NCBI GenBank assembly: GCA_031280685.1
Contig: JAITGM010000011.1
Location: 1-64,000, forward strand
DNA: 64,000 nt
Origin: Christensenellaceae bacterium
GTDB lineage: Bacteria > Bacillota > Clostridia > Christensenellales > UBA1750
Direction of reading: 5' to 3'
The position numbers were made by a program, and so were the translations under genes. Each line of letters opens with the position of its first letter. Positions within the stretch are counted from its first letter, which is position 1. Shown piece after piece: positions 1-64,000 of this stretch. Under the pieces are notes generated by a model that had not been told where the DNA came from, ran no database searches, and worked only from the letters and a program-made list of their open reading frames with translations.

Positions 1-395
1 GCGTCCGCGCTGCGCAAGATCGCGCCGGCGTTGCCCGGATCCTGCACCCCGTCGAGCGCCACCAGCGGGAGAGTGACCTGCCCGGCCTGCGGAATGCGCG
101 CGCTGCAAAGGAGCGGCTGAGGGCTCTTGGTTTCGGCCACGGCTTCGAGCACGCGCCCATGCACAGCGTAGGCGGCCTTTGCCCTGGCGCACAGGGCCCG
201 GGCAGGCTCGCTTCCCTCAAAACCGCTGAGGATCAGCGCGGTTTCAATGGCAAGGCCGGCCTTCAGCGCCTCTGCGCAGAGCTTTTCGCCCTCGATCAGG
301 AAGCTGCCGCCGCTTTTGCGGCCCTTCGCGCCTTGCAGCGCCCGCATTTCCTGCGCGACCGGGTTTTTTGTGCTTTCAATCAGCTTCAGGCTCAT
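1..395 (-). CDS. TrmH/SpoU-family RNA methyltransferase (3' part beyond the window)
   Basis: This is the N-terminal 131 residues of a SpoU-class (SPOUT fold) RNA 2'-O-ribose methyltransferase, which transfers a methyl group from SAM to rRNA or tRNA. The N-terminal substrate-binding part (IESTKNPVAQEMRAL, then FLIEGEKLCAEAL) is followed at the window edge by the family motif LDGVQDPGNAGAILRSADA, the start of the knotted catalytic domain. I chose the ATG at 393-395 because AGGGG lies six bases upstream; an in-frame ATG at 399-401 would leave no spacing. It follows rplT on the same strand after a terminator, the usual place for this gene in Clostridia. The exact rRNA target cannot be read. Confidence 0.9.
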   Translation of the reverse strand, partial: MSLKLIESTKNPVAQEMRALQGAKGRKSGGSFLIEGEKLCAEALKAGLAIETALILSGFEGSEPARALCARAKAAYAVHGRVLEAVAETKSPQPLLCSARIPQAGQVTLPLVALDGVQDPGNAGAILRSAD

Positions 396-416
396 GCTCA
401 TCCCCTCAAAAGATGA

Positions 417-455
417 AAAACGGAGCCGCCTCGCTTGGGGCGGCCCCGTTTTTTC
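417..455 (-). terminator. Terminator after rplT
   Basis: Eleven-base arms at 420-430 and 439-449 (CGGAGCCGCC/GGCGGCCCCG, one wobble) end on the minus strand in a T run. It closes the infC-rpmI-rplT operon ahead of the methyltransferase gene. Because the other side is also T-rich it could act in both directions. Confidence 0.8.
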
Positions 456-463
456 CGCTTTGC

Positions 464-820
464 TCAGGCCAGCTTGGCCTTCGCGGTTTCGACCACCTTT
501 TCGAAGGCGCCCGGGTTGTTTACTGCCAAATCGGCCAGGATCTTGCGGTTGACGATCACGCCAGAAAGCTTCAGGCCGTTGATAAAGCGGCTGTAAGACA
601 GGCCGTAGGGGCGAACCGCCGCGTTGATGCGGGCGATCCACAGCCTGCGGAAATCGCGCTTGCGCAGGCGGCGTCCGACGTAAGCGTAGCGCAGCGAGCG
701 GGCGACCTGCTCCGTCGCAGCCCTGTATTGCTTGGATTTTGCGCCAAAGTAGCCCTTCGCAAGCTTAAAAACCTTCCTGCGGCGCTTCTTGGCGTTTACT
801 GACATCTTGATTCTTGCCAT
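464..820 (-). CDS. rplT: 50S ribosomal protein L20
   Basis: L20 is needed for early assembly of the large ribosomal subunit and in many bacteria represses its own operon. The 118-residue product has the usual length, the basic start [20 protein letters not shown] and the core [14 protein letters not shown] typical of the family. It is the last gene of infC-rpmI-rplT, 26 bases after rpmI, with an AAGGAGG-type ribosome site. Its product is the expected ligand for the leader upstream of infC, though that regulation is inferred from other Firmicutes. Confidence 0.98.
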
Positions 821-846
821 TTTCGTAAGCCTCCTTCAAAAAGGTT

Positions 847-1044
847 TTATTGGTAGGGCAGCATTTTTTTGACGGTCTTCGCCTCGGCGCTGGAAACCAG
901 GCCGGGCTTGCGCAGATGGCGGGTGCGCTTGGTAGTCTTCAGGTGCGGCTGGTGGGATGTGAACGCCTTGCCGCGCTTGATCTTGCCGGAAGCCGTAAAG
1001 CTGAAGCGCTTTGCCGCGCCGCGATGCGATTTTTGCTTAGGCAT
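847..1044 (-). CDS. rpmI: 50S ribosomal protein L35
   Basis: Small basic protein of the large ribosomal subunit. The 65 residues carry the family start MPKQKSHRGAAKRF and the motif GKIKRGKAFTSH, matching L35 along the whole length. It lies between infC and rplT, the invariant order of this operon, with an AGGAGG ribosome site just upstream. Confidence 0.97.
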   Translation of the reverse strand: MPKQKSHRGAAKRFSFTASGKIKRGKAFTSHQPHLKTTKRTRHLRKPGLVSSAEAKTVKKMLPYQ

Positions 1045-1080
1045 GAGAATCCTCCTCCCTGAACGTGAAATAATATGATC

Positions 1081-1590
1081 TTACTTGTCTTTCTTCGGCG
1101 AAAGCATCATGGTCATGGTGCGGCCTTCCGTAGCCGGGGCGCGATCCATCACCGCATACTCCTTAACCCTATCGAAAAACGAGTTCATCACCTGCAGACC
1201 GATTTCGGAGTGCGTCACCATCCTGCCCCTAAAGCGGATGGAGGCTTTGATTTTGTCGCCCTCCTGCAGGAACTTGATCGCCTCGCGCACGCGCACGTTC
1301 ATGTCGTGCTCCTCAATCGTTGCGGAAAGGCGAACCTCTTTGAGCACAATGACCTTTTGATTCTTCCGCGCTTCCCTGTCGCGCTTGGACTGCTCGTAGC
1401 GGTACTTGCCATAATCCATCAGCTTGCAGACCGGCGGCTTGGCAGTCGGCGCGATCTTGACCAAGTCAAGCTCCTTTTCTTCGGCAAGGCCCATGGCCTG
1501 CGCAAGCGGCATCACACCAAGCTGCTCGCCCTCTGCGCCGATGAGGCGAACCTCTCTGTCGCGAATCTCCTCATTGATCATCATGTTCAT
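1081..1590 (-). CDS. infC: Translation initiation factor IF-3
   Basis: IF-3 binds the 30S subunit, keeps it apart from 50S and checks the start codon-initiator tRNA pairing. The protein shows the N-terminal motif INEEIRDREVRLIG, the SIRFRGRMVTHSEIG region of the C-terminal domain and the usual length (169 residues). The open frame runs further upstream, but that part overlaps the leader terminator at 1640-1664, so it cannot be the start. ATG 1588-1590 is chosen, with ATGs at 1584 and 1581 as alternatives. The only strong ribosome site (GGAGGTG, 1604-1610) is 14-15 bases from this ATG, unusually far. infC in many bacteria uses rare start codons, but none sits at better spacing here. Confidence 0.95.
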   Translation of the reverse strand: MNMMINEEIRDREVRLIGAEGEQLGVMPLAQAMGLAEEKELDLVKIAPTAKPPVCKLMDYGKYRYEQSKRDREARKNQKVIVLKEVRLSATIEEHDMNVRVREAIKFLQEGDKIKASIRFRGRMVTHSEIGLQVMNSFFDRVKEYAVMDRAPATEGRTMTMMLSPKKDK

Positions 1591-1639
1591 GTTTGCTGCA
1601 GTGCACCTCCAAAATTTTCGCCTTTCGGCTTTTGCCCGC

Positions 1640-1781
1640 AAAAAAACGGGCTCGCAAGAGCCCGCTCATCAAAACATAGCCTGGATGCGGAGGACAAAGG
1701 CCCAAAACCACAACCGAGGAAAGAATTGGCTACCCTGTTGGCCATGCCACAGGGTGAGAAGCGGGCGCTTCTGCTTTCAAC
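1640..1781 (-). ncRNA. infC operon leader RNA with attenuator terminator
   Basis: About 140 bases lie between the promoter and the infC ribosome site. The leader includes a pairing element (CACCCTGT with ACAGGGT) around 1741-1757 and ends in a clean intrinsic terminator: stem CGGGCTC/GAGCCCG (1647-1664), tetraloop GCAA, then seven T on the minus strand. This layout is that of the L20/IF-3-type autoregulatory leaders known from Firmicutes, where excess L20 promotes termination. Assignment to a specific RNA family would need a covariance-model search. Confidence 0.65.
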
Positions 1782-1787
1782 AAAGTT

Positions 1788-1815
1788 ATTATACCCCATT
1801 TTTGAGCGCTGTCAA
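1788..1815 (-). promoter_or_regulatory. Consensus housekeeping promoter of infC-rpmI-rplT
   Basis: On the minus strand TTGACA (1810-1815) and TATAAT (1788-1793) are separated by 16 bases. Both hexamers match the sigma-70/sigma-A consensus perfectly, as expected for a strongly expressed translation operon. Confidence 0.85.
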
Positions 1816-1904
1816 GCAAAAAGAAGGAAAAAACGCACCAGCGGGCATTTCCCCTGCGCTTGGGGGCGCGCGGCGCTGCGCACCGTTCTTGGGCGGCGTC
1901 TTTT

Positions 1905-3308
1905 TTAGGCCCTCGGCGCGCCTCCGGCGCGCGGGCGCAGGCCGGCTGCGATCTCTTTCACCATTCGGATTGCGGAAATCCCCTTTTCGTCCTCCATATG
2001 CGAAACGAAATAGAGCACGATGCCAAGGCGCGTCAGGCAGGAAACGAAAACGGCCACCTTATACGGATCGGCCAGCAGGCCAAAGAGATCAAAGCCATGT
2101 TCGAGCACCAGCGCGCGGGTGCCCTCAATCAGCACGCCGCCTACGAGCGTACCAAGGAAGGTTCCGCAAAGATTCGCCATGCACGAAAACACCGCGATGT
2201 AGGATGGGCGCAGGTCATCCGGCGAATGGCTGAGCTGCATGGCCGTGACAACCAGGTTCGCCGCGGACCAGAACGTCGCGCCGACGACGTTGTGCAGCAG
2301 CATCGGACAAAAGCTGCCCGGCACCGAGAAGAGGAAGAAGCCCGGCGTCAGCGCCGCAACGATGCAGGAAACCCACAAAACCGGCTTGGAGCCATAACGA
2401 TCAAAGACCCTGCCCCACCTGGAAACGACCAAAAAGGTCGTCAGCGCCGAAGCGATCTGGCTCGAGAGCGTCACCTGGGTGAAGTTCAGGCCCATTTCGT
2501 CCAAGGCATAGCGGTTGAGGTAGGGCCCGCAGATGTTGGCGGTGAAGCACCAGGCGGTCCAAAACAGCGTCAAGCGCACGAAAGGCTTATCTTGCAGAAT
2601 CTTCTTAAAAGTCGGCAGAATTTTCACCTTCTGGGGCGGCTGGGAGTAGACTTCCTTCACGAAGACGAAGGAGGCCATATCCAGCGTGCCAAAGATGCCG
2701 CCCAGCACGAAGACCAGCGAATACCCAGGGAAGCCGGGGATCGAGTCAAGCAGGAAAGCGATGAGCAGGCCAAAGAGCGTGCCAATGAGGGAATTGATGC
2801 TGTCGCGCAGCGAAAACCAGCGCCCGCGGATGCGCATGGGCAGCAGGTCAGAAAGCCAGGGGAACCACGAAACGTTGATGACCGCCCCGCCGAAGGAAGA
2901 GATGCCCACCAGGAAGATCACCGACCAGAGCCTGAGCCAGACCGGATCCATGGGCACAAAATAGGGTACCAGACCCACGAGGATCCAGAGCAGGCGCGAG
3001 GTCAGCCCCAGGGTCAGCATATATTTTTTGCGCTTTTGGGTCCTGCTCACGAGCGAGGCGAAGGGGATCTGCAAAAGCGTCGCCGCGAACGGGATGCCGC
3101 TGAGCAGGCCGAAGCTCAAGTCGTTGGCCTTCAGGGCGCCGGCGAAGCCCGCCAGCGCGGGGCCATTGGTGACAATGCCGCAGAGATTGCCGAAGATGTT
3201 GGCCACGATGATGGCGTGCATGCTGCGGCGAATATCGGGCAGCAGGCGCGCTTCGTCATACAGTGCCGAGAATGGAGACCGAATGAGGCTGCGAAAGCGG
3301 CTCAACAC
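1905..3308 (-). CDS. MFS transporter
   Basis: A 467-residue integral membrane protein with about twelve hydrophobic segments in two halves joined by a central loop near residues 210-240 (EVYSQPPQKVKILPTFKKIL). Between helices 2 and 3 is a basic loop (SRTQKRKKYML) like the MFS A-motif, and the second half has the similar RWGRVFDRYGSKPVL. The substrate is unknown. The start is GTG 3306-3308, seven to eight bases after AGGGG. It stands alone, about 90 bases upstream of the infC promoter on the same strand. A substrate cannot be inferred from the neighbours. Confidence 0.85.
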   Translation of the reverse strand: MLSRFRSLIRSPFSALYDEARLLPDIRRSMHAIIVANIFGNLCGIVTNGPALAGFAGALKANDLSFGLLSGIPFAATLLQIPFASLVSRTQKRKKYMLTLGLTSRLLWILVGLVPYFVPMDPVWLRLWSVIFLVGISSFGGAVINVSWFPWLSDLLPMRIRGRWFSLRDSINSLIGTLFGLLIAFLLDSIPGFPGYSLVFVLGGIFGTLDMASFVFVKEVYSQPPQKVKILPTFKKILQDKPFVRLTLFWTAWCFTANICGPYLNRYALDEMGLNFTQVTLSSQIASALTTFLVVSRWGRVFDRYGSKPVLWVSCIVAALTPGFFLFSVPGSFCPMLLHNVVGATFWSAANLVVTAMQLSHSPDDLRPSYIAVFSCMANLCGTFLGTLVGGVLIEGTRALVLEHGFDLFGLLADPYKVAVFVSCLTRLGIVLYFVSHMEDEKGISAIRMVKEIAAGLRPRAGGAPRA

Positions 3309-3339
3309 GTTCTTTCCCCTCTGCCTTCATCAAAGATGG

Positions 3340-3406
3340 GGCGCGCCAGCGCGCCGGGCCCCGAAACACACCCAATTAATCATACTCAAGCACGGCGCAA
3401 AGTCAA
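3340..3406 (-). promoter_or_regulatory. MFS gene promoter with downstream palindrome
   Basis: TTGACT (3401-3406) and TATGAT (3379-3384) on the minus strand are 16 bases apart. Between the expected start site and the ribosome site lies a 16-base palindrome, GGCGCGCCAGCGCGCC (3340-3355), which could be an operator or a tight hairpin. Confidence 0.55.
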
Positions 3407-3450
3407 CCGAAATCTTTCATGAAATCGCAGTTTTTCTTCGCCCTGCGAAG

Positions 3451-3497
3451 GCGCGGAAAAGGCCGGGTCCGGAACCGGCCTTTTCCGCGCGTTTTTT
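3451..3497. terminator. Long-stem terminator between CAP gene and MFS gene
   Basis: Perfect 16-base arms at 3451-3466 and 3475-3490 (GCGCGGAAAAGGCCGG and its complement) around an 8-base loop, followed by six T on the plus strand. On the minus strand the inner GGCCGG/CCGGCC stem is followed by TTTT, so it can terminate the CAP gene as well. Confidence 0.75.
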
Positions 3498-3544
3498 ATG
3501 CGTTTGCAAAGGATTCCAAGGCGCTTTTAGCCGTTCTTCGCCTC

Positions 3545-4483
3545 TTAGCTCATAAAGAACTGCGCCCAGTAGTGCACGCCGCCGATTTCTGCGTGCGCCA
3601 CGCCAATCTTGGTGTAGCTCGCCTTCATGATGTTGGCATAGTGCCCGGGGCTTGACATCCACGCGGCCATCACGCGCTCCGCGCTCTGCTGGCCTTTGGC
3701 GATGTTTTCCCCGGCGCCGCGGTAGCTGGCGCCCGCCTCTTTCAGCGCGGTGAAGGGGTCGCTGCCATTTGGTCTGGTGTGAGAAAAGCTCTGGGCGATC
3801 TCCGCCGTGCGCACCGAGGCCGCGGCCACCGCGTTTGCGTCCACGGCCAGGGCACCCAGGCCCTGCTTGGCGCGTTCCTCATTCACCTGGCGAACGACCT
3901 CCTGCGCGTAGGCGTCCATGCCGGCGCTCGGCTGCTGGGCAGGGGCGGAAGGGGCAGGGCTTACGGGCTGCTGGCTAGGTTGGGTGGAAGGGGCCTGCGT
4001 CGCCGCCGGCTTTTGGCTTGCGGCCGGACGCTGGGCGGGCTGGCAGGCCTGCCGTGCGCCGTTTTGGGCGCAATCTGCGCTGTTTTGGGCATAGGCCGAT
4101 CTGTTTTGGCCGCAGATCGCGCCGCTCTGGGCGCAATTCAGGCCGTTCTGGGCGCAGGCCGTGCCGTTTTGCGGGCAGATGCCGTTTTGGGGGCAGTTCT
4201 GGCTCCCCTGCGCGTTTGCGCAGCTATTGGCGGCGGCCACGCCGGCCTGGGCCGTGGGCAAAGGGCAGGCGGCGATGTAGTTGGCGTTGGCGGCGGCCAC
4301 GGTGCTGCCGTAGCTTGGCTGGTTGCAGCTTTGCTGCTGGCCGTTGCCCTTGCCATACCAGGAAGCCGGCCTGGTGCGGCCGAACTGGCAGGGCTGCTCG
4401 GCCGCGCTGGCGATGCCGCCAAAGACCAAAATGAGGACTGCGGCAAAGGCCGCGACGAGTTTTTTGGTTTTAGGTAAAAACAT
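3545..4483 (-). CDS. Secreted CAP (SCP/YkwD) domain protein with Cys-rich 7-residue repeats
   Basis: A 312-residue exported protein. Residues 1-28 form a signal peptide (MFLPKTKK, then a hydrophobic run ending IASAAEQP). Residues about 96-144 hold a 7-residue repeat of the form CxQNGxx, residues 146-186 are Pro/Gln/Ser-rich linker, and residues 190-312 are a CAP domain of the YkwD type found in Gram-positive surface and spore proteins (VNEERAKQGLGAL, FSHTRPNGSDPF, GENIAKG, WMSSPGHYANIM). The CAP signature His, Glu and His are present. Start ATG 4481-4483 is nine bases after AAGGAGG; the open frame continues upstream but without signal. The molecular function of bacterial CAP domains is generally unknown. 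Confidence 0.88.
   Translation of the reverse strand: MFLPKTKKLVAAFAAVLILVFGGIASAAEQPCQFGRTRPASWYGKGNGQQQSCNQPSYGSTVAAANANYIAACPLPTAQAGVAAANSCANAQGSQNCPQNGICPQNGTACAQNGLNCAQSGAICGQNRSAYAQNSADCAQNGARQACQPAQRPAASQKPAATQAPSTQPSQQPVSPAPSAPAQQPSAGMDAYAQEVVRQVNEERAKQGLGALAVDANAVAAASVRTAEIAQSFSHTRPNGSDPFTALKEAGASYRGAGENIAKGQQSAERVMAAWMSSPGHYANIMKASYTKIGVAHAEIGGVHYWAQFFMS
4052..4198 (-). repeat. 21-bp tandem repeat encoding CxQNGxx
   Basis: Seven or so degenerate 21-base units within the CAP-domain gene encode consecutive CPQNG, CAQNG, CAQSG, CGQNR, YAQNS and CAQNG heptads. Most units place a Cys at the same position. The periodicity is within the reading frame, so it is a protein repeat rather than an intergenic array. 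Confidence 0.8.
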
Positions 4484-4516
4484 GCGGGGATTCCTCCTTG
4501 CAAAAGATTTGCCCAA

Positions 4517-4545
4517 AGAATACCCGCAGCCATGACGACGAACAA
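4517..4545 (-). promoter_or_regulatory. Promoter of the CAP-domain gene
   Basis: TTGTTC (4540-4545) and TATTCT (4517-4522) on the minus strand with a 17-base spacer, about 35 bases upstream of the start. From 4546 to 4757 no gene is visible. An inverted repeat GAAATGGCT/AGCCATTTC (4672-4680 and 4707-4715) downstream of the next gene may be a weak terminator without a good T run. Confidence 0.5.
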
Positions 4546-4757
4546 TGGCAGGCGCTTGCAATCACGCCTGATTTTAGGTCTTTTTGCGTTTCAAACCTGT
4601 ATCGAAATCCCACCGAAGGAAAAAGGAAACCATGGCTAAACAAGATGGGGCAAGCAGGGAGGAATCCCATAGAAATGGCTGGTTTTTAAGCCAAAGAAGT
4701 TCCTGGAGCCATTTCGATTTCCTTGCGTTTTTGGCATTATTTCATGATGAAATATAG

Positions 4758-5723
4758 TTATTTTTCATCACTATATTCCGCACTCCCTTGCGCGGGTTCT
4801 TCAAAGAAGAGCGAGAGCACGAGATCCCGCAGGGCGACATCGTCGGGCAGATACTCGCTCTCGGGGCCGCTGCGTCTATCCTCCCCCGGGATCCGGCCCG
4901 TTTCGGGCTCAGAGACACCGCTTGCGGCCAGGGCGCCACGGGCAAAGGCCAAAAGCTCCTCAGCGCGCATGCTCGTCCGCGCGGCGTGCAAGATCTCGCC
5001 GGCCCCCTCTTCGCCGCGCCCGCTGCTCGCCAGCGCCTGCAAAAAGCGCAGTGCCATCCCGCGATGGCGGCCGAGACGCCTCTCATCGGTGCCCGGGTAG
5101 GGGGAACCGTCGGCATCGCGCGGGGTGAACGAAGCGTATTCCGCCAGGCGCTGCCCGAGCGGCTGCAGCCCTTCGCCCAGACCGTAAGCAGCGGCGAAGT
5201 CCGCGTCCACATCGAGCGGCACATCACCCAGAATCTCATTGATGCCCTCGAGCTGTACCGCGTTCATCACGATGTAATGGTCGATCGGCGCGCCCAGAAG
5301 GATTTGGGAAACCGCCTCCAGCACGTTCCCTTCGCCACGGCCCGCGGCATCGGCCGCGGAATAGGCAAGCCGCACTTCCTCGCGAACCTCGCGGAGGGTT
5401 TCGCCCTCATAGCGCCAAAAAACTGCCTTGGTTTCGATGGGAACCGAGTAAATCGCGAGCTTTTCCGCCCTCTCGTCCAGCACGAGAAGCTGCAGGGAGG
5501 AAACCAGGGATCTGCCCTGCCCATCGTAACCGATGCCGATGCAGAGCAGGCTTTGCAGGCCCGTTTTGGGCAGCAGGGCGCCTTGGGGCGGCGTGAAGGG
5601 CTGCGGGTCAAGCCCCGGCCTGCCCGCCGGCCCCCGCGCCTGGCCGCAGCCTGCGAAAAGCAGCGCAAGCGCGCAGAGCACAAGCGCAAAAAGCCGGTTT
5701 TTCCAACTTTTTTTATTCCTCAT
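4758..5723 (-). CDS. LytR-CpsA-Psr-like lipoprotein
   Basis: A 321-residue predicted lipoprotein: basic start MRNKKSWKNR, hydrophobic stretch and lipobox LFAGC with Cys 26. The middle resembles LCP domains, which attach wall polymers to peptidoglycan: SLQLLVLDERAEKLAIYSVP (target strand), and the conserved IDHYIVMNAVQLEGINEILGDVPLDVDAD segment equivalent to the family's helix and GGV region. The usual arginines of the active site are not clearly present, so enzymatic activity is uncertain. Start ATG 5721-5723 follows GGAGAG. It begins 14 bases after the mreB homologue ends, so the two form an operon linking cell shape and wall assembly. Confidence 0.65.
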   Translation of the reverse strand: MRNKKSWKNRLFALVLCALALLFAGCGQARGPAGRPGLDPQPFTPPQGALLPKTGLQSLLCIGIGYDGQGRSLVSSLQLLVLDERAEKLAIYSVPIETKAVFWRYEGETLREVREEVRLAYSAADAAGRGEGNVLEAVSQILLGAPIDHYIVMNAVQLEGINEILGDVPLDVDADFAAAYGLGEGLQPLGQRLAEYASFTPRDADGSPYPGTDERRLGRHRGMALRFLQALASSGRGEEGAGEILHAARTSMRAEELLAFARGALAASGVSEPETGRIPGEDRRSGPESEYLPDDVALRDLVLSLFFEEPAQGSAEYSDEK

Positions 5724-5736
5724 CGTTACTCTCCGC

Positions 5737-6780
5737 TCATAAGCGCTTAAAGTCATAGCGCACGGGCTTGCGGTAGCCTTGAACCAGGTCGCCGTAATCG
5801 GCCGCGCTTTCCATCGCGCGGCCGATGCCCAGCGCAACGCACTCCATAGGCCTATCTGCCACGGTGCAGGGCACCTTGATGGTCGCGAGCACCCGCCTTG
5901 GCAGGCCAGTGAGCAGCGCGCCGCCACCGGTTAAGATGATGCCGCGCCGCTGAATATCGGAAGAAAGCTCGGGCGGCGTGCGCTCAAGCACGGAATGAAT
6001 CGCTTCGACGATCTGCGCTGCCGGTTCCTCCAGCGCCACGCTGATTTCCTTAGCCGAAACGTGCACGGTTCTTGGCAGGCCGTCGATCAAGTTGCGGCCC
6101 GTCACATCCATGGAACCCAAGGGGGGCTCGGGCGAAACCATGCCGATCTGCATCTTGATCAGCTCCGCCGTCCTTTCGCCGATCAAAACATTGTAGCGCC
6201 TGCGCATATAGCGCACGATGGCTTCATCCACCCTTTCGCCCGCGATGCGGATCGACTCGATGAGCACCGGGGTGTTCATCGAAAGAAGGGCGATGTCGGT
6301 CGTGCCGCCGCCAATATCCACCACGACGGAGCCGCCGGGCAGGCCGATATCCAGCCCGGAGCCGAGCGCCGCCGCGAGGGGCTCCAAAATCAGGCGCACG
6401 TCGCCCGCGCCCGCATCGAGCAGCGCTTCGACGACGGAGCGGCGCTCCACCTCCGTGATCCCGGAGGGCACGGAAACCACTACGTGCGGCCTCGTGAGCG
6501 AGAAGCGGCCCAGAACCCTGCGCAAATAGTAATGAAGCATCCTCTCGGTCAGGTCATAGTCCGAAATTACGCCGCCGCGCAAGGGGCGGATCACGCTGAC
6601 GTTCTTGGGCGTGCGGCCCATCATCTTCTGCGCCTCGCTCCCCACGGCGATGATTGCGCGCGCCTGCTCGTCCACCGCGACGATTGAGGGCTCGCTCAGC
6701 ACGATGCCCCTGCCGCGCACGTGCATCAGGGAATTGGAGGTGCCCAGGTCTATGCCGATATCCCTCGTGATCAGCGCCAA
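5737..6780 (-). CDS. mreB: MreB-family rod-shape actin homologue
   Basis: MreB/Mbl filaments under the membrane direct lateral wall synthesis. The 347-residue product has the actin-fold ATP motifs DIGIDLGTSNSL (phosphate 1), VVDIGGGTTDIAL (phosphate 2) and GIILTGGGALLTG (adenosine). The start is taken as TTG 6778-6780, seven bases after AAGGGGAG; a TTG 17 codons upstream has no ribosome site. It is upstream of the LCP-like gene, not with mreC/mreD, so it is likely an accessory paralogue (Mbl or MreBH type) rather than the mreBCD copy. Confidence 0.93.
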   Translation of the reverse strand: MALITRDIGIDLGTSNSLMHVRGRGIVLSEPSIVAVDEQARAIIAVGSEAQKMMGRTPKNVSVIRPLRGGVISDYDLTERMLHYYLRRVLGRFSLTRPHVVVSVPSGITEVERRSVVEALLDAGAGDVRLILEPLAAALGSGLDIGLPGGSVVVDIGGGTTDIALLSMNTPVLIESIRIAGERVDEAIVRYMRRRYNVLIGERTAELIKMQIGMVSPEPPLGSMDVTGRNLIDGLPRTVHVSAKEISVALEEPAAQIVEAIHSVLERTPPELSSDIQRRGIILTGGGALLTGLPRRVLATIKVPCTVADRPMECVALGIGRAMESAADYGDLVQGYRKPVRYDFKRL

Positions 6781-6835
6781 ACTCAAACTCCCCTTCCCAC
6801 CCCGCACGGGCGCGTTTCTTTTTTTATGCAAGGGC

Positions 6836-6905
6836 AGTATAGCATAGTTTGCCCAAAAAGAGTAGCTTCGCCGCGCCTTGCGCTTTTGGCAAAATGGATT
6901 ATACT
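6836..6905. promoter_or_regulatory. Divergent promoter region mreB / folC
   Basis: Two back-to-back -10 boxes are visible: TATACT on the minus strand (6836-6841) facing mreB and TATACT on the plus strand (6900-6905) facing folC, the latter with TTGCGC 16 bases upstream. The minus-strand -35 is weak. Confidence 0.4.
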
Positions 6906-6953
6906 AGTTGGGCAAGCAAAACCAGTTCCCCGGCGGGGGGAAAGGGGGCAAAT

Positions 6954-8252
6954 TTGAACTACGACGAGGCCCTGCGCTTCATCAACAGCCGGGCGGGCAT
7001 GGGTAAAAAGCTCGGCCTTCAAAACATGCGCAGGCTGCTCGCCCGCCTGGGCGACCCGCAAAAGAGCTTCAAGAGCCTGCACGTCGCGGGCACGAACGGC
7101 AAGGGCTCCACCTGCGCCTTCCTCGAAAGCGCCCTGCGAAGCTCCGGGCTGCGCACGGGCCTTTATATTTCGCCCTATTTGATGCGCTACAACGAGCGCA
7201 TTCAGCTTGGCGGCCAGCCCATCGGCGATGATGCGCTGGCAAGGCTCACTACCATCGCAGCGCGCGAGCTGCGCGCCATGGAGGAAGCTGGCGAAGGCTC
7301 CGTCACCATCTTCGAACTGGGCACGGCCATCGCCTTTTTGGCTTTTAAAGAAACCAAGATAGACTATGCCGTGGTCGAGGTCGGGCTGGGCGGGCGCTTT
7401 GACCCCACAAACGTGATTTCGCCGGTCTGCTGCGCCATCGCGCGCATCGGGCTGGACCATGTGCGGCTCCTTGGCGATACCATCGAGCAGATCGCGGCCG
7501 AAAAGGCGGGCATCGCCAAAAAAGGCGTGCCGCTGGTACTGCAAGCCCAGGAAGAGAGCGTAAAGGGCGTCGTTCTCGCGGCCTGCGCGGCCGCCGGCGC
7601 CCCGTTTTTAGACCTTGGCGCCCACAGGCCTTGCTCCGTTGCCCTAAGCCCCTTCGGCGCGCGCTTTCGGGCCGATCTTTCGGGCCTTGAGGGCGAGTAC
7701 GAGATCCGCCTGCCCGGCGCACACCAGGTTGAAAACGCGCTTACAGCGCTAGGCGTGCTCTCGCTCATCGCCAAGGAGGCTGGGCTTCAATATACCGCGG
7801 TTCGCCGAGGCCTGTGCAACGCGGCCTGGCCGGGCAGGCTGGAATGGTTCCAAAACGCCCTGCTGGACGGCGCCCACAACCCGCAGGGCGCTTTGAGCGC
7901 AGCAGCCTACTTAAAAGAGCAGTTCCCCGGCGAGCGCTTCACGCTGCTCTTTGGCATGATGGCAGATAAAAACGTGGAGGAAACCCAAAAAATCCTCGCG
8001 CCGCTGCTCTCGCGGGCGGTTTGCGTCCGCCCGGAAGGCATCCCGCGCGCCAAGGATCCGGGCGAGCTCGCCCGCGGCTTTTTGGCGCTCGGCGTCCCCG
8101 CGGAAGAAGCTCCGAACACGAAGGAAGGCCTTTTCCGCGCCCAATCCCTGGCCGAAGGCAGCAAGCTGCTCATCTGCGGCTCGCTCTATCTCGCGGGCGA
8201 AGCCCGCCTGCTGCTCGGGGCGGCTTCGCCCGCCCGCTTCCCCAAAAACTAG
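6954..8252 (+). CDS. folC: Bifunctional folylpolyglutamate / dihydrofolate synthase
   Basis: Adds glutamate to dihydropteroate and then to reduced folates using ATP, retaining folates in the cell. The 432-residue protein has the Mur-ligase-like P-loop HVAGTNGKGST at residues 43-53, the family motif YISPYLMRYNERI, the VEVGLGGRFDPTN segment and the C-terminal DGAHNPQG. TTG 6954-6956 is chosen as start because AGGGGG lies five bases upstream and the homology begins at NYDEALRFI; an ATG 35 codons upstream overlaps the promoter. The glycolipid synthase gene follows 26 bases downstream. Confidence 0.95.
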   Translation: MNYDEALRFINSRAGMGKKLGLQNMRRLLARLGDPQKSFKSLHVAGTNGKGSTCAFLESALRSSGLRTGLYISPYLMRYNERIQLGGQPIGDDALARLTTIAARELRAMEEAGEGSVTIFELGTAIAFLAFKETKIDYAVVEVGLGGRFDPTNVISPVCCAIARIGLDHVRLLGDTIEQIAAEKAGIAKKGVPLVLQAQEESVKGVVLAACAAAGAPFLDLGAHRPCSVALSPFGARFRADLSGLEGEYEIRLPGAHQVENALTALGVLSLIAKEAGLQYTAVRRGLCNAAWPGRLEWFQNALLDGAHNPQGALSAAAYLKEQFPGERFTLLFGMMADKNVEETQKILAPLLSRAVCVRPEGIPRAKDPGELARGFLALGVPAEEAPNTKEGLFRAQSLAEGSKLLICGSLYLAGEARLLLGAASPARFPKN

Positions 8253-8278
8253 GCCCACACGCAAAGGAGGAAGGCCCG

Positions 8279-9397
8279 ATGCGCATACTCATCCTCTCGG
8301 TCACGGCCGGGCAAGGGCACAACCGCACCGCCCAGGGCATCGCGGACTACGCGGGCGCCAGGGGGCACGACTGCCGCGTCGTCGATACCTTCGACTATAT
8401 CTCCCCCGCCATGGGTGAGATCGTAGATGAGGGCTACAAGCTCTCAATCCAGCTCACGCCCAAGGCCTTCGGGCGGGCCTTCGGCCTGTTCGAGCGCGCG
8501 GAGCGCAGCGAGGCCATCAAGATGTATAAGGCCTACCGCGCGGTCAGCCGCCGCCTCTCCCGCGAGATCGAGGATATCTACCTTGACTTTAAGCCGGACG
8601 TGGCCGTCGCCACCATGAGCTTCGCCGCCCAGATCGCCACCTCGGTCTTCGAGCGCGGCGTCTCTAACGCCAAGCGCGTGGGCATCGTGACCGATTACAC
8701 CCTCCACCCCTTCTGGATCGGCACGGATCTGGACGTGCTGGTCACCCCCAGCGAGCAGCTCACCGAGGGCATGGTCGCCAAGGGCATCCAGCGCCAGATC
8801 ATTCGCCCCCTGGGCATCCCCATCGCGCCGGTCTTTGGCGAAAAGCTCGAGCGCGCCGAGGCCCTGCAGGCCCTTTCGCTCGGCGATCTGCCCGCCCTGC
8901 TCATCATGGGCGGCTCCATGGGCCATGGCGACATCGCAAAGGCCATCCAGCGGCTCGACTGCCTGCCCGGCGATTTCCAGATGCTCGCCGTCTGCGGCAG
9001 CAACCAGAAGATGTTCCGCGCGCTCGAAAAGCTCCGCACCAAAAAGCCCCTGAGGGTCTACGGTTTCAGCAACGAGGTGCACCTTTTGATGAGCGCGGCG
9101 GATGCCATCGTCACCAAGCCCGGCGGGCTCACGGTTTCAGAATCCATCGCCAAGCGGCTGCCCATGGTGCTGGTCAATCCCATTCCCGGGCAGGAAGACC
9201 GCAATTTAGACTTCTTGACCAACCATGGCATGGCGATGCGCGCCACCAAGACCCAGCCGCTGGATGAAATCGTGGCCCAGTTGATGCTCAGCCCCACGCG
9301 CCGCGAGCTGATGCGTCAGGCGCAGCAGGCCTTTGGCCGCCCAAACGCCACGCATGAAGTCTGCGCGCTGCTTGAGGAACTGGCGGCGGACGAATAA
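8279..9397 (+). CDS. MGDG synthase / UgtP-like diacylglycerol glycosyltransferase
   Basis: A 372-residue GT28-type (GT-B fold) enzyme. The N-terminus (MRILILSVTAGQGHNRTAQ) matches the MGDG synthase family SxxGxGHxxAA motif, followed by the lipid-acceptor region with VGIVTDYTLHPFW. The C-terminal half has the MurG-like nucleotide-sugar site (LIMGGSMGHGDI, VYGFSNEVHLLMSAADAIVTKPGG). Family members add glucose or galactose from a UDP-sugar to diacylglycerol at the inner membrane face. The start follows AAAGGAGG by eight bases. It is likely cotranscribed with folC. The sugar donor is not known. Confidence 0.88.
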   Translation: MRILILSVTAGQGHNRTAQGIADYAGARGHDCRVVDTFDYISPAMGEIVDEGYKLSIQLTPKAFGRAFGLFERAERSEAIKMYKAYRAVSRRLSREIEDIYLDFKPDVAVATMSFAAQIATSVFERGVSNAKRVGIVTDYTLHPFWIGTDLDVLVTPSEQLTEGMVAKGIQRQIIRPLGIPIAPVFGEKLERAEALQALSLGDLPALLIMGGSMGHGDIAKAIQRLDCLPGDFQMLAVCGSNQKMFRALEKLRTKKPLRVYGFSNEVHLLMSAADAIVTKPGGLTVSESIAKRLPMVLVNPIPGQEDRNLDFLTNHGMAMRATKTQPLDEIVAQLMLSPTRRELMRQAQQAFGRPNATHEVCALLEELAADE

Positions 9398-9410
9398 AGC
9401 GCGAAAATTC

Positions 9411-9446
9411 AAAAGGGCCGGAAGAAGCTTCCTCCGGCCCTTTTTC
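9411..9446 (+). terminator. Terminator after the glycosyltransferase gene
   Basis: Stem AAAGGGCCGGA/TCCGGCCCTTT with a short A/G-rich loop and five T on the plus strand. It closes the folC-glycosyltransferase unit. Confidence 0.85.
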
Positions 9447-9515
9447 GTCCCTTTTTACGCCGCTCATTAGGGCGCGTCCCAGGCCGGACGGCCCTTGCGC
9501 CCTGCGCCTTCGGCG

Positions 9516-9544
9516 TTGACAATTCCACGCGAAAATGGTAGGCT
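9516..9544 (+). promoter_or_regulatory. trpS promoter
   Basis: Perfect TTGACA (9516-9521), 17-base spacer, TAGGCT (9539-9544). No T-box or leader peptide is visible between this promoter and trpS, so trpS appears not to be regulated by attenuation. Confidence 0.6.
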
Positions 9545-9591
9545 TATGGCCAGATTCAAGGCGAAATCGCATGGCCAAAAGGAGCAAAAGC

Positions 9592-10596
9592 ATGGACGAA
9601 GCAAAAGAGATCGTTTTCAGCGGCATTCAGCCCTCGGGGCTTTTAACCATCGGCAACTATATCGGCGCGCTGAAATCCTGGGTGCAGCTGCAAGAAGAGT
9701 TCACCGCGCTCTACTGCGTGGTGGATCTGCACGCGCTGACCGTGCGGCAAAACCCGGCGGAGCTTCGCCGCCGCTGCGTCGAAACCCTGGCGCTCTTCAT
9801 CGCCTGCGGGCTCGACCCAAAGAAGAACATCATGTATTGCCAAAGCCACGTCCCCGCGCACGCGGAGCTTTCGTGGCTGCTCAACTGCCACACCTATATG
9901 GGCGAGCTTCAGCGCATGACGCAGTTTAAAGATAAATCCCAAAAGCATGAAGACAACATTAACGCAGGCCTTTTCACCTACCCGGTCTTGATGGCGGCCG
10001 ATATTTTGCTCTATGGCTCGCATTTGGTACCCATCGGCGACGACCAGAAGCAGCACCTCGAGATCTGCCGCGACATCGCGATCCGCTTCAACAACGCCTA
10101 TGGCGACACCTTCGTGGTGCCGGATGCCTACATCCCCAAGGTCGGCGCGCGCGTGATGTCGATCACCGAACCGAGCGCCAAGATGTCAAAATCGGGCGAG
10201 GAAGGCTCCTACATAGCCATTTTAGACGAGCCGGACGCCATCGCGCGCAAGCTGCGCCGCGCCGTCACGGATTCGGACGGCGAGATTCGCTTCGACCCCG
10301 AGCAAAAGCCCGGGGTTTCGAACCTGCTCACCATTTTGCACGCCTTCAGCGGTGAATCCATCGAGGCGCTGGTGCAAAAACTTGCCGGCAAAGGCTATGG
10401 CGAGCTGAAAAACGCGGTGGCCGAGGCTTGCATCGCCGGCCTGGCCCCCGTGCAGGCCGAATATAAGCGCATCCTGAATGAAAAGAGCTTCCTTGAAGAG
10501 GTCATGCGCGATGGCGCCGAGCGGGCGGGCGCCATCGCCCACAAGACCATGCTCAAGGTGCGCAAGCGCCTTGGCCTGGCGCCCTATAAGCTCTAA
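9592..10596 (+). CDS. trpS: Tryptophanyl-tRNA synthetase
   Basis: Class I synthetase charging tRNA-Trp. The 334-residue product has the usual bacterial length, the HIGH-equivalent region GIQPSG...GNYIG (residues 11-25) and the KMSKS loop SAKMSKSGEEGS near residue 197. The start ATG follows AAAGGAG by seven bases; the frame opens 19 codons earlier but lacks a ribosome site. It is monocistronic. Both ATP-binding signatures are complete, so it should be active. Confidence 0.97.
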   Translation: MDEAKEIVFSGIQPSGLLTIGNYIGALKSWVQLQEEFTALYCVVDLHALTVRQNPAELRRRCVETLALFIACGLDPKKNIMYCQSHVPAHAELSWLLNCHTYMGELQRMTQFKDKSQKHEDNINAGLFTYPVLMAADILLYGSHLVPIGDDQKQHLEICRDIAIRFNNAYGDTFVVPDAYIPKVGARVMSITEPSAKMSKSGEEGSYIAILDEPDAIARKLRRAVTDSDGEIRFDPEQKPGVSNLLTILHAFSGESIEALVQKLAGKGYGELKNAVAEACIAGLAPVQAEYKRILNEKSFLEEVMRDGAERAGAIAHKTMLKVRKRLGLAPYKL

Positions 10597-11045
10597 AAAT
10601 AGCCTAAAACGCTCTTTTTGCGCAATTTCGGCCCTCTTGCGATTGCCGCCTCACTCGCGCCGCTCAAGCCCCCCGACGTGGCGGCCGATAGGCCCTGCCA
10701 ATACCATTCGGCGCCGCAGTCGCAGCGCGGCACCTCGAATTGTATCCCCGTGGGCCAAGCGGAAGCAAAGCTTCCTGGGCGAGCGCCAGCTCGCCGGCCA
10801 CGCCACAGCGTGGCCCTTGGCCCCCCGCGCGGCTAACGGCGAGCGCCAGCGAGCAAAGTGCCGAGCTCTTTTGAGCCAAGGCGAAAATGGGCTCGGCGAT
10901 TCACGCCTGCGTAGCAGGCGCGTTGGCCGCCCTGCGCGCGAGCGTAGCGAGCGCGCCCATACCCATCGCAAGGCAAACAAACCGACCGCGCAGGGGCTTC
11001 ATCGGCCAGCGAAGTCCTCCGCAATCCCCCAAAAAGAAAGGCGGT
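10597..11045. other. Non-coding spacer with clustered short hairpins
   Basis: No gene is supported in this 449-base stretch. It contains at least five small inverted repeats at 10761-10775 (GGAAGC/GCTTCC), 10778-10795 (GGCGAGC/GCTCGCC), 10796-10815 (GGCCACGC/GCGTGGCC), 10905-10919 (GCCTGC/GCAGGC) and 10934-10956 (GCGCGC arms). Each is centred on a GCnnAGC-like core. Open frames across it on either strand are compositional artefacts. Confidence 0.7.
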
Positions 11046-12236
11046 TTGGCCCAAAAAGTGCAGCCCGCTTCGCAAGAAAAACCCTTTGCGCGCATTCCCG
11101 CGCTGGATGGGATTCGTTCCCTTCTCATGCTCCTGCTGATGCTCTTCCATTTTTGGCAGCAGGACTGGATTTCTATGCCCTCGCTCGTTCTCGGCCCCTT
11201 CCACATCAACGGCTACCTCGTCGCCGCTCTTGGCTTTCTTGGCGTGGAGGTTCTCTGCGTGCTGAGCGGCTTTTTGCTCTATCTCCCCTTGGCCGGCGGC
11301 GAAAAGCTGCGGCCCGGCGCCTTCTTTTTTAAGCGCTTCGTGCGCATTTATCCAAGCTACTTGCTCGCGCTGCTCGTCTGCGCCATCTTCCCCCTTTCGC
11401 CCTTCCCGAGCCTTCAGGATCTTCTTTTTCAGCTTGGCGGGCATCTTCTTTGCCTCAATTTGCATCCGGCCTTCTTTTTTGACCGATTTAACGGCACGTT
11501 CTGGTTCATTTCGCTGGAGTTTTGCTTCACACTGCTCTTCCCTCTGCTGGTGCCCGCCATGCGCAAGGCCCCGGGGCTGACGCTATTTTTCTGCGCCCTG
11601 TTTTCCATCCTCTTCCGCGCGTGGATGCTGCGTCTCTCGGGCAACACCAGGCTTTGGCAAAATCAGCTCCCGGCGATGCTCGACTGCTTCGTCGCAGGCA
11701 TGTTCACGGCCTATGCCGTCCAGCTCTGCAAGGAACTGCCGCGCCGCTTCGGCGGCGCCCTGTTCTTCGCGGGTGTGCTGCTCTTTGCCTACGTCTTTAT
11801 CGCAATCGGCTTCCACCTCGGCCAGCAGGTCGGCAATACGTCGGGCACGCAATACTACCAGTCGCTCTACCGCCCGCTGACCATCCTGGCCGGCTGCCTA
11901 ATGGTCGGCGGCGCCGCGCTCGCGCCAAAAGCCTTCCAAAGCGCGCTCGGCTGCAGGTTCTTCGCCTTCGTCGCTTCAATTTCCTATAATCTCTTCCTTT
12001 GGCACCAGTGGATTTCGGTCAAGATCAAGGCCTGGTTTTGGGGCTTCACGCCGGGCATGCTGCCCAATGAGTATGCTGCCGCGCACCCCGGCTGGGAGTT
12101 TTTTCATCTGCTCGTCTCCTTCGCCCTGTCGTTTCTGCTGGCCAGCGCCGTGACCTTCCTGGTCGAAAGGCCGCTCATCCGCCTTTTACGAAGCCAAACG
12201 GCCAGAAAAAGCGGTGCTGCGGCCTTGCCATTTTGA
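11046..12236 (+). CDS. Acyltransferase 3 (OafA/YrhL-type) membrane protein
   Basis: An integral membrane protein of about 396 residues with roughly ten hydrophobic helices that acylates exported carbohydrates or wall glycans. It starts with the family signature IPALDGIRSLLMLLLMLFHF, including the Arg and the catalytic His, then GFLGVEVLCVLSGFLLYLP, FKRFVRIYPSY and NGTFWFISLEF. The start is uncertain: TTG 11046 and GTG 11058 both lie near AAAGGCGG, and homology begins about 15 residues later. The frame is open further upstream, but that part crosses the hairpin-rich spacer. The acceptor is unknown. It precedes the lipoprotein gene by 21 bases. Confidence 0.85.
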   Translation: MAQKVQPASQEKPFARIPALDGIRSLLMLLLMLFHFWQQDWISMPSLVLGPFHINGYLVAALGFLGVEVLCVLSGFLLYLPLAGGEKLRPGAFFFKRFVRIYPSYLLALLVCAIFPLSPFPSLQDLLFQLGGHLLCLNLHPAFFFDRFNGTFWFISLEFCFTLLFPLLVPAMRKAPGLTLFFCALFSILFRAWMLRLSGNTRLWQNQLPAMLDCFVAGMFTAYAVQLCKELPRRFGGALFFAGVLLFAYVFIAIGFHLGQQVGNTSGTQYYQSLYRPLTILAGCLMVGGAALAPKAFQSALGCRFFAFVASISYNLFLWHQWISVKIKAWFWGFTPGMLPNEYAAAHPGWEFFHLLVSFALSFLLASAVTFLVERPLIRLLRSQTARKSGAAALPF

Positions 12237-12257
12237 GTTTTTAAGGAGGAAGCCCGT

Positions 12258-13106
12258 ATGAGAACGCGCCGCCTTGCCCTTTTCCTCGCCGCATTGCTGG
12301 CGCTCAGCCTTGCGGGCTGCGGAAGGCTGCCCTTTCTGCCAAAAGAGCGCATCGACCAGCCCCTTTTTGTGTTTTTGGGCGAGGAAGCCTTCGCCGAGGG
12401 CTTCGAGGCGAACTTCCCCGTCGAGGTTGCGGTCAGCTACACGAGCGTGGCGGGCGAGGAGCGCCGCGTTTCGAGCGACCCTCAGGTCATCCGCGATGTG
12501 TTTAACGCCCTGAAAGAAATCGTCGTTCTGAGCGAAGAAGGTCCCGCCCACACCGACGATTACCTCGACTACAGCTTTAGCTTCGCAGACGGCGGAGGCC
12601 TGGGTTTTAGCTTCCAATCGGGCATGCTTCATCGCATGGAAACGCTCTATGCGCTTTCGGGCATGGCCGAGCTTGAAAATGCTCTTCCGCCGCCCTGGGT
12701 TTTGCCCTGACCAATCGAGGGGCTGACCATCCTCGAGTTTACGGGCTATTCCGAGCTTGAGGGCGAGCCTGGGAATCCCCTCCCCCTCCTCGTGCGGGGC
12801 GGCCATGGGCAAAGCGACGGCCCCGACCGAGCGGAACTGCGGAGCTCCGGCGATCCGGCCCTCATCCGCGCCGTGGTCGAAGCGCTTCAAGGCCTGCGGA
12901 TCTCGCGCGTCTCCGAAACGCCCAAGGACGCGTCGGGCGAGGTTCTGGCTCTGTCCCTGCTCATGCCCGGCGATAAGGAACTTCTCTTTGGCTTTCGTGA
13001 CGGCTGCTTTTGCCAGGCTCGAAACTCCTTCAGCTATGAAATCGAGGGTTTTGCGCCCCTTTTGGCGGCCTACGAAGCCCTTCCTCTCGAAAAGGGTTCC
13101 CCGTAG
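12258..13106 (+). pseudogene. Two-repeat lipoprotein gene interrupted by one in-frame TGA
   Basis: The first part (12258-12710, 150 codons) has AAGGAGG, a signal peptide and lipobox LSLAGC. A TGA at 12708-12710 stops it, but the same frame continues without further stops to 13106. The two sides are related: SSDPQVIRDVFNAL...GLGFSFQSG before the stop and SSGDPALIRAVVEAL...LLFGFRDG after it. The undisturbed protein would therefore be a 282-residue lipoprotein with a duplicated domain. No ribosome site with a good start is seen for the second half. A 6-bp stem (TCGAGG/CCTCGA) begins five bases after the TGA. This may be a nonsense mutation, an assembly error or recoding. No known family was recognised. 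Confidence 0.6.
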
Positions 13107-13222
13107 AGCCGTTTTCACGCCTTGCGCGAAGGGGGCCCGCCGCGCTATAGTTGTGTTGCCGGGCAGCTAAGCGACGCCGAGGCAAAAAGCGCACGAAGAG
13201 CGCAAAAAAGGAGAAATCGACC

Positions 13223-13459
13223 ATGAGCGAAGATTTTTGGCCAAGCGTGGGCAATTTCCTGTCGAGCAACATCGCCTACATCCTCGTGGGCGCGGGCGTG
13301 CTGTATTTCGCCTTCTTCATCTGGCAGATCGTCAACTCGCGCAGGACGGGCGAGGGCTTCAGCTTCAAGATCAAGCCCTTCATCGGTTTTTTGCTCATCC
13401 TGGGTTTTGGCGTCTACTGCCTGCTGACCGGGCAAGACATCGCCAGTTTCATCCACTAA
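13223..13459 (+). CDS. Small two-helix membrane protein
   Basis: A 78-residue protein with two hydrophobic helices (IAYILVGAGVLYFAFFIWQIV and FIGFLLILGFGVYCLLTG) joined by a short basic loop. Not recognised as a known family. ATG 13223 follows AAAGGAG by nine bases. It ends 28 bases before the YhhQ-like transporter gene and may be cotranscribed with it. A possible promoter TTGCGC-18-TATAGT lies at about 13117-13150. Confidence 0.75.
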   Translation: MSEDFWPSVGNFLSSNIAYILVGAGVLYFAFFIWQIVNSRRTGEGFSFKIKPFIGFLLILGFGVYCLLTGQDIASFIH

Positions 13460-13487
13460 CCCCACTAAACCTTAGGAGGAAATCCCC

Positions 13488-14162
13488 TTGAACAAGCAGG
13501 TTGCGGAAAACCCTGCCACAAAAAACCGCGACGCCTTCACGCCTCTGGTGGCCGTGGCGTCCCTGATGGTGGCAAGCTACTTAACTGCCAATCTCATGGC
13601 GGTCAAGCTCATTTCTGTCTTTGGTCTCACCCTTTTTGACGCGGGCACCTTAACCTTCCCCCTCTCGTACATGCTGGGCGACGTGCTCACCGAGGTTTGG
13701 GGCTTCCAGACCGCCAAAAAGGTGATCTGGCTCAGCTTCTTTTGCAATGCCTTTCTGGTCTTCTTCACGGCGCTGGGCCTTCTTTTGCCCTCGCCCCCCT
13801 CCATGGAGGAAATCTCGCGGGCCTACGCGCTGCTCTTTGGCTATGTGCCGCGCATCGTGCTGGCTTCCTTGGTCGGCTTCCTTGGGGGCGAGCTTTCCAA
13901 CGCCTACGTGATGGTTAGGATCAAGGCCCTGACAAAGGGGCGCCTGCTGTGGCTGCGCACCATCGGCTCCTCGATGGTGGGCTATGTTTTTGATACCGTA
14001 CTCTTCGTTCTGCTCGCCTTCGCGGGCACGGTGAGCGCGAAGGAGCTCCTCGTCATGATCGGCGCGCAATACGCCATGAAGCTCTGCATCGAGGCGCTCG
14101 CCGGCACGCCGCTGGCCTACGCGGCCATCCGCTATTTGAAGAGAAGGGTCGGGCTTTCATGA
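13488..14162 (+). CDS. yhhQ: YhhQ/VUT-family queuosine-precursor transporter
   Basis: A 224-residue membrane protein of the VUT (DUF165) family, whose E. coli member imports preQ0 and preQ1. It has about six helices and the family stretches TANLMAVKLISVFG, FPLSYMLGDVLTEVWGF and the charged GGELSNAYVMVRIK segment. The start is TTG 13488-13490 after TAGGAGG. The next gene, a radical SAM enzyme resembling queuine lyase, overlaps by four bases (ATGA), so the pair is translationally coupled. This suggests import of queuine or a related 7-deazaguanine base. Confidence 0.85.
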   Translation: MNKQVAENPATKNRDAFTPLVAVASLMVASYLTANLMAVKLISVFGLTLFDAGTLTFPLSYMLGDVLTEVWGFQTAKKVIWLSFFCNAFLVFFTALGLLLPSPPSMEEISRAYALLFGYVPRIVLASLVGFLGGELSNAYVMVRIKALTKGRLLWLRTIGSSMVGYVFDTVLFVLLAFAGTVSAKELLVMIGAQYAMKLCIEALAGTPLAYAAIRYLKRRVGLS

Positions 14163-14842
14163 TCCGCTATTCGAAGATCGCGGGCAAGTTCCCGCGCGAG
14201 TTTCTGCTCCTGCAGGGCAGGGGCTGCTTCCACAAAAAGTGCCGCTTTTGCGACTACCACCTCGACGTTTCGGCCGATCCCTTCGCCGTGAACGCGCCAG
14301 TGCTTGCGCAAATCATGGGTGAAAGCGGCGTGGTGGACGTCATCAATTCGGGCTCAGCGCACGAAATCGACGAAAAAAGCCTGGCATTGCTGCGCGAGAT
14401 GGCCGAAAAAAGGGGCGTGCACACCCTCTGGTTCGAGGCCCACTACGCCTACGGCGACCGGCTGGGCGAAATCCGCGCGCGCTTCCCGAAGCAGCGCGTC
14501 AAGTTCAGGACCGGCGCCGAAAGCTTCGACCCGGCCTTCCGCTGCGCGATGCAAAAGGGCATTCCAGCCTTCGTGACGCCGGAAATGCTGCGCGAACGCT
14601 TCGAGGGCGTCTGCCTGCTCGCGGGCGTGCAGGGCCAAAGCAGGCAAGGCATAGAAAACGATATTCTGACCGCAGCGCGGCTCTTTGAGTACTTCAGCGT
14701 CAATCTCTTTTGCCCAAATAGCACCCCAATCCAGCGCGACGCAGCCCTTTCGCGCTGGTTCATCGAAGAAATGGCCCCGCTGGCCGAGGCGCTGCCCAAC
14801 TGCGAGCTGCTCATCGGCAATACGGACCTGGGCGTAGGCTGA
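14159..14842 (+). CDS. queL: Radical SAM protein, probable queuine lyase (QueL-like)
   Basis: A 227-residue radical SAM protein with a CX4CX2C cluster motif (Cys 23, 28, 31: GCFHKKCRFCDYH) instead of the usual CX3CX2C. Characteristic segments are PREFLLLQGRGCF, VVDVINSGSA, VKFRTGAESFD and FEYFSVNLFCPNSTPI. Radical SAM enzymes of this type in gut bacteria (QueL) convert salvaged queuine to preQ1 for tRNA-guanine transglycosylase. The assignment rests on my recollection of the family plus the four-base overlap with a YhhQ transporter gene; it has not been checked by alignment. No other queuosine gene is in the window. Confidence 0.65.
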   Translation: MIRYSKIAGKFPREFLLLQGRGCFHKKCRFCDYHLDVSADPFAVNAPVLAQIMGESGVVDVINSGSAHEIDEKSLALLREMAEKRGVHTLWFEAHYAYGDRLGEIRARFPKQRVKFRTGAESFDPAFRCAMQKGIPAFVTPEMLRERFEGVCLLAGVQGQSRQGIENDILTAARLFEYFSVNLFCPNSTPIQRDAALSRWFIEEMAPLAEALPNCELLIGNTDLGVG

Positions 14843-14889
14843 GTACGGCCCTGCGCCTGCCGGTTTTGCTGCCTTTCGCCATTCCCCCA

Positions 14890-14918
14890 TTGCGAAAGGT
14901 TAAGTTTTATGTCATACT
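14890..14918 (+). promoter_or_regulatory. Promoter of the DsbA-like gene
   Basis: TTGCGA (14890-14895), 17-base spacer, CATACT (14913-14918), about 70 bases before the start codon. Confidence 0.4.
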
Positions 14919-14986
14919 CTGCCCAAAAGCCGATGGCTTTTTGCGGTTTCGCGAAGGGCCGCCATTTCGTAAGGAGGTTTTTTGTT

Positions 14987-15484
14987 ATGCCCGCCATGCA
15001 GTTTTTTTACGACTATGAGTGCCCCTATTCCAAGCGCATCTATGCCCCCCTCGTCGAATTGCTGAAGCAGCACCCCGGCATTTGCGTCGAATACAGGCCG
15101 GTGGAGGCCCACCCTCGGCCCGAGAACCACCCCCCGCACACCGACCTTTGCGTGCAGGCCTACTACATCGCGCTGGAACTGGGAGCAGACATGGCTGCCT
15201 TCCACCAAAGGATGTTCCAGTGCGTTTCGGCAGAACGGCGCAACGTCGAAATCCCCGAGGTTTTGGGTGGGATCGTCGAGGGGCTCGTCGATCAAGCCGA
15301 ATTTCTGGCGATCTTAAAATCCGGCAAGTACGAAAAGATGGTGACGGAAAACGACGACCTCGCCTATGAAAAAAGCGGCGTTTGGGCTACGCCGGCCTTC
15401 CGCCTGAACGGCAAAAGGCTTGACGCGGTCGAGGGCGTGGGCCTGACCGTGGAACAGATCAAGGAATTTTTGGAGCAAGCCTAA
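14987..15484 (+). CDS. DsbA-family thioredoxin-fold protein with CPYS active site
   Basis: A 165-residue cytoplasmic protein with the thioredoxin-like start MQFFYDYECPYSKR. The redox motif is CPYS (Cys 12, Ser 15), so it is a monothiol variant related to FrnE/2-hydroxychromene-2-carboxylate isomerase type DsbA proteins rather than a secreted CXXC oxidase. The helical insertion (EYRPVEAHPRPENHPPHTDL) is followed by the cis-Pro region GVWATPAFRLNGKRL. No signal peptide is present. Start ATG 14987 follows AAGGAGG. Function unknown; it is followed by putP but with its own ribosome site. Confidence 0.75.
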   Translation: MPAMQFFYDYECPYSKRIYAPLVELLKQHPGICVEYRPVEAHPRPENHPPHTDLCVQAYYIALELGADMAAFHQRMFQCVSAERRNVEIPEVLGGIVEGLVDQAEFLAILKSGKYEKMVTENDDLAYEKSGVWATPAFRLNGKRLDAVEGVGLTVEQIKEFLEQA

Positions 15485-15510
15485 ATTATAAGAAAAAAGG
15501 AGTGGACATC

Positions 15511-17085
15511 ATGCCGGATCAGGCCAGCGTTCAAGTTCTCATTTCGATGGTCGCCTACCTGGCAGCCATCATCGTCATCGGCGTTTTCTTCATGCGCAGG
15601 GCCAACGAGAACAGCGAGAATTACTTCATCGGCGGCCGAACCCTCGGCCCCTGGATCGCCGCCATGAGCGCGGAAGCCAGTGACATGAGCGGCTGGCTGC
15701 TCATGGGCCTGCCCGGTGTCGCCTACTGGTGCGGCCTGGCCGACGCGGCCTGGACCGCGATCGGCCTGGCCATCGGCACCTACATCAACTGGCTGCTCGT
15801 GGCCAAGCGCCTGCGCCGCTATTCCATCAAGGCGGATAACGCCATCACCATCCCCGATTTCTTTTCAAAGCGCTTCAAAGAGCAGGAAAAGAAGCCGCTC
15901 TTGCTGATTTCCGCGGCCATGATCCTGATCTTTTTCGCGGTCTACACCGGCTCGTGCTTCGTCACGGGCGGCAAGCTCTTCTCCCAGCTCTTTGGGCTGG
16001 ATTATAAGCTGATGATGATTGCCGGCGCCGCGGTGGTGCTCTTTTACACCTTGCTAGGCGGCTTCCTGGCCGAAAGCTTTTCGGATTTCATACAAGGTGT
16101 CATCATGATCCTCGCGCTGCTGGCCGTTCTGGGCTGCGGAGTCGCCGCCGCGGGCGGCTTTGGCGCGATGTTCCAGAACCTGCAGGGCTTCCCCGGCTTT
16201 TTGTCGTTCTTTGGCATCGCTACGCCAAACGTGGACGCAAGCGGCCTGCAAACCGCTACCGGCGGACTGCCCGACTTTGGCCCGGCAGCGCCCTACGGGA
16301 TTTTGACCATCCTCTCTACCATGTCCTGGGGGCTTGGCTACTTCGGGATGCCGCAGGTGCTCCTGCGCTTCGTGGCGATCCGCAAGACCTCAGAGCTCAC
16401 CCGTGCGCGACGCATCGCTACCACCTGGTGCGTGATCGCCCTCTTCGCCGCGGTGTTCATCGGCTTGACCGGCCGCGTAGTCTTCCCCCATACCCCAGCC
16501 CTCGCCAGCCCCGCAGGCGCAGAGAGCGTGTTCATCCTGCTCTCGCAACTGCTCTTCCACCCCCTCATCGCGGGCATTATAATGGCTGGCATCCTGGCCG
16601 CCGTAATGAGCTCGTCGGATTCCTATCTGCTCATCGCTTCAAGCGCCATCGCCAAGGATATCTTCCAAAGAGCCTTTAAGCGCGACGCGAGCGAAAAGCA
16701 GGTCATGCTCGTCAGCCGCGCCACGCTGCTGCTGGTTTCTTTGGTTGGCATCCTGATCGCGCTGGATGAAAACAGCGTGATCTTCTCGATCGTCAGCTTC
16801 GCCTGGGCGGGCTTTGGCGCGGCCTTCGGGCCGCTGGTGTTCTTTTCCCTTTTTTGGAAGCGCACCACGCACGCGGGCGCCATCGCCGGCCTGCTGACGG
16901 GCGGCGGCATGGTCTTCCTCTGGAAGCTCGTTCTCAAGCCCATGGGCGGCGTTTGGGGCATTTACGAGCTTCTGCCGGCCTTCCTCCTCGCCTGCCTGGC
17001 CATCGTGCTGGTTTCCCTGCTGGGCAAGGCGCCGAGCAAGGCCATTCAGGAGGAATTCGAGGCGGTCAAGGCTTCGCGCGACTAA
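15511..17085 (+). CDS. putP: Sodium/proline symporter
   Basis: A 524-residue solute:sodium symporter with about thirteen helices, importing proline with Na+. Family signatures visible are NSENYFIGGRTLGPWIAAMSAEASDMSGWLLMGLPG (split here over residues 32-66), the conserved FFAVYTGSCFVTGGKLF segment, and the C-terminal half motif AGIIMAGILAAVMSSSDSYLL with the Na+-site serines. ATG 15511 follows AAAGGAG by eight bases; a GTG nine bases upstream is an unlikely start. Length and motifs match PutP closely; other SSS substrates cannot be wholly excluded. Confidence 0.92.
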   Translation: MPDQASVQVLISMVAYLAAIIVIGVFFMRRANENSENYFIGGRTLGPWIAAMSAEASDMSGWLLMGLPGVAYWCGLADAAWTAIGLAIGTYINWLLVAKRLRRYSIKADNAITIPDFFSKRFKEQEKKPLLLISAAMILIFFAVYTGSCFVTGGKLFSQLFGLDYKLMMIAGAAVVLFYTLLGGFLAESFSDFIQGVIMILALLAVLGCGVAAAGGFGAMFQNLQGFPGFLSFFGIATPNVDASGLQTATGGLPDFGPAAPYGILTILSTMSWGLGYFGMPQVLLRFVAIRKTSELTRARRIATTWCVIALFAAVFIGLTGRVVFPHTPALASPAGAESVFILLSQLLFHPLIAGIIMAGILAAVMSSSDSYLLIASSAIAKDIFQRAFKRDASEKQVMLVSRATLLLVSLVGILIALDENSVIFSIVSFAWAGFGAAFGPLVFFSLFWKRTTHAGAIAGLLTGGGMVFLWKLVLKPMGGVWGIYELLPAFLLACLAIVLVSLLGKAPSKAIQEEFEAVKASRD

Positions 17086-17294
17086 TTTAGGCCCAAAGAC
17101 GGATCAAAAGCGCGCAAAAAAGACCCGGCGTCTGGGAATTCCCCAAAACGCCGGGCTTTTTTGCGGTCATAGAGCTTTTTGCTTTCGAGCCGTTTCGTTT
17201 CCGGGCGAAGCGGGCCAAAGCCGCCCCTGCCCATGGCGTTGACTTCCTTTTTTTTCTTCTTCGAGAGCTTTTCATAGCGCACAAAGCCGCCCAT
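17082..17294 (-). CDS. Small basic protein of unknown function
   Basis: A 70-residue, Lys/Arg-rich protein (MGGFVRYEKLSKKKKKEVNA, then PLRPETKRLESKKLYDRKK). ATG 17292-17294 is preceded by GAGGTGAT at suitable spacing. It resembles short basic Clostridial proteins beginning RYEKLSKK, but I cannot name a family. The last part of the frame runs over the putP terminator and into the putP 3' end, so the C-terminal 20 residues are encoded by DNA with another role; an earlier functional end is not possible because there is no stop. Moderate confidence only. Confidence 0.5.
   Translation of the reverse strand: MGGFVRYEKLSKKKKKEVNAMGRGGFGPLRPETKRLESKKLYDRKKARRFGEFPDAGSFLRAFDPSLGLN
17124..17162 (+). 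terminator. putP terminator
   Basis: Stem CCCGGCGT/ACGCCGGG (17124-17131 and 17148-17155) with six T on the plus strand. Confidence 0.8.
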
Positions 17295-17356
17295 TTTCCA
17301 TCACCTCGATGGCAGTATACGCAAGGAGGGCCTTTTTTGCAAGCCCCCAGCGCCGC

Positions 17357-19147
17357 TTACGAGTAAAGGAAGCGATACTGCGCGTCGCAAAGCCTGAAAT
17401 ATTCGCCCTTGGCGGCGAGCAGCTCCTCGTGGGTGCCGCGCTCGATGATGTCGCCATCCTGCACCACCATGATGAGATCCGCCTTGCGGATGGTCGAAAG
17501 CCGGTGGGCGATGACGAATGACGTTCGGCCCTTGAGCAGGGTTTCGAGCGCCTGCTGGATGAGCAGCTCCGTCTTGGTGTCAATCGAGGAGGTCGCTTCG
17601 TCGAGGATCAGGATCGCGGGGTCGTTCAGCAGCGCCCGCGCGAAGGAGATGAGCTGCCTCTGCCCCACCGAGAGCCTGGAGCCACGCTCGTTCACCTCGG
17701 TGCCGTAGCCCTTTTCCATCTGCATGATGACATCGTGCACGTGGACTGCCTTGGCCGCCGCCATGACCTCTTCATCGCTGGCGTCGAGCTTGCCATAGCG
17801 GATATTATCCATAATCGTGCCCGAAAAGATGAAGCTATCTTGCATCATGACCGACATTTGCCGGCGCAACGAGTTGAGCTCGACCTTGCGGATGTCGTGC
17901 CCGTCAATGCGCACGGCTCCGCCGGTCACGTCATAAAAACGCGAGAGCAGGTTCACCACCGTGGACTTGCCCGCGCCCGTCGGGCCGACGAGCGCCACGG
18001 TTTGCCCGGGCTTGATGGCAAAGTTCACGTTTTTGAGCACGAGCCTGCCGCTGTCGTAACCAAAGCTCACATCCTCAAAGCGCACCTCGCCCTGGATCGG
18101 CGGCAGATCGGGCGCGCCAGGCTCGCTTTTGATGGTCACCGGCGTGTCTAAAATCTCGAAAATGCGCTCTGCCGAAGCCATGGCGGTGAGCAGCGAGTTG
18201 TAGAAGTTCGAGAGGTTGTTGAGCGGCTCCCAAAAACGCCCCAGATACCAGATGATGGCCAGCAAGGAGCCGATAGTGATGCCGCCCGGCCCCGCATAGC
18301 GTTCGAGCATTTTTACGCCAAAGACGAGAACCAGAATCGTCCCCACCGCGGAAACGATATCTAAAAAGGGCCAAAAGAGGTTGTTCAGGCGAATGGCGCG
18401 CATCCATGAAGAGCGAATATCCTGGTTCGTATCGGTAAAGATCTCGCCGTTGACCTTTTCGCGCTTGAAGGCCTGCGTCACCCGCATGCCGGCGAGGCTC
18501 TCGTGCAGGTAGCCGTTCATGTTGGACAGCTTGGCCCGTACATTTTGCCAGTTGACGCGGATGCGGCGCTTGAGCCCGAAGAGCAGAAGCAGCAAAAAGG
18601 GCAAAATCGCGAAGGAAATCAGCGTGAGCTTCCAGTTCGTGGCCAACATGAAGGCCACGAGAAAGACCAGCGTGATCACATCGATCACGACGTTGACGAT
18701 GCCATCGGTCAATAGGCCGTTGAGCGAGTTTACGTCGTTGATGATGCGCACCATGATCTTGCCCGCGCTCCGCGAGTCAAAGAACGAAAAGGGCAGATCC
18801 TGCACGTGGTTAAAGAGCGTCTGCCGAAGGTCGGCAATGGCCTTGAAGCCAGCGGTATCGAGGATGCGGGCGCGGTAGCGGATGCAAACCGCGCTGACGA
18901 GCGAAAGGAGAGCCATCGCGCCGATTAGAAGCGGCAGGCGCGCGATGTTTTGCCGGGTGATGTCGTCCACCGCGACCGACATGATCTTGGGCATGGCCAG
19001 GGAGGCAAGCGCGGCCACGACCATCAGCCCGCAGGCGAAGGCGACCGCGCCGCGGTAGGGCTTGAGGAAGGTAAAGATCCTCATCATCTGCCCTGCGTTA
19101 AACGGCCTTTCTAAAACCTCGTCGTCGATTACGCGAAGGCGCGGCAT
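17357..19147 (-). CDS. ABC exporter half, catalytically competent partner
   Basis: A 596-residue fused membrane and ATPase half of a type IV ABC exporter. Six transmembrane helices occupy about residues 30-320. The ATPase has Walker A GPTGAGKST (388-396), signature LSVGQ (492-496, with Val in place of the usual Gly) and Walker B DEATS with catalytic Glu 517. With the preceding gene it forms a heterodimer of the TM287/288, LmrCD or BmrCD kind, which exports drugs, lipids or peptides. It starts two bases after the partner gene ends, with an AGGAGG site inside that gene. The substrate is not predictable. Confidence 0.93.
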   Translation of the reverse strand: MPRLRVIDDEVLERPFNAGQMMRIFTFLKPYRGAVAFACGLMVVAALASLAMPKIMSVAVDDITRQNIARLPLLIGAMALLSLVSAVCIRYRARILDTAGFKAIADLRQTLFNHVQDLPFSFFDSRSAGKIMVRIINDVNSLNGLLTDGIVNVVIDVITLVFLVAFMLATNWKLTLISFAILPFLLLLLFGLKRRIRVNWQNVRAKLSNMNGYLHESLAGMRVTQAFKREKVNGEIFTDTNQDIRSSWMRAIRLNNLFWPFLDIVSAVGTILVLVFGVKMLERYAGPGGITIGSLLAIIWYLGRFWEPLNNLSNFYNSLLTAMASAERIFEILDTPVTIKSEPGAPDLPPIQGEVRFEDVSFGYDSGRLVLKNVNFAIKPGQTVALVGPTGAGKSTVVNLLSRFYDVTGGAVRIDGHDIRKVELNSLRRQMSVMMQDSFIFSGTIMDNIRYGKLDASDEEVMAAAKAVHVHDVIMQMEKGYGTEVNERGSRLSVGQRQLISFARALLNDPAILILDEATSSIDTKTELLIQQALETLLKGRTSFVIAHRLSTIRKADLIMVVQDGDIIERGTHEELLAAKGEYFRLCDAQYRFLYS

Positions 19148-19149
19148 GG

Positions 19150-20895
19150 TTACACCGCCTCCTTTCCAAGGCTTTCGGCATCCCGGTATTGGTCGCGCAC
19201 CATGGCGGCATACAGGCCGCCCAGCTCCATCAGGCTCTTGTGGTCGCCGCGCTCGGCGATCCTGCCATCCTGCAGGATGAGGATCTGGTCGGCGTTCTTG
19301 ACCGAGGAGATGCGGTGGGCGATGATGAAGGTCGTCCGGTTCTTCATCACGTCCTTGAGCGCGCTTTGGATCTCGTGCTCGGTTTCCATATCGACCGCGG
19401 AGGTGGAATCATCCAAAATCAAAATCGCTGGGTCGTACTCGATGGCCCTGGCGATGGCTACGCGCTGCTTCTGCCCGCCGGAAAGCCCCATGCCGCGCTC
19501 GCCCACGACCGTATCGTAGCGCTGCTGCATTTCTTCAATGAATTCCTCGGCCTGGGCCGCCTTCGCAGCCCTCTGAACCCGATCCATCTCGTCTTCTGGC
19601 CCGCCAAAGCGGATATTGTTCTCGATCGATTCAGAAAAGAGGAAGGTTTCCTGCATGATGTAGCCCACGCGCGCGCGCAGCTTCAAAAGCGGCATGTCTT
19701 TCACGTCTACGCCGTCGATCTTGACCTGGCCGCCCCTGCATTCATAAAAGCGCGCGATGAGGTTGACCACGGAGCTTTTTCCGCTGCCGGTTTCGCCCAT
19801 GATGGCGCAGGAGCTGCCCGCGGGCACATCCATCGAAATGTTTTGCAGCACCGCCCTGTCGCCGTAGCCGAAGGTCACGTCGTCAAAGACCACGTGGCCC
19901 ATGAAGGGATCTGGAAAGACCGTCTTCGGCCTGTCTTTGATGGTGGCGCCAAGGTCGGCGTAATGGAAGAGCTTTTCTGCCGAGCTGTGGGCGTTGGTGA
20001 ACATGTTCACGAGCATGCCCATCGAGCGCATCGGGCCGGTGATCATCCAAATATAGCCCGTGAAGGTGATCAGGTCGCCAAGGCTCAGCGAGCCATTCAT
20101 GACCATCAACCCGCCCGCGCCCAAAAGCAGCGGCGTGCAAAGGCCGCCAAGGATGTCCAGCACCGGCACGAAGTCCGACCAGATGAAGGTCGTCACCAGC
20201 GAAAGCCGAAGCCTCTCTTGATTCTCTTTTTTGAAGGCTTCCTTTTCGTATTCCTCGCGGGCAAAGGCCTTCACCACCCGCGCGCCAGAAAGATTTTCCT
20301 GCGTCTTGGTCGAAAGCACGGCGTTCTGCTCGCGCAGGTTGCGAAAGGCGGGATGAATGCGCCGCCTGAAGATGACCGCGATGATCGCCACCACCGGCGC
20401 GATGAAGACCATGAGCAGCGCGAGCCTCCAAGAGATGAAGAACATCAAGGTCATGGAGCCGGCAAACCAGATGAGGTTTTCGGCGAACTGCACAATGCCG
20501 CCCGCCAACAGGTTGCGCAGGCCCTCGATGTCGCCGGTCATGCGCGACATGATCTCGCCGATGTAGTGCGAATCGTAAAAACCATAGGGCATGGACTGGA
20601 GATGGTCATAGAGCGTCGTGCGCATATCGAAGACGAAATTTTGGGAAAGCCTTTCGAAGGCGAGGCCGCGGGAATAGTTGCAGGCCGAGCGCAGGAGCGT
20701 AAAGCCAGCCAGCGCGGCGCAAATGGGCAAGAGCAGCTCTAGCCTGCCGTTATAGACCACCTCATCCACCAAAATGCCGTTGATCTTGGGGAAGACCAAC
20801 CTCGTGAGGTTTGCGATGATCAGGGTGGTGAGGCCGAAGATAAAATAGCGCTTATGCGGCCTGCACAGCCCCCAAATGCGTTTAAAGATCGCCAT
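19150..20895 (-). CDS. ABC exporter half with degenerate ATPase site
   Basis: A 581-residue exporter half: six helices in residues 15-300, Walker A GETGSGKSS (367-375), canonical LSGGQ (471-475) and Walker B DDSTS in which Asp 496 replaces the catalytic Glu. In heterodimeric exporters exactly one partner has this substitution and the other a non-canonical signature, as seen with the following gene. It is the first gene of a two-gene operon under a promoter with an operator-like palindrome. Confidence 0.93.
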   Translation of the reverse strand: MAIFKRIWGLCRPHKRYFIFGLTTLIIANLTRLVFPKINGILVDEVVYNGRLELLLPICAALAGFTLLRSACNYSRGLAFERLSQNFVFDMRTTLYDHLQSMPYGFYDSHYIGEIMSRMTGDIEGLRNLLAGGIVQFAENLIWFAGSMTLMFFISWRLALLMVFIAPVVAIIAVIFRRRIHPAFRNLREQNAVLSTKTQENLSGARVVKAFAREEYEKEAFKKENQERLRLSLVTTFIWSDFVPVLDILGGLCTPLLLGAGGLMVMNGSLSLGDLITFTGYIWMITGPMRSMGMLVNMFTNAHSSAEKLFHYADLGATIKDRPKTVFPDPFMGHVVFDDVTFGYGDRAVLQNISMDVPAGSSCAIMGETGSGKSSVVNLIARFYECRGGQVKIDGVDVKDMPLLKLRARVGYIMQETFLFSESIENNIRFGGPEDEMDRVQRAAKAAQAEEFIEEMQQRYDTVVGERGMGLSGGQKQRVAIARAIEYDPAILILDDSTSAVDMETEHEIQSALKDVMKNRTTFIIAHRISSVKNADQILILQDGRIAERGDHKSLMELGGLYAAMVRDQYRDAESLGKEAV

Positions 20896-20935
20896 AAAGC
20901 CCTTCCTCCCCCATTTCCTTGTGCCCGGCTTTTCA

Positions 20936-20993
20936 CATCGGTTAAAACCGATGCCCTTCCCTTAACCATACACCTTTTGGCTAAAGCTTACAA
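20936..20993 (-). promoter_or_regulatory. ABC exporter promoter with 18-bp operator palindrome
   Basis: TTGTAA (20988-20993) and TATGGT (20965-20970) on the minus strand are 17 bases apart. Just downstream, overlapping the expected start site, lies the perfect palindrome CATCGGTTTTAACCGATG (20936-20953). Its position suggests a repressor site; no regulator gene is adjacent. Confidence 0.65.
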
Positions 20994-21023
20994 GCACGGC
21001 GCGCGCCCTTTTTGCAAAAAGGC

Positions 21024-23021
21024 TCAGCTTTTGCGCTCAATCAGCGCAAAGCCGTGCGCTTCAACGGGGATTTCCTCGCCGTCAAGCTTAAAAAGCCTTT
21101 CTTGCGCGCCGAAGTTTATGACAAAGAGGGTTTCGCCCTTTTCGTGGGCGCGAATCTGCACAGAAAGGCCGCCGCCACCCGGGTAAGCGGGCAGTTTCAG
21201 CTCCCCGAGCAGGCTTTGATAGAAGTCGTCAAGGAAATCAGCCCCCGTGCGCGCCGCGATGTAATAGGCCTTGCCCTTGCCAAGGGTCATCGCGGTCAGC
21301 GCCGGGCGGCCCGCGTAGAAATCCCCCGCGTAGCTGCCCAAAGCCTCGGCCCCTTGGGCGTGGATCAGCTCGCAAAGCTCGAAGGCGCGGTATTGTTTCC
21401 CGTTCCAGCAGATGGCGTTCTCGTCGCCCGGGTAGAGCGCGTCCAGCTCCTCAGCCCAAATGCCCAGCACTTCTTTGAGCGGCCCCGGGAAGCCCCCGAG
21501 GAAGCACAGATCCGTATCGTTTACGTAGCCGCTAAAATAGCTCGTCACGAAGCGGCCGCCGCCTTCGACATAGGCCTTGACCCTATCTGCGAAGCCCTCG
21601 CGCAGCATGTAGCTCATGGGCGCGACGACCAGGGCGTAGCCTTCGAGCGAGGCGCCCTGGTCGATGATCTCAACCGGCACGCCCTGCCGCCAGAAGGCGC
21701 CGTAATGCGCCATCAGGGTTTTTGTATAGCCGGTTTCGCCCTGCAGAGCGCCGCGCATACCCTCGATGGCCCAGCCGTTGACGTAATCGTGCACCAGGGC
21801 CACCTTCGCGGGCTTGGGCGCGCCAACAATGTGGTCGAGTTGTGGCAAAATCTCGCGCCCAAACTTTTTGATCTCGCCAAAAACCCTGGTGTTCTCGTGC
21901 CCCACGTGGTCGATCACCGCACCGTGGAACTTTTCGCTGCCGCCGCGCCCTTTGCGCATCTGAAAATACTGCACGCTATCTGCCCCATGGGCGATTGCCT
22001 GCAGGGACTGCAGGATGTGCACGCCCGGCCTGTGCAGCTTGGCCACCGGCCGCCAGTTGGTGGCCGAGGGCGAGCTTTCCATCAGCAAAAATGGCTTTTT
22101 CTTCAGCCCATACATCAAATCGTGAAAATAGCCGGTTTCCAGGGCGATCTGCTCGTCCTTCTCGCTGCTGCCCGTCCATTGGGGGTAGTTATCCCAGCTC
22201 ACCACGTCCAAAACCTCAGCCAGCCGCGCGTAATCCAGCCCCGTATAGCCCGCCATCAGGTTTGTCGTGCAGGGGATTTGGGGCGCGCAGGCTTTTAGCG
22301 GCCCAATTTCGTGCAGGTAGAAGTCCACGGTCTGCTCCGTGGTGAAGCGCTTCCAGTCGAGGGTCAGGCCGTGGGTGTCGTTCTCGCCTCTGGGGCTCGG
22401 CGCCTCGATTTGGGCAAAGTCCGTGTAACGGTGGCTCCAAAAGGCGCTCCACCAGGCCTCGTTGAGGGCTTCCAGGCTCCCGTATTTGGCCCTTAAATAC
22501 TCACGGAAGACGGCCTGGCAGAGCGGGCAGTGGCATTCGCCGCTGTATTCGTTCGAGATATGCCAAAGCCCCAGCGCCGGGTGCTTGCCATAGCGCCTGG
22601 CCAGTTCGGTGTTGATGATTTTGACCTTTGCGCGGTAGACCTGCGAGCTTAGGCAGTGGTTGTGCCGCCCGCCGAAGGCGTTGCGATGGCCGTCCGCGCG
22701 CACGCGCAGAACCTCGGGGTATTTTTGCGCGAGCCAGGCGGGGCGCGCGCCGCTGGGCGTGGCGAGCACCGCGGTCAGGCCGTTTTTATGAAGGCCGTCC
22801 ATCACTTCGTCGAGCCAGTCAAAGCAAAAGCGCCCCTCCTCGGGTTCGAGCATCGCCCACGAGAAGATGCCCACGCTCAGGCTGTTGAGCCCCGCTTCCT
22901 TGGCGATGCGCAAATCCTCTTTCCAGATCCCGTCCTTCCACTTAAGCCACTGCTCGGGGTTATAATCCCCGCCGTGGAGAATGCCCGAAACTCCCTTGGC
23001 GATGGGCTCAAAGCGCTTCAT
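21024..23021 (-). CDS. GH42 beta-galactosidase
   Basis: A 665-residue glycoside hydrolase family 42 enzyme, cleaving terminal beta-galactosides. It has the family start GILHGGDYNPEQW, FSWAMLEPEEGRF, the acid/base motif SNEYSG (Glu 158) and the nucleophile segment FLLMESSPS (Glu 315). The Cys cluster CHCPLC (163-168) with an earlier Cys 123 matches the zinc site of many GH42 enzymes. No signal peptide, so it acts in the cytoplasm on imported oligosaccharides. ATG 23019-23021 follows GGAGG by seven bases; the frame's earlier start lies in the promoter. No transporter is adjacent. Confidence 0.94.
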   Translation of the reverse strand: MKRFEPIAKGVSGILHGGDYNPEQWLKWKDGIWKEDLRIAKEAGLNSLSVGIFSWAMLEPEEGRFCFDWLDEVMDGLHKNGLTAVLATPSGARPAWLAQKYPEVLRVRADGHRNAFGGRHNHCLSSQVYRAKVKIINTELARRYGKHPALGLWHISNEYSGECHCPLCQAVFREYLRAKYGSLEALNEAWWSAFWSHRYTDFAQIEAPSPRGENDTHGLTLDWKRFTTEQTVDFYLHEIGPLKACAPQIPCTTNLMAGYTGLDYARLAEVLDVVSWDNYPQWTGSSEKDEQIALETGYFHDLMYGLKKKPFLLMESSPSATNWRPVAKLHRPGVHILQSLQAIAHGADSVQYFQMRKGRGGSEKFHGAVIDHVGHENTRVFGEIKKFGREILPQLDHIVGAPKPAKVALVHDYVNGWAIEGMRGALQGETGYTKTLMAHYGAFWRQGVPVEIIDQGASLEGYALVVAPMSYMLREGFADRVKAYVEGGGRFVTSYFSGYVNDTDLCFLGGFPGPLKEVLGIWAEELDALYPGDENAICWNGKQYRAFELCELIHAQGAEALGSYAGDFYAGRPALTAMTLGKGKAYYIAARTGADFLDDFYQSLLGELKLPAYPGGGGLSVQIRAHEKGETLFVINFGAQERLFKLDGEEIPVEAHGFALIERKS

Positions 23022-23097
23022 GATCGCTCCTCCTCGCTTTTTCGGCCTTTGGGCCGACACGCGAAAATCTTTACCTTCGCGCGGATTGTTTACCGCA

Positions 23098-23175
23098 ATT
23101 TTACCATGGCAGGCCTCCAAGCTCAAGCGCGATTTGCCCCGCTCGCTTCAAAAAGCGCGGGCTTTGTGCTATACT
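23098..23175. promoter_or_regulatory. Divergent promoters: beta-galactosidase and amino-acid kinase
   Basis: Minus strand: TTGAGC (23121-23126), 17 bases, TAAAAT (23098-23103), facing the GH42 gene. Plus strand: TTCAAA (23147-23152), 17 bases, TATACT (23170-23175), facing the kinase gene. Confidence 0.55.
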
Positions 23176-23223
23176 CCCCTTGAGATTGGCGGCGCCGCGC
23201 CGCCGCGCGAGGAGGAAAAAGGC

Positions 23224-24045
23224 TTGGGCATTGACTTGGTCGGCAAGATCGGCTCCATGGCGCTGATTCAGCGCGAGGAGGGCGATATGGACTACAACAT
23301 CTTCGCGAGGCTCGGCCGCGAGCTCAAACCCGGGATGGTCTGGGTTTCTTCCGGTGCGACCGAGATCGGCAGGCTCGATTATCTCCGCCGCACGGGCACG
23401 GAGCTTGCCGGCCCGATCGAGCAGGTCAAGACCGACTACGCGGCCCAGGGCCAGGCGATCTTGATGGAAAATTACCGCCGTTATATCGCCCCCGAATACT
23501 CCGTGCGGCAGATTTTGGTCGAGCATACGCACTTTAACAAGCAGGCTTCGCGCGAGTTCATCCGCGAGCTGCTCCTTCGCTGCCCCGGGCAGGGGGCCAT
23601 CCCCATCGTCAACTACAACGACCCCGTTTCCTTCGAAGAAAACCGCAAGATGGAGCTGAGCGAGCTGAGAAAGACCAGCCAAAGTGTGGTCGAGTGCGTC
23701 GATAACGACGAAACAGCGGCCGTCATCGCGGAACTGGTCGGCGCTAAGACCCTGCTCATCCTGACCTCGGCGGACGGCATCTACCGCGACGCTGACGACC
23801 CGAGCACCCTCGTGCGGGAGCTGAGCGAAAAGGACCCCCAGCGCCTTGAAAACTCGATCCGCCTCTTGCAGCAAAGCTGCGTGGGCGCCTCGCGCGAGGG
23901 TGCGGGCGGCGCCAGGGCCAAGCTGGAATACATCTTGCCCTGCGCAAAGCTGGGCACCCACGTGGTCATCGGCTCGCCCAGGCATCGCATCGAAGACCTG
24001 CTCGCGGGGCGGGTTCCGGCTACCCATATTCGCCTAGAAGGCTGA
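23224..24045 (+). CDS. Amino-acid kinase family protein (glutamate 5-kinase-like)
   Basis: A 273-residue protein with the amino-acid kinase fold. KIGSMALI near the N-terminus corresponds to the ATP-binding Lys-Gly motif; VSSGATEIG, IPIVNYNDPVSFEE and VDNDETAAVIAELVGA resemble glutamate 5-kinase (ProB) signatures, as does LTSADGIYRD. It lacks a PUA domain and no proA is nearby, so proline synthesis is only one option. TTG 23224 is taken as start because GAGGAGG is eight bases upstream and the fold begins there; an ATG at 23287 would remove the ATP motif. It lies about 110 bases before serC, which has its own promoter. Confidence 0.7.
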   Translation: MGIDLVGKIGSMALIQREEGDMDYNIFARLGRELKPGMVWVSSGATEIGRLDYLRRTGTELAGPIEQVKTDYAAQGQAILMENYRRYIAPEYSVRQILVEHTHFNKQASREFIRELLLRCPGQGAIPIVNYNDPVSFEENRKMELSELRKTSQSVVECVDNDETAAVIAELVGAKTLLILTSADGIYRDADDPSTLVRELSEKDPQRLENSIRLLQQSCVGASREGAGGARAKLEYILPCAKLGTHVVIGSPRHRIEDLLAGRVPATHIRLEG

Positions 24046-24081
24046 GGCGAGGAAGTTTCGGAGCCATTGCATGATAAATCC

Positions 24082-24110
24082 TTGTCAATCATCCGCGCAT
24101 GTTGTATACT
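24082..24110 (+). promoter_or_regulatory. serC-serA promoter
   Basis: TTGTCA (24082-24087), 17-base spacer, TATACT (24105-24110), 44 bases upstream of serC. Confidence 0.7.
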
Positions 24111-24153
24111 GCCTCACATAAGCATGAAAAACGACGTTTAGGAGGTCAGCCCC

Positions 24154-25242
24154 ATGAAGCGCGTCTATAATTTCTCTGCAGGCCCATCCATGCTGCCCCT
24201 GCCGGTGCTCGAAAAGGCTCAAAAGGAGTTCATCTCCTACGGAGATTCGGGCATGAGCGTCACCGAGATGAGCCACCGCTCCAAGGTCTATGAAGAGATC
24301 ATCGCCAGGGCGGAAAGCGACCTTCGCAGCCTGATGCCGGTGCCTGAAAACTATAAGGTTCTCTTCCTTCAGGGTGGCGCGTCGATGCAATTCGCCCAAA
24401 TCCCCCTCAATCTCCTCTCTGCCTACAAGACCGGCAAGGCCGACTATATCAACTCGGGCAATTTTGCCAACCTCGCCATTCAGGAAGCGAAGCGCTTTGG
24501 CGATATCAAGGTCGTCGCCTCGTCCAAGGACGACGGCTATTCCCACATCCCCGATTGGAACGACGCGGATTTCCGACCGGACGCGGACTATGTCTATATC
24601 TGCCTGAACAACACCATCTACGGCACCAGGTTTACGACCCTGCCCAAGACGGGCAAGGTTCCCCTGGTGGCCGACGCTTCCTCCTGCATCCTTTCCGAGC
24701 CCATAGACGTAAGCCAGTTTGGCATCCTTTACGCGGGCGCGCAGAAGAACGTCGCCCCGGCGGGCGTAACCATCGTGCTCATCCGCGAGGATCTGCTCGG
24801 CCGCGCGCTCGACATCACGCCCAAGATGCTCGACTACCAGACCATGGCCACAAGCGCCTCTATGTATAACACCCCGCCCTGCTTCCCCATCTATATGGCG
24901 GGGCTGACCTTCGAATGGCTGCTGCAAACCGGCGGCCTTAAGGCCCGCAAGAAGATCAACGAAGAAAAAGCGGCGATCCTCTATGGCTACCTCGATGAAT
25001 CCAGGCTGTTTAAAAACCCCGTTCTGCCGCGCGACCGCTCCATCATGAACGTCACCTTCGTCACCGGCAGCGCAGAGCTAGACGACGCCTTTTGCAAGGA
25101 GGCCGAAAAGGCCGGCTTCGTCAACATCAAGGGCCACCGCTCGGTCGGCGGCATGCGCGCGTCGATCTACAACGCCATGCCGGCGGAGGGCATCGCGGAA
25201 CTGGTCGAGTTCATGAAGGCCTTCGAGCTCGCCCACGCATAA
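24154..25242 (+). CDS. serC: Phosphoserine aminotransferase
   Basis: Second step of serine synthesis: transfers the amino group of glutamate to 3-phosphohydroxypyruvate, and can act in pyridoxal phosphate synthesis. The 362-residue class V aminotransferase begins YNFSAGPSMLP and has the phosphate-binding FLQGGASMQF and the PLP-lysine segment YAGAQKNVAPAG (Lys near residue 198). AGGAGG precedes the ATG. serA follows in the same orientation 48 bases on, giving an operon; the phosphatase serB is not in the window. Confidence 0.97.
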   Translation: MKRVYNFSAGPSMLPLPVLEKAQKEFISYGDSGMSVTEMSHRSKVYEEIIARAESDLRSLMPVPENYKVLFLQGGASMQFAQIPLNLLSAYKTGKADYINSGNFANLAIQEAKRFGDIKVVASSKDDGYSHIPDWNDADFRPDADYVYICLNNTIYGTRFTTLPKTGKVPLVADASSCILSEPIDVSQFGILYAGAQKNVAPAGVTIVLIREDLLGRALDITPKMLDYQTMATSASMYNTPPCFPIYMAGLTFEWLLQTGGLKARKKINEEKAAILYGYLDESRLFKNPVLPRDRSIMNVTFVTGSAELDDAFCKEAEKAGFVNIKGHRSVGGMRASIYNAMPAEGIAELVEFMKAFELAHA

Positions 25243-25290
25243 AAAGGGCGCAACAACAAAGAAAGAACGTTTTTAGGAGGGGCAACTTCC

Positions 25291-26457
25291 ATGTTCAAGG
25301 TTCAAACCCTGTCTTCCATATCCCCTATCATCCATGAAGAGCTCGATTCTGCGCTCTTCACCGCCGAAAAAGAGTCCGTCGCGCCCGACGCCATCCTCGT
25401 GCGCTCGACCGACATGCTCTCGATGGAATTGCCGGCCTCCCTGCTCTGCGTTGCGCGGGCGGGCGCGGGCTATAACAACATCCCGGTTGATCGCTGCACC
25501 GAAAAGGGCATCGTGGTCTTCAACACCCCGGGCGCCAACGCCAATGCGGTCAAGGAACTGGCCGTGGCCGCGCTGCTGTTGGCTTCGCGCGAGATCCTGG
25601 CGGGCATCGACTGGGCCAAGGGCTTAAAGGGCAAGGGCGCCGAGGTTCCCGCCCTGGTCGAAAAGGGCAAGAACCAGTTCGTGGGCCCGGAACTGCAGGG
25701 CAAGACCCTGGGCGTGCTCGGCCTGGGCGCCGTGGGCGGCCCCATCGCCAACGTGGCCACGCACCTGCATATGAAAGTGCTGGGTTTTGATCCCTTCCTC
25801 TCGGTCGAAAACGCCTGGGGCCTCTCGCGCGCGGTCATCCGCGCCCAAAGCCAGGATGCGCTCATCGCCCAGGCCGATTATTTAACCGTGCACGTGCCGC
25901 TCAACAAGGAAACCCGCGGCATGATCGACGAAACCTTCCTTGGCAAGATGAAAAAGGGCGCGGTGCTCATTAACCTCTCGCGCGGCGAGCTGGTCGAGCC
26001 CGGCGCCATGAAGGCCGCGCTCCAGAGCGGCCAGCTACGCAAATACGTCGTGGATTTCCCTTCAGATGAGCTTTTAGAGGTTCCGGGCGTGATTTCAATC
26101 CCCCATCTGGGCGCTTCCACCCCCGAATCCGAAGAAAACTGCGCCCAGATGGCGGCGGCGCAGACCAGGGACTATCTCCTTTACGGCTCCATCCGCAATT
26201 CGGTCAACCTGCCGCAAATCGAGCTCATGGCCCCGGAATACCATCGCGTAGCCGTCATCCATCAGAACATCCCCAACATGATCTCGCAAATCGCGCAGGC
26301 GGTTTCTGACGAGGGCGTGAACATCTCCAACATGGCGAACCGCTCGCGCCAGTCGGTGGCCTATTCGGTGCTGGATCTTGACTCCCCCTTGCCCGGCGCT
26401 GCGGTGCGCAAGCTGGAAGGCATCGAAGGTGTCGTGCGCGTGCGCGTCATCCGCTAG
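25291..26457 (+). CDS. serA: D-3-phosphoglycerate dehydrogenase
   Basis: First step of serine synthesis, oxidising 3-phosphoglycerate with NAD+. The 388-residue protein is the shorter form with a C-terminal ACT domain (about residues 315-388, IPNMISQIAQAVSDEGVNIS) that may sense serine. NAD motif GVLGLGAVGGPIA, substrate-binding NLSRGELV, and the catalytic HLGASTPESE are visible. It follows serC with its own AGGAGG. A terminator lies directly downstream. Confidence 0.96.
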   Translation: MFKVQTLSSISPIIHEELDSALFTAEKESVAPDAILVRSTDMLSMELPASLLCVARAGAGYNNIPVDRCTEKGIVVFNTPGANANAVKELAVAALLLASREILAGIDWAKGLKGKGAEVPALVEKGKNQFVGPELQGKTLGVLGLGAVGGPIANVATHLHMKVLGFDPFLSVENAWGLSRAVIRAQSQDALIAQADYLTVHVPLNKETRGMIDETFLGKMKKGAVLINLSRGELVEPGAMKAALQSGQLRKYVVDFPSDELLEVPGVISIPHLGASTPESEENCAQMAAAQTRDYLLYGSIRNSVNLPQIELMAPEYHRVAVIHQNIPNMISQIAQAVSDEGVNISNMANRSRQSVAYSVLDLDSPLPGAAVRKLEGIEGVVRVRVIR

Positions 26458-26475
26458 AAGCCAAAAAACAAGCGC

Positions 26476-26513
26476 AAAAATCCCTCGGGTCGTGACGATC
26501 CGAGGGATTTTTC
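26476..26513 (+). terminator. serC-serA terminator
   Basis: Arms AAAAATCCCTCGG and CCGAGGGATTTTT around an 11-base loop, T-rich on both strands. Confidence 0.88.
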
Positions 26514-26531
26514 TCTGATTGAACGAAATAA

Positions 26532-26682
26532 GGAAGAAAAAATGGTGAGTGCGGTTTTCGCGACGCGAAGATCCCGCCATATCTCCCCCACCGAGGGAGG
26601 ACGTCATGGGGGTCTGCCCCAGACCCGCCGCCAAGGAACCCTCTCGCGCCGCGAAAACCGCGCTCTGCCCAGCTCTCTTTCC
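26532..26682. repeat. Repeat-like element with long imperfect terminal inverted repeats
   Basis: In the gap between serA and the permease gene, outer arms of about 40 bases (26532-26570 and 26641-26682) pair imperfectly. Their core, GCGGTTTTCGCG at 26551-26562, is perfectly complementary to 26650-26661. Inside are two further hairpins (CTCCC/GGGAG near 26583-26600 and GGGTCTG/CAGACCC near 26610-26625). No open frame is supported. This is the structure of a MITE-like or structured-RNA element; copies elsewhere cannot be checked here. Confidence 0.5.
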
Positions 26683-26813
26683 TCAACGGAATTCTATGCC
26701 CCAGTGATCGAAGTTATGCTTACTTAAATCTATGCCGGAACGCGAAAAGGGGTGAGCCTTTTTCAGGTTCACCCTGAAGAAATACGCTCAGCCGCCCTTT
26801 CAGGCCCCTTCGG

Positions 26814-27782
26814 CTAAAGCAGCAGCCGCGCGACCATCGCGAAGCACAGGCTGAGCGCCAAAAGCGCCCCGCAGTATTTCGCGATGAGCCTCGCCTTGAA
26901 GATGCGCGAGAGCAAGGCCCATTCCGCCACCGAAAACAGCATCGCGGCCAGCAAAAAGCCAAGGCCCACCGCCCCGGAATGGCCGAGCAGCGCGCGCACG
27001 ACGGGGGAAATCGAAAACACGTCGGAATGCAAAGCGCCGCCCAACAACACGGCCAACGGCAGCGCAAAAGGGTTGCCAATCAGCAGGCCGTTCATCCTCT
27101 CTTCAGGAAGAAGGCCGGTGATGAGGGCCGAAAGCGCCACCCCCAGGAGCATGAAGGGCCAGACGCGCCCATAGATTTCCCCTGCGCCGCAAAGGGCCGC
27201 CCAAAGCCTGCCCACGGACTTTTCTTCGTGGTGGTGATGGGCATGCTGGGCGCTCAGCGCAGCGGTTTTTAAGTCCTTTTCGCCCCCCGCGGCCGCGATG
27301 TTCGCGCCCAGCAGGCAGATGAGCAGGGCGGAAAGCGCGTAGCTTACGGCAAAGGGCAGGGGAAAGCTGGCGAACACCGCCGTGAGTGCCGTTAAGTTCA
27401 GCGCGGATGCGGACGAGAGGAAGACCAGGCAAAGCCTGAGCGGCACCCCCGCGGCCAGGAAGCCCATCAGAATGGGGATAACCGAGCAGCTGCAAAAGGG
27501 CGAAAAAAAGCCGAGCCCCAGCGCCAGCATGAGGCCCAACGGCCCCTTGATGCGCAGCAACCGCTCGCGCATCCTGTCGTATGGGATGAAGGTCTGCAAA
27601 AAGCAGACCAGACCGACGGCGGCGAGAAGAAGCAGGCTAATGTCTAAAAAGTCGGCCAGGGCGTGAAGGCCGATTTCTACGCCCTCCGCGGGCAGACCGC
27701 GCCCCAGCAGCGGGCCTTCGAGCAAGGCTTCGACTGGCCCGACGAGCAGGGAGAAGTGGCTGTGAGCATGTTCTGGCTGCAT
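26814..27782 (-). CDS. ArsP/YraQ-type metal efflux permease with His-rich loops
   Basis: A 322-residue membrane protein with about eight helices. The motif FFSPFCSCSVIPILMG with the CSC triplet at residues 97-99 and the second-half AVLLGGALHSDVFSISPVV identify the DUF318 permease family, which includes ArsP (organoarsenical efflux) and SO_0444-type Cu/Zn exporters. His-rich segments at the N-terminus (EHAHSHF) and in the central loop (HAHHHHEE, residues 180-187) suggest metal binding. ATG 27780-27782 follows GAAGGGAAG. No arsR or metal regulator is adjacent, so the substrate is open. Confidence 0.8.
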   Translation of the reverse strand: MQPEHAHSHFSLLVGPVEALLEGPLLGRGLPAEGVEIGLHALADFLDISLLLLAAVGLVCFLQTFIPYDRMRERLLRIKGPLGLMLALGLGFFSPFCSCSVIPILMGFLAAGVPLRLCLVFLSSASALNLTALTAVFASFPLPFAVSYALSALLICLLGANIAAAGGEKDLKTAALSAQHAHHHHEEKSVGRLWAALCGAGEIYGRVWPFMLLGVALSALITGLLPEERMNGLLIGNPFALPLAVLLGGALHSDVFSISPVVRALLGHSGAVGLGFLLAAMLFSVAEWALLSRIFKARLIAKYCGALLALSLCFAMVARLLL

Positions 27783-28098
27783 TATGAACTTCCCTTCGCG
27801 TTTGAGATAGCCTTAGTATAGCAGGCTTTCCCTTTTTGGCAAGCAAAAAACGGGCCGCCTTTGCCTTTTTCAGCCTAAAACGGCTCGTTTTTCGTTAAAT
27901 CGCGAAAAAGTCACTGAATGAACAAGCCCTCACATGCTCATTCAACGTTTTTTCGCGCGCGCACGGGCTATTGCGGCACAAATCGCGCCGTAGGCCCCGC
28001 TTTCGCCGCCGGGGATGCTTTCCCTTCTCGCTCTTTCCATGGCGAACTTTTTCGCTTTTGGTTTTTTGGGGGAGGGATGCCGACCGCCGCGCGGGGCT
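27783..28098. other. Spacer between permease gene and ldh with large inverted repeats
   Basis: No gene is supported in this 316-base gap. Two structured parts are visible: a hairpin near 27847-27893 (ACGGGCC/GGCTCGT arms next to A and T runs), and a long imperfect inverted repeat with arms 27901-27921 and 27938-27957 (CGCGAAAAA...TGAATGA). The latter could terminate ldh at a distance. The rest shows no recognised signal. Confidence 0.5.
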
Positions 28099-29064
28099 CT
28101 ATTGGTGGGGCACGCTCGCCTCCACGCCCTGGCGAATCGCCTCCGCTGAGGCCCTAAGCATCCCAAGCTCCTGCTCGCTCAGCGGCACGGGGAGCACGTT
28201 CTCGACCCCCCTTACCCCCACGATGGAGGGCAGGCTCAGGCAAACGCCGCCGATGCCGTATTCGCCCTCCATCAGCGAAGAGACCGTCAAAATGGACTGC
28301 TCATCCCTCAAAATCGCCTCCACGATGCGCCGCACGGCCAGCGCTACGGCGTAATAAGTCGCGCCTTTGCCCTGGATGATGGCGTAGGCCGCCTTGCGCA
28401 CCTTTTCGTCGAACTCTTCGGCGATCACCTTGGAAAGGCCGCCCTCGCACTCCCCACAGACCGCGCAGTATTCGTCCATCGAAACGCCCGCGATGTTCGT
28501 CAGGCTAAAGGCCGGCAGCTCGCTGTCGCCATGCTCGCCCAGAACGTAGCTGTGGATATTGCGCGCATCCACCCCAGTGTGCTGCGAGAGGAGGTAGCGC
28601 AGGCGAGAGGTATCAAGCACCGTGCCCGAACCAATCACCTGGCCTTTGCTGAGCCCAGAAAGCCGCCAGGTTTGGTAGGTCAGCACATCGACCGGGTTCG
28701 TCACCACCAGGAGGATCACATCCCTTGGGGCAAACTCCATCACCTTTGGCACGATTTGGCCAAAGACAGCAGCGTTTTTGCGCGTCAAATCCATGCGGGT
28801 TTCGCCCGGCCTTTGATTCGCCCCGGCCGAAAGGATCACGATATCGGCCCCAGCGCAGTCTTCATAGCTGCCCGCCTTGATGTTTGCCGGCGGGCAGAGC
28901 GGGATGCCGTGCGAAAGGTCGAGCACCTCGCCCCGTACCCGTTGCTCGTTCAGGTCGATCAGCACCAATTCAGATACCAACCCAGAGAGCAGCAGGGTGT
29001 AGGCGCTCGTCGCCCCGACCTGCCCAACCCCCACGATCACGATCTTATTACCCTGTTTCAGCAT
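28099..29064 (-). CDS. ldh: L-lactate dehydrogenase
   Basis: Reduces pyruvate to L-lactate while regenerating NAD+ in fermentation. The 321-residue protein has the NAD motif VGVGQVGATSAY, the substrate loop GANQRPGETR where Gln 84 marks lactate rather than malate specificity, and the catalytic His 178 in VLGEHGDSE. ATG follows AAGGAGG. The promoter has TATACT at 29105-29110 with a weak -35. It is monocistronic. Confidence 0.96.
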   Translation of the reverse strand: MLKQGNKIVIVGVGQVGATSAYTLLLSGLVSELVLIDLNEQRVRGEVLDLSHGIPLCPPANIKAGSYEDCAGADIVILSAGANQRPGETRMDLTRKNAAVFGQIVPKVMEFAPRDVILLVVTNPVDVLTYQTWRLSGLSKGQVIGSGTVLDTSRLRYLLSQHTGVDARNIHSYVLGEHGDSELPAFSLTNIAGVSMDEYCAVCGECEGGLSKVIAEEFDEKVRKAAYAIIQGKGATYYAVALAVRRIVEAILRDEQSILTVSSLMEGEYGIGGVCLSLPSIVGVRGVENVLPVPLSEQELGMLRASAEAIRQGVEASVPHQ

Positions 29065-29220
29065 CGAAATTCCTCCTTTTTCGAGCCTTTTTAATCCTTC
29101 GCACAGTATACCCTTTTTCTTCCCGCGCGAAAAGTCTTCATTGCTGGCTCCTCGCTTTTCATTTATTTGATTTTAATTAAGTCTTGACGAGCGGACTCAT
29201 CTTATTACACTGAAGCTGTA

Positions 29221-29926
29221 GTGATCCCCGATGAAGCAAGCGAGATGAACAGCCACGGCAAACCCCTCGCTTCCCTGCGGCGCGGCCAAGGCTGGCTGCT
29301 CGCCCAACCAGGCGGCAATAGTACGCAGCAGGCCATCGTGCCTCCGCTGCTCTTTTTTGGCCGCGGCAGGCCCTTCGCTCTGGCCGCTTGGCGCCCTAAA
29401 CGTTGAGCTTTCGCCGCTTGAAGCCCTCCCCGCGCCGATCACCGGGCTTTGTTTTGTGCTGTTTTCGTGCATTCCCTTCCTGGGTGGTTTCTCCCTTGTA
29501 CCCTATGCGGGCAACGGCAAGCTTGATCTTTCGCCCGTCGGGCTTCTTGCGCTCATGCTGGCCTTGTTTTACTTTGTGCGCGGCTTTGGGGGCGATAAGC
29601 GGCGCTTTGTGCCCAAAAAAGCGCCTTACCCCTTCCTCACCGTCGTATTTGCCTTCGCGCAACCCCTTCTCAGCGGCCAGTTGGCGGGCATGCGGCGGGT
29701 TCGCTCAGGGCAAGCCCTGGTCCGCGGCGCCGCTGGGCTTTGCTCTGCTGTTCGCGCCCGGCCTTTGCCTCTTGCCCTTTTTGCGCCCCCTGCGTCTCCC
29801 GGAACCCCTCCATTCCTATCTGGTGCAAGGCTTCGCCGGCGCCTCGCCCGGGCTTTCCCTCGGGCTTTTGCTCTGCGGGCTGCGCGGGCCGCTCCGCAAG
29901 AAAACCTCCGCGTAAATCCCTGTTAA
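29221..29926 (+). pseudogene. Frameshifted remnant of a membrane protein gene
   Basis: Three consecutive segments in different frames look like pieces of one hydrophobic protein. From 29221 (frame 1) comes a segment ending PPLLFFGRGRPFALAAW; from about 29400 (frame 2) comes ITGLCFVLFSCIPFLGGFSL and VGLLALMLALFYFVRGF up to roughly 29700; then frame 3 gives PLGFALLFAPGLCLLPFL and LSLGLLLCGLRGPL to 29915. None of the single frames gives a convincing complete protein. The family is not recognised. Sequencing error is an alternative, but two shifts make decay more likely. Confidence 0.45.
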
Positions 29927-29971
29927 AACCGGCCCGCGAAGCTTGACTTTGGGGGCCGGTTTTAATAAGAT
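29923..29971 (+). promoter_or_regulatory. pyr operon promoter embedded in a 12-bp-arm inverted repeat
   Basis: TTGACT (29943-29948), 17 bases, TAAGAT (29966-29971). The promoter's -35 and spacer lie in the loop and right arm of the perfect inverted repeat TTAAAACCGGCC/GGCCGGTTTTAA (29923-29934, 29954-29965). The same repeat may terminate upstream transcription. A second hairpin, AAAAGGCG/CGCCTTTT, lies in the short leader near 29985-30004. No PyrR-binding element was recognised. Confidence 0.6.
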
Positions 29972-30029
29972 AGTGAAAATGCCTAAAAGGCGGCGGCGCC
30001 TTTTAAGCGGATAAGCGGAGGGCGATCCA

Positions 30030-30965
30030 ATGACGGCGCGATGCTTAATTGAACCCGGGGATCTATCCACAGATGAGATCCTTCACCTCGTAAGGCTTGC
30101 GGGCAGCATCATCAGGCAACCGGAGCGATTCGCTACACGGTGCACGGGGAAGCTGCTGGCAAGTCTTTTTTTTGAGCCTTCCACGCGCACCAAGTTCTCG
30201 TTCGATGCGGCCATGCTGCGGCTGGGCGGCCAAGTCATCGGCTTTTCGGACCCCGCGACCTCCTCATCCTCCAAGGGCGAAACCCTGGCCGACACCGCAA
30301 GAATGGTCGAAAGCTATGCCGATCTCATCGTGGTGCGCCACCCCCGCGAGGGCGCGCCCAAGCACATCGCCAATTTCGTAAACTGCCCGGTCATCAACGC
30401 GGGGGATGGCGGCCACCAGCATCCCACCCAAACACTGACCGATCTATTGACCATCTCGGCCCACAAGGGCAGGCTGCAGGATCTGACCGTGGGCGTCTGC
30501 GGCGACTTGATGTTTGGCCGCACCATCCACTCCCTCGCCTCTACGCTCGCGCGCTTCCCTGGGATCAAGCTCCTCTTCATCTCGCCCGAGGAGCTTCGCA
30601 TGCCGCAGTATGTCAAGGATGATTTGGCGCAAAAGGGCGTGCCCTTTGAAGAGAGCACCCAGCTCGAGAGCGTCATCGGCCGGCTCGACATCCTTTATAT
30701 GTCGCGCGTGCAGCGCGAGCGCTTCGTGAGCGAGGAAGAATACCTTCGCCTAAAGGATTACTTCATCCTCACCAAAGAAAAGCTGAGCCTGGCCAAAAGC
30801 GACACGATCGTCATGCATCCGCTGCCAAGGGTGAACGAGATCGCGGCCGATGTGGACTCAGACCCCCGCGCGCTGTACTTTGCGCAGGCGCGCTACGGCA
30901 TGTTCATCCGAATGGCGCTGATTCTCTTCCTTCTGGGGCTCGAAAAGGAGGGCGACCTTGCATGA
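30030..30965 (+). CDS. pyrB: Aspartate carbamoyltransferase, catalytic subunit
   Basis: Commits carbamoyl phosphate and aspartate to pyrimidine synthesis. The 311-residue protein has the carbamoyl-phosphate motif FFEPSTRTKFSF, the 80s loop SSSSKGETLADT, HPTQTLTDL and the C-terminal MHPLPRVNEI. AGGAGGG-type site precedes the ATG. First gene of pyrBICFKDE; pyrI overlaps by four bases, so catalytic and regulatory chains are made together, predicting an allosteric holoenzyme of the E. coli type. Confidence 0.97.
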   Translation: MTARCLIEPGDLSTDEILHLVRLAGSIIRQPERFATRCTGKLLASLFFEPSTRTKFSFDAAMLRLGGQVIGFSDPATSSSSKGETLADTARMVESYADLIVVRHPREGAPKHIANFVNCPVINAGDGGHQHPTQTLTDLLTISAHKGRLQDLTVGVCGDLMFGRTIHSLASTLARFPGIKLLFISPEELRMPQYVKDDLAQKGVPFEESTQLESVIGRLDILYMSRVQRERFVSEEEYLRLKDYFILTKEKLSLAKSDTIVMHPLPRVNEIAADVDSDPRALYFAQARYGMFIRMALILFLLGLEKEGDLA

Positions 30966-31384
30966 TCAACGTTTCCAAGCTCAAAAAGGGCATTGTGCTG
31001 GATCATATTGAGGCAGGCCAGGGCTTTAAGGTCTTTCAGCAGCTCGGGCTCGACCGGCTCGATGATGTGATCGTGCTCATGCGCAATGTCGAGAGCACGC
31101 GCATGGGCAAAAAGGACCTGATCAAGATCGAAACCGACCTCACGCTCGACCTGAACGTGCTGGGCCTGCTCAATCCGGGCACCACCGTCACCTACGTCGA
31201 AGATGGCAAGGCGGTGCGCAAGCTCAAGCTCTCGCTGCCCGAACAGGTCGAAGGAATCCTCAGCTGCAAAAATCCCCGCTGCATCTCAAACACAGAAAAG
31301 CTCGGCCCGGTACGCTTCACCCTGGCCAACCGGGAGCGCAAGGAGTACGCCTGCGAGTACTGCGAGGCGAGGGCGCGGCTGTGA
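30962..31384 (+). CDS. pyrI: Aspartate carbamoyltransferase, regulatory subunit
   Basis: Binds nucleotide effectors and a structural zinc, and links catalytic trimers. The 140-residue protein has the allosteric part with GIVLDHIEAGQGFKVFQQLG and the zinc domain with four Cys (CKNPRC and CEYC near the C-terminus). Overlaps pyrB by four bases and pyrC by four (GTGA). Confidence 0.96.
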   Translation: MINVSKLKKGIVLDHIEAGQGFKVFQQLGLDRLDDVIVLMRNVESTRMGKKDLIKIETDLTLDLNVLGLLNPGTTVTYVEDGKAVRKLKLSLPEQVEGILSCKNPRCISNTEKLGPVRFTLANRERKEYACEYCEARARL

Positions 31385-32526
31385 GGGGCCTTCATATCAA
31401 AAACGCCAGGCTGCTCGACGCGCGCGGCGAGCGCATGGGCGAGCTTTATTTGAGCGATGGAAGGATTGGCCTGAACCCCGCCGCCTTCGAGCAGGAAATC
31501 GATGCGCAGGGCATGGTTTTGATGCCAGCGCTCATCGACCTGCACTGCCACCTGCGCGATCCCGGGCTGACCTACAAGGAGGATCTTCAAAGCGGCATGC
31601 GCGCGGCGCTGAAGGGCGGCTACGGCACGCTCTGCGCCATGGCCAACACCGCGCCGGTGATTTCCACGCCCGCTTTGGTCGAAGCCAACCACGAAAAGGC
31701 CCAAAAGCTGCGGCTTTGCACTTTGATTCAGGCAGCGGCGGCGGGAATGGAGCTCAAGGACGAAACCCCGACAGACTGGGCCGCCCTCTCGAAGGCCACG
31801 AAGCTTTTGAGCAACGACGGCCAAACCATCTTCAGCGATGGGTTCATGAAAAGGCTCCTCGCCGCCTCGGCGGAATATGGCTTCTTGATCTCGACGCACT
31901 GCCAGCCCGAAAGGCGCATCATCGCGCGCGACCTTTCCCTTTTAAAAGAGGCCGGCGGCCGGCTGCACATCGGCCACATCAGCCACCGCGAGAGTTTAGA
32001 GCGAATTCGGGCCGCCAAGGCGGAAGGCCTCGCCTTCAGTTGCGAGGTCACGCCCCACCACATCTTCGGCTTTGGCTGCGACTATCGGGTCAACCCGCCC
32101 CTGCGCGAAAGGGCGGACGTGCAGGCGCTGATTCAGGGCATCAAGGACGGCGTGATCGACTGCCTTTCGACCGACCACGCCCCCCATTCGCCAGGCGACA
32201 AGGAAGCGGGCATGGCCGGCATCTCGAACATCGAATATGCCCTGCAGGTCTTTCTCGAGGTTTTTTATCAAAACGCCATCCCCTTAACGGTTTTAAGCCG
32301 AATGGCTTCGCTGCGCCCGGCCGGGCTTCTGGGGCTGAACAAGGGCCTGATCGAGGAGGGCTACGACGCCGACCTCGTGCTGCTCGACCCCGATTCGCCA
32401 GGCACCATTCGCGCCGGAGAGATGGTTTCCCGCTCGCATAACACGCCCTTTGACGGCAGGGCTGTCAGGGGCCGGATTCTTTGCACCATCGTGGAAGGAG
32501 AGGTTCGCTATGACGCACGCCATTGA
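31381..32526 (+). CDS. pyrC: Dihydroorotase
   Basis: Closes carbamoyl aspartate to dihydroorotate. The 381-residue amidohydrolase has the metal-binding HCHLRDPG, a type I dihydroorotase signature, and later histidines in STHCQPERR and CEVTPHHIFG plus the catalytic Asp in STDHAPHS. The metal-bridging Lys of many type I enzymes is not evident in the sequence I scanned, so the number of metals is open. Start GTG 31381-31383 overlaps the pyrI stop. Confidence 0.95.
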   Translation: MRGLHIKNARLLDARGERMGELYLSDGRIGLNPAAFEQEIDAQGMVLMPALIDLHCHLRDPGLTYKEDLQSGMRAALKGGYGTLCAMANTAPVISTPALVEANHEKAQKLRLCTLIQAAAAGMELKDETPTDWAALSKATKLLSNDGQTIFSDGFMKRLLAASAEYGFLISTHCQPERRIIARDLSLLKEAGGRLHIGHISHRESLERIRAAKAEGLAFSCEVTPHHIFGFGCDYRVNPPLRERADVQALIQGIKDGVIDCLSTDHAPHSPGDKEAGMAGISNIEYALQVFLEVFYQNAIPLTVLSRMASLRPAGLLGLNKGLIEEGYDADLVLLDPDSPGTIRAGEMVSRSHNTPFDGRAVRGRILCTIVEGEVRYDARH

Positions 32527-33370
32527 CCGCCTAAAAACCCGGGCCGATCAAAAGGGCCCGGTCTGCCTGGGGCTGGATACCCAGGCCTCCTTCTTGCCGG
32601 GCTATATCCAAAAAATGGACATGAGCCTGGGCGAGAAGTTCTTCCTCTTTAATCAAGCCATCATCGACGCGACCTCGGACGAGGTGGGCTGCTACAAGGT
32701 TCAAATCGCCTGCTATGAGGCCTTGGGCCTGGACGGCATGGCGGCCTTCGCCAAGACGCTGCAATATGCCAGGGGCAAGGGCGTGCCCGTGATCTCGGAC
32801 GTGAAGCGGGGCGATATTTCTTCGACCGCGGCGCAGTACGCGGCCGGCCATTTTGCGGGCGATTTTCAGACCGACCTCATCACAGTCAACGCCTACATGG
32901 GGCTGGATGCGGTTTCCCCCTACTTCCCCTACATCAGCGAAAAGGGCAAGGCGCTCTTTTTGCTGGTGAAGACCTCAAACCCCGGCAGCGGGGACTTTCA
33001 GGATCAAAAAGTCGGCGGGCAGGCCCTATATGAGCTGGTAGCCCAAACGGTTTCGCGCTGGGGCGAGCCCTTCGTGGGCGAGAGCGGCTATTCTGCCCTC
33101 GGTGCGGTGGTGGGGCTGACCTACCCCAGGGAGTTTGAAACCATCAAGGCGCTGATGCCCAAAACCTTCTTCCTGATCCCTGGCTACGGCGCGCAGGGCG
33201 GCACGGGGAAGGATATTGCCGGGGTCTTCAAGGGCGGCATTTGCGGCGTGGTAAACTCCTCGCGCGGGCTGATCTGCGCCTATCAGGGCAAGACCGAGGG
33301 CGAGGATTTTGCCAAATACGTCCACGATGCGGCGAAGGCCATGCGGGAGGATATTTTGCAATGGCTCTAA
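32510..33370 (+). CDS. pyrF: Orotidine 5'-phosphate decarboxylase, type 2
   Basis: Final step to UMP. The 286-residue length and sequence (CLGLDTQ, GVPVISDVKRGDISST with the catalytic Lys/Asp, VKTSNPGSGDFQ, and PGYGAQGGTG) fit the longer type 2 (mycobacterial-like) family rather than the E. coli type. ATG 32510 follows GGAGAGG and overlaps the pyrC end by 17 bases. Confidence 0.96.
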   Translation: MTHAIDRLKTRADQKGPVCLGLDTQASFLPGYIQKMDMSLGEKFFLFNQAIIDATSDEVGCYKVQIACYEALGLDGMAAFAKTLQYARGKGVPVISDVKRGDISSTAAQYAAGHFAGDFQTDLITVNAYMGLDAVSPYFPYISEKGKALFLLVKTSNPGSGDFQDQKVGGQALYELVAQTVSRWGEPFVGESGYSALGAVVGLTYPREFETIKALMPKTFFLIPGYGAQGGTGKDIAGVFKGGICGVVNSSRGLICAYQGKTEGEDFAKYVHDAAKAMREDILQWL

Positions 33371-34065
33371 TCCTTTCGAATGAGTGCGTGGGCGAAAGGG
33401 TCTTTTTGATGAAGCTCCAAGGCCTGCGCGCCGCGCCGGGCCAGTTCTATATGCTCAGGCCGCAAGAACGGCTTTCGGCGCCGCTGCTGGGCAGGCCCAT
33501 CAGCGTCTTTGACGCGGACGAAGAGGGTCTTTCCTTCCTTTACCACATGGTCGGGCAGGGCACGGCCCTTCTCGCCGCCAAGCGCGCGGGCGAGGAGGTT
33601 CAGGCCATCGGCCCCTTTGGCAACGGCTTTCGCTTCGCCGATCGGGATCTAAGCGTGATCGGCGGCGGCATCGGCATCGCGCCGCTCTATTATCTGCTCA
33701 AGGAGTGGAAGCGCCGCTTTCCGGCGCGCAAAACCGAGGCTTTCTTGGGCTTTTCGCTTGAAAGTTTCATGGTTTCGGCCTTTGAAGACGTTAGCGGGCG
33801 CTGCCAGGTTAACATCGGCGGTTTCGTCACCGAGGACGCTCCCCTTGCGCCCGGGCCCCTCCACGTGGCCTGCGGCCCGCTGCCCATGCTGCGCGCCGCG
33901 CAGAAAAAGGCCGAAGGAAACGGCGCCGAGCTCGATCTTTCCCTCGAGGCGCGCATGGCCTGCGGCGCCGGCGCCTGCCTTGGCTGCAGCTGTGCGACGG
34001 TCGCGGGCAACCGCCGCGTCTGCAAGGACGGGCCTGTCTTTTCGGCCAGGGAGGTGCTGCTGTGA
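33361..34065 (+). CDS. pyrK: Dihydroorotate dehydrogenase electron transfer subunit
   Basis: FAD and [2Fe-2S] subunit that passes electrons from the PyrD flavin to NAD+. The 234-residue protein has the flavin motif GRPISVFD, nucleotide-binding VIGGGIGIAPLYYL, and the cluster cysteines in CGAGACLGCSCAT with a later Cys in RRVCKDGPVF. It overlaps pyrF by ten bases and pyrD by four. The pair defines a class 1B enzyme. Confidence 0.95.
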   Translation: MALILSNECVGERVFLMKLQGLRAAPGQFYMLRPQERLSAPLLGRPISVFDADEEGLSFLYHMVGQGTALLAAKRAGEEVQAIGPFGNGFRFADRDLSVIGGGIGIAPLYYLLKEWKRRFPARKTEAFLGFSLESFMVSAFEDVSGRCQVNIGGFVTEDAPLAPGPLHVACGPLPMLRAAQKKAEGNGAELDLSLEARMACGAGACLGCSCATVAGNRRVCKDGPVFSAREVLL

Positions 34066-34964
34066 ACCCGCTGCAAACCACCCTCTTGGGCGTAAATCTC
34101 AAAAACCCTGTGATCGCGGCCTCGGGCACCTTCGGCTTCGGGGCTGAATACCTCCAGTTTTTCGACCCTTCTATGCTGGGCGGCATCTCGTCAAAGGGGC
34201 TGACCTTAAACGGCAGCCAGGGCAACGAGGGTGTCCGCATCTGGGAAACGCCTTCGGGCATGCTCAACTCCATCGGGCTTGAAAACCCGGGCGTGCGGCG
34301 CTTCATCGCCGAGGAATACCCAAAAATGCGCGCCATTAGCGCCGCCATGCTCGTGAATTTGGGCGGCCATTCCATCGAGGACTATCTCGAGGGCGCGGAG
34401 CTGCTCAACGGCGTGGATTTAGACATTTTGGAGCTGAACATCTCCTGCCCAAACGTCAAATCCGGCGGCATGGCCTTTGGCATGGATGAAGATCTGGCCG
34501 CAGAGGTCGTTTCGCGGGTCAAGTCGCTCAGCCGCCACCCGCTGCTGGTCAAGCTCACGCCCAACGCGCCAAACATCGTTTCGCTGGCCCTCGCCTGCGA
34601 AGATGCCGGGGCCGATGGGCTTTCGCTGGTCAACACCTTCCTAGGCATGGCGATTGACATCGGGCAAAAAAAGGCGGTCTTCCGCAACGTCAACGCCGGC
34701 CTTTCAGGCCCTGCGATCTTGCCCATCGCGCTGTCGATGGTGCATCGGGTGGCCAAGGCGGTCAAAATCCCCGTGGTGGGCCTTGGCGGCATCATGACCT
34801 GGCGGGACGCCCTAAGCTTTTTAATGGCCGGGGCCTGCGCCGTTCAGGTCGGCACGGCGAGCTTTGCGGACCCGCTCGCCATGCCGCAAATCATTCAGGG
34901 ACTGCGTCTCTATTGCCAAAGCGAAGGGCTGAAGAATATCGCCGAGATCGTCGGCGCCGTTTAG
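34062..34964 (+). CDS. pyrD: Dihydroorotate dehydrogenase (NAD type, catalytic subunit)
   Basis: Oxidises dihydroorotate to orotate with FMN. The 300-residue protein has ASGTFGFG, the active-site Cys in LNISCPNVKSGG, VKLTPN, and the FMN phosphate site GLGGIMTW and GTASFADP. The Cys base and the neighbouring pyrK mark class 1B. Start GTG 34062-34064 overlaps pyrK. Confidence 0.97.
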   Translation: MNPLQTTLLGVNLKNPVIAASGTFGFGAEYLQFFDPSMLGGISSKGLTLNGSQGNEGVRIWETPSGMLNSIGLENPGVRRFIAEEYPKMRAISAAMLVNLGGHSIEDYLEGAELLNGVDLDILELNISCPNVKSGGMAFGMDEDLAAEVVSRVKSLSRHPLLVKLTPNAPNIVSLALACEDAGADGLSLVNTFLGMAIDIGQKKAVFRNVNAGLSGPAILPIALSMVHRVAKAVKIPVVGLGGIMTWRDALSFLMAGACAVQVGTASFADPLAMPQIIQGLRLYCQSEGLKNIAEIVGAV

Positions 34965-34991
34965 GCACCAAAAACAAGGAGGGTTTTCATC

Positions 34992-35570
34992 ATGGATCAG
35001 GCAAGGGCAATCGAAATCCTGCGCGAAACCGGGGCGTTCCTCGAGGGGCACTTCCTTTTAAGCTCCGGGCGGCATTCGGGCGGCTACTGCCAGTGCGCCC
35101 AGCTTCTGCGCTTCCCCGACAGGGCGGCGCAGGTTCTGTCTTTGGTGGCCGAGCAAGTCCGCGAACTTGGCGTCACCAAGGTCTGCGGCCCCGCGATGGG
35201 CGGCGTGATCGTTTCATACGAGCTGGGCCGCCAGCTCGGCCTGGAATCCATCTTCACCGAGCGTGTAGATGACGAAATGCAGCTGCGCCGGGGCTTCACG
35301 GTGGACGAAAACGATCGCATCCTCATCGCGGAGGACGTGGTCACCACGGGCAAGTCCACCCTGGAAACCGTGAAGGCGCTCGAAGCCTATGGCGCAAAGG
35401 TCCTTGGCGTGGCCTGCATCGCCGATCGGCGCGCGGAGGGTTTTCCCCTGAAGCTTCCAGTCTACAGCGCGGTTCGCCTCCAAATCGAAAGCTACGCGCC
35501 AGAAAGCTGCCCCCTTTGCCAGGAAGGCCTCCTGCCGCTGGTTAAGCCCGGCAGCCGCAAGCGGTTTTAA
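34992..35570 (+). CDS. pyrE: Orotate phosphoribosyltransferase
   Basis: Joins orotate to PRPP giving OMP. The 192-residue protein has the PRPP motif RILIAEDVVTTGKST and the flexible-loop/substrate parts SSGRHSGGY and FTERVDDEMQLRRGF. AAGGAGGG precedes the ATG. Last pyrimidine gene of the operon; the next gene starts only three bases after its stop. Confidence 0.96.
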   Translation: MDQARAIEILRETGAFLEGHFLLSSGRHSGGYCQCAQLLRFPDRAAQVLSLVAEQVRELGVTKVCGPAMGGVIVSYELGRQLGLESIFTERVDDEMQLRRGFTVDENDRILIAEDVVTTGKSTLETVKALEAYGAKVLGVACIADRRAEGFPLKLPVYSAVRLQIESYAPESCPLCQEGLLPLVKPGSRKRF

Positions 35571-35573
35571 AGG

Positions 35574-37460
35574 ATGCGCCGGAACTTCGGGCCATTTTTC
35601 AGCCTTTTGGCGGCGCTGCTTTGCCTGGCGGCCCTGCTGGGCGCCTGCCGGGCCGCCCAAGGGGTGAAAGAAAGCCCCCTGCCTTCGCCGCCCGCCCAAA
35701 CGCCCGGGCAAACGCCGCCTTTCCATGAAATTCCCCTTCCCCAAGGCCTGCCGGGCGAGCTTTGCGAGGTCGCTGGCGTAGAGGAATTTTTAAGCCTGCG
35801 CGTTTCGGACCAAAGCAGCGCGGTTCGCGTGCGCAAGCTGCCCGGCGGCTGCCCGCTCCTGGTGCTTGAGCGGCATGGCGATTTTGCCCGAGTGCTCACC
35901 GAGGGCGGCGAGCGCGGCTATGTGATGAGCGCCTACCTAAGGCCAAGCTCGCTCCCCTTCACGCTGCCGGCCGCAGAAGCAGGAGCGTACACCGTGGTTT
36001 GCCGCAGCTCGCTCTCGCTGTTCGAAGCGCCGTCCCTGCAGGCCGAGCGCATTGGAAGGATAGCGCCGGGCAGCGGTGTGACGCTCCTTGGTGAGGCCGA
36101 AAACGGCTTCGCGCGCATCCTTTCCCCCGACCTTAACGCGGAGGGTTATGCGCTGCTTAGCTACCTTTCCTTCGGGCGGCTGAACGACCCGGAGCCGCCC
36201 GACGCGTTTTTGAGCCCCAGCCCTTCGCCGGGCGCGAGCGCCGGCTCGAATCCCTCGCGGAGCCCAAGCCCCGCGGTGCCAAGCGCGAGTGCTCAGCCAA
36301 GCCCTTCGCCCGTAAAAACCCAGGGAACAAGCCCAAAACCCGGCGAAGACGGCCGGCCAGAGCTCTTCACCGCATCCTGCAGCCAATACCTGAGCCTGCG
36401 CGAAAGACCGAGCAGCGACGCGCCGAGCCTGTGCCAAATCGCAAACGGCGCAGAAGTAAAGCTGCTGAGCTACACGGGAGCCTTTGCAAAGGTCAGCTAT
36501 CGCGGGGTGGAAGGCTACGTGCTCGCCGGCTATTTAAAGCCGCAGGATCGCTCCGCGTTTAAGTTCACGGCTGTTCAGCCCAAAGAGAACTATTCCTATG
36601 CCCAGATGATGGGCGACATTCAGGCGCTAGAGGAACAATACCCGGGGCGCCTGCGCGCCGGAAGCATCGGCCAAAGCGCGCTGGGCAAAGGAATTCCCCT
36701 GCTGATCTTGGGCGAAGCGAGCGCGAAAACGACGCTGCTCGTCACCGCGGGCATCCACGGGCGCGAGCACATGACGAGCCTGCTGCTCATGGCCCAAATC
36801 GACCGGATGCTGGCCGAAGGCGGCCCGCCAGCCGGCGTTAGCTACCATGTTTTGCCCATGCTCAATCCAGACGGCGTCCAGATCAGCCAAGGGCGCGAAA
36901 TGACCCCTGCGCTGCGGGCGATCTATGAGGCAGACAGGGCCGCGGGCTTTACTTCCCTCGGCGAAAAGGAGTATCTAGCGCGCTGGAAGGCCAATGCGAA
37001 CGGCATCGACCTAAACCGCAACTTCGCGCGGGACTTTGGCAAGGGCGCCAAGCGAAATGGCCCTTCCTCATCGCTCTACCCAGGCGCATCGCCCGAGGAT
37101 CAGCCCGAATCGAGGGCGCTTGGGGAGTATCTGCGCAGCCATAAATTCAAGGCCTCCTTGCATTTTCATGCCTATGGCTCGTGGATCTATGGCCAGTACG
37201 GAAGCGACGAGACGCTCAACCGGCTTTCACTCTCCTTGGCAGAAAGGCTTTCTGCCCTCAGCGGCTACCCGCTCAGCGCCGAGAGCGGCGAGGAGGGCGG
37301 CGGCCTGAAGGACTACCTGCAGGGCGAGCTGAAGCTGCCCAGCGTCACCATAGAGATCGGCACGCGGGCCTGCCCGCTGCCCTTTGATGAGTTTTACACC
37401 ATCTGGCTGCGCAATGAAGGGATTCTGCGCGCTCTGGGCGACTGGGCGGCCAAAAACTAG
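35574..37460 (+). CDS. SH3b-repeat M14 zinc carboxypeptidase lipoprotein
   Basis: A 628-residue exported protein. Lipobox LLGAC near residue 25, a Pro-rich linker, SH3b-like domains at about residues 65-125, 140-200 and 260-325 separated by Pro/Ser-rich linkers, then an M14 peptidase domain (about 335-628) with zinc ligands in GIHGREH (near residue 395) and SLHFHAYG, and the catalytic Glu in TIEIGTRACP. Such proteins cut peptidoglycan cross-peptides (gamma-D-Glu-diaminopimelate type), often in sporulation or wall turnover. The start is three bases after pyrE's stop with AAAGG abutting the ATG, so it is probably translated by coupling at the end of the pyr operon. Confidence 0.88.
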   Translation: MRRNFGPFFSLLAALLCLAALLGACRAAQGVKESPLPSPPAQTPGQTPPFHEIPLPQGLPGELCEVAGVEEFLSLRVSDQSSAVRVRKLPGGCPLLVLERHGDFARVLTEGGERGYVMSAYLRPSSLPFTLPAAEAGAYTVVCRSSLSLFEAPSLQAERIGRIAPGSGVTLLGEAENGFARILSPDLNAEGYALLSYLSFGRLNDPEPPDAFLSPSPSPGASAGSNPSRSPSPAVPSASAQPSPSPVKTQGTSPKPGEDGRPELFTASCSQYLSLRERPSSDAPSLCQIANGAEVKLLSYTGAFAKVSYRGVEGYVLAGYLKPQDRSAFKFTAVQPKENYSYAQMMGDIQALEEQYPGRLRAGSIGQSALGKGIPLLILGEASAKTTLLVTAGIHGREHMTSLLLMAQIDRMLAEGGPPAGVSYHVLPMLNPDGVQISQGREMTPALRAIYEADRAAGFTSLGEKEYLARWKANANGIDLNRNFARDFGKGAKRNGPSSSLYPGASPEDQPESRALGEYLRSHKFKASLHFHAYGSWIYGQYGSDETLNRLSLSLAERLSALSGYPLSAESGEEGGGLKDYLQGELKLPSVTIEIGTRACPLPFDEFYTIWLRNEGILRALGDWAAKN

Positions 37461-37471
37461 GCTTGCCCCTT

Positions 37472-38176
37472 TCAGCCCCTTTGGTAGGCCCTTCTGAGCC
37501 TATCGGTGATCTGCGCCAAAAAGGCCCGGTTTGTGGGCTTCCCCCTCTCGGGCAAGACGGTATAGCCAAAGAATTCTTCCAGGTTCTGCAGCCTGCCATA
37601 GCGCCAGGCGCTTTCTATGGCATAGCGGATATCGCGCTCCACGTTGGGCGCGGCGCCGCCCGATTCCTCGGCCAGGCGCGCGTAAACGTGATCGCGCAGG
37701 TTCTGCAGGCGCCGCCCGTCAAGAACGCAAAGCTCCAGCGCGCGCCGCAAATAGTGCGTTCCGCGCATATGAGGCGCGAAACCGAGGGTTTCGAGGGTGT
37801 TTTCAATCGCTTGCAGCCCCTCGGGCGAGGGGCTGCGCTCTTTTGCGCCTTCCAGTGCGGCGATGGCCTCATCCCAGCCCCTGCAAAAACAAAGACCGCC
37901 CAAGAGCCCACCGGGTTTTGGGAATGGCGCGCTGAGCACGGGCAGCGGCCGCAAAAGCTGGGATCCCTTTTGCAGCAGTTTGGGCAAAAGGGCGATGCCG
38001 TCGGTGCCCCGAAGCAGCGCATCGCACAAAAGGGCGTCGGGCAGGCTGCGCCTCATCAGCGCGAGCGCCCGCCCTCCGTCCACAGCCTCGCCCAGCACCG
38101 CGTTCCCGCTGAGCAGAACCATTTTTTCCACATTCTTTAAGGTCTTTTCGTCCCTGGCGACGATCAGCACATCCAT
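37472..38176 (-). CDS. spo0A: Spo0A-like sporulation regulator with degenerate receiver
   Basis: The C-terminal half (about residues 118-234) is a clear Spo0A DNA-binding domain: LGFAPHMRGTHYLRRAL, the recognition helix region VERDIRYAIESAWRYG and FFGYTVLPERGKPTNRAF. The N-terminal receiver is short and eroded: Asp 52 (LLCDALLRGTDG) aligns with the phosphorylation site, but only one acidic residue remains in the first-loop pair (ARDE), and the conserved Lys is missing (LCFCRGWDE). ATG 38174-38176 follows AGGGG. It sits 72 bases after spoIVB, the universal order in spore formers, so it is the Spo0A orthologue by position. Confidence 0.85.
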   Translation of the reverse strand: MDVLIVARDEKTLKNVEKMVLLSGNAVLGEAVDGGRALALMRRSLPDALLCDALLRGTDGIALLPKLLQKGSQLLRPLPVLSAPFPKPGGLLGGLCFCRGWDEAIAALEGAKERSPSPEGLQAIENTLETLGFAPHMRGTHYLRRALELCVLDGRRLQNLRDHVYARLAEESGGAAPNVERDIRYAIESAWRYGRLQNLEEFFGYTVLPERGKPTNRAFLAQITDRLRRAYQRG

Positions 38177-38248
38177 GCAGCTCAAACCCCTCGCTTCACG
38201 TTCCCTTACCATTTCCATATGGGTTTGCGCGAATCCTTCCGCGAAAAA

Positions 38249-39517
38249 TCACTGCATATCGAGCATCCAGTCTAAAAACAGCCCATAGCCCCGGGTCGGG
38301 TCGTTGACATAGACGTGGGTGACCGCGCCGATGAGGTACCCATCCTGCAAGATGGGGCTGCCGCTCATCCCCTGCACGATGCCGCCAGTCTTTTGCAAGA
38401 GCTCTGGGTCGGTGACCTGAATGACCATCGAGCGCTGCGCGGGCGCCAACTGCGGCGTTACGCGGATGATCTGGCAGTCGAACTCGCGCACGCCGCCCTC
38501 GTCAATGGTCGCCAAGATCGTCGCCTGGCCAGGGTGCACCGAGGACTGCGTGCCCACCGGTAACCCCTGCGGATAGAGCGGGTTTACGAAGGCCCCTTGC
38601 GGACTGCCGTAGACGCCATAGTCGGTGTTCTTGTTAATGGTGCCAATCTTCTGCTGCCCATCCGAAAACACGCCATGCAGCTCGCCAGGGCTGCCCTTTT
38701 CACCCTTTTTCACGTCCACAATCTTCGACGGGTAAACGTCGCCATCCCTGATGGGCAGGATCTGCAGGGTGTCCACATCGGTGATGGCGTGGCCCAGCGC
38801 GCCAAAGCGCTTGGCGCTGGGGTCGAAATAGGTCAAGGTGCCTATACCCGCCGTGGAGTCGCGCACCCAAAGCCCCAGGCGCCGTGCGCCGCTTTCATCC
38901 ACTGCGGGCGAAATGCGCCCTTCGTAGCTTCTGCCGCCGCGCTTATAGTTGATCTTCAGCGTGTTGCTCGTGCTGTTTTTTACGATCGAGAGCAGATCCT
39001 GCATGCTGCGCACCTGCTCGCTGCCAAGTTTTGTGATGGTATCCCCGCTTTGCAGGCCAGCCTCCTTGGCCGGGTTCCTGTGCGTGCCGTCGGGCAGGAA
39101 GACGTCCGCAGAATCGACGACAAACACGCCGTCGGTATACATCGCGATGCCCACCGCGGCGCCGCCCGGCATCACGACCTTCTCGTTTTCCACCTTCACC
39201 GTTACCTGCTTGAGCGGCAGGCCCATCAAGCTGAAGGTCAGGTTCGCGCTGCCCGAGCTTTCGCCCTGAATGCCCAAGCTTTCATCCCCCGAAAGGCTGA
39301 CCACCACGCTTTCCTGCTCCACCCGCAGCTCCATCGGCAGTGCGAAGGAGAAGCTTTGACTCTGCCCCGTCGATATGCGAATATTTTTGGGCAGATTGCG
39401 CAGGCTCTGTACCGATGGCATGAAGTTTAACGCTGTAAGCAGCCCGGCAAGCACGATGCCAAGCACTTTTTTGAAGCTTTTTCTTCGTTTCGCCGCCCTT
39501 TCCCCGCTGTGCTCCAT
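38249..39517 (-). CDS. spoIVB: SpoIVB signalling peptidase
   Basis: Serine peptidase (family S55) made in the forespore that triggers pro-sigma-K processing in the mother cell. The 422-residue protein has an N-terminal membrane anchor (KKVLGIVLAGLLTALNFMP), a PDZ domain (KEAGLQSGDTITKLG), the catalytic His in FGALGHAITDVDT and the catalytic Ser region GIVQGMSGSPIL near residue 385. ATG 39515-39517 follows GGAGAGG by eight bases. spo0A follows. Its presence argues for genuine endospore formation. Confidence 0.95.
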   Translation of the reverse strand: MEHSGERAAKRRKSFKKVLGIVLAGLLTALNFMPSVQSLRNLPKNIRISTGQSQSFSFALPMELRVEQESVVVSLSGDESLGIQGESSGSANLTFSLMGLPLKQVTVKVENEKVVMPGGAAVGIAMYTDGVFVVDSADVFLPDGTHRNPAKEAGLQSGDTITKLGSEQVRSMQDLLSIVKNSTSNTLKINYKRGGRSYEGRISPAVDESGARRLGLWVRDSTAGIGTLTYFDPSAKRFGALGHAITDVDTLQILPIRDGDVYPSKIVDVKKGEKGSPGELHGVFSDGQQKIGTINKNTDYGVYGSPQGAFVNPLYPQGLPVGTQSSVHPGQATILATIDEGGVREFDCQIIRVTPQLAPAQRSMVIQVTDPELLQKTGGIVQGMSGSPILQDGYLIGAVTHVYVNDPTRGYGLFLDWMLDMQ

Positions 39518-39550
39518 CTTAAAATCCTCTCCAATCCTTAATGCTTCGCT

Positions 39551-39580
39551 TATTGTGGATGGAGCGGCGCCCGCGTATTC
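39551..39580 (-). promoter_or_regulatory. Possible sigma-G promoter of spoIVB
   Basis: On the minus strand GAATA (39576-39580) and CACAATA (39551-39557) are 18 bases apart, close to the forespore sigma-G pattern GHATR-17/18-CATNNTA with one mismatch. It lies about 34 bases upstream of the start. The remainder of 39581-39821 has no recognised feature. Confidence 0.4.
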
Positions 39581-39821
39581 TTTGAGAAACTTTCCTTGGA
39601 AGCGCAATTCCGCGGCGTTTTCGCTGGAAGATATGCTTGGGTTGAATTCGCAAAAAAGGAAACGCAAAAAGGCGGGCCTGCCTTCCGCGTGCTTTTTGCG
39701 CCTTTATCGCGGAAAAAACCCGCTTTAAATTATGGCCGTGCGGCAGCGTTATTCGAACTTCAAATTTGGGGCAAAAAACGCGGTCGCCTCCCGGCCGTTG
39801 CACCCAAAGCCGAAGGCCGCG

Positions 39822-40484
39822 CTATGGAAAGAGTGAAAAGGGGAAGCGCTTCGGCGACGGCGCTTCAAAGCGAAGCTCCTCCCCCGTTACCGGATGCCGC
39901 AGATGAAGCCTTTGGGCAAACAGCGCGAGCTGCTCGCCCGGCTTGCCGCCCCCATAGCGGCTGTCGCCCCAAAGGGGGAAGCCGAGCGCCTTCATCTGCA
40001 CGCGAATCTGATGGGAACGCCCAGTCGTGAGCCGAACGCGAAGCAAGCTCAGGCCGCTCTCAAAGCCCAAGCGCTCAAATTCCAGCTTGGCGCGCTTGGC
40101 GCCCGGGGTTTGGGGCGAAACCACGCTGGAGGTATTGGTTTTTTCGTTTTTTAAGAGGTAATGCTCGGCCTTTCCGCTTTGCGGCGCCGTGCCCTGCGCC
40201 ACGCAGAGGTATTCGCGGCCCATCTCGCGGCTTTGCAGCTGCGCCGAAAGCCGGGCCGCCGCCTTCGAGGTTCTGGCGAAAGCCACAAGGCCAGAAACCG
40301 GCCTGTCGAGCCTGTGCACCAGCCCCAAATACACCGCACCCGGCTTTTGGTATTTTTGCTTGATGTAGGCCTTCAATTCGCTCAGCAGATCCGTGTCGCC
40401 GCTGGCATCGGCTTGCACGGGCATGTTCGCGGGCTTGAAGGCCACGAGCAAGTGGTTATCTTCATAAATGATGCTCATCTTCAT
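39822..40484 (-). CDS. RluA-family pseudouridine synthase
   Basis: Isomerises specific uridines in rRNA or tRNA. The 220-residue protein has the catalytic motif HRLDRPVSGLVAFART with the essential Asp, KPANMPVQ, and the C-terminal LTTGRSHQIRVQMKALGFPLWGD (split) typical of RluA/RluD. No S4 domain. It starts directly after the methyltransferase gene ends, so it is the third gene of the ileS operon. Confidence 0.93.
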   Translation of the reverse strand: MKMSIIYEDNHLLVAFKPANMPVQADASGDTDLLSELKAYIKQKYQKPGAVYLGLVHRLDRPVSGLVAFARTSKAAARLSAQLQSREMGREYLCVAQGTAPQSGKAEHYLLKNEKTNTSSVVSPQTPGAKRAKLEFERLGFESGLSLLRVRLTTGRSHQIRVQMKALGFPLWGDSRYGGGKPGEQLALFAQRLHLRHPVTGEELRFEAPSPKRFPFSLFP

Positions 40485-41342
40485 TCAAGCGCGCCAGCGG
40501 CCCGAGGCCCCGCAGGGCAACACGCCGCCGCTTTGCACCGGCAAGCCAAGCTCGTCAGCCCGTACCTGCCCGCCCAAGCGCGCGCCGACGGTCTTTTCGA
40601 CCAGGTTTTGCAGCACGGCGGGCTGCAGGCCGGTCGTGTAGGCGTTGAGGAGGAAGAACAGCGGCCTTTCGCTCAAGAGCTTGGTGCACTCCAGCAGCAG
40701 GCCGAAGATCTCGTTTTCGAGCTTCCACACCTGGCCGTCAGGCCCGCGGCCGTAAGAAGGCGGATCCATCAAAATCGCGTCATAGACGCTGCCGCGGCGC
40801 TGCTCGCGCAGCACGAACTTGAGCGCGTCATCCACGAGGAAGCGCGCAGGCCTTTGCGCAAGGCCCGAAAGCGCGGCGTTTTCCTTCGCCCAGGCGACCA
40901 TGCCCTTGGCTGCGTCCAGATGCGTCACATCGGCGCCCGCGCAAAGGGCCGCAAGCGTCGCCCCGCCGGTGTAAGCAAACAGGTTCAGTACCCGAATCGG
41001 CCTGTTCGCGCCGCGAATCAGCCCGGCCATCCACTCCCAATTGGCCGCCTGCTCGGGGAACAGGCCTGTGTGCTTAAACCCTGTGGGCCTTACCAAAAAG
41101 CACAGCTCGCCATAGGCGATCCGCCAGCTTTCGGGGATCTTTTGCCGAAACTCCCAGGCGCCGCCGCCGCTTTGGCTGCGCGCGTAGCGGGCCTGAGCCC
41201 TTGGCCAAAGCTCGGGCGCGCTTTTGGGCCAAATCACCTGCGGGTCGGGCCGAATCAGCCACTGCTCGCCCCAGCGCTCGAGCTTTTCGCCATCCCCCGC
41301 GTCAAGCACGGCATAGTCCTTCCAGCCATCCGCCAAAAACAT
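40485..41342 (-). CDS. Class I SAM-dependent RNA methyltransferase (RlmI-like)
   Basis: A 285-residue methyltransferase with SAM-binding motif VLNLFAYTGGATLAAL, acidic LDAAKGMVAWAKEN and the catalytic motif IL MDPPSYGRG characteristic of RlmI/RlmK-type rRNA m5C or m2G enzymes. The N-terminal PUA domain of E. coli RlmI is absent; only a short beta segment precedes. It follows ileS by three bases. The exact target is unknown. Confidence 0.85.
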   Translation of the reverse strand: MFLADGWKDYAVLDAGDGEKLERWGEQWLIRPDPQVIWPKSAPELWPRAQARYARSQSGGGAWEFRQKIPESWRIAYGELCFLVRPTGFKHTGLFPEQAANWEWMAGLIRGANRPIRVLNLFAYTGGATLAALCAGADVTHLDAAKGMVAWAKENAALSGLAQRPARFLVDDALKFVLREQRRGSVYDAILMDPPSYGRGPDGQVWKLENEIFGLLLECTKLLSERPLFFLLNAYTTGLQPAVLQNLVEKTVGARLGGQVRADELGLPVQSGGVLPCGASGRWRA

Positions 41343-41345
41343 GGC

Positions 41346-44300
41346 CTAGGCCTTCTTTACGGCCAAGGTCGCCGGCCTGCCATTGATATCCCACTCCCTT
41401 TGGAAGGCTTCGGCCGGCGCCGCCTCGAAGAGGAGGGCCACCGCCAGCACATCCTGCGCGATGGAATCCGCGCCCGCCCGCAGCGCGGCCGAAAGCTCGC
41501 CGTCGAGCCCGCAAAGATAGACAAAGATGCGGTCGGTCAATTCGAAGCCTGCCTCCTTGCGCATGGTCTGCAGCTTGGAAACCACCTCGCGCACATAACC
41601 TTCGGCGATCAGCTCCGGGCTTAGGTTCGCGTCGAGCACGACGGTCATCTCCCCCTCACTCTCGGCCACGAAGCCGGGCTTTTGCGCCGGGGAGATCAAC
41701 AAATCCTCGCGCGTGAGCTCGATTTCCGCGCCGTTGAGGCTAAAGGCATAACGGCCGCTCTCGTTCAAGGCATCCACGGCCGCGTTGCCGTCCGCATTGG
41801 CCAAAAACTGCCCGATCGCCCCCAGCAGCTTGCCGTACTTCGGGCCTAAGGTGCGCATTTGGGGCTTGAGGGCGTAGCTGGTGAAGGCCCGGGTATCCTC
41901 AGTGCGCTCGATCTGCTTGACGTTCAGTTCCTCGAGCACCAAGGCCGCCATTTCGTCGCTCAGCCCTGCGGCGCCCTTCAAATAGAGCTTCGAGAGCGGC
42001 TGGCGGATCTTCAGGCCCGCCGCGCTTCTGGCCGCGCGGCCGAGCGCCACGGCGCGCAAAACCAGATCCATGCCCTTTTCAAGCTCTAAATCAAGCACCG
42101 CGCCATCCTTTTGCGGGAAGTCGCAAAGGTGCACGCTGTCTGGCGCGCTTTGATCCAGCCCCTTGACCAGGTTTAAGTAGATTTGCTCCGCCATGAATGG
42201 CGTGAACGGCGCGGTGAGCTTTGCAAGCGTCACCAGCACATGGTGAAGGGTGAAGTAAGCCGCGTGCTTGTCGTCGGTCATCTCGCTGCCCCAGAAGCGC
42301 TCGCGGCAGCGGCGGACATACCAATTCGAAAGCTCGTCGCTAAAGTCCGAAAGGGCCCGCGCGGCCTCGGTGACGCGGTAGGCGGAAAGATGCTCGTCAA
42401 CCTGACCGATTAAAGTATTGAGCCTTGAGAGCACCCAGCGATCCATGACCGAAAGGGCCTTGGGCCGGCCCATCCCATAAGGGTCGAAGCCGTCGATCTG
42501 GGCGTAGAGCACATAGAAGGCGTAGCTGTTCCAAAGCGTGCCCATGTATTTGCGCTGCAGCTCCGAAACCGCCTCGTGTGAAAAGCGGCTGGGCAGCCAG
42601 GGCGCGGAAGCTGCGTAAAAATACCAGCGGACGGCGTCCGCGCCCTGCTTATCGAGCACCTCCCAGGGCGTGATGACATTGCCGACGTGTTTTGACATCT
42701 TGACCCCGTTCTTGTCTTGCACGTGGCCCATAACGATGCAGTTTTTAAACGGCGCCTTTTCAAAAAGCAAGGTGGAAATGGCCAGAAGGGTATAAAACCA
42801 GCCCCTGGTCTGATCGACCGCTTCGGAAATAAAGTCGGCCGGGAAGATCCTTTCAAAAAGCTCCTTGTTTTCGAAGGGGTAGTGCAGTTGGGCGAAGGGC
42901 ATCGCGCCGGAATCGTACCAGCAGTCGATGACCTCCGGCGTGCGGCGCATCACGCCGCCGCACTTTTTGCACTCGAGCGTGATTTGATCGACGTAGGGCT
43001 TGTGCATTTCCACGGGCTCGGTCACGTTTTGGCCCAGCGCGCGCAATTCCTCGCGCGAGCCGACGACGTGCACCTCGCCGCAATCCTCACAGACCCAGGC
43101 GGGCAGCGGCGTGCCCCAGTAGCGCTCGCGTGAGAGGCCCCAGTCGATCACGTTTTCGACGAAATTGCCCATGCGCCCTTCCTTGATGTGCTCGGGGTAC
43201 CAATTGACCGAGCGGTTGTTGGCCATGAGCTGCTCGCGCACCGCCGTCATGCGAATGAACCAGGACGAGCGCGCGTAGTAGAGAAGCGGCGTATCGCAGC
43301 GCCAGCAAAATGGGTAACTGTGGGTGTATTCGGCGCTCTTTAGCAGCTTGCCGCTCTCTTTCATCTCTTGCACGATCAGCGGATCCGCATCCTTGACGAA
43401 AAGGCCCTTCCAAGGCGTGACGGCCTCGGTGAAGCGGCCTCGCTCATCAACAAGCTGCACGAAGGGCAGGGCGTTTTCGCGCCCGATCCGCGCGTCATCC
43501 TCGCCGAAGGCGGGCGCGCAGTGCACGATGCCGGTGCCGTCGGTCAAGGTCACATAGTCGTCCGCCACGACGATAAAGGCCCTTTCTTTCGTTTCCCCCA
43601 TGAAGGGATAGAGCGGCTCGTAGGCAAGGCCGACCAGATCCTGCCCCTTCACGGTCTTTAAAAGCTCGTGCGCGCCCAAGACCTGCTCGCTGAGCGCCTT
43701 GGCTAGGATGTAGACCTCCCCGTTTTGCCTGGCGTAAACGTAATCCTCCTTGGCGTTGACCACCAGCGCCACGTTCGAGGGAAGCGTCCATGGCGTGGTC
43801 GTCCAGGCCAGAAGGGAGCCTTCTCCGCCCGCGAGCTTAAAGCGCACGAAGACCGAGGGCTCGGTCACGTCCTTATAGCCCTGCGCCACCTCGTGGGATG
43901 AGAGGGCGGTACCGCAGCGCGGGCAGTAAGGCACAACCTTGTGGCCCTTATAGAGCAGGCCTTTTTCGGCGATGCGCTTGAGCGACCACCAGACGGACTC
44001 CACATAATCATCATCGTAGGTGATGTAAGGGTTTTCCATGTCGGCCCAAAAGCCCACGCGGTCCGACATCAGCTCCCACTCGGATTTATACTTCCAGACT
44101 GACTCCTTGCACCTTTGGATAAAGGGCGCCACGCCGTATTTTTCGATTTCGGGCTTGCCGTCGATGCCCAGCTCCTTTTCGACCTCTAACTCGACCGGCA
44201 GGCCGTGGGTGTCCCATCCCGCCTTGCGAAAGACCTGGTACCCCTTCATGTTCCAGAACCTAGGGATCAGATCCTTGATGGCCCTGGTTTCGACATGGCC

Positions 44301-44477
44301 GATGTGCGGCCTGCCGTTGGCCGTGGGCGGCCCGTCATAGAACACGAAGGGCGGCCTGCCTTCGCGCTCGGAAAAGCAGCGCCTGAAGACCTCGTGCGCC
44401 TTCCAATACTCCAAGATCTCTTTCTCGCGCTCCACAAAATCAAGACTTGTAGAAACCTTTTTATACAATTCCGCCAT
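41346..44477 (-). CDS. ileS: Isoleucyl-tRNA synthetase
   Basis: Charges tRNA-Ile and edits valine. The 1043-residue protein has GPPTANGRPHIGH (HIGH motif), the editing-domain TTTPWTLPSN, and KMSKHVGN (KMSKS). It is the long form with a C-terminal anticodon-binding extension (LTREDLLISPAQKPGF), related to eukaryote-like IleS of many Clostridia, often mupirocin tolerant. It is controlled by a T-box leader and followed by two RNA-modification genes. Confidence 0.97.
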   Translation of the reverse strand: MAELYKKVSTSLDFVEREKEILEYWKAHEVFRRCFSEREGRPPFVFYDGPPTANGRPHIGHVETRAIKDLIPRFWNMKGYQVFRKAGWDTHGLPVELEVEKELGIDGKPEIEKYGVAPFIQRCKESVWKYKSEWELMSDRVGFWADMENPYITYDDDYVESVWWSLKRIAEKGLLYKGHKVVPYCPRCGTALSSHEVAQGYKDVTEPSVFVRFKLAGGEGSLLAWTTTPWTLPSNVALVVNAKEDYVYARQNGEVYILAKALSEQVLGAHELLKTVKGQDLVGLAYEPLYPFMGETKERAFIVVADDYVTLTDGTGIVHCAPAFGEDDARIGRENALPFVQLVDERGRFTEAVTPWKGLFVKDADPLIVQEMKESGKLLKSAEYTHSYPFCWRCDTPLLYYARSSWFIRMTAVREQLMANNRSVNWYPEHIKEGRMGNFVENVIDWGLSRERYWGTPLPAWVCEDCGEVHVVGSREELRALGQNVTEPVEMHKPYVDQITLECKKCGGVMRRTPEVIDCWYDSGAMPFAQLHYPFENKELFERIFPADFISEAVDQTRGWFYTLLAISTLLFEKAPFKNCIVMGHVQDKNGVKMSKHVGNVITPWEVLDKQGADAVRWYFYAASAPWLPSRFSHEAVSELQRKYMGTLWNSYAFYVLYAQIDGFDPYGMGRPKALSVMDRWVLSRLNTLIGQVDEHLSAYRVTEAARALSDFSDELSNWYVRRCRERFWGSEMTDDKHAAYFTLHHVLVTLAKLTAPFTPFMAEQIYLNLVKGLDQSAPDSVHLCDFPQKDGAVLDLELEKGMDLVLRAVALGRAARSAAGLKIRQPLSKLYLKGAAGLSDEMAALVLEELNVKQIERTEDTRAFTSYALKPQMRTLGPKYGKLLGAIGQFLANADGNAAVDALNESGRYAFSLNGAEIELTREDLLISPAQKPGFVAESEGEMTVVLDANLSPELIAEGYVREVVSKLQTMRKEAGFELTDRIFVYLCGLDGELSAALRAGADSIAQDVLAVALLFEAAPAEAFQREWDINGRPATLAVKKA

Positions 44478-44488
44478 GTTCCCCTCCT

Positions 44489-44787
44489 AAAAATAAGGCC
44501 TCGCCCCGATTCCCGGGGCGAAGCCATGCTTGCTCCGCGTTACCACCCGCGCTTGGCGGCCAAGGCCGCCCTCTTCATTCCTCCGCACCGCGATACGGCC
44601 CCCTTTTAACGGCGGGGGTTCCCGTTCAGGGCCTAAAAAGCCTCTTTTTTCGCAAAAAGCTCCTTCGGCCGTGCCGCTCCGGGGCGATGGCCCTGCGCGC
44701 CGCGCCTTGCCGGGCTTGCACCCTCCCCGGCTCGCTTTTGTTGCGCCTGCGTTTGCCGCAAAACGTCCCCATCCTCGCGTTTATGCC
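44489..44787 (-). promoter_or_regulatory. T-box riboswitch leader of ileS
   Basis: About 300 bases of leader on the minus strand contain the T-box sequence CGGGTGGTAACGCGG (44537-44551), which binds the tRNA acceptor end, followed by a terminator: stem CGCCCCG/CGGGGCG (44501-44521) and a T run (44489-44495). The distal Stem I carries GGGTGCAAGCCCGG. The likely specifier codon is ATC (Ile) at 44686-44688. Uncharged tRNA-Ile would stabilise the antiterminator and turn on ileS. Confidence 0.88.
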
Positions 44788-44792
44788 GCTTA

Positions 44793-44820
44793 GTATACCC
44801 CATTGCCCAGCAAAAGTAAA
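44793..44820 (-). promoter_or_regulatory. Promoter of the ileS T-box transcript
   Basis: TATACT on the minus strand (44793-44798), with a weak TTACTT-like -35 16 to 17 bases upstream. Confidence 0.5.
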
Positions 44821-44826
44821 GCCCTT

Positions 44827-45087
44827 TCAGGCAGCCGCAAGCTGCGGCCCGCCATCCACGCGGCGCGGCACCAAAAGGCGCGCCTCCACCGGCTCAAAGC
44901 CGAAAACCAGCCTGTTTTCGGCGCCTCGGCGGCCCATCAGGGCAATGCTTTGCGCCATGCCGGCCTCGATCCGCACCGGGCTGAGCCGCATCCGCTCGAT
45001 TTCGCGATCCGCCGCGGCGAACTTTGCCAAATACCAAGCCAGCACCTCGGGGATCCCCTCCATGCGGGTTTCGTCGTTCATCCTCAT
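44827..45087 (-). CDS. Small protein coupled to the MarR gene
   Basis: An 86-residue protein (MRMNDETRMEGIPEVLAWYL...) of unknown function. Its ATG overlaps the stop of the MarR-type gene by four bases (ATGA), so translation is probably coupled. No motif or membrane segment is seen. It could be a short regulatory partner, but there is no evidence beyond position. Confidence 0.55.
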   Translation of the reverse strand: MRMNDETRMEGIPEVLAWYLAKFAAADREIERMRLSPVRIEAGMAQSIALMGRRGAENRLVFGFEPVEARLLVPRRVDGGPQLAAA

Positions 45088-45593
45088 TCCCCTTCCGGGC
45101 CTCTGGGGAAGCCGCGCCCCCGCCCTCCTTCATCGCGGCCGTGGCAACGCCCGCACCCGCAATGCGCCATGGCCTTGCGCCTTTCCTCGCGGGGTTCGCC
45201 CGGCAGCCCCTCCTCGCAACGCTCGATGATCCGGCCCAGATAGCCGCTGAGCGCGTTTAGTTCCTCTTCGTTCAGGCAGTCGAAAACGTCTTGCGCGCCC
45301 TCGTTTTTGCCCCTATCCGCCGCCCGGGCAGCTGCACTTTCGCCCTCATCGGTCAGCCTGATGGTCATCGCGCGCCTATCCTCCTTAGAGGGCTCGCGGG
45401 CAACGAAACCGCTGCTTTCTAGCTTGGCGAGCAGTTCGGCCAGCGCCTGCTTGCTTGTGCCCAGCAGAAAGCCCAATTCCCTCTGGCCGATTTCGGGCTT
45501 CATCCGCAGAAGGGCCAGCGCGCGCCCCTGCCCGTGGAATGGGTTGTGCCTTCCGCCCTCCGCAAGGCCGCGGAAGGGCGCCCTGTGCATCAT
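45084..45593 (-). CDS. MarR-family regulator, probably frameshifted at its N-terminus
   Basis: A 169-residue winged-helix regulator: GQGRALALLRMKPEIGQRELGFLL, helix-turn-helix with SKQALAELLAKLESSGFV, and the wing REPSKEDRRAMTIRLT. The C-terminus has a Cys/His cluster (HCGCGRCHG) that may bind metal or sense thiols. The ATG at 45591-45593 has no ribosome site. A strong AAAGGAGG with ATG 45631-45633 opens another frame (MNEIKTTVIEQFRH) that would join this one after deleting one base. So either translation starts internally or the gene carries a one-base frameshift. Confidence 0.75.
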   Translation of the reverse strand: MMHRAPFRGLAEGGRHNPFHGQGRALALLRMKPEIGQRELGFLLGTSKQALAELLAKLESSGFVAREPSKEDRRAMTIRLTDEGESAAARAADRGKNEGAQDVFDCLNEEELNALSGYLGRIIERCEEGLPGEPREERRKAMAHCGCGRCHGRDEGGRGRGFPRGPEGE

Positions 45594-45664
45594 GCCGGAA
45601 CTGCTCTATCACTGTAGTCTTGATTTCGTTCATGAATCGTTCCTCCTTTAGGTCAACGCATTTA

Positions 45665-45678
45665 GTCAAGTGCTTGAC
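45665..45678. promoter_or_regulatory. MarR-type operator palindrome
   Basis: GTCAAGTGCTTGAC, a perfect 14-base palindrome about 32 bases upstream of the MNEIKTTV start and its ribosome site. Its size and place fit autoregulation by the MarR protein. Confidence 0.55.
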
Positions 45679-45711
45679 CAAATTTTCTTTCCCAAAGGCC
45701 GGAAGCCGATT

Positions 45712-46476
45712 TTAGCCCTGCTTCTTAAGGAAAAACTCGATCGCCTCACAAAAAAAGGCTGCGCATCCCGGCGCGATCTCGTCGTAATTGGCGCGAAAGC
45801 GAGGATCCTCCGCATAGAGCCTCGCAAGCCCCAGATGGTATTCGCGGCTGTAGCCCTGATAGAAGCATTGCAACCACTTCGCGTGCAGCGCACAGGCTCT
45901 CTGCGCGGCGGCGCAGCCCGGATCGCCGAGCAAAAGCGCCTCTTTCAGAGCGCTTTTGTAGTCGCTCTCTAGCTTTTCCGCACGCATCCATTCCTCTTGG
46001 CTCATCCCGGCCAGCTTGGCGTTCGCTTCCTCTGCCGCGCGGGCACCGTAGCGCTTTCGCACTTCCCTGCCGTAGTCCCTTTCATTCCTTGCGATGAGGT
46101 TTTGCTTAAACGCCTCGAATTTTTCTTGATCGCTCATGGTTTCCCCTCCTTTTTTTTCGTTGATGGCCTTTTTCACCGCGAGAATCAGCCCTTCCAGTCG
46201 CCCTCGCCTTTGCCGCAGGGCCAAAAGGTGCCGCTCCAGCGCCTTTTCGGCATCGAAGCCAGGATCGTCCAAAATCGAGCGAATCTCGCCCAGTTCCACG
46301 CCCAGCTCCCGATAGAACAGGATCTGCCGCAGGCGCTCGATTTCTGCCGGACCATAGAACCTGTAGCCGTTTTCGCCGCGCCCAGCCGGGCGCAGCAGGC
46401 CAATTTGGTCGTAATAGCGCAGGCTTCTTTCGCTCAGGCCCGCCAAATCGGCCAGGGCCTTCACCGTGTAGTCCAT
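45712..46476 (-). CDS. MerR/TipAS-type multidrug-responsive regulator
   Basis: A 254-residue regulator. Residues 1-70 are the MerR DNA-binding domain (YTVKALADLAGLSERSLRYYDQIGLL, GYRFYGPAEIERL), followed by a long helix, and from about residue 130 a TipAS antibiotic-recognition domain (MSQEEWMRAEKLESDYKSAL, QCFYQGYSREYHLGL, FFCEAIEFFL). TipAS proteins bind thiopeptides or other ligands and activate efflux genes. ATG 46474-46476 is nine bases after AAGGAG; an ATG three codons earlier has no spacing. MarR gene follows 119 bases downstream. Confidence 0.9.
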   Translation of the reverse strand: MDYTVKALADLAGLSERSLRYYDQIGLLRPAGRGENGYRFYGPAEIERLRQILFYRELGVELGEIRSILDDPGFDAEKALERHLLALRQRRGRLEGLILAVKKAINEKKGGETMSDQEKFEAFKQNLIARNERDYGREVRKRYGARAAEEANAKLAGMSQEEWMRAEKLESDYKSALKEALLLGDPGCAAAQRACALHAKWLQCFYQGYSREYHLGLARLYAEDPRFRANYDEIAPGCAAFFCEAIEFFLKKQG

Positions 46477-46502
46477 CGCGTTCATCTCCTTGCAAGGCCC
46501 AG

Positions 46503-46532
46503 GTTAAACCTTGACGCCGCGTCCATGTCAAG
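46503..46532 (-). promoter_or_regulatory. MerR-gene promoter with dyad in the spacer
   Basis: TTGACA (46526-46531), 17 bases, TTTAAC (46503-46508) on the minus strand. The spacer carries the dyad CTTGAC N11 GTCAAG (46510-46532), the usual location for MerR-family operators, suggesting autoregulation. Confidence 0.6.
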
Positions 46533-46549
46533 CCCTTTTTAGGGGGTAA

Positions 46550-46594
46550 AAGAAAGGCCCGGCGAGCCTTTGCGCTTCGCCGGGCCTTTTTTAC
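46550..46594 (-). terminator. Terminator after the polyol dehydrogenase gene
   Basis: Arms AAAGGCCCGGCGA and TCGCCGGGCCTTT (46553-46591) with T runs on both sides, so bidirectional. Confidence 0.85.
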
Positions 46595-46610
46595 CCTTTT
46601 TTGCCTGCCT

Positions 46611-47645
46611 TTAGAGCAGGATGACGCCCTTGACGATCTCGGCCTTTTTTTCGACCGCTTCCTCAAAGGCCTTCTGGCTCTCGTCAAAGCCGTAGCGGTG
46701 GCTCACGAGCCTGCCCACAGGCGCCACGCCCGAGACCACGGACTCGATTGCCAGCGGGTAGATGTTGCGGTAGCGGAACACCGTCTTGATCGTGGCCTCC
46801 TTGCCCATCAAAAGGCCGATGTTATAGGGCATCACGCCCTCGGCCGCCATGCCGATGAGCACCACGGTGCCGCCGCGCTTGACCAGCTCGGCCGTTTGCA
46901 GGGTGGCGCGCTCGTTGCCGGAAGCTTCGAGCACCAAATCGACGCCCTTGCCGCCGGTGGCCTCCAAAATGGCCGCGACGGGATCCGTTGCGCTGGCGTT
47001 GACCGGGATGCCGCCCAGAGCCTTGGCGGTTTCGAGCCTGTTCGCGAGCACGTCGGTGACGAAAACCGTCGATACACCCATGGCTTTGAGCGCCAGCAGC
47101 GTCGTCAGCCCGATGCAACCCGCGCCCAGCACCGCGGCGCTCTGCCCCACGCGCGCGCCGCCCTGCAGCGCGGCATGGAAGCCGACCGCAAGAGGCTCAA
47201 GCAGAGCGCCTTCCTCAAAGCTCATGCCGTCGGGCAGCGCGAAGGCCATGCTCTCGGGGAAGGCGACGTATTCACACAGGCAGCCCTGCACGGGCGGCGT
47301 GGCGAAGAAGATCACATCCGGGCAGAGGTTGTATTTGCCCTCGCGGCAGAACTCGCACTCGCCGCAGGGGATGCCGGGCTCCAGGGCCACGCGGTCGCCG
47401 GGTTTGAACTTCGTCACCCCGGGGCCGACCTTTTCGACCACGCCGGCGCACTCATGCCCGAGCAGGAAGGGCGGCTCCACCACGTAGTCGGCGATCCTTC
47501 CATCGTGGAAGTAGTGCACGTCGGAGCCACAAATGCCCACGCACTTGATTTTCACCAGCAGATCGCTTTCGCCCAGCGCGGGGATTTCGGCCTTGCCCGG
47601 CTCGATCCTTCCAAGGGCAGTCATTTCCATGGTCTTCATCGTCAT
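46611..47645 (-). CDS. Zinc-dependent polyol (sorbitol/xylitol-type) dehydrogenase
   Basis: A 344-residue medium-chain dehydrogenase oxidising a sugar alcohol with NAD+. Catalytic zinc ligands in GICGSDVHYFHDG and the LLGHECAG box; structural-zinc cysteines in PCGECEFCREGKYNLC; NAD motif VLGAGCIGLTTLLAL. The residues fit L-iditol/sorbitol or xylitol dehydrogenases. ATG follows GAGGAGG by seven bases. No transporter or sugar kinase is adjacent, so the substrate cannot be fixed. Confidence 0.92.
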   Translation of the reverse strand: MTMKTMEMTALGRIEPGKAEIPALGESDLLVKIKCVGICGSDVHYFHDGRIADYVVEPPFLLGHECAGVVEKVGPGVTKFKPGDRVALEPGIPCGECEFCREGKYNLCPDVIFFATPPVQGCLCEYVAFPESMAFALPDGMSFEEGALLEPLAVGFHAALQGGARVGQSAAVLGAGCIGLTTLLALKAMGVSTVFVTDVLANRLETAKALGGIPVNASATDPVAAILEATGGKGVDLVLEASGNERATLQTAELVKRGGTVVLIGMAAEGVMPYNIGLLMGKEATIKTVFRYRNIYPLAIESVVSGVAPVGRLVSHRYGFDESQKAFEEAVEKKAEIVKGVILL

Positions 47646-47660
47646 GGTGCTTCCTCCTCG

Positions 47661-47899
47661 TCAATTGGCTTCTAATTGCTCTAAAATAGCCTCGATTTGC
47701 TCCCAGGCACCCTCCCAATCCGCACCGGTGCCGTTCTCGACCCAGTGGCAAGGAAGGGGCAGCTTTTGCATATCGCCCTCTGAAGGTAGCGATCGACTTG
47801 CCAACCCTTTGCGCGGAGCCATTCCGCGATCCTCTTGGCAACGCTCGTCTTGCCGCTTCCCGGCAGGCCCTCCACAAGAATTAGCCTCGTCACGCGCAA
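47661..47899 (-). pseudogene. Remnant of a P-loop kinase-like gene
   Basis: The first 42 codons encode LILVEGLPGSGKTSVAKRIA with a Walker A motif, then the frame shifts near residue 42. The natural sequence seems to continue in another frame as EGDMQKLPLPCHWVENGTG...EAILEQLEAN to a stop at 47661-47663. Joined together only about 80 residues remain, far short of a full kinase, so this is a truncated and frameshifted relic or a short fragment. It overlaps nothing and has AGGAGG upstream. Confidence 0.5.
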
Positions 47900-47938
47900 A
47901 TTCCTCCTTTTGCCGCCCCGTTCGCGGGGAAAATCCCC

Positions 47939-49288
47939 TCAGGCCGCGATATGCAAGAGGTTCACCGCGAAGAGGAAGTACACGATCAACGCGATGGCAT
48001 CGACGATGGTGGTGATGAGGGGGCTTGCCATCACGGCCGGATCGAGCCTGCAGAGCTTTGCCACGATGGGCAACAGGCCGCCGATGGTCTTGGCCACGAT
48101 CACCGTCAGGAACACCGAGAGGCTGACCGTGAGCGAAACCATCGCGCCTGAGGAAGTAAATAACAAGATTCTGCCAAAATTCACTGCGGCCAGCGCCAAG
48201 CCGACCAGGATAGAGATGCGAAACTCCTTCCACAGGACGCGGAGCATGTCGCCAATGCGGATTTCACCGAGCGCGATGCCGCGAATGATCAGCGTTGAGG
48301 ACTGCGCGCCCGCGTTGCCGCCGGTATCCATCAGCATGGGGATGAAGGCGGCCAGCGCCACCGAAGATTGCAGCACCCCCTCGAAGCTCGTGATGATGCT
48401 GCCCGTGACCGTGGCGGAAATCATCAAAATCAGCAGCCACAAGACGCGGTCCTTCGAAAGCGAGAGCACGCCGGTCTGTAAATAGGGCTTGTCGTTCGGG
48501 GTCGTCGCCGCCATGATCTGAATATCCTCGGTGTTTTCCTCCTGAATGACGTCCACGACGTCGTCCACGGTGATGAGGCCCACCAGGCGCCCCTCGTTAT
48601 CGACCACGGGCATGGCCGAAAGGTCGTAGCGCGTGAAGGTCTGCGCCACGAGCTCCTTATCATCAAAGGCGTTCACCGCGAGCACGTTTCTTTCCATGCA
48701 ATCCGAAAGGAGCGCATCTTCTGGGCTGGTGACGAGCTTATAGAGCGAGATAAAGCCCGTTAAATGGTGGGTTCGGTCGATGGCGTAGAGAAGATCAACC
48801 GTTTCCTTATCGACCGCGGTCGCGCGCAGCCTGGCGAAGGCTTCCCGAACGGTATAATGGTCGTGCAACTCGACAAACTCGACCGTCATCAGCGAGGCCG
48901 CACTATCTTGCGGGTACTTTAAAAACTCGCTGATCTGCTCCCTCGTGCCCTTATCGACGCTGCGCAGCACGCGCTTGACCACGTTCGCGGGCATTTCCTC
49001 CAAGAAATCCACCGCGTCATCGAGGAAGAGATCCTCAATGACGGCGCGCACCTCGCGGTCTGAAATCGACTCCACGATCATGAGCTGCTGGGCGGTATCT
49101 TCCATGTAAGAAAACACGTCGGCGCAAAGATCCTTGGGCAGCAGCCGAAAGACCAGCAGCGCACGCTCTTTTGGTAAATCCTCCATGAACGCGGCGATAT
49201 CCACCGCGTTCATTTCGCGCAGCGCGGACCGAAGCTCAGGCAGCCGATTGCCCTGCAAAAGCGCGCCCAGCTCCTCAAAATGCTCCAT
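47939..49288 (-). CDS. mgtE: Magnesium transporter MgtE
   Basis: A 449-residue Mg2+ channel. N-terminal superhelical domain (about residues 1-130, with LLPKDLCADVFSYMED), two CBS domains (about 135-260: YDLSAMPVVDNEGRLVGLIT) and five membrane helices with the selectivity sequence PMLMDTGGNAGAQSS. ATG 49286-49288 follows AAAGGAGG. It is preceded by a 265-base leader with a terminator. Length and motifs match MgtE of Firmicutes. Confidence 0.96.
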   Translation of the reverse strand: MEHFEELGALLQGNRLPELRSALREMNAVDIAAFMEDLPKERALLVFRLLPKDLCADVFSYMEDTAQQLMIVESISDREVRAVIEDLFLDDAVDFLEEMPANVVKRVLRSVDKGTREQISEFLKYPQDSAASLMTVEFVELHDHYTVREAFARLRATAVDKETVDLLYAIDRTHHLTGFISLYKLVTSPEDALLSDCMERNVLAVNAFDDKELVAQTFTRYDLSAMPVVDNEGRLVGLITVDDVVDVIQEENTEDIQIMAATTPNDKPYLQTGVLSLSKDRVLWLLILMISATVTGSIITSFEGVLQSSVALAAFIPMLMDTGGNAGAQSSTLIIRGIALGEIRIGDMLRVLWKEFRISILVGLALAAVNFGRILLFTSSGAMVSLTVSLSVFLTVIVAKTIGGLLPIVAKLCRLDPAVMASPLITTIVDAIALIVYFLFAVNLLHIAA

Positions 49289-49553
49289 GGGGTGCCCCTC
49301 CTTTATGAATTCCTCCCTTTTCCCCGCGAAAGCCCTTTCGCGGGCGCAAAAAGCACGGGCCAATCGCAAAACATGCCCGTGGGAAGATAAAGGCCGCCCG
49401 GAAGGGCGCATGCACGGCAAAAAAGGCTAGTTCCGCGCCAAACGGACGCGGAAGTGCCTACTTCGGCCGGGCATGGCTTCGCCCGGGCCGCATTTACCGT
49501 TCCCGTCCATCCGCTTTCACCGCCCTTTGCCCCATAAATTCGAACTTCTTCGT
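49289..49553 (-). promoter_or_regulatory. Structured leader of mgtE with intrinsic terminator
   Basis: Between the promoter and the ribosome site the RNA has several stems, including GCCCGGGC/GCCCGGCC and TTCCGCG/CGCGGAA. It ends with a terminator CACGGGC/GCCCGTG followed by five T (49348-49381) and a further hairpin CCCGCGAAAG/CTTTCGCGGG (49323-49344) just before the ribosome site. The layout is that of a riboswitch. It does not match the M-box consensus as I remember it. Confidence 0.55.
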
Positions 49554-49557
49554 ATGG

Positions 49558-50145
49558 TCAATATACCAAAGGCCCGGCAAGGCTGTCAATCCTCCGGGCT
49601 TTGGAAGGCCGCATATTGCCCTTGCCTGCGCGCGAACCCGCCGGGCGCACCTCGCCGGGCGGCGGGGCTTTGGACGCGGTGGGCGCCAGGTAGCGCCCCT
49701 CGTTTAAAAATTGGTTGAAGCGCCCGCGCTGGTCGCTTGCCTTGGGCCAAAGGAAGTGCAGGGTCGCGGGATCCATGCCGTCTGTGAAGCAGTCGAGCGA
49801 GCCATACCCGCAGGGCGAAAGGCCGCCGTCCTCGGCGATGGTGCGCACCAGGCAGACGAAGTCGCCGGGCGCGGGCACGCGCCATCTCAGCCTTTCGTCG
49901 CCCCATTCGAAGTAGGGCAGCTCCAGGCCGCCAAGTGGCAGGATGATGCCCTCCTCAAGCTTGCCATAGACGTAGCGGCGCAGGGCAAGCCCCTCTTCCA
50001 CAACCACGCAAAGAAGAATCTCCTCCGACCCGCGAAAAAGGTTGTTTTCCATAAGGGCTTCGGGCAGATCCCGCGCGAAACAGGGCGCGACAAGCGCGAG
50101 CAGGCAGAAAAGCAAGGCCGCCAGCACGCAAAGAGGCTTCATCAT
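49558..50145 (-). CDS. Exported protein of unknown function
   Basis: About 195 residues with an N-terminal signal peptide (MKPLCVLAALLFCLLALVAPCFARD) and a soluble domain containing LELPYFEWGDERLRWRVPAPGD and four Cys. Not recognised. The start ATG 50143-50145 (or 50140-50142) is only about seven bases below a promoter (TTGAAG 50176-50181, 17 bases, TATACT 50153-50158), so the mRNA may be leaderless. The C-terminal end overlaps the mgtE promoter. The real reading end is the TGA at 49558. Confidence 0.6.
   Translation of the reverse strand: MMKPLCVLAALLFCLLALVAPCFARDLPEALMENNLFRGSEEILLCVVVEEGLALRRYVYGKLEEGIILPLGGLELPYFEWGDERLRWRVPAPGDFVCLVRTIAEDGGLSPCGYGSLDCFTDGMDPATLHFLWPKASDQRGRFNQFLNEGRYLAPTASKAPPPGEVRPAGSRAGKGNMRPSKARRIDSLAGPLVY
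49560..49589 (-). promoter_or_regulatory. mgtE promoter
   Basis: TTGACA (49584-49589), 18 bases, TATATT (49560-49565) on the minus strand. It lies inside the 3' end of the upstream gene. Confidence 0.7.
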
Positions 50146-50152
50146 GCCTTTC

Positions 50153-50181
50153 AGTATAGCCCCTTCGCCCAAGGCCTTCAA
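50153..50181 (-). promoter_or_regulatory. Promoter giving a near-leaderless transcript
   Basis: TTGAAG (50176-50181), 17 bases, TATACT (50153-50158). Transcription would start about at the ATG 50145 (or 50142), without room for a ribosome site. Confidence 0.5.
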
Positions 50182-50233
50182 GCCCGCCGCGATTTTCCCT
50201 GAAAATCCGGTTTTTTTTCGCAGGCCTGCTGCA

Positions 50234-50278
50234 TGAAAAAGGCTCGGCGAGAGCGTCAAGCTCCGCGCCGGAGCCGGG
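50234..50278 (-). terminator. Terminator after the small Cys protein gene
   Basis: Arms GGCTCCGGCG and CGCCGAGCC (one bulge) with a T run on the minus strand. Confidence 0.65.
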
Positions 50279-50304
50279 CAAAGGTCAAAAATGCGCGGGA
50301 CGGC

Positions 50305-50460
50305 TCAGTCATTGCGCTTGTCAAACTGGCTAAGATAGCGCTTGCGCAGATAGGCCTCGTAGGCGGGGCACTCGCCTTGCCTCGCCGCATGCGGGCACGC
50401 GTAGAAATTGCAGTTCGGGCCTGCAACATCGTTCGTTTGGCAGTCTGAAAACGCAGCCAT
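50305..50460 (-). CDS. Short Cys-containing protein (51 residues)
   Basis: ATG 50458-50460 follows GGAGG by eight bases and ends at TGA 50305-50307. The product, beginning MAAFSDCQTNDVAGPNCNFY, has four Cys (7, 17, 22, 31) spaced as C9C4C8C and a basic, Tyr-rich tail. The Cys pattern suggests a metal or iron-sulphur site, but no family is recognised. A promoter TTGAAA-18-TATACT (50498-50527) and a following terminator support a real gene. Confidence 0.7.
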   Translation of the reverse strand: MAAFSDCQTNDVAGPNCNFYACPHAARQGECPAYEAYLRKRYLSQFDKRND

Positions 50461-50497
50461 ATTCTCTTCCTCCCCTATAACTTCATTCGTATAAGTG

Positions 50498-50527
50498 AGT
50501 ATAACATGGTGCGTTAACCAGTTTCAA
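50498..50527 (-). promoter_or_regulatory. Promoter of the short Cys protein gene
   Basis: TTGAAA (50522-50527), 18 bases, TATACT (50498-50503). Confidence 0.6.
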
Positions 50528-50621
50528 CCACGTAGGCTATTTGCCCCTTCCGTATGCGCCTTGCGCCCAAGGCCTTCAAGCCGCCGCTGTTTTGCGCCGT
50601 TTTTGCGGCTTTCGGGCGCGT

Positions 50622-50650
50622 TTTACATTTCCGCCGCCCTGGTGTATACT
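50622..50650 (+). promoter_or_regulatory. fba promoter
   Basis: TTTACA (50622-50627), 17 bases, TATACT (50645-50650), about 65 bases ahead of the ATG. Confidence 0.65.
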
Positions 50651-50714
50651 AACCGCAAAGCTTTTTGGGCGAGTTTCGCCGATTTTGCATCCATTTTAAA
50701 GGAGGAAAACTCTT

Positions 50715-51581
50715 ATGCCCTTGGTCAGCGCAAAAGCCATGCTCGAAAAGGCAGCGGCCGGCGGCTATGCCGTGGCTCACATCAACATCAACAACCTCGA
50801 ATGGACCAAGGCCGTGCTGCTCACGGCGCAAAAGGCGAATTCGCCCGTGATTTTGGGCGTTTCGGCCGGAGCCGCCAAGTACATGGGCGGCTATAAGACC
50901 GTCGTGGCCATGACGCGGGCCCTGCTCGAAGATTTAAACATCAGCGTGCCCGTGGCGCTGCACCTCGACCACGGCGGCTTCGATGATGCGGTTGCCTGCA
51001 TCAACGCGGGCTTCTCCTCGGTGATGTTCGACGGCTCGCACTACCCAATCGACGAAAACATCGAAAAAACGCGAATTCTGCGCGATGCCTGCGGCGTTTT
51101 GGGCCTCTCGCTCGAAGCCGAGGTCGGCGCCATCGGCGGCGAGGAAGACGGCGTTTTGGGCGGCGGTGAGCTGGCCGACCCGGTCGAGTGCAAGCGCGTC
51201 GCCGATTTGGGGGTGGACATGCTGGCGGCCGGCATCGGCAACATCCACGGCAAATACCCGGCAAACTGGCCGGGGCTGAACTTCGATGTGCTGGGCAAGA
51301 TTCACGAAGCGGTCGGCGGCAAGCCGCTGGTGCTGCACGGCGGCACCGGAATCCCCGATGAAATGGTGCGCCGCGCCATCACGCTGGGCGTGGCGAAGAT
51401 CAACGTCAACACCGAATGCCAGCTCGCCTTTCAGGAGGCGACCAGGGCCTACATCGAGTCCGGCGCCGACCAAAACGGCAAGGGATTTGACCCGCGCAAA
51501 CTGCTGGCGCCCGGATATGAGGCCATTTGCGCCAAGGTGCTTGAGAAGATTACGCTCTTTGGCTCCGCCGGGAAGGCCTAG
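50715..51581 (+). CDS. fba: Fructose-bisphosphate aldolase, class II
   Basis: Zinc-dependent cleavage of fructose 1,6-bisphosphate in glycolysis. The 288-residue protein has AHININNLEW, zinc ligands in LHLDHGGFDD and GIGNIHGKYP, then VLHGGTGIPDEM and the phosphate-binding KINVNTECQLAF. AAGGAGG precedes the ATG. A GatY/KbaY-type tagatose-bisphosphate role is possible for this family but no tagatose genes are near. Confidence 0.95.
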   Translation: MPLVSAKAMLEKAAAGGYAVAHININNLEWTKAVLLTAQKANSPVILGVSAGAAKYMGGYKTVVAMTRALLEDLNISVPVALHLDHGGFDDAVACINAGFSSVMFDGSHYPIDENIEKTRILRDACGVLGLSLEAEVGAIGGEEDGVLGGGELADPVECKRVADLGVDMLAAGIGNIHGKYPANWPGLNFDVLGKIHEAVGGKPLVLHGGTGIPDEMVRRAITLGVAKINVNTECQLAFQEATRAYIESGADQNGKGFDPRKLLAPGYEAICAKVLEKITLFGSAGKA

Positions 51582-51585
51582 CGCC

Positions 51586-52068
51586 ATGAGAAGGAGCGAT
51601 AGGGAAATCACCGACCTTGCCCGCATCGAAGAAATCATCCGGGGCTGCGATGTTCTGCGCCTCGGGCTCAACGACGGGGGCTACCCCTACGTCGTGCCGC
51701 TGAACTTCGGCTTTGAGATGCTGGATGGCCTGCCCGTGTTCTATTTCCATTGCGCGCTCGAGGGCAAGAAGCTCGAGCTCATCAAAAACGACCCGCGCGC
51801 CTTCTTCGAGCTCGACCGGGCCCATCGTTTGGTTCTAAGCGACGACGCGGCGCGGTGCACCATGGAGTATGAATCCGTAATGGGGCGCGGGCTCTGCGCC
51901 TTCATCGAGGACGAGGCCGAAAAACTCCGCGCGTTGCGCCTGCTTTTGGGCCAATACCGCGAAGGGGCGGGGAACATGCCCCTTCGCTCCGAAGCCGTGG
52001 CGGTTACCTGCGCGTTTAAGCTGGAAAGCAGCCAGATCACGGCCAAGGCGCGCAAGGTCGCGCCCTAG
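51586..52068 (+). CDS. Flavin-binding PNPOx-like (NimA-type) protein
   Basis: A 160-residue split-barrel FMN protein: MRRSDREITDLARIEEII, RLGLNDGGYPYVVPLNFGFE and CALEGKKLELIKNDPRAFFELD. Members bind FMN; some reduce 5-nitroimidazoles. The start follows GGAAGG. It lies five bases after fba and 27 bases before iorA, probably in the same transcript. Function not determined. Confidence 0.82.
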   Translation: MRRSDREITDLARIEEIIRGCDVLRLGLNDGGYPYVVPLNFGFEMLDGLPVFYFHCALEGKKLELIKNDPRAFFELDRAHRLVLSDDAARCTMEYESVMGRGLCAFIEDEAEKLRALRLLLGQYREGAGNMPLRSEAVAVTCAFKLESSQITAKARKVAP

Positions 52069-52095
52069 AGAATTTAAAACCGAAAGGGTTATGAC

Positions 52096-53826
52096 ATGAA
52101 GGAACTTCTTCTAGGCAACGAAGCCATCGCCAGGGGCGCCTGGGAGGCTGGCGCAACGGTTTCTACCGCCTACCCTGGCACTCCCTCAACCGAAATCACC
52201 GAAGAGCTGGCGAAGTTCAGCGAAATCTATTGCGAATGGTCGCCCAACGAAAAGGTTGCGCTCGAGGTTGCCCTTGGCGCCTCAATGGGCGGCGCGCGCG
52301 CGATCTGCTGCATGAAGCACGTGGGCGTCAACGTGGCGGCCGATCCCCTCTTCACCGCGGCCTACACCGGCGTGAACGGCGGGCTGGTGCTTATCGCGGC
52401 TGATGACCCCGGCATGCACTCCTCCCAAAACGAGCAGGACTCGCGCTTTTACGCAAGGAGCGCGCATGTGCCCATGCTCGAACCCTCTTCAAGCGAGGAA
52501 TGCCTTCTCTTCACCAAAAAGGCCTTTGAGTTGAGCGAGAATTACGACAGCCCGGTGATGCTTCGGCTCGTCACCCGCATCGCGCACGCAAGGTCGCTGG
52601 TTCAGCCCGGCCAAAGGGAGGAAACTCCCCTGAAGCCCTACGAAAAGAATCCCCGCAAGTACGTGATGATGCCAGGCTTCGCGCGCGGGCGCCATGTGGC
52701 CGTCGAGGCGCGCGAAAAAAGGCTTTTGAGTGAAATCTCGGCCCTCGGGCTCAACAAAATCGAGTGGAACGACCCGTCTTTGGGCGTGATTTGCTCAGGC
52801 TCAGCCTATAACTATGTAAAAGAAGCCCTGCCGGCTGCCTCAGTGCTCAAGCTCGGCCTGGTTTACCCGCTCGATGTGGAGCTCATCAAGGAATTCGCCC
52901 AAAAGGTCGAAAAGCTCGTCGTGGTCGAGGAGCTTGAGCCCTTCTTCGAGGAGCAAATCAAAGCCTTGGGGCTCCCCGTCTCTGGCAAGGAAAAGACCGG
53001 CCTGCAGGGCGAGCTCTTTTCGCGCAAGCTGGGGCAGCTCTTTGGCGCGGAAGCGCCCGCGGGTCCGGCTGAAACCCCGAATTTGCCCCAAAGGCCGCCG
53101 GTGCTCTGCCCGGGCTGCCCGCACCGCGCCGTTTTTCACGTGCTGCGCAAGATGAATTTCGTCGTCGCCGCCGATATTGGCTGCTATACCCTGGGTGCGC
53201 TGCCGCCGCTGAACGCGGTCGATTCTGTGGTCTGCATGGGCGCCTCGATCGGTATGGCCATGGGGCTTGAAAAGGCGCGAGGCCGCGATTTCGCGCAAAA
53301 GACGGTTTCCGTCATCGGGGATTCGACCTTTGTGCATTCCGGCATCACAGGGTTGATCGACCTGGTTTATAACAAGGGCAATTCCACGGTCATCATCGTC
53401 GATAATTCCACCACCGGCATGACGGGCCACCAGCCAAACCCCACTACCGGCCAGGATATTCACTTCCGGGCAGCGCCGCAGCTGAGCCTTGAGCGGCTCT
53501 GCGAGGCGGTCGGCGTGCAGTCGGTCAAAGTCGTCGATCCCTTCGACCTCGCGGCCCTGGAGGGCATTTTGAAGGAAGAAACCGCCAAAGATGGCCCCTC
53601 GGTCGTCATCGCGCGCAGGCCCTGCGCGCTGCTCAGCCGCGAAAAAAAGCCTCCGCTGCGCGTGAAGGCGGAGGCCTGCATCCGCTGCGGCGCCTGCCTG
53701 CGCATCGGCTGCCCGGCCATTTCCATGGGCCAAGGGGGCCTTTCCATCGACCCCGCCCTGTGCGTCGGCTGCGGGCTTTGCGCCGGGCTATGCCCCAAAT
53801 CCGCCATCGAAGGAGGCACGCTATGA
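52096..53826 (+). CDS. iorA: Indolepyruvate ferredoxin oxidoreductase, alpha subunit
   Basis: Oxidatively decarboxylates aryl pyruvates (from Trp, Phe, Tyr) to aryl-acetyl-CoA, reducing ferredoxin. The 576-residue protein has the pyrimidine-binding domain (STAYPGTPSTEITE), the TPP-binding domain (GCYTLGALPP, MTGHQPNP) and two C-terminal [4Fe-4S] motifs (CIRCGACLRIGC, CVGCGLCAGLC). Overlaps iorB by four bases. Ferredoxin and the downstream CoA ligase complete the pathway. Confidence 0.96.
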   Translation: MKELLLGNEAIARGAWEAGATVSTAYPGTPSTEITEELAKFSEIYCEWSPNEKVALEVALGASMGGARAICCMKHVGVNVAADPLFTAAYTGVNGGLVLIAADDPGMHSSQNEQDSRFYARSAHVPMLEPSSSEECLLFTKKAFELSENYDSPVMLRLVTRIAHARSLVQPGQREETPLKPYEKNPRKYVMMPGFARGRHVAVEAREKRLLSEISALGLNKIEWNDPSLGVICSGSAYNYVKEALPAASVLKLGLVYPLDVELIKEFAQKVEKLVVVEELEPFFEEQIKALGLPVSGKEKTGLQGELFSRKLGQLFGAEAPAGPAETPNLPQRPPVLCPGCPHRAVFHVLRKMNFVVAADIGCYTLGALPPLNAVDSVVCMGASIGMAMGLEKARGRDFAQKTVSVIGDSTFVHSGITGLIDLVYNKGNSTVIIVDNSTTGMTGHQPNPTTGQDIHFRAAPQLSLERLCEAVGVQSVKVVDPFDLAALEGILKEETAKDGPSVVIARRPCALLSREKKPPLRVKAEACIRCGACLRIGCPAISMGQGGLSIDPALCVGCGLCAGLCPKSAIEGGTL

Positions 53827-54395
53827 GCAAGGCCTTAAATCTCGTCATCGTGGGCGTCGGCGGCCAGGGCACCCTGCTCGCCAGCCGGGTCTTAGGCTCC
53901 ATCGCGGGCCAGTTGGGGCTCGACGTGAAGCTCAGCGAGGTGCACGGCATGAGCCAGCGCGGCGGCTCCGTGACCACCTGCGTGCGCATGGGCGAAACCG
54001 TCCACTCCCCCCTCGTCGAGCAAGGCGGCGCGGATTTCATCTTGGCCTTTGAGGAGCTTGAAGCCCTTCGCGCCCTGCCCTATCTCAAAAAAGGCGGCTC
54101 TGTCATCGTTAACACCCAGCAGATCCTTCCGCTGCCGGTCATCATCGGGGCCGAAAAGTACCCCGAGGGCATTCTCACGCGCCTGCGGGGCGAATGCGAG
54201 ACCATCGCCCTGGATGCCCTGCCCTTGGCGACCAAGGCGGGCAACGCGCGCGCGGTGAACACCGTGCTGCTCGGTCGGCTGGCCAAGTCCCTCCCGCACG
54301 AAAAGGCCCTTTGGCACAGGGCACTTGAAGAAACCCTGCCCCCGCGCTTCCTCGAGGCCAATTTAAAGGCCTTTGAGGCAGGCTATGCGCTCTAA
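53823..54395 (+). CDS. iorB: Indolepyruvate ferredoxin oxidoreductase, beta subunit
   Basis: A 190-residue gamma-like domain subunit needed for CoA transfer: LVIVGVGGQGTLLASRVLG, the family motif EVHGMSQRGGSVTT, GADFILAFEELEA. Overlaps iorA (ATGA). Confidence 0.95.
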   Translation: MSKALNLVIVGVGGQGTLLASRVLGSIAGQLGLDVKLSEVHGMSQRGGSVTTCVRMGETVHSPLVEQGGADFILAFEELEALRALPYLKKGGSVIVNTQQILPLPVIIGAEKYPEGILTRLRGECETIALDALPLATKAGNARAVNTVLLGRLAKSLPHEKALWHRALEETLPPRFLEANLKAFEAGYAL

Positions 54396-54430
54396 AAGGC
54401 GAATCCCTCATCGAAAGGCGTGAATCCCCC

Positions 54431-55738
54431 ATGTTTTGGAACAAACCCATAGAAACCATGAAAAGGGAAGAGCTTGAGCGGCTCCAGCTCGAGCGGCTGC
54501 GGGCGACCGTGCGGCGCGTCTACCAAAACGTGCCGCTCTACCGCATGCGAATGCAAGAAAAAGGCCTCGTCCCCGAGGATATCAAGACCTTGCAAGACGT
54601 TCAAAAGCTGCCCTTCACCCAAAAGACCGATCTGCGCGACGAATACCCCTATGGCCTCTTCGCCGCCCCGCGCGAGGAGATCGTGCGCGTGCACGCATCA
54701 TCAGGCACCACGGGCAAGCCAGTCGTGGCCGGCTACACACAGGCCGATCTGCAGATCTGGGCCGAGGTCGTGGCGCGCTGCCTTGGCTGCGCGGATGTGG
54801 ACTACCGCGACACCGTGCAGGTCGCCTACGGCTATGGCCTTTTCACCGGCGGCCTGGGCCTGCACGACGGTGCCCAGCGCGTGGGCGCGCAGGTGGTGCC
54901 GATCTCATCTGGCAACACCCAGCGCCAGCTCATGCTCATGGAGGATCTGGGTTCCACGGTGCTGGCCTGCACCCCCTCCTACGCGCTGATGATCGGCGAA
55001 AGCCTGCGCGATTCTGGCTTTGATTTAACGCGCCTGAAGCTGCGCAAGGGCGTCTTTGGCGCCGAACCATGGACGGAAGGCATGCGCGACCAGATCGAAG
55101 GGCTTTTGGGCATCCAGGCGCTCGACATCTACGGCCTGACCGAAACCATGGGTCCGGGCGTGGCCATGGAGTGCCTAGAAGGCAGAAATGGCCTGCACGT
55201 CTGGGAAGACCACTTCCTGATCGAGATTTTAGATCCGGAAAGCGGCGCCCCCCTGCCGGACGGCGAAACCGGCGAGCTGGTCATCAGCACCATCAGCAAG
55301 GAGGGAATGCCCCTTCTTCGCTACCGCACCCATGACTTGACCTCCATCCTCCCCGAACCCTGCGCCTGCGGCCGCACGCACCGCCGCATCCGCCGCCTGC
55401 GCGGCCGCACCGATGATATGCTCATCATCCGCGGCGTCAACGTCTTCCCCTCACAGGTCGAGGCAGCCATCATGGGCATCGAGGGCATCGCGCCGCGCTA
55501 CCTGCTGGTGGTCGATCGCGTCAACAACCTAGACACGCTTGAGGTACAGGTCGAGCTGATGCCGAACCTACCCTTCGACGAGGTTCGCCAGATCGAACGG
55601 CTCGAAGGCCAGGTTCGCAGGGCAGTCGAGCAGGTTTTGAACCTCTCGGTCCGCCTGCGCCTCGTGGAGCCGGGCTCCATCGAGCGCAGCGAGGGCAAGT
55701 CCAGGCGCGTGCTCGACAAGCGCACGCTCTTCAACTAA
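54431..55738 (+). CDS. paaK: Phenylacetate-CoA ligase
   Basis: AMP-forming ligase that activates aryl acetates. The 435-residue protein has HASSGTTGKPVVAGYT (ATP loop), YGLTETMGPG, LLRYRTHDLT and RTDDMLIIRGVNVFPSQVE. In anaerobes next to iorAB it often works in reverse, making ATP from aryl-acetyl-CoA and releasing indoleacetate or phenylacetate. The ribosome site is weak (AAAGGCG). Confidence 0.94.
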   Translation: MFWNKPIETMKREELERLQLERLRATVRRVYQNVPLYRMRMQEKGLVPEDIKTLQDVQKLPFTQKTDLRDEYPYGLFAAPREEIVRVHASSGTTGKPVVAGYTQADLQIWAEVVARCLGCADVDYRDTVQVAYGYGLFTGGLGLHDGAQRVGAQVVPISSGNTQRQLMLMEDLGSTVLACTPSYALMIGESLRDSGFDLTRLKLRKGVFGAEPWTEGMRDQIEGLLGIQALDIYGLTETMGPGVAMECLEGRNGLHVWEDHFLIEILDPESGAPLPDGETGELVISTISKEGMPLLRYRTHDLTSILPEPCACGRTHRRIRRLRGRTDDMLIIRGVNVFPSQVEAAIMGIEGIAPRYLLVVDRVNNLDTLEVQVELMPNLPFDEVRQIERLEGQVRRAVEQVLNLSVRLRLVEPGSIERSEGKSRRVLDKRTLFN

Positions 55739-55753
55739 AGGAGGCGCGTTTTC

Positions 55754-56182
55754 GTGTTCATTCAGCAGCTTTCGGTCTATATCGAAAACCACCAGGGCCG
55801 CCTGGCCGATTTTTGCGCCCTCTTGGGCGGGAACGACATCGACCTTTCGGCCCTTTCCATCGCCGATACCTCGAATTTCGGCTTGATTCGCGCCATCGTG
55901 AGCGATAATGAAAAGGCCCTCGCCCTTTTGCAGCAAAACGGCTTTGCGGCAAGCCTTACGCCGGTGCTCGCCGTTTCCGTGGCGGATGCGCCTAGCGGTC
56001 TTGCGGCGATCTTGCAGATCCTGCGCGAGGGCGGCCTTTCCATCGAGTACCTTTACTCCTTCATGCGGCGGATCAACCACGAGGCGGTCATCCTCTTTCG
56101 GTTCGATCAGCCTGAACCTGCGGCAAAGCTATTGCTGAGCCGGGGCGTTCGCCTGCTGAGCCAAGAAGAGATCGCTTCCTAA
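55754..56182 (+). CDS. Tandem ACT-domain protein
   Basis: A 142-residue protein of two ACT repeats (VYIENHQGRLADFCALLGGNDIDL... and APSGLAAILQILREGGLSIEYLY). Such proteins are typically encoded after iorAB-paaK and probably sense an aromatic amino acid to control the pathway. Start GTG 55754 follows AGGAGGCG. A terminator lies just downstream. Confidence 0.85.
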   Translation: MFIQQLSVYIENHQGRLADFCALLGGNDIDLSALSIADTSNFGLIRAIVSDNEKALALLQQNGFAASLTPVLAVSVADAPSGLAAILQILREGGLSIEYLYSFMRRINHEAVILFRFDQPEPAAKLLLSRGVRLLSQEEIAS

Positions 56183-57272
56183 ACCCCGTTCATAAATGAC
56201 AATGGCACCGAAGCCGCGGCTTCGGTGCCATTTCACCTGATAATAGACCGCGCCATCCAAGGCGGACACCAGCGCTTCGTCATTACTGGGAAGCAGACTT
56301 GCAGCGGAGGACTTGCGGATCAAGTCGCCCACATCCACCATGTTGGTATAGCCCTCGGAAGTGTTGTTGCCACCGTAGTTTTCAGCGCTTCTAGTCGCTC
56401 GCCCAAAGGATGAGATGTAGCTTGGATCAAAGCCCACCAGCATAAGCGCCTCCACGCCGGCCGCGTCGTATGCTTGCAATAATGCCGGTGTTTTAGACAG
56501 GTCAACCACCGACAGCGTCGCCGCGTCGGCCTGACCGATAGACTCGCAACCCTCGTAGTACGTGTCGCAGATCGCCCTTCCAAGCTCCACGCCATTCATC
56601 CCGGGATTTTTGGCAAGCGCGGACTAAAGTCCTCATACTCCCAGCCGCAGCCTGGCTCAACTTCCTCCGAGGCCACCAGATGGTTTGCGTACTCATAAAA
56701 CGTCCCTGCCGCGTCGATTGTGGCCATCAGGCAGGCGTCGAAGCCCAAAAGCTCGTACTTCCCTCCGAAATGAGCCGCCGAAAACGCCTCTTGAAAACGC
56801 TGGCCACGCTGCCACCGCCGTGGTTCCAGAACACAACGGCTCTGTTGTCGGCGGGATAATTCTCGTTGCAGAACGTCAAAAAATCCGCCAGCGTCGAGCC
56901 GTCGCCCATGCTGGCAGCGGGAAGCTCGTCCATCACCGTCAGACCCTCCGTGTCATAGACGGCGCGGGTCAGCTATCCGGGTTAAAGCCGTTCTCCCAGC
57001 TTTGTGCGCCGCTCGTCTCTGTGACTACGGCGATGTTTTCTGGCAGTGAAACCCGCATGAACTCCTCTATGTCGCCGCTGCCGCACAGATGCCAGAGAGA
57101 TTGCCCAAGTCTCCGAAGCACTGCCCTTAGCCGTGTCATAAACCTCCGTCGATTCCGTTTCGTTCCACGCGGGTTTCGCCGTTTCCTCCGCGCTGTCTCG
57201 GCTGCACCCCGTCACGCTCCACAGCAACAGAGCCACCAGCAAAATGGCAATCGCCCTAAATTGTTTCTTCAT
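56129..57272 (-). pseudogene. Frameshifted clostripain-family (C11) lipoprotein gene
   Basis: At least three frames carry parts of one peptidase. The start, MKKQFRAIAILLVALLLW...TGC (ATG 57270-57272), is a lipoprotein signal. Then 56727-56936 encodes ENYPADNRAVVFWNHGGGSVASV with the catalytic His region of C11 peptidases, and 56600-56129 encodes the C-terminal part (MLVGFDPSYISSFGRATRSAENYGG). The pieces cannot be read through without shifts or stops, so it is a pseudogene. The region is lower in G+C than the rest of the window and is probably acquired DNA. Confidence 0.75.
56201..56232 (+). terminator. Terminator of the ior-paaK-ACT operon
   Basis: Perfect palindrome with 14-base arms (AATGGCACCGAAGC and its complement) around CGCG. 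The T run is short (TTT), and it could act in both directions. Confidence 0.75.
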
Positions 57273-57352
57273 AAATCGCACCCCCGAACCCTGTATAATG
57301 TAAGATGCCGAAATCGGCAAATCCCCCCGATTTCGGCATCCTTTCGCCGTCG

Positions 57353-57553
57353 CTATGCCGCCAGCTCCTCGCCGGATTTGGTTTTCATTTTGCCGATGGC
57401 AATCATGATGACATCGATGAGCCACCAAATGCCGAAACCGCCTACGGTAATCAGTTTCAGAATACCCAGCCCAATGTACCCGAGGTAGAAGCGGTCAATC
57501 CCAAGTTCCCCAAGGAAAATGGAAAGAAGCAGTGCAACCATTTTATTTTTCAA
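57353..57553 (-). CDS. TM2-domain membrane protein
   Basis: A 66-residue TM2 protein: two helices with the family core LGELGIDRFYLGYIGLGILKL and WWLIDVIMIAIG. Start is TTG 57551-57553 (GGAG eight bases upstream), overlapping the stop of the preceding gene by four bases (TTGA). Function of TM2 proteins is unknown. Confidence 0.85.
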   Translation of the reverse strand: MKNKMVALLLSIFLGELGIDRFYLGYIGLGILKLITVGGFGIWWLIDVIMIAIGKMKTKSGEELAA

Positions 57554-57924
57554 GATACGATCTCCTCAATGGCTTCTGCCAATTTTTGCATCACAGCCTG
57601 ATTGCCCTTGATGCCCTTTGTGCCCAAAAGCGTTGACCAGCCGCTGGTGGCTGCATCCAGAGCGAACGTGCCGACTCTGTTCTTCGCGGAGGTTTGTATC
57701 TGGCTGATCCTGATCTTCTTTTTCTTGGGGACAATGTAGTTCTCGTAGCCGTCCACACCCTGAGCAACAATGATTTCGCCGTTCATGATGACCTTATCGC
57801 GGGATTCAAGCTCGCCGAACTCACTACCCAGCTTTTCCTTTAGGAGGGCGAGCAGGCTGTCGCGGGTGTATTCCTGCTTTGTGTCAATCGTCAGGTTCGT
57901 TTTGTCCATGCTCCATTTTGCCAT
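57550..57924 (-). CDS. Hypothetical protein upstream of TM2 gene
   Basis: A 124-residue soluble protein (MAKWSMDKTNLTIDTKQEYTRDSL...) with a basic, repeated segment PKKKKIRISQIQTSAKNRVGTF. Not recognised. Its stop overlaps the TM2 start, so the two genes are coupled; TM2 proteins next to a soluble partner suggest they work as a pair. Confidence 0.65.
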   Translation of the reverse strand: MAKWSMDKTNLTIDTKQEYTRDSLLALLKEKLGSEFGELESRDKVIMNGEIIVAQGVDGYENYIVPKKKKIRISQIQTSAKNRVGTFALDAATSGWSTLLGTKGIKGNQAVMQKLAEAIEEIVS

Positions 57925-57983
57925 AGTTGATTGCCATCCTTTTGAAATAATGAGTTTTTTGTGTTTATGCGAGACCGGCGCCT

Positions 57984-58372
57984 TTACTGAAGTTCAAAGT
58001 ACAGCGTGATATTTTCTTGCTGTGTCGTCATGGTATTTCCGTCCGCAGTAAGATCGAAGGAGCCGCCTCCAAGGGTAACGGGATTGTATTACCGCTTTCC
58101 GTGTAGGTTCCGTCTACGGAATTGCCAGCCGCCGAATTGGTGACAACGCCGCCGTCCTTGAACTCATAGGTGACATCTCCACCCATCAACTCTGCAAAGT
58201 CCACTTCCACTCCGTCCTGTTCCGCCTGAACAAGTGCCCAGGTCGTCCCCGCGATGGAACTTTCGTTTCCCGCATCCTCTTGCGGTTGCGTTTGACTTCC
58301 GCAGGCATTCAGGGCAAGGAGCGCCGACACGCACAGCAATACGGCCAAAATGGCTGAATTGATTCTTTTCAT
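57984..58372 (-). pseudogene. Frameshifted small lipoprotein gene
   Basis: ATG 58370-58372 (alternative four codons upstream) gives a lipoprotein signal with the lipobox LNAC, then a beta-rich domain (WALVQAEQDGVEVDFAELMG, YEFKDGGVVTNSAAG). Near 58085 the frame shifts: NPVTLGGGSFDLTADGNTM and ENITLYFELQ continue in another frame to TAA 57984-57986. The undamaged product would be about 130 residues. No family was recognised. Confidence 0.6.
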
Positions 58373-58439
58373 TGATATTTCCTCCAATTTTCATTCATGG
58401 TATTCCACCGTGTGATTTTTGAACATTCCCGCATTCCCG

Positions 58440-58760
58440 CGCAGCAACCGCGTCTTACGCACCTCCGCCGAAGAAGCTCGTGATACTAAACCCGGTTAGC
58501 ATGGGGATGGTGAACATATAGGCGGTGGCAATCAAGAACGCCGCGCCTGAATGCACAGAACCGCCATCTTGTTGGCGTTGAACAACCGTTGTCGCTGCTG
58601 TAATCAAGGCTTAGATGAATCATGATTTTGCCCTTTTCGTAGACATATGCACCCGAATGATTGAGATTAGTGTTGCAAACGACATAACCCGGCCGGCCTT
58701 CGCCATCATGAGCCCCAAAACTCTTGCCGACCTCGGCCAAATACGGTGAAATGCTCCAGA
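58440..58760 (-). pseudogene. Fragments of a decayed gene
   Basis: One frame gives ISPYLAEVGKSFGAHDGEGRPGYVVCNTNLNHSGAYVYEKGKIMIHLSL (split), another ends FLIATAYMFTIPMLTGFSITSFFGGG, a hydrophobic tail. No complete reading frame or start with ribosome site is present. The origin is unknown. Confidence 0.35.
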
Positions 58761-58811
58761 CTCTGCGGGCCGAAATCAGCGGGCTGGTCGGATAAGACCC
58801 GCCTTTGCGGT

Positions 58812-58853
58812 AAAAAGACGGCGCGCCCCTCAAGGGGCGCGCCGTCTTTTTTC
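58812..58853 (-). terminator. Terminator after the E2-like gene
   Basis: Fifteen-base arms AAAAGACGGCGCGCCCC/GGGGCGCGCCGTCTTTT with T runs on both strands. Confidence 0.9.
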
Positions 58854-58859
58854 TTTTTG

Positions 58860-59711
58860 CTAGATCCCGTCGTCAAAGAAGACTTCCTCGGGCGGCTTGA
58901 GGAGCTGCGCCGGGTTTTTAAAATAACTCCTGAGCTTGCGGACGGACTGGGCGTAGTAGTAGCCGTCGCAGATGCGCTCGTCGAGCACAAAGCGGAAGAG
59001 CATGGTTCTATCCTCCCTTTCGCCGCGCTTTTTGCCCAGCGCGATGAAGACTGAAGTCGTCCCAAACTCGTAAAGGTGATGGTAGATGGGGTCGATGCCG
59101 ATGGAACCCATTGATGTGACGAAAAAGCTCGAATGAAAGGGCGAAACTCGGTTGATGCGCCTTGGCATCCAGCCCACGGCGTCGAGCCCGCGCATCAGAT
59201 TGATGAAGCCGCGCCGGATGCAGCCAGGGATCGCGCCCAGGATGCGAACCGTGCCGTCGGTGCTGTTGCCGGCAGCGCGCAGAGCTTCGTCCCTTGCCGC
59301 GTTGAACCCGAGCACCACGTCCGCAAGGCAGTCGCTCAACTCAAAGCAAGGCATGACGCAGGCCTCCGGCGCCCCGTCGCTCATTTTTTCTTTCACCATC
59401 ATCGAGATGCGAAAGTAGTTCCTCGCGTAGATATTTCCGCCGCTGCTGAAGCGGTTCAGCCGCGGCCTTTGCGAAACCATCCGCACCAGCGCGGCCAGAA
59501 TGACGTGCAGTAGCGTCAGCCCCGGGATATTCTCCTTTTCTTGGCTGACCAATGCCTCCATAGCGGTGATGTTCAGCTCTTCCTCCATGTAGACTTGCGC
59601 GTCCACCCTCGTGCGCATGACATGCGGAATCAGCAAAAACATTGGGTCTAGCTTGCGCACCTTCCGGCCGTCATAGCGGTCGCCCCATCTGCGCTTCTGC
59701 CTTGCCTGCAA
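58860..59711 (-). CDS. Orphan E2-type acyltransferase domain lacking the catalytic His
   Basis: A 283-residue protein resembling the catalytic domain of 2-oxo-acid dehydrogenase E2 subunits and chloramphenicol acetyltransferases (fold indicated by LDPMFLLIPHVMRTR, SFFVTSMGSIGIDPIYHHLYEFGTTSVFIALG). The usual active site HxxxDG is replaced by ERICDGY, so the general-base His is missing. No lipoyl domain is present. Start is TTG 59709-59711 after GGGAGAG. Similar proteins are common in Clostridia but their role is unknown. Confidence 0.65.
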   Translation of the reverse strand: MQARQKRRWGDRYDGRKVRKLDPMFLLIPHVMRTRVDAQVYMEEELNITAMEALVSQEKENIPGLTLLHVILAALVRMVSQRPRLNRFSSGGNIYARNYFRISMMVKEKMSDGAPEACVMPCFELSDCLADVVLGFNAARDEALRAAGNSTDGTVRILGAIPGCIRRGFINLMRGLDAVGWMPRRINRVSPFHSSFFVTSMGSIGIDPIYHHLYEFGTTSVFIALGKKRGEREDRTMLFRFVLDERICDGYYYAQSVRKLRSYFKNPAQLLKPPEEVFFDDGI

Positions 59712-59914
59712 GCAAAACTCTCCCTTCTCTTGCGGGTTTCCCCCTCTTTCCTCCTTACAAAGATACGACGGCGCCGCGAATCTTCCTCTTTTTTCGCAAA
59801 TCCCGGGCGTGACGAGCAGCTTTTTGCCCGGGCAGAGAGGATTTCATCGAGCGCTGTCGAATTTGAATACCCCGAGTCGTCGAGTTGGATCGACTTCCGG
59901 AAAGACGGTGCGAT

Positions 59915-60664
59915 ATGGGCAAGAAAAACCCGCATGAAGGCCACCGGGCGCGTCTGCGCGGCAGAGCCGCTCAGGAAGGCCTCCAAAGCTTTTCCTCCCA
60001 TGAGATTTTAGAGCTTCTGCTCTTTTACGTCATCCCCCGGCTGGATACCAACGAGCTCGCCCACCGGCTCATCGAGCGCTTTGGCTCGTTTTCGAGCGTG
60101 CTCGACGCAGAGTTTGAAGATCTGCAGTCCGTGCCCGGCATCGGCGCCGGCGCCGCGCTGTTTTTAAGCCAGCTACGCGATGTCTTGGCGGTTTATATGC
60201 GGGATCGCTTCGGCGAGAGGCCCCTGCTTTCCACCGCGGCTGCAGCCGGGAACTACTGCGTGCATCTCTTCACCAGCCAAAGGAACGAATCCATGGCCGT
60301 GCTCTGCCTCGATACCCAAAAGCGCCTCATCAAGGCCGATCTGCTCTTTCGCGGCACCATCGACGAAACCCCGGTGTATCTGCGCAACCTTGTCGAGTAC
60401 GCCCTGCGTCACAATGCCCGCTCCCTCCTCATCGCGCACAACCACCCGGGCGGCGGCCTGAAGCCCAGCGCGCAGGACATCGCTCAGACCAAGGCCATCC
60501 AGTCTGCGCTCCGCCCCCTGAACATCGACCTGGACGACCACATCATCGTCTTTGGCAACTCGTTCATGAGCCTGCGGCAAGAGCAGGTCTATACAGCTGA
60601 GCTGCCCCTTCGGCAGCGCGGTGCCGCCGCAGAATCCGCAGCCCCAAGCCCGGAGGATTTTTAG
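59915..60664 (+). CDS. radC: RadC/YicR-type JAB-domain protein
   Basis: A 249-residue protein with an N-terminal helix-hairpin-helix region (SVPGIGAGAALFLSQL) and a C-terminal JAB1/MPN-like metal site (IAHNHPGGGLKPSAQD). Despite the name, a repair role is not proven. ATG 59915 is chosen over 59885. It converges with the cyclase gene, overlapping by four bases. Confidence 0.9.
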   Translation: MGKKNPHEGHRARLRGRAAQEGLQSFSSHEILELLLFYVIPRLDTNELAHRLIERFGSFSSVLDAEFEDLQSVPGIGAGAALFLSQLRDVLAVYMRDRFGERPLLSTAAAAGNYCVHLFTSQRNESMAVLCLDTQKRLIKADLLFRGTIDETPVYLRNLVEYALRHNARSLLIAHNHPGGGLKPSAQDIAQTKAIQSALRPLNIDLDDHIIVFGNSFMSLRQEQVYTAELPLRQRGAAAESAAPSPEDF

Positions 60665-61311
60665 GCGGATTTTGCTTCGTTTTCCCCCTTTTCTTGCTCC
60701 ACGAAGGCCAGGGCACGCACGGGCGAAGCCTCCGCGCGGATCTTGAGCGGGAAGGCGGCCACCTTGAATTCCCGCGCGCCCACGAGCGCGCCGAGATTGC
60801 ACAGGTTCTCAAGCAGGGCGATCCCCGCCGCAAAGCAGGCCTTATGCGCCGGGAAGGGAAAATAGTCCGGCGAAAAGGCGTCAAGCCCCAGCATTTTCAC
60901 CCCGGTTTTGGCCAAAACGCGCACAAATCCCTCCGAAACGGCGGGGTAGCTTTCGTAATAGCCAGCGCTGCCATACAGCGACTCCATCCCGGTATAGGCC
61001 AGCAGCACCGAGCCTTCCTTGAGCCGCAGCGCTTCCGCGTCGGCCACGCAAAGGCTCTTCTTATCGCGCGCATCCAGCAAAACCCCCTCGCCCCAAAAGC
61101 CTTCCAGGGGCATGTCCGCAACCTGCACCGGGCTCTGGCTCAGGTGCGAGGGCGCGTCGATGTGGGTACCCGCGTGCAGGGCGCTTTCGAGCCTGTAGCC
61201 GTTGTAGCCGTCTCTATTGAGGAAGCGGCTTTGGCGCAGGAGCAGCGCTCCGTCCCCCTGGTAGGCCGGCATGCCCTCCTCAATGGGGCGGCTTAGGTCG
61301 ATGATCCTCAA
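60661..61311 (-). CDS. Cyclase / kynurenine-formamidase-like metal hydrolase
   Basis: A 216-residue protein of the cyclase family with the metal motif SALHAGTHIDAPSHL (HxGTHxDxPxH), ending PLKIRAEASPVRALAFVE. Family members open amide or formamide bonds (for example N-formylkynurenine). TTG 61309-61311 follows GGGAGGAG and overlaps the amidase stop by four bases. Substrate unknown. Confidence 0.85.
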   Translation of the reverse strand: MRIIDLSRPIEEGMPAYQGDGALLLRQSRFLNRDGYNGYRLESALHAGTHIDAPSHLSQSPVQVADMPLEGFWGEGVLLDARDKKSLCVADAEALRLKEGSVLLAYTGMESLYGSAGYYESYPAVSEGFVRVLAKTGVKMLGLDAFSPDYFPFPAHKACFAAGIALLENLCNLGALVGAREFKVAAFPLKIRAEASPVRALAFVEQEKGENEAKSA

Positions 61312-62261
61312 GCCTGCTCCTCCCTTTGCGCAAAGTAATCCAAAACGCCCTGGCAAAGCCCTTCGACACAGAGCGCCCGGAAGCTTTCGGTGTTGATGAG
61401 CCCATCCTCTTCCTCGTTGGTCATGAAGACCATTTCGCTGAGCACCACCGGCACGGTAGACCAGTTAAAGCCGGTCATGTCCTCACGCTTGCGCAGGCCT
61501 CGATCCTTCCTGCCCGTGGCCTGAATGAAGGCCTTTTGGATGATCTCGCCGGCCCTTTTACTCTCTGCGTTGATGGCCTTCGTGCAGTCGTTATTGGGAA
61601 TGAGCATGGACGAGCCATGCACCGAAGCATCCTCGTTGCCGTCGCAATGGAGGCGCAAAACGAGATCGACGCCAAGCTCGTTCATCATCTTAGCGCGCTC
61701 AGAATTGGGGATGTTGACCTCGTTGCTCTCGCGCGTCATGTAGACGGTCGCACCCTGGGCCTCCAGGGCCTCGCGCAGCTTTAGGCCGACCAACAAGGTA
61801 ATTTCATATTCCGGCGTATGGCTCCAGCGTCCTTGCGTGCCGGAAGAAACCGAGTTTTTCATCAAATCCGAGCCAGGCGCCAAGTGCTCCTGGGTTCGGT
61901 TGGCCTTGCTTTGGTGACCCGGATCCAGTCCGATCTTGATGCCCGCCAGCGGCAGCGCTTCCGCGGGCTCCTCGCCGGGCGAAGGACTGGGTACAGGCTC
62001 TTTTGCGGCGCTTGGTGCGGGCGATGGGCTGGATACAGGCTCTTTTGCGGTGCTTGGCGCGGGCGAAGGGCTGGGTACAGGCTCTTTTGCGGCGCTTGGC
62101 GCGGGCGAAGGCGCCATAAAAAAGGAAGGGGCGGCCCCGAGACTGAGCGCGGGGCTGATTTCCGGCGGAGCGGGTTCCCCGGTCAAGTCTGCCCCGGCCG
62201 GCGCTGCCATACAGCCGCCGAGCAGGCAGAGCGCGAGCAGAATGGGCAGGCAACACCGCAT
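61308..62261 (-). CDS. N-acetylmuramoyl-L-alanine amidase lipoprotein
   Basis: A 317-residue exported amidase (Amidase_3, CwlD/LytC type). Signal with lipobox LGGC, a Pro/Ser/Ala linker containing three 14-residue repeats (PSPAPSAAKEPVPS), then the zinc amidase domain with IGLDPGHQSKANRTQ (zinc His), TRESNEVNIPNSERA, LRLHCDGNEDASVHG (zinc His) and SEMVFMTNEEE (catalytic Glu). ATG 62259-62261 follows GAGGAGG by nine bases. It cleaves the peptide stem from the glycan, possibly in spore cortex or wall turnover. Confidence 0.92.
   Translation of the reverse strand: MRCCLPILLALCLLGGCMAAPAGADLTGEPAPPEISPALSLGAAPSFFMAPSPAPSAAKEPVPSPSPAPSTAKEPVSSPSPAPSAAKEPVPSPSPGEEPAEALPLAGIKIGLDPGHQSKANRTQEHLAPGSDLMKNSVSSGTQGRWSHTPEYEITLLVGLKLREALEAQGATVYMTRESNEVNIPNSERAKMMNELGVDLVLRLHCDGNEDASVHGSSMLIPNNDCTKAINAESKRAGEIIQKAFIQATGRKDRGLRKREDMTGFNWSTVPVVLSEMVFMTNEEEDGLINTESFRALCVEGLCQGVLDYFAQREEQA
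61981..62106 (-). repeat. Three 42-bp tandem repeats in the amidase linker
   Basis: Three near-identical 42-base units in frame encode PSPAPSxAKEPVxS. They form the linker between the membrane anchor and the amidase domain. Confidence 0.9.
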
Positions 62262-62298
62262 TTTCGGTTTCCTCCTCGGTTGAAATCCCATTGCGGCC

Positions 62299-62350
62299 AG
62301 TATACCCCCCGGCTTTTACCCTTGCAAGCGCGCGCCGCTTTTTGTATGAT
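62299..62350. promoter_or_regulatory. Divergent promoters sharing one palindromic -35 box
   Basis: TTGCAA (62322-62327) is its own complement. On the plus strand it is followed after 17 bases by TATGAT (62345-62350) facing the SDR gene; on the minus strand, after 17 bases by TATACT (62299-62304) facing the amidase gene. Confidence 0.6.
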
Positions 62351-62401
62351 GGGGAAAAGGCAAAATCAAGCCGTTTAAAGTCAGAAAGGGGAATTTTATT
62401 C

Positions 62402-63160
62402 ATGAATACCTTCAGCATGGAGGGGAAGATCGTCATCGTCACCGGGGCTTCGCGCGGCATCGGCCGCGGGCTGGTGAGCTACTTCATCAAGCAGGGCGCC
62501 CGGGTGCTGGCCATGGCTCGCAACGAGCAGCGTGCCGCCCTGCTGCGCGAAGAGCTAAAGGCCGCGGGTGAAAACGCGCAGGTCTACGCCCTCGACGTCT
62601 GCGACGTGCCCTCGATCCAGCCGGTTTTTGACCAAATCGTCAAGGATCACGGCCGCATCGACGTTCTGATCAACAATGCCGGCACCGGCAAGCCCATGCC
62701 CGCGCTCGAAGTCAGGCTCGAGGATTGGGATGAGCTGATGAACCTGAATCTGCGCGGAGCCTTCTTCTGCGCGCAGGCGGCGGCCCGGCACATGATTGCG
62801 ACGGGCAAGGGCCGCATCGTCAACATGAGCTCGCAGATCTCGGTTGTGGCCAACGAAAACGAACTGGTCTATTGCTCTTCAAAGGGCGGGCTCAACCAAA
62901 TGACGAAGGTCTGCGCGCTGGAATGGGGTAAGTTCGGCGTTACGGTCAACGCCGTCGGCCCGACCTTCACCTACACCCCCGGCACCGCCGAACGGCTCGA
63001 CACGCCGGCCTTTCGCGACCAGGTTTTGCGGAACATCCCGCGCGGACGCCTGGGCACCATTGAGGATATCGGCTCCGCCATCCAGTTCCTGGCTGCGGAT
63101 TCGTCCGATATCGTGAACGGCCACATCCTCATGACCGACGGCGGCTGGACCATCGTCTAA
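62402..63160 (+). CDS. Short-chain dehydrogenase/reductase (SDR)
   Basis: A 252-residue classical SDR: NAD(P) motif VTGASRGIGRG (residues 12-22), NNAG, catalytic Ser (NMSSQIS) and Tyr/Lys (YCSSK), and the C-terminal ILMTDGGWTIV. The closest types are FabG-like or gluconate/2-deoxygluconate dehydrogenases; the acid residue pattern after the second strand (ARNEQR) suggests NADP(H). Start ATG 62402 after AAAGGGG. Substrate unknown. Confidence 0.9.
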   Translation: MNTFSMEGKIVIVTGASRGIGRGLVSYFIKQGARVLAMARNEQRAALLREELKAAGENAQVYALDVCDVPSIQPVFDQIVKDHGRIDVLINNAGTGKPMPALEVRLEDWDELMNLNLRGAFFCAQAAARHMIATGKGRIVNMSSQISVVANENELVYCSSKGGLNQMTKVCALEWGKFGVTVNAVGPTFTYTPGTAERLDTPAFRDQVLRNIPRGRLGTIEDIGSAIQFLAADSSDIVNGHILMTDGGWTIV

Positions 63161-63179
63161 TCCAAAAGAGGTATTTCCC

Positions 63180-63476
63180 ATGCCTTTCGGCTTCGAATGC
63201 CTGAGCGTGGCCTTTCCCATCGCTTCTTGCCTCATCTTGGGCGCCACGGTGTTCATCGCCGTGCGAGGGCTTGCCCAGTGGGCGCGCAACAACCAATCGC
63301 AAAGGATCACGCCGAAGCCAGCGTCGTAACCAAGCGCGGCAAAGCTTATGTTGTTTTGATCTTCAGGCTCAGCTCAACGAGGCCTTCAAGATGACGGGCA
63401 TGCGGCTGCCGGAATTCCTCGGCAGGGAAATTGCTGCCAAGGCGGAACCTGAAGCGCCGATTCACGCTGAGGAGTG
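63180..63476 (+). pseudogene. Broken DUF2500-like membrane protein gene
   Basis: ATG 63180 opens MPFGFECLSVAFPIASCLILGATVF...VRGLAQWARNNQSQR, matching the N-terminal helix and RGLxQWxxNNxSP motif of DUF2500-type proteins, and stops after 49 residues. Related sequence (EASVVTKRGKAYVV) continues in a second frame, and a third frame gives a charged tail to 63476. The gene is frameshifted and shorter than the family. Confidence 0.55.
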
Positions 63477-63498
63477 AGGTTTTAAAGGCTAAAATGAA

Positions 63499-63535
63499 AC
63501 AAAAAAGCGCCCGAACTGAATTCGGGCGCTTTTTC
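63499..63535 (-). terminator. gapA terminator
   Basis: Arms AGCGCCCGAA/TTCGGGCGCT (63506-63515, 63521-63530) with T runs on both strands. Confidence 0.9.
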
Positions 63536-63552
63536 TTATGCCTTTTTGGGGT

Positions 63553-64000
<448 letters not shown>

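Follow-up and report, generated by a model that had tools for sequence, protein, structure and literature searches.

In a stretch of 64,000 nucleotides from a Christensenellaceae genome (contig JAITGM010000011.1), which we refer to in the following as the window, a lipoprotein gene is interrupted by a single in-frame TGA. We consider it probable, at roughly 0.8, that this TGA is an ordinary and recent nonsense mutation, which results in a truncated, one-domain lipoprotein. According to this reading, the product of the ancestral gene would have been secreted and lipid-anchored, with a small alpha/beta domain in two tandem copies, and the stop codon would have arisen in the linker between the two copies. 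Translation from position 12258 to the stop at 12708–12710 would then yield a lipoprotein of 150 residues in which the first domain is complete, while the second domain would not be made in useful amounts. The cost of the mutation may be low, and it may be tolerated, since the linker hit by the stop was predicted with low confidence and is probably flexible, and since domain 1 remains whole. That the population truly carries this mutation, that the mutation is recent, and that the shortened protein is both produced and able to fold are inferences on our part.

Bacterial genes interrupted by nonsense mutations (pseudogenes) have a single in-frame stop and a downstream part that is still recognisable. 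The gene described here is similar to bacterial pseudogenes in general in both of these respects; it differs from them in that the stop falls in a linker and spares a complete domain, so that the product may still work. The case also shows, step by step, how a TGA within a frame can be tested as a candidate for recoding, by way of the recoding machinery, the tRNAs, the genetic code, the hairpin and the relatives.

The interrupted reading frame

Re-reading the frame confirmed that, as stated in an initial interpretation made from the sequence alone (the sequence-only reading), the 283 codons from the ATG at 12258 to the TAG at 13104–13106 (terminal stop included) are broken by the TGA at 12708–12710 and by no other internal stop (Table 1). 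Near its N-terminus, the product contains the sequence LSLAGC, which we take to be a lipobox motif and hence a lipobox-type signal.

Table 1. Features of the interrupted lipoprotein gene, with positions in the window
Feature	Positions	Strand	Basis
Strong ribosome-binding site, AAGGAGG, preceding the start codon of the lipoprotein	12243–12249	+	Sequence
Predicted translated part: lipoprotein signal and first domain, 150 codons	12258–12707	+	Domain homologues L034, L035, L038
First copy of the domain of about 115 residues, predicted compact alpha/beta fold	12357–12701	+	Homologues, model
In-frame TGA, next base C; in the linker past the last helix of domain 1	12708–12710	+	Sequence, model
Inverted repeat of 6 bp (of 7 bp as folded RNA, one pair being G-U), judged incidental	12715–12736	+	
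Second copy of the domain, 3' of the stop, codon usage still coding-like	12735–13091	+	Profile, codon usage
TAG, end of the ancestral frame	13104–13106	+	Sequence

Codon usage in this frame scored 0.424 bits per codon before the TGA and 0.346 after it, with a dip over the linker, and the other frames scored lower. As the 131 codons 3' of the TGA keep both the frame and the codon usage, the interruption looks recent, although undecayed codon usage past the stop would also fit a second half that is still translated. The probability that a random frame of the same composition stays open for 131 codons is 0.015, a value to be taken as a rough guide only. An antisense frame of 310 codons (12186–13118, minus strand) spans the whole lipoprotein gene; codon usage on that strand scores at best 0.11 and 0.05 bits per codon, less than on the plus strand, which is therefore favoured.

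A model of domain 1 built from four sequences has a mean pLDDT of 91.1, dropping to about 58–72 past the last helix, where the TGA sits. Because the stop is located past this helix and within the low-pLDDT stretch, the truncated product should retain one complete domain. The whole-protein model, computed from a single sequence, reached a pLDDT of 34 and was set aside. No solved structure resembling domain 1 was found at a Foldseek E of 0.001 or a VIA Z of 5 (best Z 3.3, with an rmsd of 3.9 over 80 aligned residues). Designed proteins, the best match of a sequence profile against the PDB (E 0.016), were judged to be a chance result. One could do no more than guess that the domain, lipid-anchored and extracytoplasmic, serves in binding or sensing.

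Two domain copies and their relatives

The first and second halves of the frame matched each other directly by BLASTP with an E of 0.003 (a single pair). In addition, a profile of three homologues (L034, L035 and L038), from which the window's own first domain was left out, scored the second half at 36.4 bits; none of 2000 shuffled sequences scored as high, and 1121 of them gave any score at all. These results bear out the proposal that the stretches flanking the TGA are two related repeats of one domain.

The further proposal, that both repeats belonged to one ancestral protein with the stop in its linker, is supported by a gene from another family of the same order (L083:883–1857, genome G093), in which the signal, domain 1, linker and domain 2 lie in one frame without a stop. 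Only a distant two-domain relative (26% identical), the L083 protein resembles the window gene in having a lipoprotein-type signal and the same domain twice, in collinear arrangement; it differs in being stop-free between the domains and in having a longer linker. When domains were compared between the two proteins, no shuffle scored as high as the matching pairs (0 of 500 both for domain 1 with domain 1 and for domain 2 with domain 2), while the scores of the cross pairs, which were weaker, were reached by 1 of 500 and by 93 of 500 shuffles. As L083 has both copies in one frame and these pair collinearly with those of the window, a two-domain protein appears to be ancestral, and the window gene probably descends from one.

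A gene interrupted by a nonsense mutation is expected to have an intact relative with sense codons at the position of the stop, and the linker of L083 consists of sense codons all through. Comparison at the TGA position, which the sequence-only reading had proposed for orthologues, gave a sense residue opposite the TGA (coded as X) in all four MAFFT settings, tyrosine in three and cysteine in one; tryptophan stood opposite when the TGA itself was entered as W, an entry that biases that alignment. L034, L035 and L038 contain the first domain and no stop.

Homologues of the first half at E < 1e-10 were detected in two of the 395 other genomes searched in the order (G191, with two loci, and G260), and two further genomes matched it near E 0.001–0.002; the profile search at E 0.001 matched six of the 395, some of them weakly. 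In two Christensenellaceae lipoproteins, from JAISKB010000006.1 (L078, the L034 protein) and JAJDHD010000090.1 (L077, the L035 protein), the first domain is 44–48% identical to that of the window. Unlike the window gene, these have the domain only once, and what follows it towards the C-terminus is unrelated. The C-terminal parts to which the domain is joined differ among L034, L038 and L035, the first two being two loci of one genome, and that of L035 resembles PsbP_2 (PF18933), slightly below the cut-off. A small lipoprotein domain without a Pfam match above the cut-off recurs, in single and in double copy, in one bacterial order.

Searches among genomes of the order and in genome contigs gave no close orthologue of the whole gene: a contig scan with the single protein returned 32 stretches, none of them a relative, and the count for a scan with profile A2 was 2 of 75 stretches. 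The phage records searched gave no match. The lipoprotein gene is fast-evolving. Weak matches, including a candidate paralogue in the same genome (L002, E 0.0468), covered for the most part the signal-peptide end of the query and were rejected; apart from the window's own, none of the genomes concerned gave a match at E 0.001 when searched with the profile. This also applies to G020, whose weak match (L005, E 0.0072) has a TGA inside. One of the six genomes matched in the profile search, G045 (L085), has a radical-SAM-like protein there, which was taken for chance.

Neither the lipoprotein gene nor the acyltransferase gene just upstream (10887–12236) is matched in any of the family's other 10 genomes, so that synteny is unusable.

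Sequence error, readthrough and the downstream hairpin

There is a modest chance, well below that of a nonsense mutation, that the gene is intact in the population and that the TGA reflects an incorrect base or one carried by a minority, due to a consensus error of the draft assembly or to strain-level polymorphism. The genome is a draft of 50 contigs, 97% complete, in which a stretch with an essential gene is missing (see below); the sequence 3' of the stop has not decayed, and a single changed base would suffice. However, nothing in the sequence hints at an error, and assemblies with good coverage seldom contain errors of a single base.

Considerably less probable is that the linker UGA-C serves as a leaky or programmed stop, at which most ribosomes would terminate to give a one-domain form and some would read on via a near-cognate tRNA to give a two-domain form, so that one gene would produce both lipoproteins with no special tRNA or RNA structure. 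Although the second half retains its frame and codon usage, the present analysis provides no positive support for readthrough, and any recent nonsense mutation would look identical; moreover, no relative was found with a stop at the same place. The base following the TGA is C, which is rare in this position here (of 16 other TGA stops in the window, one has it), and this is compatible both with a stop that has not been under selection as such and with a leaky one. PMC5289835 names UGA as the stop that leaks most in bacteria and eukaryotes, describes U in the +4 position as lowering readthrough, and cites the effect of +4 C for yeast.

No specialised tRNA that could promote readthrough was detected. 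None of the 43 tRNA matches in the genome, all of which were examined, has the anticodon tca, and the sole tRNA-Trp has the anticodon cca, with a G at position 24 (counted by hand). In the ARAGORN drawing, its anticodon stem consists of five pairs, with a G-U pair at the top. A four-pair (unpinned) anticodon stem of tRNA-Trp has been tied to bacteria that may read UGA (PMC13092985); as the stem is fully paired to the top here, the unpinned form described in that source is absent.

The 6-bp stem to which the sequence-only reading had drawn attention as a possible sign of recoding is present downstream of the TGA (TCGAGG at 12715–12720, CCTCGA at 12731–12736), but its frequency and folding do not favour such a role. 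Perfect 6-bp stems with loops of 3–12 bases start at 374 positions in the window, and 5.6% of all window positions have one starting 3–15 bases downstream. Folded alone, the stem has a z of -1.74 (14 of 200 shuffles were as stable), while three longer stretches gave -1.61, -0.06 and +0.53, and in two of the three the 7-bp RNA stem yields to other pairings. The hairpin is unremarkable and not clearly better than chance, and we judged it to be incidental.

That a separate second gene starts past the TGA is very improbable: no ATG, GTG or TTG occurs until 28 codons past it, and the GTG found there, at 12792, although opening a frame of 104 codons, has no ribosome-binding site or signal peptide and would remove the front of the second domain, and L083 contains both domains in one protein.

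Selenocysteine and the genetic code

The in-frame TGA with a stem close by had raised the option that 12708–12710 encodes selenocysteine, for which the sequence-only reading had suggested a genome search; this search leaves the option with hardly any probability. Using the models TIGR00474 (SelA) and TIGR00475 (SelB), we found neither selA nor selB over the cut-off in any of the 11 genomes of the family, including that of the window, the assembly of which is 97% complete; among 14 control genomes, TIGR00474 was over the cut-off in one and TIGR00475 in two. Below the cut-off, the selB model matches all 11 family and all 14 control genomes, presumably through other translation GTPases, and the selA model matches four genomes of another genus. 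The best tRNA-Sec match in the window's genome reaches 45.7 bits against a cut-off of 47 and is, according to ARAGORN, tRNA-Ser(tga). Furthermore, the stem near the TGA is ordinary, and the TGA lies in a linker, where the single-domain homologues have no conserved cysteine. The residue opposite the TGA, which would be cysteine in homologues of a selenoprotein, is tyrosine in three of the four alignment settings and cysteine in one, and where a bSECIS hairpin would be expected, a stem of 7 bp is present.

In four of the 11 family genomes (loci L013–L016), all without selA or selB over the cut-off, the Rfam tRNA-Sec model passes its own cut-off of 47 (47.4 to 49.5 bits) on what ARAGORN identifies in each case as tRNA-Ser(tga). 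This constitutes a trap for automatic selenocysteine calls.

Genome-wide reassignment of TGA following loss of release factor 2 was briefly favoured, as prfB is over the cut-off in 57 of the 61 genomes searched and is lacking in that of the window (97% complete), the other three being G016, G036 and G059 (51, 80 and 71% complete). The only release-factor match in the window's assembly (L088; 298 bits against a cut-off of 370) looks like prfA. However, secA, located a short distance upstream of prfB in L119, L120 and L121, has no match in this assembly either, as determined in a search of this genome alone, without a positive-control genome. In L120 the order, named from reading the translations, is secA, a phosphatase-like gene, prfB, a membrane protein and tsaD, and L119, from the same genus, runs from the end of secA through a phosphatase-like gene to prfB and onward. 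secA is essential in bacteria. With this neighbour also missing, the absence of prfB probably reflects a single unassembled stretch that contains both genes rather than gene loss, and the assembly gap became the better reading.

Consistent with this, prfB is over the cut-off in the sole other member of the genus, and TGA terminates 16 of the 44 other window genes selected for examination. The TrpRS, MreB and sodium symporter genes in the window have near-complete Pfam matches and no in-frame TGA, and MreB itself ends in TGA, with its match nearly complete before the stop. A code of the table 4 type (TGA=Trp) would call for a tRNA-Trp(UCA) or an unpinned tRNA-Trp(CCA), and neither is among the 43 tRNA matches. 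We therefore regard reassignment as highly implausible. The initial alternative of nonsense mutation or recoding is thereby narrowed: the nonsense mutation remains, together with a sequence error, whereas selenocysteine and reassignment are not supported, there being no selA or selB over the cut-off in the 11 family genomes and no UCA anticodon among the tRNA matches, and TGA serving as a normal stop.

Elsewhere in the window, the frames at 368–3422 have a third-position GC of about 0.55, compared with mostly 0.7–0.8 in the remainder, and the longest of them (1860–3422) has no Pfam match at 1e-5. The TGA that ends the Vut_1 transporter gene overlaps the ATG of the next gene (ATGA, 14159–14162).

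Follow-up and report, generated by a model that had tools for sequence, protein, structure and literature searches.

Spo0A is regarded as the one gatekeeper conserved among endospore formers, and metagenome-based predictions of spore formation use its presence as a marker. In atypical or pseudo-receiver response regulators, the receiver fold persists although the phosphorylation residues are missing. In C. thermocellum, two Spo0A homologues that share 56% identity have been described, of which the first, Clo1313_1409, is required for sporulation and is closer to B. subtilis Spo0A (PMC4890492); the second, Clo1313_0637 (Cthe_3087), was mutated in evolved strains (PMC3804516). Work cited in PMC3485338 reports that the isolated Spo0A DNA-binding domain binds legitimate targets without phosphate. 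Additionally, gut phages carry receiver-less Spo0A homologues that are thought to disturb host sporulation (PMC10294663). We found no report of a Spo0A duplication in Christensenellales in the open-access literature.

Here, we analyzed a spo0A gene at 37472..38176 on the reverse strand (234 aa plus stop) of a Christensenellaceae contig, in a stretch of 64,000 nt that is referred to in its entirety as the window. An alternative in-frame ATG lies upstream, at 38218, and would extend the protein to 248 aa. As in B. subtilis and Clostridia, the gene sits directly downstream of spoIVB (SpoIVB peptidase S55; 38249..39517, reverse strand), which has its probable start ATG at 39517 and a longest reading frame reaching to 39667, and whose product exceeded the cut-off of the SpoIVB model TIGR02860 with 422 bits. 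The window gene also resembles those of B. subtilis and Clostridia in domain order, in a complete Spo0A_C domain, and in Asp52. It differs from them in having no acidic pair, Lys, alpha4, 0A box, or long promoter gap, in a changed recognition helix, and in that its genome encodes an intact Spo0A elsewhere. The Spo0A_C DNA-binding domain (residues 124-227; 37496..37807, reverse strand) matched the whole Pfam profile PF08769 (104/104 positions, E=2e-26). A preliminary description, made from the letters alone, had called the DNA-binding half recognizable and had placed spoIVB upstream as in spore formers, and both statements were borne out by the profile matches. The receiver (approximately residues 1-112; 37840..38176, reverse strand) reached 25.0 bits against PF00072, below the Pfam cut-off of 30.2, and aligned with profile positions 1-70 of 111 only. 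Over its full length the protein scored 104.2 bits against the equivalog model TIGR02875 (NCBIfam spore_0_A), under the curated cut-off of 200. The nearest named records came from Christensenellaceae and from uncultured Clostridia MAGs.

Convergent with the window gene is a forward-strand gene (35574-37460) that, by eye, encodes a lipoprotein-like product with SH3-type repeats and an M14-type carboxypeptidase domain. The adjacent forward-strand region (30030-35570) appeared from its translations, again by eye, to be a compact pyrimidine operon containing pyrB, a pyrI-like gene, pyrC, pyrF, pyrK, pyrD, and pyrE.

Asp52 was all that was left in the window gene of the set that marks a phosphorylatable receiver (acidic pair, Asp, T/S, and Lys). 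Aligned with intact Spo0A, the end of beta1 read VARD instead of VADD, leaving a single acid (R8-D9), the MP that follows the retained Asp52 was replaced by LR (CDALLRGTDG), and the KPF motif of beta5 had become CRG, with loss of the Lys. An AlphaFold model computed from 17 alignment rows (mean pLDDT 86) retained beta1 to beta5 in the predicted order beta1-alpha1-beta2-alpha2-beta3-alpha3-beta4-beta5-alpha5; alpha4 was absent and the stretch surrounding it was the least certain. Thus, the shortened receiver, the single acid, the missing Lys, and the persisting Asp52 that had been reported previously all reappeared in the profile match, alignment, or model, and neither the alignment nor the model placed the acidic pair or the Lys at shifted positions. 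The orthologue from the congener G001 was 82% identical and had the same architecture, with the remaining acid replaced by Asn, ruling out sequencing error as the source of the eroded receiver. Phosphorylation of this receiver by the usual route is hardly conceivable, and a phosphorylation-independent form is the natural reading of the window gene.

A genome-wide search exposed three Spo0A_C genes in the window genome, which is 97% complete. Besides the window gene, contig C47 encoded a 255-aa protein with an intact receiver (DD, D, T, and K) that belonged to class II, the name used here for the spo0A genes unlinked to spoIVB, the linked ones being class I. Contig C28 encoded a third, near-intact protein of 265 aa (L002 1459-2256; L035), in which DS replaced DD and the D and K were kept. 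Six HisKA kinases were present, five with an adjoining response regulator; the sixth, on contig C8, had no response regulator in the 0.6 kb read upstream and is a candidate orphan kinase. Orphan kinases and Spo0B were among the phosphorelay components that the preliminary description had pointed to; this kinase is a candidate for the former, and a search of the genome for Spo0B found none. Other spo genes, also suggested there, were found, namely those for SpoIVA, a SpoIIE-like protein scoring below its curated cut-off, SigE (over cut-off), and SigF/G/K-type sigma factors; the presence of spoIVA, the spoIIE-like gene, sigE, and sigF ruled out loss of sporulation as the cause of receiver erosion. 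The preliminary description had further proposed an altered or lost phosphorelay input, or a constitutive form. As a statement about the Spo0A in the expected position, phosphorylation independence was supported. The part in which the sporulation switch of the organism loses its phosphate input was not, given the intact C47 gene, the C28 copy, and the orphan-like HisKA kinase in the same genome; with both copies at hand, such a loss is needless as an explanation.

We then compared loci from 61 Christensenellales genomes and from 118 genomes of the taxonomic class, tabulating neighbors and key residues, and reconstructed a 49-row tree from the DNA-binding domain, besides a FastTree tree. In the 49-row tree, all unlinked genes, from Christensenellales as well as from four genomes of other orders (G093, G116, G137, and G156), formed a single clade with support of 100/100, while B. 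subtilis Spo0A, the linked genes, and the window gene were placed outside of it. Long branches left the exact position of the window gene within class I unsure. In both trees the C28 copy was a lineage-specific duplicate of class II, and it was found in G001 as well. Identity between class I and class II was 54-58% in G062, G093, G116, G137, and G156, and the helix read SRVERAIRH in the spoIVB-linked gene of other orders and SKVERAIRH in the unlinked gene. Class II was followed on the same strand, at 25-1489 nt, by a SipL-like (SPOCS) gene in 15 Christensenellales genomes among those read, and a SipL-like gene also followed it in G093, G116, and G137 (in the last at 2.7 kb). This arrangement, seen in more than one order (L034, L042, L048, L053, L058, L184, and others), supports one origin of class II.

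Receiver erosion extended well beyond the window. All 18 linked class I loci from other orders had an intact receiver, as against 3/22 of those in Christensenellales (Fisher p=1e-8, a value that ignores genome relatedness and uses control loci that were best-scoring matches and hence biased to canonical ones). None of the seven loci in the family of the window genome was intact, the 3 intact cases being among the 15 loci from elsewhere in the order. In 8/22 Christensenellales linked genes the receiver was lost altogether (<90 residues before the DNA-binding domain). Class II was intact in 33 of 50 cases in Christensenellales and imperfect in some small-genome families, for example by Asp52 to Glu in G019 and G029. 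An eroded linked gene was almost always accompanied by a class II gene in the same genome; G001 (88% complete) had a third-type copy only, besides its eroded linked gene. Going beyond what a single sequence could reveal, the erosion is an order-wide pattern, and the window gene is a paralogue whose place another Spo0A class has probably taken.

Several further Spo0A_C proteins were noted in the order. Candidatus Limiplasma-like MAGs (L121, L129, L134, L135, L138, L140-L142, and L145) encoded another such protein, in which His or other residues replace Asp52 and the C-terminal tail is conserved as N-S-S-E-[MI]-H-H/Q-S/R-P-A-A-P-T; in L134 and L138, spoIVB was absent upstream of this gene and a divergent gene for a long membrane protein was located there. 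Short proteins of ~105-170 aa consisting of Spo0A_C only were common (for example, G025:C6 54808-55593, L083), including one tandem case, and by analogy with those of gut phages some may be phage-derived. One 4.2-Mb genome (G044:C3) had nine Spo0A_C matches.

An order-wide loss of receiver residues raises the question of whether class I consists of redundant, functionless relics heading for loss. Such plain degeneration would fit the repeated and apparently independent shortening of the receiver, the range of lengths among family copies (133 to ~245 aa), and the low HMM scores of the window gene. However, dN/dS of the window gene against G001 was 0.19 overall, 0.14 in the DNA-binding domain, and, despite its erosion, 0.24 in the receiver (0.09 for spoIVB). 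Judging by these ratios, the gene is under purifying selection and retained, not decaying, which argues against plain decay. Moreover, the motif FGYTV..GKPTNRAFLAQ in the DNA-binding domain was nearly invariant across seven family members, and 22 Christensenellales genomes retain class I beside spoIVB. We consider a relic very unlikely. The constraint on the receiver, together with its confidently predicted fold, could be taken to indicate that this domain still senses, via Asp52, a ligand, or a partner, as do the atypical receivers of other response regulators, and Asp52 was indeed kept in six of the seven receiver-bearing family copies, G007 having Glu instead. Yet the acidic pair, T/S, and Lys are gone and alpha4 is absent, and G008 lost its entire receiver at the same locus (133 aa), so that a sensing role also appears unlikely. 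The window gene further differs from atypical response regulators in its Spo0A_C output domain and in being accompanied by an intact sister gene.

The DNA-binding half was conserved in structure. In Foldseek searches it matched 1fc3 and 1lq1 with TM 0.85-0.91 (by target), and its Spo0A_C domain was 37% identical to 1fc3 (TM 0.85). The recognition helix of the window gene was PNVERDIRYAIESAW rather than SRVERAIRHAIEVAW. All seven family class I proteins had S/N/A at position 211, N/D at 215, and Y/F at 218 (B. subtilis numbering), and every class II gene had K, A, and H, respectively, at these positions, which presumably serve DNA recognition as in the 1LQ1 complex. We take the helix changes of the family class I proteins as changed DNA recognition. 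These data bear on the idea that the phosphorylation-blind protein modulates class II, competing with it or forming mixed dimers on 0A boxes and so acting as a brake or timer. The retained DNA-binding domain and the match of the model to DNA-bound Spo0A would allow this, and the phage-borne homologues supply a possible precedent, but the altered helix in 7/7 family copies points to different sites or to weak binding of 0A boxes, and we view such modulation as rather doubtful. The phage proteins share with the window protein a Spo0A DNA-binding domain free of phosphate control. Unlike these proteins, which have no domain besides the DNA-binding one and occur in phages or prophages, the window gene lies in the host chromosome by spoIVB, retains the fold of a receiver, and falls with the class I genes of chromosomes. 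A phage origin was ruled out by its neighbor spoIVB.

The regions upstream of class I were also remodeled. The gap between spoIVB and spo0A had a median of 70 nt in Christensenellales versus 188 nt elsewhere (p=5e-5), and an exact 0A box was in the gap at 4/22 loci versus 13/18 in other orders (p=0.001), both p values again disregarding genome relatedness and using the same best-scoring control loci. Boxes were present in 1/7 family loci and 3/15 in the rest of the order, and the 72-nt gap of the window (38177..38248, reverse strand) had no exact 0A box. Just upstream of spoIVB, 6/7 family genomes had a sigma-G/F-like site, G[AC]ATA-N17/18-CA[TC]HHTA, which is a consensus match only, with a chance of ~1% or less per stretch; in the window it is GAATA-N18-CACAATA (39551..39580, reverse strand). 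Given the shortened promoter region of class I itself and the sigma-G/F-like site before spoIVB, the amount of class I protein would follow that of SpoIVB in the forespore, and a joint spoIVB-spo0A (class I) transcript in that compartment is the simplest reading of these motifs. As to class II, the upstream region of the gene in the window genome yielded no exact 0A box, and the boxes upstream of class II genes generally were scattered, with no fixed place. An exact 0A box was located upstream of spoIIE in G000, G001, G005, and G007, within GC-rich sequence, and may reflect chance or coding. Searches near the sigE and sigF operons showed no clear box.

We favor, at a probability of about two in three, the interpretation that the window gene has been kept as a paralogue that binds DNA independently of phosphorylation and is expressed together with spoIVB, and that class II is the phosphorylatable Spo0A. 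The window gene would represent the ancestral, spoIVB-linked Spo0A of a Christensenellales spore former, which would have been released from the role of master regulator because the genome has another Spo0A, unlinked and with its receiver intact. Since the isolated DNA-binding domain binds without phosphate, loss of phosphorylation in the receiver, or of the whole receiver as in G008, should yield a DNA-binding protein controlled by its amount alone. Like isolated Spo0A DNA-binding domains, the window protein would then bind DNA without phosphorylation, its activity would be set by expression level on the spoIVB transcript made from sigma-F/G in the forespore, and it would act on a changed set of DNA sites. 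Class II would be the Spo0A that, once phosphorylated, starts sporulation.

More tentatively, and at somewhat less than even odds, this would apply to Christensenellales as a whole, such that the master role was handed to class II and the old gene was rebuilt as a phosphorylation-blind forespore regulator with SpoIVB and new sites. Comparison with C. thermocellum constrains this proposal. There too, two classes seem to reside in one genome: Clo1313_1409 is probably class I, and, going by the similar identity figures (56% there, 54-58% between the classes here), Clo1313_0637 would be class II and the pair the same as here, so that the class II of the window genome would be of that kind. In contrast, the first homologue is essential for sporulation in C. 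thermocellum, while class I is the eroded copy in the window genome. Because C. thermocellum needs its probable class I gene to sporulate, the swap must be specific to Christensenellales.

Overall, the remodeling is real and order-wide, in that the Spo0A beside spoIVB has ceased to be a phosphorylation switch, a function that the second class probably has. For the organism studied here, the spo0A found in the expected position is probably not the working switch, the likely one being its sister gene, class II. Across Christensenellales, the Spo0A master regulator may have given way to a sister gene of its own. If true, a developmental master regulator would have been taken over by its own paralogue, class II Spo0A would gain a testable role, and spo0A-based prediction of spore formers should check both the class of the gene and the state of its receiver.
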